Below, in pieces: positions 1-9,841 of a DNA stretch of 9,841 nucleotides (its first letter is position 1; each line of letters starts with the position of its first letter). This stretch comes from Pseudomonadota bacterium (GTDB lineage: Bacteria; Myxococcota; UBA9042; PHBI01): assembly GCA_005772945.1 (NCBI GenBank), contig SXIE01000257.1, positions 1 to 9,841 on the forward strand, read 5' to 3'. The notes below the pieces were generated by a model. The model had not been told where the DNA came from and made no database searches. It worked only from the letters and a program-made list of their open reading frames with translations. The position numbers and the translations under genes are program-made.

Positions 1-1
1 G

Positions 2-763
2 CCGGTGCGCGTGCTCGACGTGGCGTCGCGGACGCGCGCGGCGGCACAGGGCGAGGTCGGGCGGGCCGTGCACGATGTCGCCTGCGACCGCGAGGGAGGT
101 CGCGTGGCGGTGCTCGCGCCGGCGAGCGCGACCCTGACGGTCGACGACGCGCTGGTCGTCTACGAGGTCCCGCCGGGGCTTGCGCCCGCGGGGCGCGAGC
201 TCTTTCGGCCGCCCGGGCCGCTCGCGCGCGGGAGCGTGGCGCTGTCACCGGATGGTGCGTTCGTCGCGGTCGCCTCGACCGACGGGCGCGTCGTGGCGTG
301 GAAGGTCGGCGAGGGGACGCCGGTGCTGGCGTGGCGGCACGCGTCGCCTGTTCGGCGCGTGGTCTTCGGGGCGGTGGGGAGGACGCTGTGGGTGTCCGAC
401 GAGCGCGAGATCAGGCACTGGGATCTGGCGACGATTGCGGAGGCGGGCCCGGAGGCGGGCGCGGCACCGGCGGTCGCGACGACGGCCGGGGAAGCCCTGC
501 GCGGGCTGGTCGCGCTGGCGGATGGGCGCGTCGTCGGCGTGGGTCACGTCGCGGGCGACGGCGGGGGCTTGGCGTTCTACGACGGAGCGAGCGGGGCGGA
601 GCTCGGGCGCGCAAGGACCGGCTGCCGCTGCGAGCGGCACGCGGTCAGCGCGGACGCCAAGACGGCGGTCTGCCTATGCGCGGACGCGACGGAGATCCGC
701 TGGGGGCCGATCGTCATCCCGGTTGCGGGCGCAAAAGACGGCGGCGGCTCAACGAAGCTTTAA
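2..763 (+). CDS. WD40-type beta-propeller protein, C-terminal part (5' end outside window)
   Basis: The reading frame is open to the first base, so this is probably the C-terminal part of a longer protein. The GTG at position 5 is only the first in-window start codon and need not be the true start. WD40/propeller blades are visible around residues 77-101 (counted from that GTG), with a 'SPDGAFVAVASTDGRVVAWK' blade, and around 115-141, ending in 'IRHWDL'. A further degenerate blade (about 165-200) ends in 'LAFYDGASGAELG'. WD40 propellers are protein-protein interaction platforms; in bacteria they often sit behind sensor or kinase domains, but nothing upstream is visible here. An odd feature is two CxC pairs near the end (C207/C209 and C223/C225), which could form disulfides or bind metal. 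Stop is TAA at 761-763. The gene converges on the minus-strand CsgG-like gene and overlaps its 3' end by 15 bp. Confidence 0.72.
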   Translation, partial: PVRVLDVASRTRAAAQGEVGRAVHDVACDREGGRVAVLAPASATLTVDDALVVYEVPPGLAPAGRELFRPPGPLARGSVALSPDGAFVAVASTDGRVVAWKVGEGTPVLAWRHASPVRRVVFGAVGRTLWVSDEREIRHWDLATIAEAGPEAGAAPAVATTAGEALRGLVALADGRVVGVGHVAGDGGGLAFYDGASGAELGRARTGCRCERHAVSADAKTAVCLCADATEIRWGPIVIPVAGAKDGGGSTKL

Positions 764-2974
764 TGCGTCGATCTGGACGTAGCCGGCGCTGCTGACGACC
801 AGGCCCGGGAATCCTGCGACCTTGCCGGGCAGCGTGAAGTGGTGCGTGCGGCCATCGACGGTGACGTCGACGCCGCCCTTGCCGAGCGTCACGGTGACGG
901 CGCTCTTGTCGGCGCTAGGCGCGAGTCCCGCCTTCTCGAGCGGGACCACCTGGAAGTGGTTGGCGTAGCCACCGCGGCTCTTGTCGTCGGGGAGGAGCTT
1001 GACGAGGGCGAGGCCGCTGGGCCCGATGCGCACGCCCCAGCCGGCGAGCGGGGCCTTGGCGGCGAGGTTCTCGAGGCCGAAGGCGATCGTCACGTCGGGG
1101 CGGTCGCGAGACTCGGTCTTGTAGTTGGGGCGCCAGTCGGCGGCCGGGCGGTAGTCGAGCGTGAGCGACACGGTGAAGGCGTCGCGCGCCGTGTCGCCGA
1201 GCACGGCGAGAAAGAGCGGGAGGGGGGTCTTGGGCGCCTTATCGCCGTGGGCAAGCGCTGCGCGCTCTTCGCGAGCGAAATAGCGTAGGCCTGACCCCCG
1301 CTCGCGCGTCACGGCGGCGGAATGCCAGACGTCGGCGCGATCGCTGAGCAGCGGGAAGAGGACGACGCTGTCCAGCCACACGAAGGCCTCGCCTTCGCGC
1401 TCTTTCGCGATCTGGCGCACGTGCTGGAGCTCGCGCAGGGCCTTATCTCCGAGGGTGCTGCCGGTGAACTCTTTCTGGAGCAGGCGGATCCCGTGGATGG
1501 GCGGGTCGCTGCCACGGAGCACGGCGAACTCGCGGCGAAAGCGCTGGAGCGGGTCGGACCGCTGGAGCTCGGCCAGCAGATCGCGCCCCCACTCGAGCTG
1601 TTGGGCGATCTTGTCGAGGGTCTTGGCGTCGTCGGTGAGGGTTCGCGCCTCGGTGAGGACCTTCGCGGCGCGGTCGGTGAGGGCGAACTTGAGGAGGTTC
1701 TCGCCGAGGCGGAGGCGCTCGCGCAGGCGCACGTCCTTGGTCCAGGTCGCGTCGCAGTCGCGCACGATGCGCTCCTGGAGCGCGAGGCGCTCGCTCACGT
1801 CCATCTGCAGTTGCACGCCGATGTGGGCGAGTGCGTAGCTCACGTCGGAGCCGCAGCGCTGGCCGCTCGCACTCTCGCGCGCCTTGGCGAACCAGGGCCG
1901 AAACGCCTTGTCCATGTCGGCGGGCCACGGGAGAACGCCGTAGAGCGTGCCGTAGGGAAGGGGGGCGACCTTGCCGCGGAGCGCGGTCGCTTCGGCCATG
2001 TAGGTTGCCACCCAGCGGTCCGACATGCGGTTGAGCGCGAACGCGTCGCCCGTGTCGTGGAGCGAGCGGAAGCGGTCGGACGGCGCGCGATCGGGGCTGA
2101 AGAAGTCCCCGAGGAGCCACGCCGCGACGGCCCGATCGACCGGGTCCTTGGCGCTCTCGTGGATGCGCACGAGCTGGTCGAGCATCGATTTGTCCCACGC
2201 CGTCGCCGCGGAGGCGAGCAGCTTGGCGCGCTCGTCCTCGGCGTGGTGAGCGGCCTGGGCGTGGCCGCGCGCGTCGGCGGCCAGACGCTCGTAGTCGGCG
2301 AGCGTCTGGCGCGCGAGCGCGAAGTTGCCGTCGATCTGGGAGGCCTTGCGGAGCGCGGTGAGCGCTTCGTCGTAGCGCTTGGCCTCGAACTGGGCCAGGC
2401 CCTCGGAGTACGCGCGGAAGGCCTCGAGGTCGGCCGTCTGAACGGTCGTTAGCTTGGCGCGCTCCTTGGGCTCGAGCTTCATGCCGATGCCGTCGACCAG
2501 GCGCTTGACGAGGTCCTTCTCGAGCTCGAAGAAGGCGTCCTTGTCACCCTCGATCTTGGCGGTCGTCGTGACCTCGCCGCTGGCGACCGCGATGAGGCGC
2601 GCGTCGAGCCGGAGCGTCTTGCCGACGACGGTGAACGAGCCGGCGACCAGGTGGGTCGCGCCCGTGAGCTTGCCGATCTTGGCGGCGGTGGCCGGGTCGA
2701 GCGCGCCCTTCTTGCCGAGATTCAGCTCGCTCTGGATGTCGGCGAGGCGCGCGCGCTCGACGACCTGGAGGTCGCTGCGGACGCTCGCGAGCTCGGCCAT
2801 GTCGGTCGTCAGCATCGACTGCAGGCCCTTGCCGAGGGCATCCCATTCGGGGTCGGGCGCGGCGTTGTCGAAGTCGAGGACCGCCACGCGCCACCCCGCC
2901 GCGATGGCTTCGGAGGCGGTCGCGAGCGTGGTCGGGGCGGCCACGAGCAGGAGCGCGAGCAGGCGCGAAATCAT
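749..2974 (-). CDS. CsgG-like domain/TPR exported protein, downstream paralogue
   Basis: A 741-aa protein starting at ATG 2974. A hydrophobic signal peptide follows directly (MISRLLALLLVAAPTTLATA), with likely cleavage near residue 20 or 26. The frame stays open far upstream, but that stretch is Arg-rich antisense-like sequence across the neighbouring gene, so the signal-peptide ATG is the convincing start. Residues about 29-160 match the CsgG/TolB-like fold: 'VAVLDF', then 'GLQSMLTTD', 'VVERARLADI' and 'THLVAGSF'. A TPR-like helical pair lies at about 183-230 (YDEALTALRKASQIDGNFAL). A long helical region follows to about 540. The end (about 595-741) looks like a concanavalin/LamG-type beta-sandwich ('VDVTVDGRTHHF', 'GYVQIDALKLR'); that part is inference. 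CsgG itself is an outer-membrane secretion channel, but CsgG-like domains in long TPR proteins are mostly uncharacterised, so periplasmic or outer-membrane location is the safe statement. It lies 26 bp after its paralogue and has no clear Shine-Dalgarno, which fits translation coupled to the upstream gene. Confidence 0.83.
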   Translation of the reverse strand: MISRLLALLLVAAPTTLATASEAIAAGWRVAVLDFDNAAPDPEWDALGKGLQSMLTTDMAELASVRSDLQVVERARLADIQSELNLGKKGALDPATAAKIGKLTGATHLVAGSFTVVGKTLRLDARLIAVASGEVTTTAKIEGDKDAFFELEKDLVKRLVDGIGMKLEPKERAKLTTVQTADLEAFRAYSEGLAQFEAKRYDEALTALRKASQIDGNFALARQTLADYERLAADARGHAQAAHHAEDERAKLLASAATAWDKSMLDQLVRIHESAKDPVDRAVAAWLLGDFFSPDRAPSDRFRSLHDTGDAFALNRMSDRWVATYMAEATALRGKVAPLPYGTLYGVLPWPADMDKAFRPWFAKARESASGQRCGSDVSYALAHIGVQLQMDVSERLALQERIVRDCDATWTKDVRLRERLRLGENLLKFALTDRAAKVLTEARTLTDDAKTLDKIAQQLEWGRDLLAELQRSDPLQRFRREFAVLRGSDPPIHGIRLLQKEFTGSTLGDKALRELQHVRQIAKEREGEAFVWLDSVVLFPLLSDRADVWHSAAVTRERGSGLRYFAREERAALAHGDKAPKTPLPLFLAVLGDTARDAFTVSLTLDYRPAADWRPNYKTESRDRPDVTIAFGLENLAAKAPLAGWGVRIGPSGLALVKLLPDDKSRGGYANHFQVVPLEKAGLAPSADKSAVTVTLGKGGVDVTVDGRTHHFTLPGKVAGFPGLVVSSAGYVQIDALKLR

Positions 2975-3000
2975 AGGTGTACCAACTATGTTGTTGGGGA

Positions 3001-5300
3001 CTACCGAAGGTCGGGGGCCGTGAACGCGACGTAGCCATCGCCCCATCCCCCGAGGACGAGCCAGCCGGCGCGGAGCTCGGAGGTCGTGAAGCGGTGGGAG
3101 GCCGCGCCGACCTTGACGTCCAGCGTCGTGCCGCGGCGCGTGATCTGAACGCGCGTCGGCGACGTGGTCCCCAGCCGGGGCGCCGCGGTGCTGAGCGGGG
3201 CGAGCGTCATGCGCGCCCAGCGATCGCGCCCGCGCTCGCCGGGGATGACGTGGGCGAGCGTCGTGCCGGCGGTGTCGATGCGCAGCGCCAAGCCCGCGGG
3301 GGCGTCGCGCTCGGGCGTCTTCGGCGCCGCGGAGGTATTGCGCGCGGGGAGCGGCGGCTCGAGCACGTCGATGCCCAAGAGGACGACGACGGCCGGGTGC
3401 GCGTCGGTCGGCGGTTGGCCGAAGGTCCAGTCGCGATCGAGTCCGCTCGGCCGCGCGAGATCCACGTCGAACGCCAGGCGCACCTCGTCGCGCGGGTGGT
3501 CGCCGAGCACCCAGAGTCCGCGCGCCGCGCGGTCTTGCCGGAACTGGCCCGCCCCCCAGGCGAGGCCGTCGACGCGCCAAGGGTCGGGCACCGCCCCCGG
3601 CCGGAGCGGCGTTCGCCACGCGCGTCCCGCGTCGTACACCAGCGGGAACACGAGCAGGCTCTTCCACCAGAAAAACGGCAGCGCCGCGACCGAGCCGAGC
3701 TGGCGCGCGTGCCAGAGCTGGGAATCCGTGGCGGGGGTCGCGGCCGTCCCAGCAAGGTCGCGATCGAGCGATGCGTCGCGATCGCCGAAGGCGACGAACT
3801 CGCGGCGTGCGTCCGTGAGCGCGTCCTTCCGAAGGAGCTCGCGATGGAGCGCGGCACCTGCTTCGAGCGCCTTGGCGATGCGCCGGAGCTCGCGGGGATC
3901 GTCGGTCGCCGTGCGCGCCTCGCCCCAGAGCCGTGCCGCGGTCTCGGTGTCGCCGAGCGCCAGCCAGGCGTCGGCCAGTCCTTGCAAGAGGCTCGCGCGG
4001 TCCCGCGGCTGCTGACGTCCCGCCCGCGGCGCGAGACGCTCCGCCAGGCGCAACGTGGTGCGCAGGTCGAGGTGCATCATCTGCCCGGCCGCGATGAACT
4101 CGGCGGCGAGCTCGCTGCTGGTCACCCACTTGCGCCGAATGTGGTCTGCGCGGTCCGCGTAGGATGCGTCCAGGTCCGCCTGCGATGCGCTCTTGACGGG
4201 GGTGTTCGAGAGGCGCGGGGGCAGCGGCAGCGGTGCGTCCGGCGCGGCCTCGGCGCTCGCAAGATAGTTGGTGTACCAACGATCGCGCAGCCGCTCGAGC
4301 GCGAAACCATCGGCGTGGGCGTGGAGCTGCTGGAACTGCGTCGGGATCCCGCCGTGCGCGTTGAAGGCGCCCGCCAGGAGCAGGGCAGCGATGGCCTTGT
4401 CGGCCGGGGTCGCCGGCTGCGCGTGGCGGCGTTCGAGGTCGGCGATCGTGGCGGGCTCGAGCGCGTCGGCCTGGGCAGCCACGCGGAGCTCGGCGAGGTC
4501 GGCCGCCTGCTGGGCGGCTTCGGCGTGCGCGTGCGCGTCGGCGACCAGGCGCTCGTAGTCGGCGAGCGTATGGTGGGCGAGCGCGAAGGCCGGGTCGAGC
4601 TCGGCCGCGCGCCGGAGCGCCGCGAGCGCCTCGACCTCGCGCGCGCGATCGGCGAGTTCCAGCCCGTCGCCGTAGGCGCGGAGGGCGTCGAGGTTGGCGG
4701 TCGCGATCGGCGCCAGCGCCGCGCGCTCCCTCGGTGTGAGCGGCGCGCCCAGCCCCTCGATCAGGCGCCGTGCGACGTCTTTTTCGAGCTCGAAGAACGC
4801 GTCGCGCTCGCCGTCGGCGGAGGCGCTCGCCACGACGGCGCCGGTCGCGACGCGCACCAAGCGTGCGTCGATGCGAAGGCGCGCGCCGACGAGCGTGAAG
4901 CTGCCGACGACCAGGTGGGAGGCCCCGAGGAGCTTGCCGATCGCGGCGGCTGAGCGGGCGTCGACCGCGCCGGCGGCGGCCAGTCGCAGCTCGGCGCCGA
5001 TGTCCTTCAGGCGCGCGCGTTCGACGATCTCGATGCTCGGACGCACGGCTGCGAGCGCGGCGAGATCGGTCGTGAGCATCGATTGCAGCCCGACGCCGAG
5101 GCCGTTCCAACCGGAGTCGGAGCCGGCGGCGTCGAAGGCGAGCACCGCGAGCCGATGCGGGGGCGTTGGGGCCGGCGCGGCGCGGGCCAGGCCAGGCCAG
5201 GCCAGGCCGCCGCGAGGAGTGCGAAGGCCACGAGCCATGCGTGCCACCGACGGGCGCGCGCGAGGGGCTCGAGGGCGGAACGCGATGTAGAAACCACCAC
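3001..5300 (-). CDS. CsgG-like domain/TPR exported protein, upstream paralogue, frame-broken at a 5-bp repeat
   Basis: The body frame (stop TAG 3001-3003) begins at GTG 5247 or ATG 5238 and would give 748 or 745 aa without a signal peptide. Further upstream a second frame, starting at GTG 5300 or GTG 5297, encodes a convincing signal peptide (RRWHAWLVAFALLAAAWPG), but in the sequence given it runs to a TGA at 5007-5009 after 97 codons. The switch point is the GGCCA repeat at 5185-5208. Losing one unit gives a continuous 764-aa precursor with 'LLAAAWPGLARAAPAP' leading into 'HRLAVLAFD'. The body parallels the downstream gene: CsgG-like domain ('GLQSMLTTDLAALAAVR', 'IEIVERARLKDI', 'SHLVVGSFTLVG'), 'DAFFELEKD', a TPR-like stretch near residues 186-234 of the 748-aa reading, a helical middle and a C-terminal beta-sandwich-like region. 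Its middle and C-terminal halves have diverged much more. It starts 12 bp after the fur-like stop, with GAGG just ahead. The body is intact over more than 700 codons, so the break is recent, reversible or artefactual. Confidence 0.8.
5185..5208. repeat. Pentanucleotide tandem repeat, 4.8 copies of GGCCA, at the signal-peptide/body junction
   Basis: Four perfect GGCCA units (5185-5204) are followed by GGCC (5205-5208). On the coding (minus) strand it reads as CCTGG-type repeats encoding the end of the signal peptide. Because the unit is not a multiple of three, each gain or loss changes the reading frame. In the present state the upstream start frame does not connect to the body frame; minus one unit or plus two units connects them. 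Short perfect tandem repeats are known slippage sites. Confidence 0.92.
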
Positions 5301-5302
5301 GA

Positions 5303-5306
5303 CCTC
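5303..5306 (-). promoter_or_regulatory. Probable Shine-Dalgarno for the upstream CsgG-like gene
   Basis: GAGG on the minus strand lies 2 nt before GTG 5300 and 5 nt before GTG 5297. The second spacing is the more usual, so GTG 5297 may be the real initiation codon. No comparable site precedes GTG 5247, which supports translation starting in the signal-peptide frame. Confidence 0.45.
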
Positions 5307-5312
5307 AGCCGC

Positions 5313-5804
5313 TCAGGAGGGTGTGCAGTCGTTGCAGACGCCGCGCAGCTGGATCTCGACGTCACCGTTGTTCACGGCCTGTTGCTCGCCCTTGCCCTCG
5401 ACGCGCACGACGACGCCCGCCAGGTGCGTGACCTCGCCGCAATCGACGCACACGAAGTGCGGGTGATCGGTGCAGGGGTTGACGCGCCCGGCGCGTTCGA
5501 AGCGCTGGAGCCCGCCGATCTCGGTCTTCTTCGCCAGCCCCGCGTCGGTGAGGTCGATGAGGTTGCGGTAGAGGGTCGAGCGATTCCACGCCGAGGCGCG
5601 CAGCTGGCCGGCGAGCTCGTGATGCGTGAGCGGGCCGCCCGAGGCGTCGAGCCGCTCCAGGACGGCGAGGCGCGATGAGGTCACGCGCAGGCCGGCGGCC
5701 CGGATGAGGTCGACGCGCGCGGCCTGGGCCGGGTCCATGTCGGCGCCTGGGAGCGCGTCGTGCTCGTCGTGATGCGCCTGGTCGTGATGGACGTGGTCGA
5801 CCAT
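5313..5804 (-). CDS. Fur-family metal-dependent transcriptional repressor with His-rich N-terminus
   Basis: A 163-aa protein of normal Fur-family length. The N-terminal winged helix is clear: 'RVTSSRLAVLERL' (about 40-52) and the recognition region 'NRSTLYRNLIDLTDAGL' (about 74-90), which matches the family's TVYRNL motif. The C-terminal metal-binding/dimerisation half has 'HPHFVCVDCGEV', giving C119 and C122, and a second pair C157/C160 near the end. The two CxxC pairs are the structural zinc site of the family. H114 and H116 are likely regulatory-metal ligands. Whether it senses iron, zinc or peroxide (Fur, Zur, PerR) cannot be decided from these residues. The first 16 residues are His-rich (HVHHDQAHHDEHD), an unusual extension that may bind metal; M23 is an alternative start that would remove it. 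ATG 5804 lies 4 bp after the sufE stop, with GAGG overlapping that stop. Adjacency to sufE favours a role in iron or Fe-S homeostasis. Confidence 0.9.
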   Translation of the reverse strand: MVDHVHHDQAHHDEHDALPGADMDPAQAARVDLIRAAGLRVTSSRLAVLERLDASGGPLTHHELAGQLRASAWNRSTLYRNLIDLTDAGLAKKTEIGGLQRFERAGRVNPCTDHPHFVCVDCGEVTHLAGVVVRVEGKGEQQAVNNGDVEIQLRGVCNDCTPS

Positions 5805-5808
5805 GGCC

Positions 5809-6261
5809 TCACGTACCGGAATTCTGCGGCCCGGACAAGCGTCGAGCCTCGTCCCGCAAGCGTCCGATCATCGCGACGAAGCCGTTGCGCCGGTTCAGGC
5901 TGAGATGCTCGCCCAGACCCAGGCGATCGAAGATCGGGCCGACGTCGGTCGCGGCGGCCTCGGCGGGTGTCAGGCCGCTGTAGGCGGCGAGCAAGACGGC
6001 GATGAGCCCGCGGACGATGATCGCGTCCGAGTCGGCGAGGTAGTCCATCGTCACGCGCCCGCCGTCGTCGGTGCGCGTATGGGCCGTGACCCATACCTGC
6101 GACATGCACCCCTCGACCTTGGAATAGGCGGTCTTGAGCGCATCCGGCATGGGGCGCAGGCCGCGCCCGAGGTCGATGAGGTAGCGGTAGCGATCCTCCC
6201 AGTTGTCGAGCAGCGCGAAGTCCTCTTGGAGCGCGTCGAGAGTGGCAGGCGTCGTCGTCAT
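5809..6261 (-). CDS. sufE: SufE-family cysteine desulfuration protein
   Basis: A 150-aa protein, close to the length of E. coli SufE (about 138 aa). The family signature is present as 'YSKVEGCMSQVWV' (about 46-58), with C52 as the sulfur-accepting cysteine. The surrounding order is typical: an N-terminal helix and 'WEDRYRYLIDLGRGL' (21-35), the Cys loop, 'DSDAIIVRGLIAVLLAAYSG' (77-96), and 'LSLNRRNGFVAMI' near the end. SufE takes persulfide sulfur from the SufS cysteine desulfurase and passes it to the Suf scaffold for Fe-S cluster assembly in the cytoplasm. No sufS, sufB, sufC or sufD lies in the window, so partners are encoded elsewhere. ATG 6261 was chosen because it gives family-like length; ATG 6270 and GTG 6279 are in frame, and none has a clear Shine-Dalgarno. 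The start is 33 bp after the permease stop and the stop is 4 bp before the fur-like start. Confidence 0.92.
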   Translation of the reverse strand: MTTTPATLDALQEDFALLDNWEDRYRYLIDLGRGLRPMPDALKTAYSKVEGCMSQVWVTAHTRTDDGGRVTMDYLADSDAIIVRGLIAVLLAAYSGLTPAEAAATDVGPIFDRLGLGEHLSLNRRNGFVAMIGRLRDEARRLSGPQNSGT

Positions 6262-6294
6262 AGGGCCCATGAGTGGCACAGGCGCGCGCGCGCG

Positions 6295-7548
6295 TCACGC
6301 GAACCAAGCGAGCGCCACGGGCGCCCACCAGACGAGCGTCACGACGCCGACCGCGAGCGCGATGAGGGTCGACGGCAGGCCCAGCCGCAGGTACTCGACG
6401 AAGGCGAGCGTGTGGTGCTCGCGGGCCCCTTCCGCGACGATGATGTTCGCGACCGAGCCGACGAGCGTGAGGTTGCCGGCGATCGTCGTGACGAAACCGA
6501 GCAGCACGTAGCCGAGCGCCGGATCGCCGAGCTCGGGCAGGTACGGCCCGGTCAAGAGCACCATCGGCACGTTCGACACGACGTTGGAGCCGAGCGCCAT
6601 GAGCGCGGTGAAGGCGGTCACGCCGCCCGGGTCGTCGAGGCGGAGGTGCGCGGCGCTCGCGCGCCAGAGGTCCTCGACGACGCCGGTCTGCGCGAGCGCG
6701 CGCGTCACGATGAAGAGCGCCGCGAAGAAGACGAGCACCGTCCAGTCGACGCGGCGGAAGGTCTCGTCGGGCGCGCGGAAGCGGACGAGCATGAGGACGG
6801 TGGCGCCCGTGAGCGCGGCGTAGCCGAGGTGCGCACCCGCGAAGAAGGCGACCACGACGCCGGCGAAGACGATGGCGATCGGCCCGAGCCCGCGCGGCGT
6901 GGAGGCGGCGGCGTGGGTCTCGGCCGTCCAGGCGGGGTGGGGAGCGAGCTCTTTCGCATAGAGGCGGCGCGCGAGCAGGATATGGAGTCCGAGCGCGAGG
7001 AGCACCGCCGGCAGCGACGCCACGAGGTAGGCGGCAAACGGCAGCTGCGACAGCGAGCCGATCAGCATGTTTTGCGGGTTGCCGACGAGCGTCGCCGCGC
7101 TGCCGAGGTTGGCCGAGGTCGCGAGCATCACCAGGTAGGGCCCCATCGGGAGGCGCGCGCGCCGGCAGGCCCCCACGACGATCGGCGTCATGAAGAGACA
7201 GATCGTGTCGTTGACGAAGAAGGCCGACGCGCCCGCGGCGAAGAGCGAAATGGCCGTGAGCAGCGCGAGCGGCGTCCGATAGCGCGCGAGCGTTCGCGCC
7301 GACGCCCACTCGAAGAAGCCGGTCTGCGCGAGCTCGGCGGTGAGCAGCATCATCGCGAAGAGCAAGAGCAGGGTGTCGCCGTCGATCGCCCGGAAGCTCT
7401 CGGCCGGGGTGATGGCGCCGCAGACGACCATGAGCGTCGCGCCCAGCAGCGCGCCGGCCGGCCGCCCGATCGGCAAGAGGCGCAGCCGCCGCACCGCGAT
7501 GAGCACGTACGTCAGGACGAAGATCGCAACCGTGACGGTCGTTTGCAT
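6295..7548 (-). CDS. ArsB/NhaD-type (ion transporter superfamily) inner-membrane permease
   Basis: A 417-aa polytopic membrane protein with roughly 10-12 hydrophobic segments. It shows the two-repeat plan of the ion transporter superfamily (ArsB, NhaD, SLC13/CitM, YbiR-like). The first repeat has 'FVNDTICLFMTPIVV' (111-125) and 'SANLGSAATLVGNPQNMLIG' (145-164). The second has 'GSNVVSNVPMVLL' (320-332) and 'AGNLTLVGSVANIIVAEGA' (357-375). These Asn/Gly-rich re-entrant hairpins form the substrate site in the family. A hydrophilic linker at about 196-220 separates the halves. The substrate cannot be named: there is no arsR or arsC beside it, and NhaD-like, arsenite and dicarboxylate transporters share the same motifs. 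ATG 7548 is 25 bp after the Uma2-gene stop, without a visible Shine-Dalgarno. Its place before sufE and a Fur-family gene hints at ion homeostasis, but this is only context. Confidence 0.85.
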   Translation of the reverse strand: MQTTVTVAIFVLTYVLIAVRRLRLLPIGRPAGALLGATLMVVCGAITPAESFRAIDGDTLLLLFAMMLLTAELAQTGFFEWASARTLARYRTPLALLTAISLFAAGASAFFVNDTICLFMTPIVVGACRRARLPMGPYLVMLATSANLGSAATLVGNPQNMLIGSLSQLPFAAYLVASLPAVLLALGLHILLARRLYAKELAPHPAWTAETHAAASTPRGLGPIAIVFAGVVVAFFAGAHLGYAALTGATVLMLVRFRAPDETFRRVDWTVLVFFAALFIVTRALAQTGVVEDLWRASAAHLRLDDPGGVTAFTALMALGSNVVSNVPMVLLTGPYLPELGDPALGYVLLGFVTTIAGNLTLVGSVANIIVAEGAREHHTLAFVEYLRLGLPSTLIALAVGVVTLVWWAPVALAWFA

Positions 7549-7573
7549 GGCGCGCGGGGAGCGTTCGCGGGCG

Positions 7574-8158
7574 TCAGGCGGTCGGGACCGTTGCGAATAG
7601 GTCGCTCGCGGCGAGCAGGCACGTGGCCTCGGGCAGCGTCATTTCGGCGCCGCGCCCCTGGATGTCGTGACGCGTGTAGAGCCCGTCGATCGGGCTCGCG
7701 AACGCGTGGACCTGGGCCTTGCCCGCATCGATGACGAGGTAGTTCGGGATGGCCGCCGTCGCGTAGAGGCGCGCCTTCGACCCGAGATCGAGGCGGCGCG
7801 ACGCGTCCGTCACCTCGACGGCGACCAGCACCTCGACGGCCCCGAGCTCCGCGGGCGGTGGCGATACTTTGCACACCAAGCAATCCACGACCGGCGCGGA
7901 GTGGTCGCTCACGGTGAGGCGCACGTTGAGCCGAACCCGTTCCGGCTCCGGGTAGCAGCGCCGGAGGGCCGCCACCGAGGCCGCCACGCACGCCACGTGC
8001 ACCGGGTCTTCGACCGGGATCGGCACGATCACGCCCTGGATGAGCTCGACCTGTTCACCCGCGAAGGCCCCGTCGCCCGCGAGCCTGGTGAACTCGCGTA
8101 CCGTGAGCGGCCGGTACTCGGGCACGTCGGGGATGGGCGGCGGGAACGGCGGCGTCAT
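7574..8158 (-). CDS. Uma2-family (DUF820) PD-(D/E)XK endonuclease-like protein
   Basis: A 194-aa protein of normal Uma2 length. Family landmarks in order: 'EQVELIQGVIVPI' (35-47), the start of the fold with E38; 'VHVACVAASVAALRR' (53-67), the early helix with H54; 'VVDCLVCK' (90-97) with D92; 'LVAVEVTDASRRLDLGSKAR' (111-130) with E115, D124 and K128; and 'YATAAIPNYLVIDA' (132-145), equivalent to the usual GV.eYWvvd segment. These residues fit the restriction-endonuclease-like active site of the family. The biological role of Uma2 proteins is largely unknown; they are often multicopy in cyanobacteria, Planctomycetes and myxobacteria. ATG 8158 is chosen because the family begins near there and because the upstream in-frame extension (to 8296) runs through inverted repeats and looks non-coding. 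There is no Shine-Dalgarno; the -10-like element just upstream suggests a leaderless mRNA. Confidence 0.85.
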   Translation of the reverse strand: MTPPFPPPIPDVPEYRPLTVREFTRLAGDGAFAGEQVELIQGVIVPIPVEDPVHVACVAASVAALRRCYPEPERVRLNVRLTVSDHSAPVVDCLVCKVSPPPAELGAVEVLVAVEVTDASRRLDLGSKARLYATAAIPNYLVIDAGKAQVHAFASPIDGLYTRHDIQGRGAEMTLPEATCLLAASDLFATVPTA

Positions 8159-8184
8159 GGCGCGGACTATAGAAGGTCCGCGCC
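8159..8184 (-). promoter_or_regulatory. Perfect 9-bp inverted repeat with a -10-like box at its loop, immediately before the Uma2-like start
   Basis: Arms GGCGCGGAC (8159-8167) and GTCCGCGCC (8176-8184) are perfectly complementary, separated by 8 nt. On the minus strand TATAGT (8171-8166) matches five of six bases of the sigma-70 -10 consensus and is AT-rich in very GC-rich surroundings. Transcription would begin near 8159, at or next to ATG 8158, giving a leaderless message. A weak -35-like TCGACC lies at 8194-8189 (17-bp spacing). The repeat could be an operator over the promoter, or simply a hairpin. Confidence 0.45.
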
Positions 8185-8215
8185 GGCCGGTCGAGGCGTC
8201 CCCCGGGGAACCTGG

Positions 8216-8287
8216 GGATTCTTTCGCGAAGGCCTCGCGCGGGTCCGCTTCGGACCCTGTAGCGAGGCTGCCCGCGGATTCTTCGCG
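8216..8287. repeat. Extended stem-loop flanked by short direct repeats
   Basis: The core stem is GGGTCCG (8241-8247), loop CTT, CGGACCC (8251-8257). An outer stem GCCTCGC (8232-8238) pairs with GCGAGGC (8262-8268) across a small internal loop. The structure is bracketed by near-identical copies GGATTCTTTCGCG (8216-8228) and GGATTCTTCGCG (8276-8287). This resembles a small intergenic palindromic repeat element, but it could also be a structured leader or terminator. No coding potential is evident. Confidence 0.5.
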
Positions 8288-8300
8288 TAACCGCACGGAT

Positions 8301-8338
8301 GGCGGACCCCGAGGGGTTCCGCCGCCCGCCTGAGGCGG
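8301..8338 (-). terminator. Two hairpins just downstream of the unrecognised 291-aa gene; terminator-like without a U-tract
   Basis: CCGCC (8326-8330), TGA, GGCGG (8334-8338) begins right after the stop codon of the 8339-9214 gene. A second, longer stem pairs GGCGGA-CCCC (8301-8310) with GGGG-T-TCCGCC (8313-8323), with one bulged base and a tight loop. The position fits transcription termination or mRNA end protection for the minus-strand gene. No run of U follows on the minus strand, so it is not a classical intrinsic terminator. Confidence 0.35.
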
Positions 8339-9214
8339 TCACGTGATGAAATGAACGCCCGGGATCTCGCCGCCCATGACGACCGGACCGACCGGCACGT
8401 AGGGCGGCGCGAACGTCGGCACCGGCCCCTTGCCCATGACGAGCATGATCTGCTGCATCGGCAGCCAGGTCAGGAAGTTCGTCGACAGCCCCATCGCGAT
8501 CGACTCGAAGATCGCGTCGTGCTGCTTGTCCGTGTCGTCCCCGTCGAGATCGCCTTCCTTGAACTTGTCGAGGATGCAGCTCTTGAGCTGCATGAAGACC
8601 GCCAGCTTCACCATCATCGGCGACGGGCACACGATGAGCGGCATCGGGATGCTCGGCATCGGCGGCGCCATCGGCCCCGGGTACGCGGCGAACGCCGGGT
8701 ACCACGGCAGGCCCGGGACCATGACCTTGCTGGCCCACTGGTCCCAGGCGTCGGTCACGCCCTCGACGACCGCCTTGATGTAGACCTTCTCGTTGTTTTC
8801 TTTGCCGATCCAGGTCGAGTACGGGACCGTGTCCTTGAGCTTGGGGCCATCGAGGCAGCCGGGCGTGCCGATGCAGCACACGGCCATGACCTTCAGGTCC
8901 TTCAGCTTGGCCTGCAGGCGCCACATGTCGATAGCCTGCGCGGTCTTGTCGATCGCGGCATCGACGAAGGTCTTCACCTTGTCGGAGATGTCCTTGGCCG
9001 CCGTGCCGTGGTCTTTGAGCGTCGAGGCGTTCCAGAAGTAGGTGCGCGGCGCCGGCGGGCCCGCGCCCATGTGATCGGCGGCGGGATAGGCCTTGGTGAA
9101 GTGGTCCTGCGCTGGATCCCCCGAGGGGTTTTTCCAGTCGATCGGCAACTTCTTCATCTTCAGCTGGAACCAACTCTGGGCCAGCATTTTCATCGGCAAG
9201 GTCCAACCGGGCAT
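8339..9214 (-). CDS. Uncharacterised Met/Trp-rich protein, 291 aa
   Basis: I do not recognise this family. ATG 9214 is preceded by GAGG (9225-9222) at 7-nt spacing, a good Shine-Dalgarno, so the in-frame extension to 9337 is not needed. The protein has no signal peptide. Composition differs from its neighbours: about 19 Met and 10 Trp in 291 residues, and Lys used far more than in the Arg-rich genes around it. Visible parts: a basic N-terminus with 'PMKMLAQSWFQLKMKKLPID'; a helical, Lys/Asp-rich stretch (about 71-108); 'VCCIGTPGC' (112-120); a Pro/Met-rich linker (about 164-200) with 'PPMPSIPMPLIVCPSPMM'; an acidic loop 'GDLDGDDTD' (221-229) that only loosely resembles a calcium-binding loop; and a Gly/Val/Pro-rich tail ending 'GGEIPGVHFIT'. 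The Pro/Met linker and Gly-rich tail are reminiscent of phage-tail or secretion-associated structural proteins, but that is a weak impression and no such genes are adjacent. Confidence 0.78.
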   Translation of the reverse strand: MPGWTLPMKMLAQSWFQLKMKKLPIDWKNPSGDPAQDHFTKAYPAADHMGAGPPAPRTYFWNASTLKDHGTAAKDISDKVKTFVDAAIDKTAQAIDMWRLQAKLKDLKVMAVCCIGTPGCLDGPKLKDTVPYSTWIGKENNEKVYIKAVVEGVTDAWDQWASKVMVPGLPWYPAFAAYPGPMAPPMPSIPMPLIVCPSPMMVKLAVFMQLKSCILDKFKEGDLDGDDTDKQHDAIFESIAMGLSTNFLTWLPMQQIMLVMGKGPVPTFAPPYVPVGPVVMGGEIPGVHFIT

Positions 9215-9327
9215 GACCAAACCTCGTGGGCAAGGGTGCGAGTAAGGGACGAGCGGCGCCCGGCGGGGCAACCCGATTCCGTGCGGGGTTGCCAACCAGG
9301 CGCGAGTGGATAGGCTGGGCCGGCTCG

Positions 9328-9356
9328 GCCTCACCATCGAATTCGGTGGATGAGGC
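9328..9356. promoter_or_regulatory. 29-bp imperfect palindrome in the divergent upstream region
   Basis: GCCTCA (9328-9333) pairs with TGAGGC (9351-9356), and within them CCATCGAATTCGGTGG (9334-9349) is palindromic except for one T/G pair. A single unpaired A (9350) separates inner and outer arms. It lies 114 bp upstream of the minus-strand ATG 9214 and 97 bp upstream of the plus-strand ATG 9454. It could be an operator shared by the divergent genes or a hairpin in the minus-strand leader. Confidence 0.4.
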
Positions 9357-9389
9357 GATGCCGCGCGTTCGACCCCCGTCGACCTCGCG

Positions 9390-9419
9390 ACGATAGCACC
9401 GCGTCGCGTCCGGTCGCAA
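9390..9419 (-). promoter_or_regulatory. Candidate sigma-70-type promoter for the 291-aa gene
   Basis: On the minus strand TTGCGA (9419-9414) and TATCGT (9395-9390) are separated by 18 bp, each matching four of six consensus bases, with a TG one base before the -10 (extended -10 form). Transcription would start near 9383 and leave a leader of about 170 nt before ATG 9214 that includes the 9328-9356 palindrome. In GC-rich DNA such matches arise by chance fairly often, so this is only a candidate. Confidence 0.3.
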
Positions 9420-9453
9420 GCTCCCTGCCTCGTGGGGGCCCGCCGGCGCGCGC

Positions 9454-9841
9454 ATGAACGGACCCGATGTCATGGCCCAGCCTGCCCCGCGCCTACTGCC
9501 TGATCTGCTCGCCTCGCTCACGTCGGAGTCGCTCGTCGCGAGCGCGCGCGCGTTCGAGGCGGCCCGCACGCCCGAGAGCGAAGCGGCGCTCGGGGCGTTT
9601 CATCGCTTCCGCGACCCGAGCCTCTGGACGACGCCGTACCAGTTCCAGGCCGGCGTTGCCGCGCGCGCGGAGGGCGTGTTTGCGTTCGACCGGCTGGAGC
9701 GCGCGCACCTCGAGGCGCCCGCGAGCTGGGTGCATCGCGAGATATCTCCCGCTTTCTATGCGGTCCGGCTAGGGGCCGAGGCGGTGCTGGCGCCGGCGGT
9801 GTGGCCCCGCGACGCGCGCCGCCGTGCTGTTCTCGCGCAAC
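9454..9841 (+). CDS. Uncharacterised protein, N-terminal 129 residues (3' end outside window)
   Basis: An open frame from ATG 9454 to the window edge without a stop, with typical GC-rich third positions. The overlapping frame starting at 9467 gives Arg/Ser-rich shadow sequence and was rejected. The predicted peptide begins 'MNGPDVMAQPAPRLLPDLLA' and is helical and Ala/Arg-rich, with 'ALGAFHRFRDPSLWTTPYQF' (46-65), 'RAEGVFAFDRLERAHLEAP' (71-89) and 'WVHREISPAFYAVRLGAEA' (92-110). ATG 9472 is an alternative start. It has no signal peptide or membrane segment in the visible part, and I do not recognise the family. It is transcribed divergently from the 291-aa gene. Confidence 0.62.
   Translation, partial: MNGPDVMAQPAPRLLPDLLASLTSESLVASARAFEAARTPESEAALGAFHRFRDPSLWTTPYQFQAGVAARAEGVFAFDRLERAHLEAPASWVHREISPAFYAVRLGAEAVLAPAVWPRDARRRAVLAQ

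What the first reader, a model, noticed from the sequence alone, without database searches (positions are those of the whole stretch)
5185..5300. Possible phase-variable export switch: 5-bp tandem repeat separates signal peptide and body of a CsgG-like protein
The GTG 5300/5297 frame encodes a strong signal peptide preceded by GAGG, but it leads to a TGA at 5007-5009. The 700-plus-codon CsgG/TPR body lies in another frame. The switch sits inside 4.8 copies of GGCCA. Arithmetic shows that losing one unit (-5) or gaining two (+10) fuses the frames to give 'LLAAAWPGLARAAPAP' followed by the mature domain. As written, only internal starts (GTG 5247, ATG 5238) make the body, without a signal peptide, so the repeat could toggle between exported, cytoplasmic and no product. 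The downstream paralogue has an intact signal peptide and no such repeat. Sequencing or assembly error remains a plausible alternative.
Basis: partly seen in the sequence, partly recalled or inferred. Interest (0 to 1): 0.78.

Follow-up and report, generated by a model that had tools for sequence, protein, structure and literature searches.

The report
Frame-breaking repeat in export signal
In a bacterium of unknown identity, a short five-letter DNA repeat sits inside the export signal of a protein gene and puts it out of frame; this is probably an ordinary slippage accident or a sequence artefact, although a reversible on/off switch is not ruled out.

Summary
In detail: 4.8 perfect GGCCA copies (5185-5208) separate a leader frame (GTG 5300/5297, stop 5009-5007) from a 727-codon body in another frame. 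A relative, P0002 (82% identical), shows both halves are one gene: residues 2-31 match the leader frame (18/30; 0 of 2000 shuffles as good) and 36-65 match the body after the array (28/30), in one frame, with 12 nt between them where the window has 26. In 21 of 21 distinct relatives examined, a hydrophobic leader is in frame without such a repeat in the leader. So the array looks lineage-specific and breaks the frame in an undecayed gene: recent, reversible or artefact. No length variant was seen; 4.8 units is just under a published cut-off of 5. The unit also occurs in 5 of 377 genomes of a related phylum sample, once perhaps at another frame break. Best reading: contingent slippage frameshift in an exported protein with a CsgG-N/LpoB-like domain (0.5); opa-like phase variation 0.2; artefact 0.2.

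The parts
5185..5208 (.). (GGCCA)4.8 perfect tandem array; on the - strand it reads as turns of WPGLA in all three frames
   Evidence: translations
5209..5300 (-). leader-coding half, frame of GTG 5300 (or 5297)
   Evidence: the piece 5300-5211 is 18/30 identical, ungapped, to P0002 residues 2-31, 0 of 2000 shuffles as good; best 12-residue hydropathy 2.36
5303..5306 (-). GAGG, SD-like element
   Evidence: sequence; duplex energies -5.0 (GTG 5300) and -6.3 (GTG 5297)
5007..5009 (-). TGA that ends the leader frame as the sequence stands
   Evidence: 58 codons after the array
3001..5184 (-). body half of csgG1: CsgG-N/LpoB-like domain, helical middle, C-terminal beta sandwich; 727 codons
5236..5247 (-). 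internal start codons GTG 5247 and ATG 5238 in the body frame (no leader)
   Evidence: P0001 (745 aa) starts at ATG 5238; duplex energies +1.3 and -5.1
749..2974 (-). csgG2, tandem paralogue with intact leader
   Evidence: (scanned there from 2977)
5313..5804 (-). Fur-family regulator directly upstream, same strand
   Evidence: PF01475

Best explanation
csgG1 is one gene for an exported protein. In this lineage a GGCCA microsatellite lies between the hydrophobic core of the signal peptide and the likely cleavage site, and its present length puts leader and mature part in different frames. Shown: the frame break at the array, the one-frame arrangement in a close relative, the open and conserved body. 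Inferred: that slipped-strand mispairing made it, that it is a recent or minority allele, and that no exported product comes from this allele; at most a leaderless protein from GTG 5247 or ATG 5238. Nothing found shows an evolved switch.
For: Codon score changes frame at the array. P0002 matches both halves in a single frame, with 12 nt between the anchors against 26 nt in the window, 24 of them array. An in-frame hydrophobic leader without a short non-triplet repeat in it in 21 of 21 distinct relatives examined. Body 82% identical to P0002 over 96% and open for 727 codons. Six other complete genes of the window are open, five with Pfam matches, so there is no sign of a general indel problem. 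Arrays of this unit of 19 nt or more occur in 5 of 377 genomes of the phylum of G005, the backward-read control in 2 of 377. In one of the five (L030) the codon score also changes frame around the array, in another gene.
Against: One sequence only; no reads and no DNA of P0002. The high identity right after the array would equally be expected of a reversible switch or an artefact. Over the whole leader the codon score is not positive (-1.6), so the leader half rests mainly on P0002. L030 could not be confirmed with relatives.
Confidence: 0.5

Rival explanations
1. Opa-like phase variation: slippage in the array toggles between exported protein, a truncated leader peptide and a third-frame product, so that cells of one population differ.
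For: Same layout as Neisseria opa, whose CTCTT coding repeats lie in the leader-peptide region (PMC3960869, passage). The array has no stop in any frame and the body is undecayed. PMC5953494 notes that longer units need fewer repeats (section 5) and that short CTTCT tracts were observed (passage). Frame-changing unit lengths are usual in translational switches (recalled).
Against: 4.8 units, below the cut-off of 5 for pentanucleotides. No length variant seen. The repeat is absent from P0002 and from the leader of 21 of 21 relatives examined. No other perfect period-5 run of 14 nt or more in the window. Searches for phase variation with myxobacteria plus simple sequence repeats (1 paper) and with Myxococcota (4 papers) listed none whose title or abstract start names such a locus; none of these five was read.
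Confidence: 0.2
2. Sequencing, PCR-stutter or assembly artefact: the true sequence is in frame.
For: A single sequence: the protein database shows one member and one contig for P0001, and no whole genome is held. The body looks functional.
Against: A whole 5-nt unit is an unusual error type and 24 nt is shorter than usual reads and assembly k-mers (both recalled). No other broken gene seen among six further complete genes.
Confidence: 0.2
3. Fixed change of location: the protein is now made without a leader from GTG 5247 or ATG 5238 and works in the cytoplasm.
For: The database protein P0001 starts at ATG 5238. ATG 5238 scores -5.1 kcal/mol with the anti-SD, as good as GTG 5300 (-5.0) by this crude score.
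Against: Between 5246 and 5210 the codon score favours the leader frame (+7.5 against -9.9). The leader piece is conserved in P0002, and 21 of 21 relatives examined and csgG2 have an in-frame hydrophobic leader. SD scores mean little here: SufE and CitMHS starts score +1.9.
Confidence: 0.08
4. Programmed -1 ribosomal frameshift joins leader and body.
For: The step from the leader frame to the body frame is -1 in sense (frame arithmetic).
Against: No XXXYYYZ heptamer in any phase starting between 5300 and 5013. P0002 needs no shift.
Confidence: 0.02

Closest known systems
Neisseria opa genes (CTCTT repeats in the leader-peptide coding region)
   Same: Pentanucleotide array, not a multiple of 3, inside the leader coding region; a change of unit number changes the frame (PMC3960869 passage; PMC3899988 passage)
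   Different: opa switching is demonstrated, about 1e-3 per cell per generation; tracts of up to 24 units are tabulated, the lower limit of 5 being the survey's own floor. Here 4.8 units, one locus, no variation shown, unrelated protein
CsgG family (PF03783) and LpoB
   Same: Residues 25-118 match PF03783, 39.5 bits against a cut-off of 20.8; the fold search lists the LpoB C-terminal domain 4q6l at rank 39, E 1.4e-3, 18% identity
   Different: Only model positions 4-99 of 210 match; no Cys in the leader, so no lipoprotein site; long helical middle and beta-sandwich C-terminus; none of the nine proteins scanned matches another curli family
Carbohydrate-binding module CBM66 and other beta-sandwich (jelly-roll-like) domains
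   Same: Best PDB matches of the model, E 4.7e-5, TM by target 0.71
   Different: 7% identity, rmsd 5.0; hits spread over many unrelated proteins of this fold (lyases, glucanases, galectins, neurexins, a toxin's binding domain), so no function follows; binding not tested

Membership tests
SSR-mediated phase-variable gene (opa type) | Repeat with a unit not divisible by 3, placed so that a unit change switches frame | tested here: met
SSR-mediated phase-variable gene (opa type) | Tract at or above the usual length cut-off (pentanucleotide, at least 5 units) | tested here: not met
   4.8 units against the cut-off in PMC5953494; a convention set for Neisseria, missed narrowly
SSR-mediated phase-variable gene (opa type) | Length variants within a population | not testable with these tools
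   no reads and no genome held; metagenome scans capped at 0
SSR-mediated phase-variable gene (opa type) | Repeat kept in homologous loci | tested here: not met
   absent from P0002 and from the leader of 21 of 21 relatives examined
CsgG curli secretion channel | Match to the whole CsgG domain | tested here: not met
   positions 4-99 of 210 only
CsgG curli secretion channel | Lipoprotein signal (lipobox Cys) | tested here: not met
   no Cys in the leader frame 5300-5211 nor in P0002 1-60
Programmed -1 frameshifting | Slippery heptamer in the overlap | tested here: not met

The most novel reading that the evidence does not exclude
A young, opa-like export switch in an uncultured, Myxococcota-like bacterium: a pentanucleotide array newly arisen between the hydrophobic core and the cleavage site of a signal peptide decides, cell by cell, whether an envelope protein with a CsgG-N/LpoB-like domain and a possible glycan-binding domain is exported, while a tandem paralogue without the repeat supplies a constant version.
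Probability: 0.15. Interest if true: 0.6.

Novelty: new member of a known kind. Interest (0 to 1): 0.3.

Why it matters
If the length varies in living cells, it would bring the opa-type leader switch to a high-GC (71.6%), probably Myxococcota-related bacterium, a group for which the searches listed no such case, with a constant tandem paralogue as built-in control. If not, it is a clear example of a GC-rich microsatellite that disables export of a protein, and a caution for gene calling: the database protein P0001 hides the break by starting at ATG 5238.

Tried and rejected
Programmed frameshifting was rejected (no slippery heptamer). A fixed leaderless protein was found unlikely. Curli secretion as a function was dropped (partial domain; no Cys). 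A special role for GGCCA was not supported: 5 of 377 genomes against 2 of 377 for the backward-read control, few counts on both sides. Of the five other arrays, three (L031, L032, L033) lie where no frame has a positive codon score; L034 was judged only by GC at codon positions and looks in frame; L030 seems to change frame over 1461-1595. I sought relatives of the L030 gene, but 8 of 57 genomes matched, one of them its own, and the rest were too distant to judge its C-terminus; it stays a lead.

Searches without a useful result: viral contigs with the protein and with an exact 22-nt pattern; plasmids with window 2900-5400; papers on CsgG, tetratricopeptide and Myxococc (none) and on GGCCA with tandem repeat and frameshift (10 papers, 8 listed, none relevant by title). 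The SufE plasmid search did not place the organism. In one search loci on the reverse strand were read in the wrong orientation; for relatives only the corrected one search is used. Of 29 relative loci (L001-L029), 8 were dropped before the count of 21 because they are contigs fetched twice (L010, L011, L012, L014, L016, L019, L020, L021). The 21 are a part: one search found matches in 120 of 377 genomes, and loci were taken for 20 of the best matches only; several of the 21 match only over the N-terminal domain.

Full report
What is there. On the - strand lie, in order, a CitMHS-type transporter, a SufE protein, a Fur-family regulator, csgG1 and csgG2. Between the end of fur (5313) and the csgG1 body is a frame that starts at GTG 5300 or 5297, 2 or 5 nt after GAGG, and encodes a leader with a hydrophobic core (best 12-residue mean hydropathy 2.36; csgG2 2.32; P0002 2.47; the internal-start peptide 0.63). 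It enters a perfect array of 4.8 GGCCA units (5185-5208) and stops at 5009-5007. The body frame runs 727 codons from the array to 3003-3001, and the third frame 1477 codons to 751-749, where it is the frame of csgG2. Because 5 and 3 share no factor, the array reads as turns of WPGLA in every frame, without a stop.

Is it more than chance? No period-5 run of 20 nt or more arose in 3 Mb each of order-2 and order-3 Markov sequence trained on the window, and no run of period 4, 5, 7 or 8 of 18 nt or more was present in 76,957 nt of nine relative loci. In 155,767 nt of L001-L029, duplicates included, there was no period-5 run of 16 nt or more. Real genomes do hold such arrays: 19 nt or more of this unit in 5 of 377 genomes of the phylum of G005, the backward-read control in 2 of 377. 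G005 is the genome of L005, titled a Myxococcales MAG; that the window belongs to the same phylum is inferred from the labels of its relatives. With about a hundred possible units, these two rates suggest at most about one array of 19 nt or more per genome (my extrapolation from two units). So the array is unusual at this place but not in kind.

One gene or two? The codon score favours the leader frame just before the array (5246-5210) and the body frame after it; over the whole leader the leader frame is best but not positive, -1.6. The protein search found one close relative, P0002, 82% identical over 96%. The two halves were aligned to it apart. The leader-frame piece (5300-5211) matches residues 2-31 without gaps, 18 of 30 identical, 0 of 2000 shuffles as good; the other two frames of the same DNA are at shuffle level (1402 and 321 of 2000 as good). 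The body piece after the array matches residues 36-65, 28 of 30. In P0002 four codons (12 nt) lie between the anchors; in the window 26 nt, the array plus two bases. The difference, 14 nt, is not a multiple of three. P0002 thus shows the same gene in one frame with no room for the array. A contig of the same length (7,502 nt) is reported for a transporter 92% identical to the window's (P0111), which suggests a shared neighbourhood.

Wider relatives. Of 29 loci, 21 are distinct gene copies. In all 21 a hydrophobic stretch (12-residue maximum 1.94 to 3.57) stands before the domain in the same open frame (position judged by eye from the printed peptides). Short non-triplet repeats within 150 nt (for period 5, 12 nt or more) were flagged in 2 of 21, L006 and L028, both upstream of the open frame. 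Several of the 21 are distant or match only over the N-terminal domain, and most of the 120 genomes with a match (of 377) were not looked at. Within these limits, leader plus body in one frame is the family state.

What the protein is. Pfam matches only the N-terminal part of CsgG. NCBIfam was run on P0002 and csgG2, not on csgG1; both match TIGR04510 far below its cut-off (63.6 and 48.1 bits against 400). An AlphaFold2 model of the body from GTG 5247, from 15 sequences (mean pLDDT 81.3, pTM 0.65), shows an alpha/beta N-terminal domain, a long helical middle and a C-terminal beta sandwich. The best PDB matches are CBM66 (E 4.7e-5) and other beta-sandwich domains of many functions, each covering a small part of the model (TM by query 0.12-0.18 in the rows listed); the LpoB C-terminal domain is rank 39 (E 1.4e-3). 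An envelope protein that binds a glycan is a guess, untested. There is no Cys for a lipid anchor in the leader piece.

How it most likely works. The array separates the hydrophobic core from the likely peptidase site ARA|AP (my reading, no predictor run), which P0002 shares. As it stands, translation from GTG 5300/5297 gives a leader followed by unrelated codons up to 5009-5007. A leaderless body could start at GTG 5247 or ATG 5238. Slipped-strand mispairing changes unit numbers in such tracts (PMC5953494, section 5; PMC3899988, passages). The body shows no decay, so the out-of-frame state is recent, reversible or not real. Without reads these cannot be told apart. I put a contingent slippage mutation at 0.5, phase variation at 0.2, artefact at 0.2.

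Comparison. The layout is that of Neisseria opa: pentameric coding repeats in the leader region, switching at about 1e-3 per cell per generation (PMC3960869, passage). A phasome survey set 5 units as minimum for pentamers and tabulates CTTCT tracts of 5-24 units, 5 being its own floor; it adds that short CTTCT tracts were also observed (PMC5953494, passages), and that longer units need fewer repeats (section 5). So 4.8 units is no proof of stability. Membership among phase-variable genes is not claimed; it would work like opa if the length varies.

A second instance? In L030 the codon score moves from the first to the second frame over 1461-1595, around a 22-nt array of the same unit, and returns to the first frame from about 1641. 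If real, slippage in this unit also breaks a different gene in another genome, which favours a general mutational process over a designed switch. Relatives could not confirm it.

Limits. No genome is held for the window; the reads and the DNA of P0002 were out of reach. The database shows one member and one contig for P0001 and a contig of 12,944 nt for the csgG2 protein P0040: possibly a second assembly of the same organism, which should be read first.

Noticed in passing
window 749-2974 (-): The csgG2 protein (P0040, 100% identical) is listed with a contig of 12,944 nt, while csgG1 (P0001) is listed with 9,841 nt: a second contig of the same organism may exist.
   Followed up: partly
L030:1498-1519: A 22-nt array of the same unit lies where the codon score changes frame near the end of another gene, a possible independent frame break.
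   Followed up: partly
window 749-5365 (-), third frame: A 1538-codon open frame runs through csgG1 out of frame and into csgG2 in frame; probably a by-product of 71.6% GC.
   Followed up: no
L025 around 1501: A CsgG-N relative has a run of in-frame PLWNAR copies (18-nt unit) just before its leader core; this unit length cannot break the frame.
   Followed up: no
window 8339-9337 (-): A 332-residue protein without a Pfam or NCBIfam match at E<=0.001.
   Followed up: no
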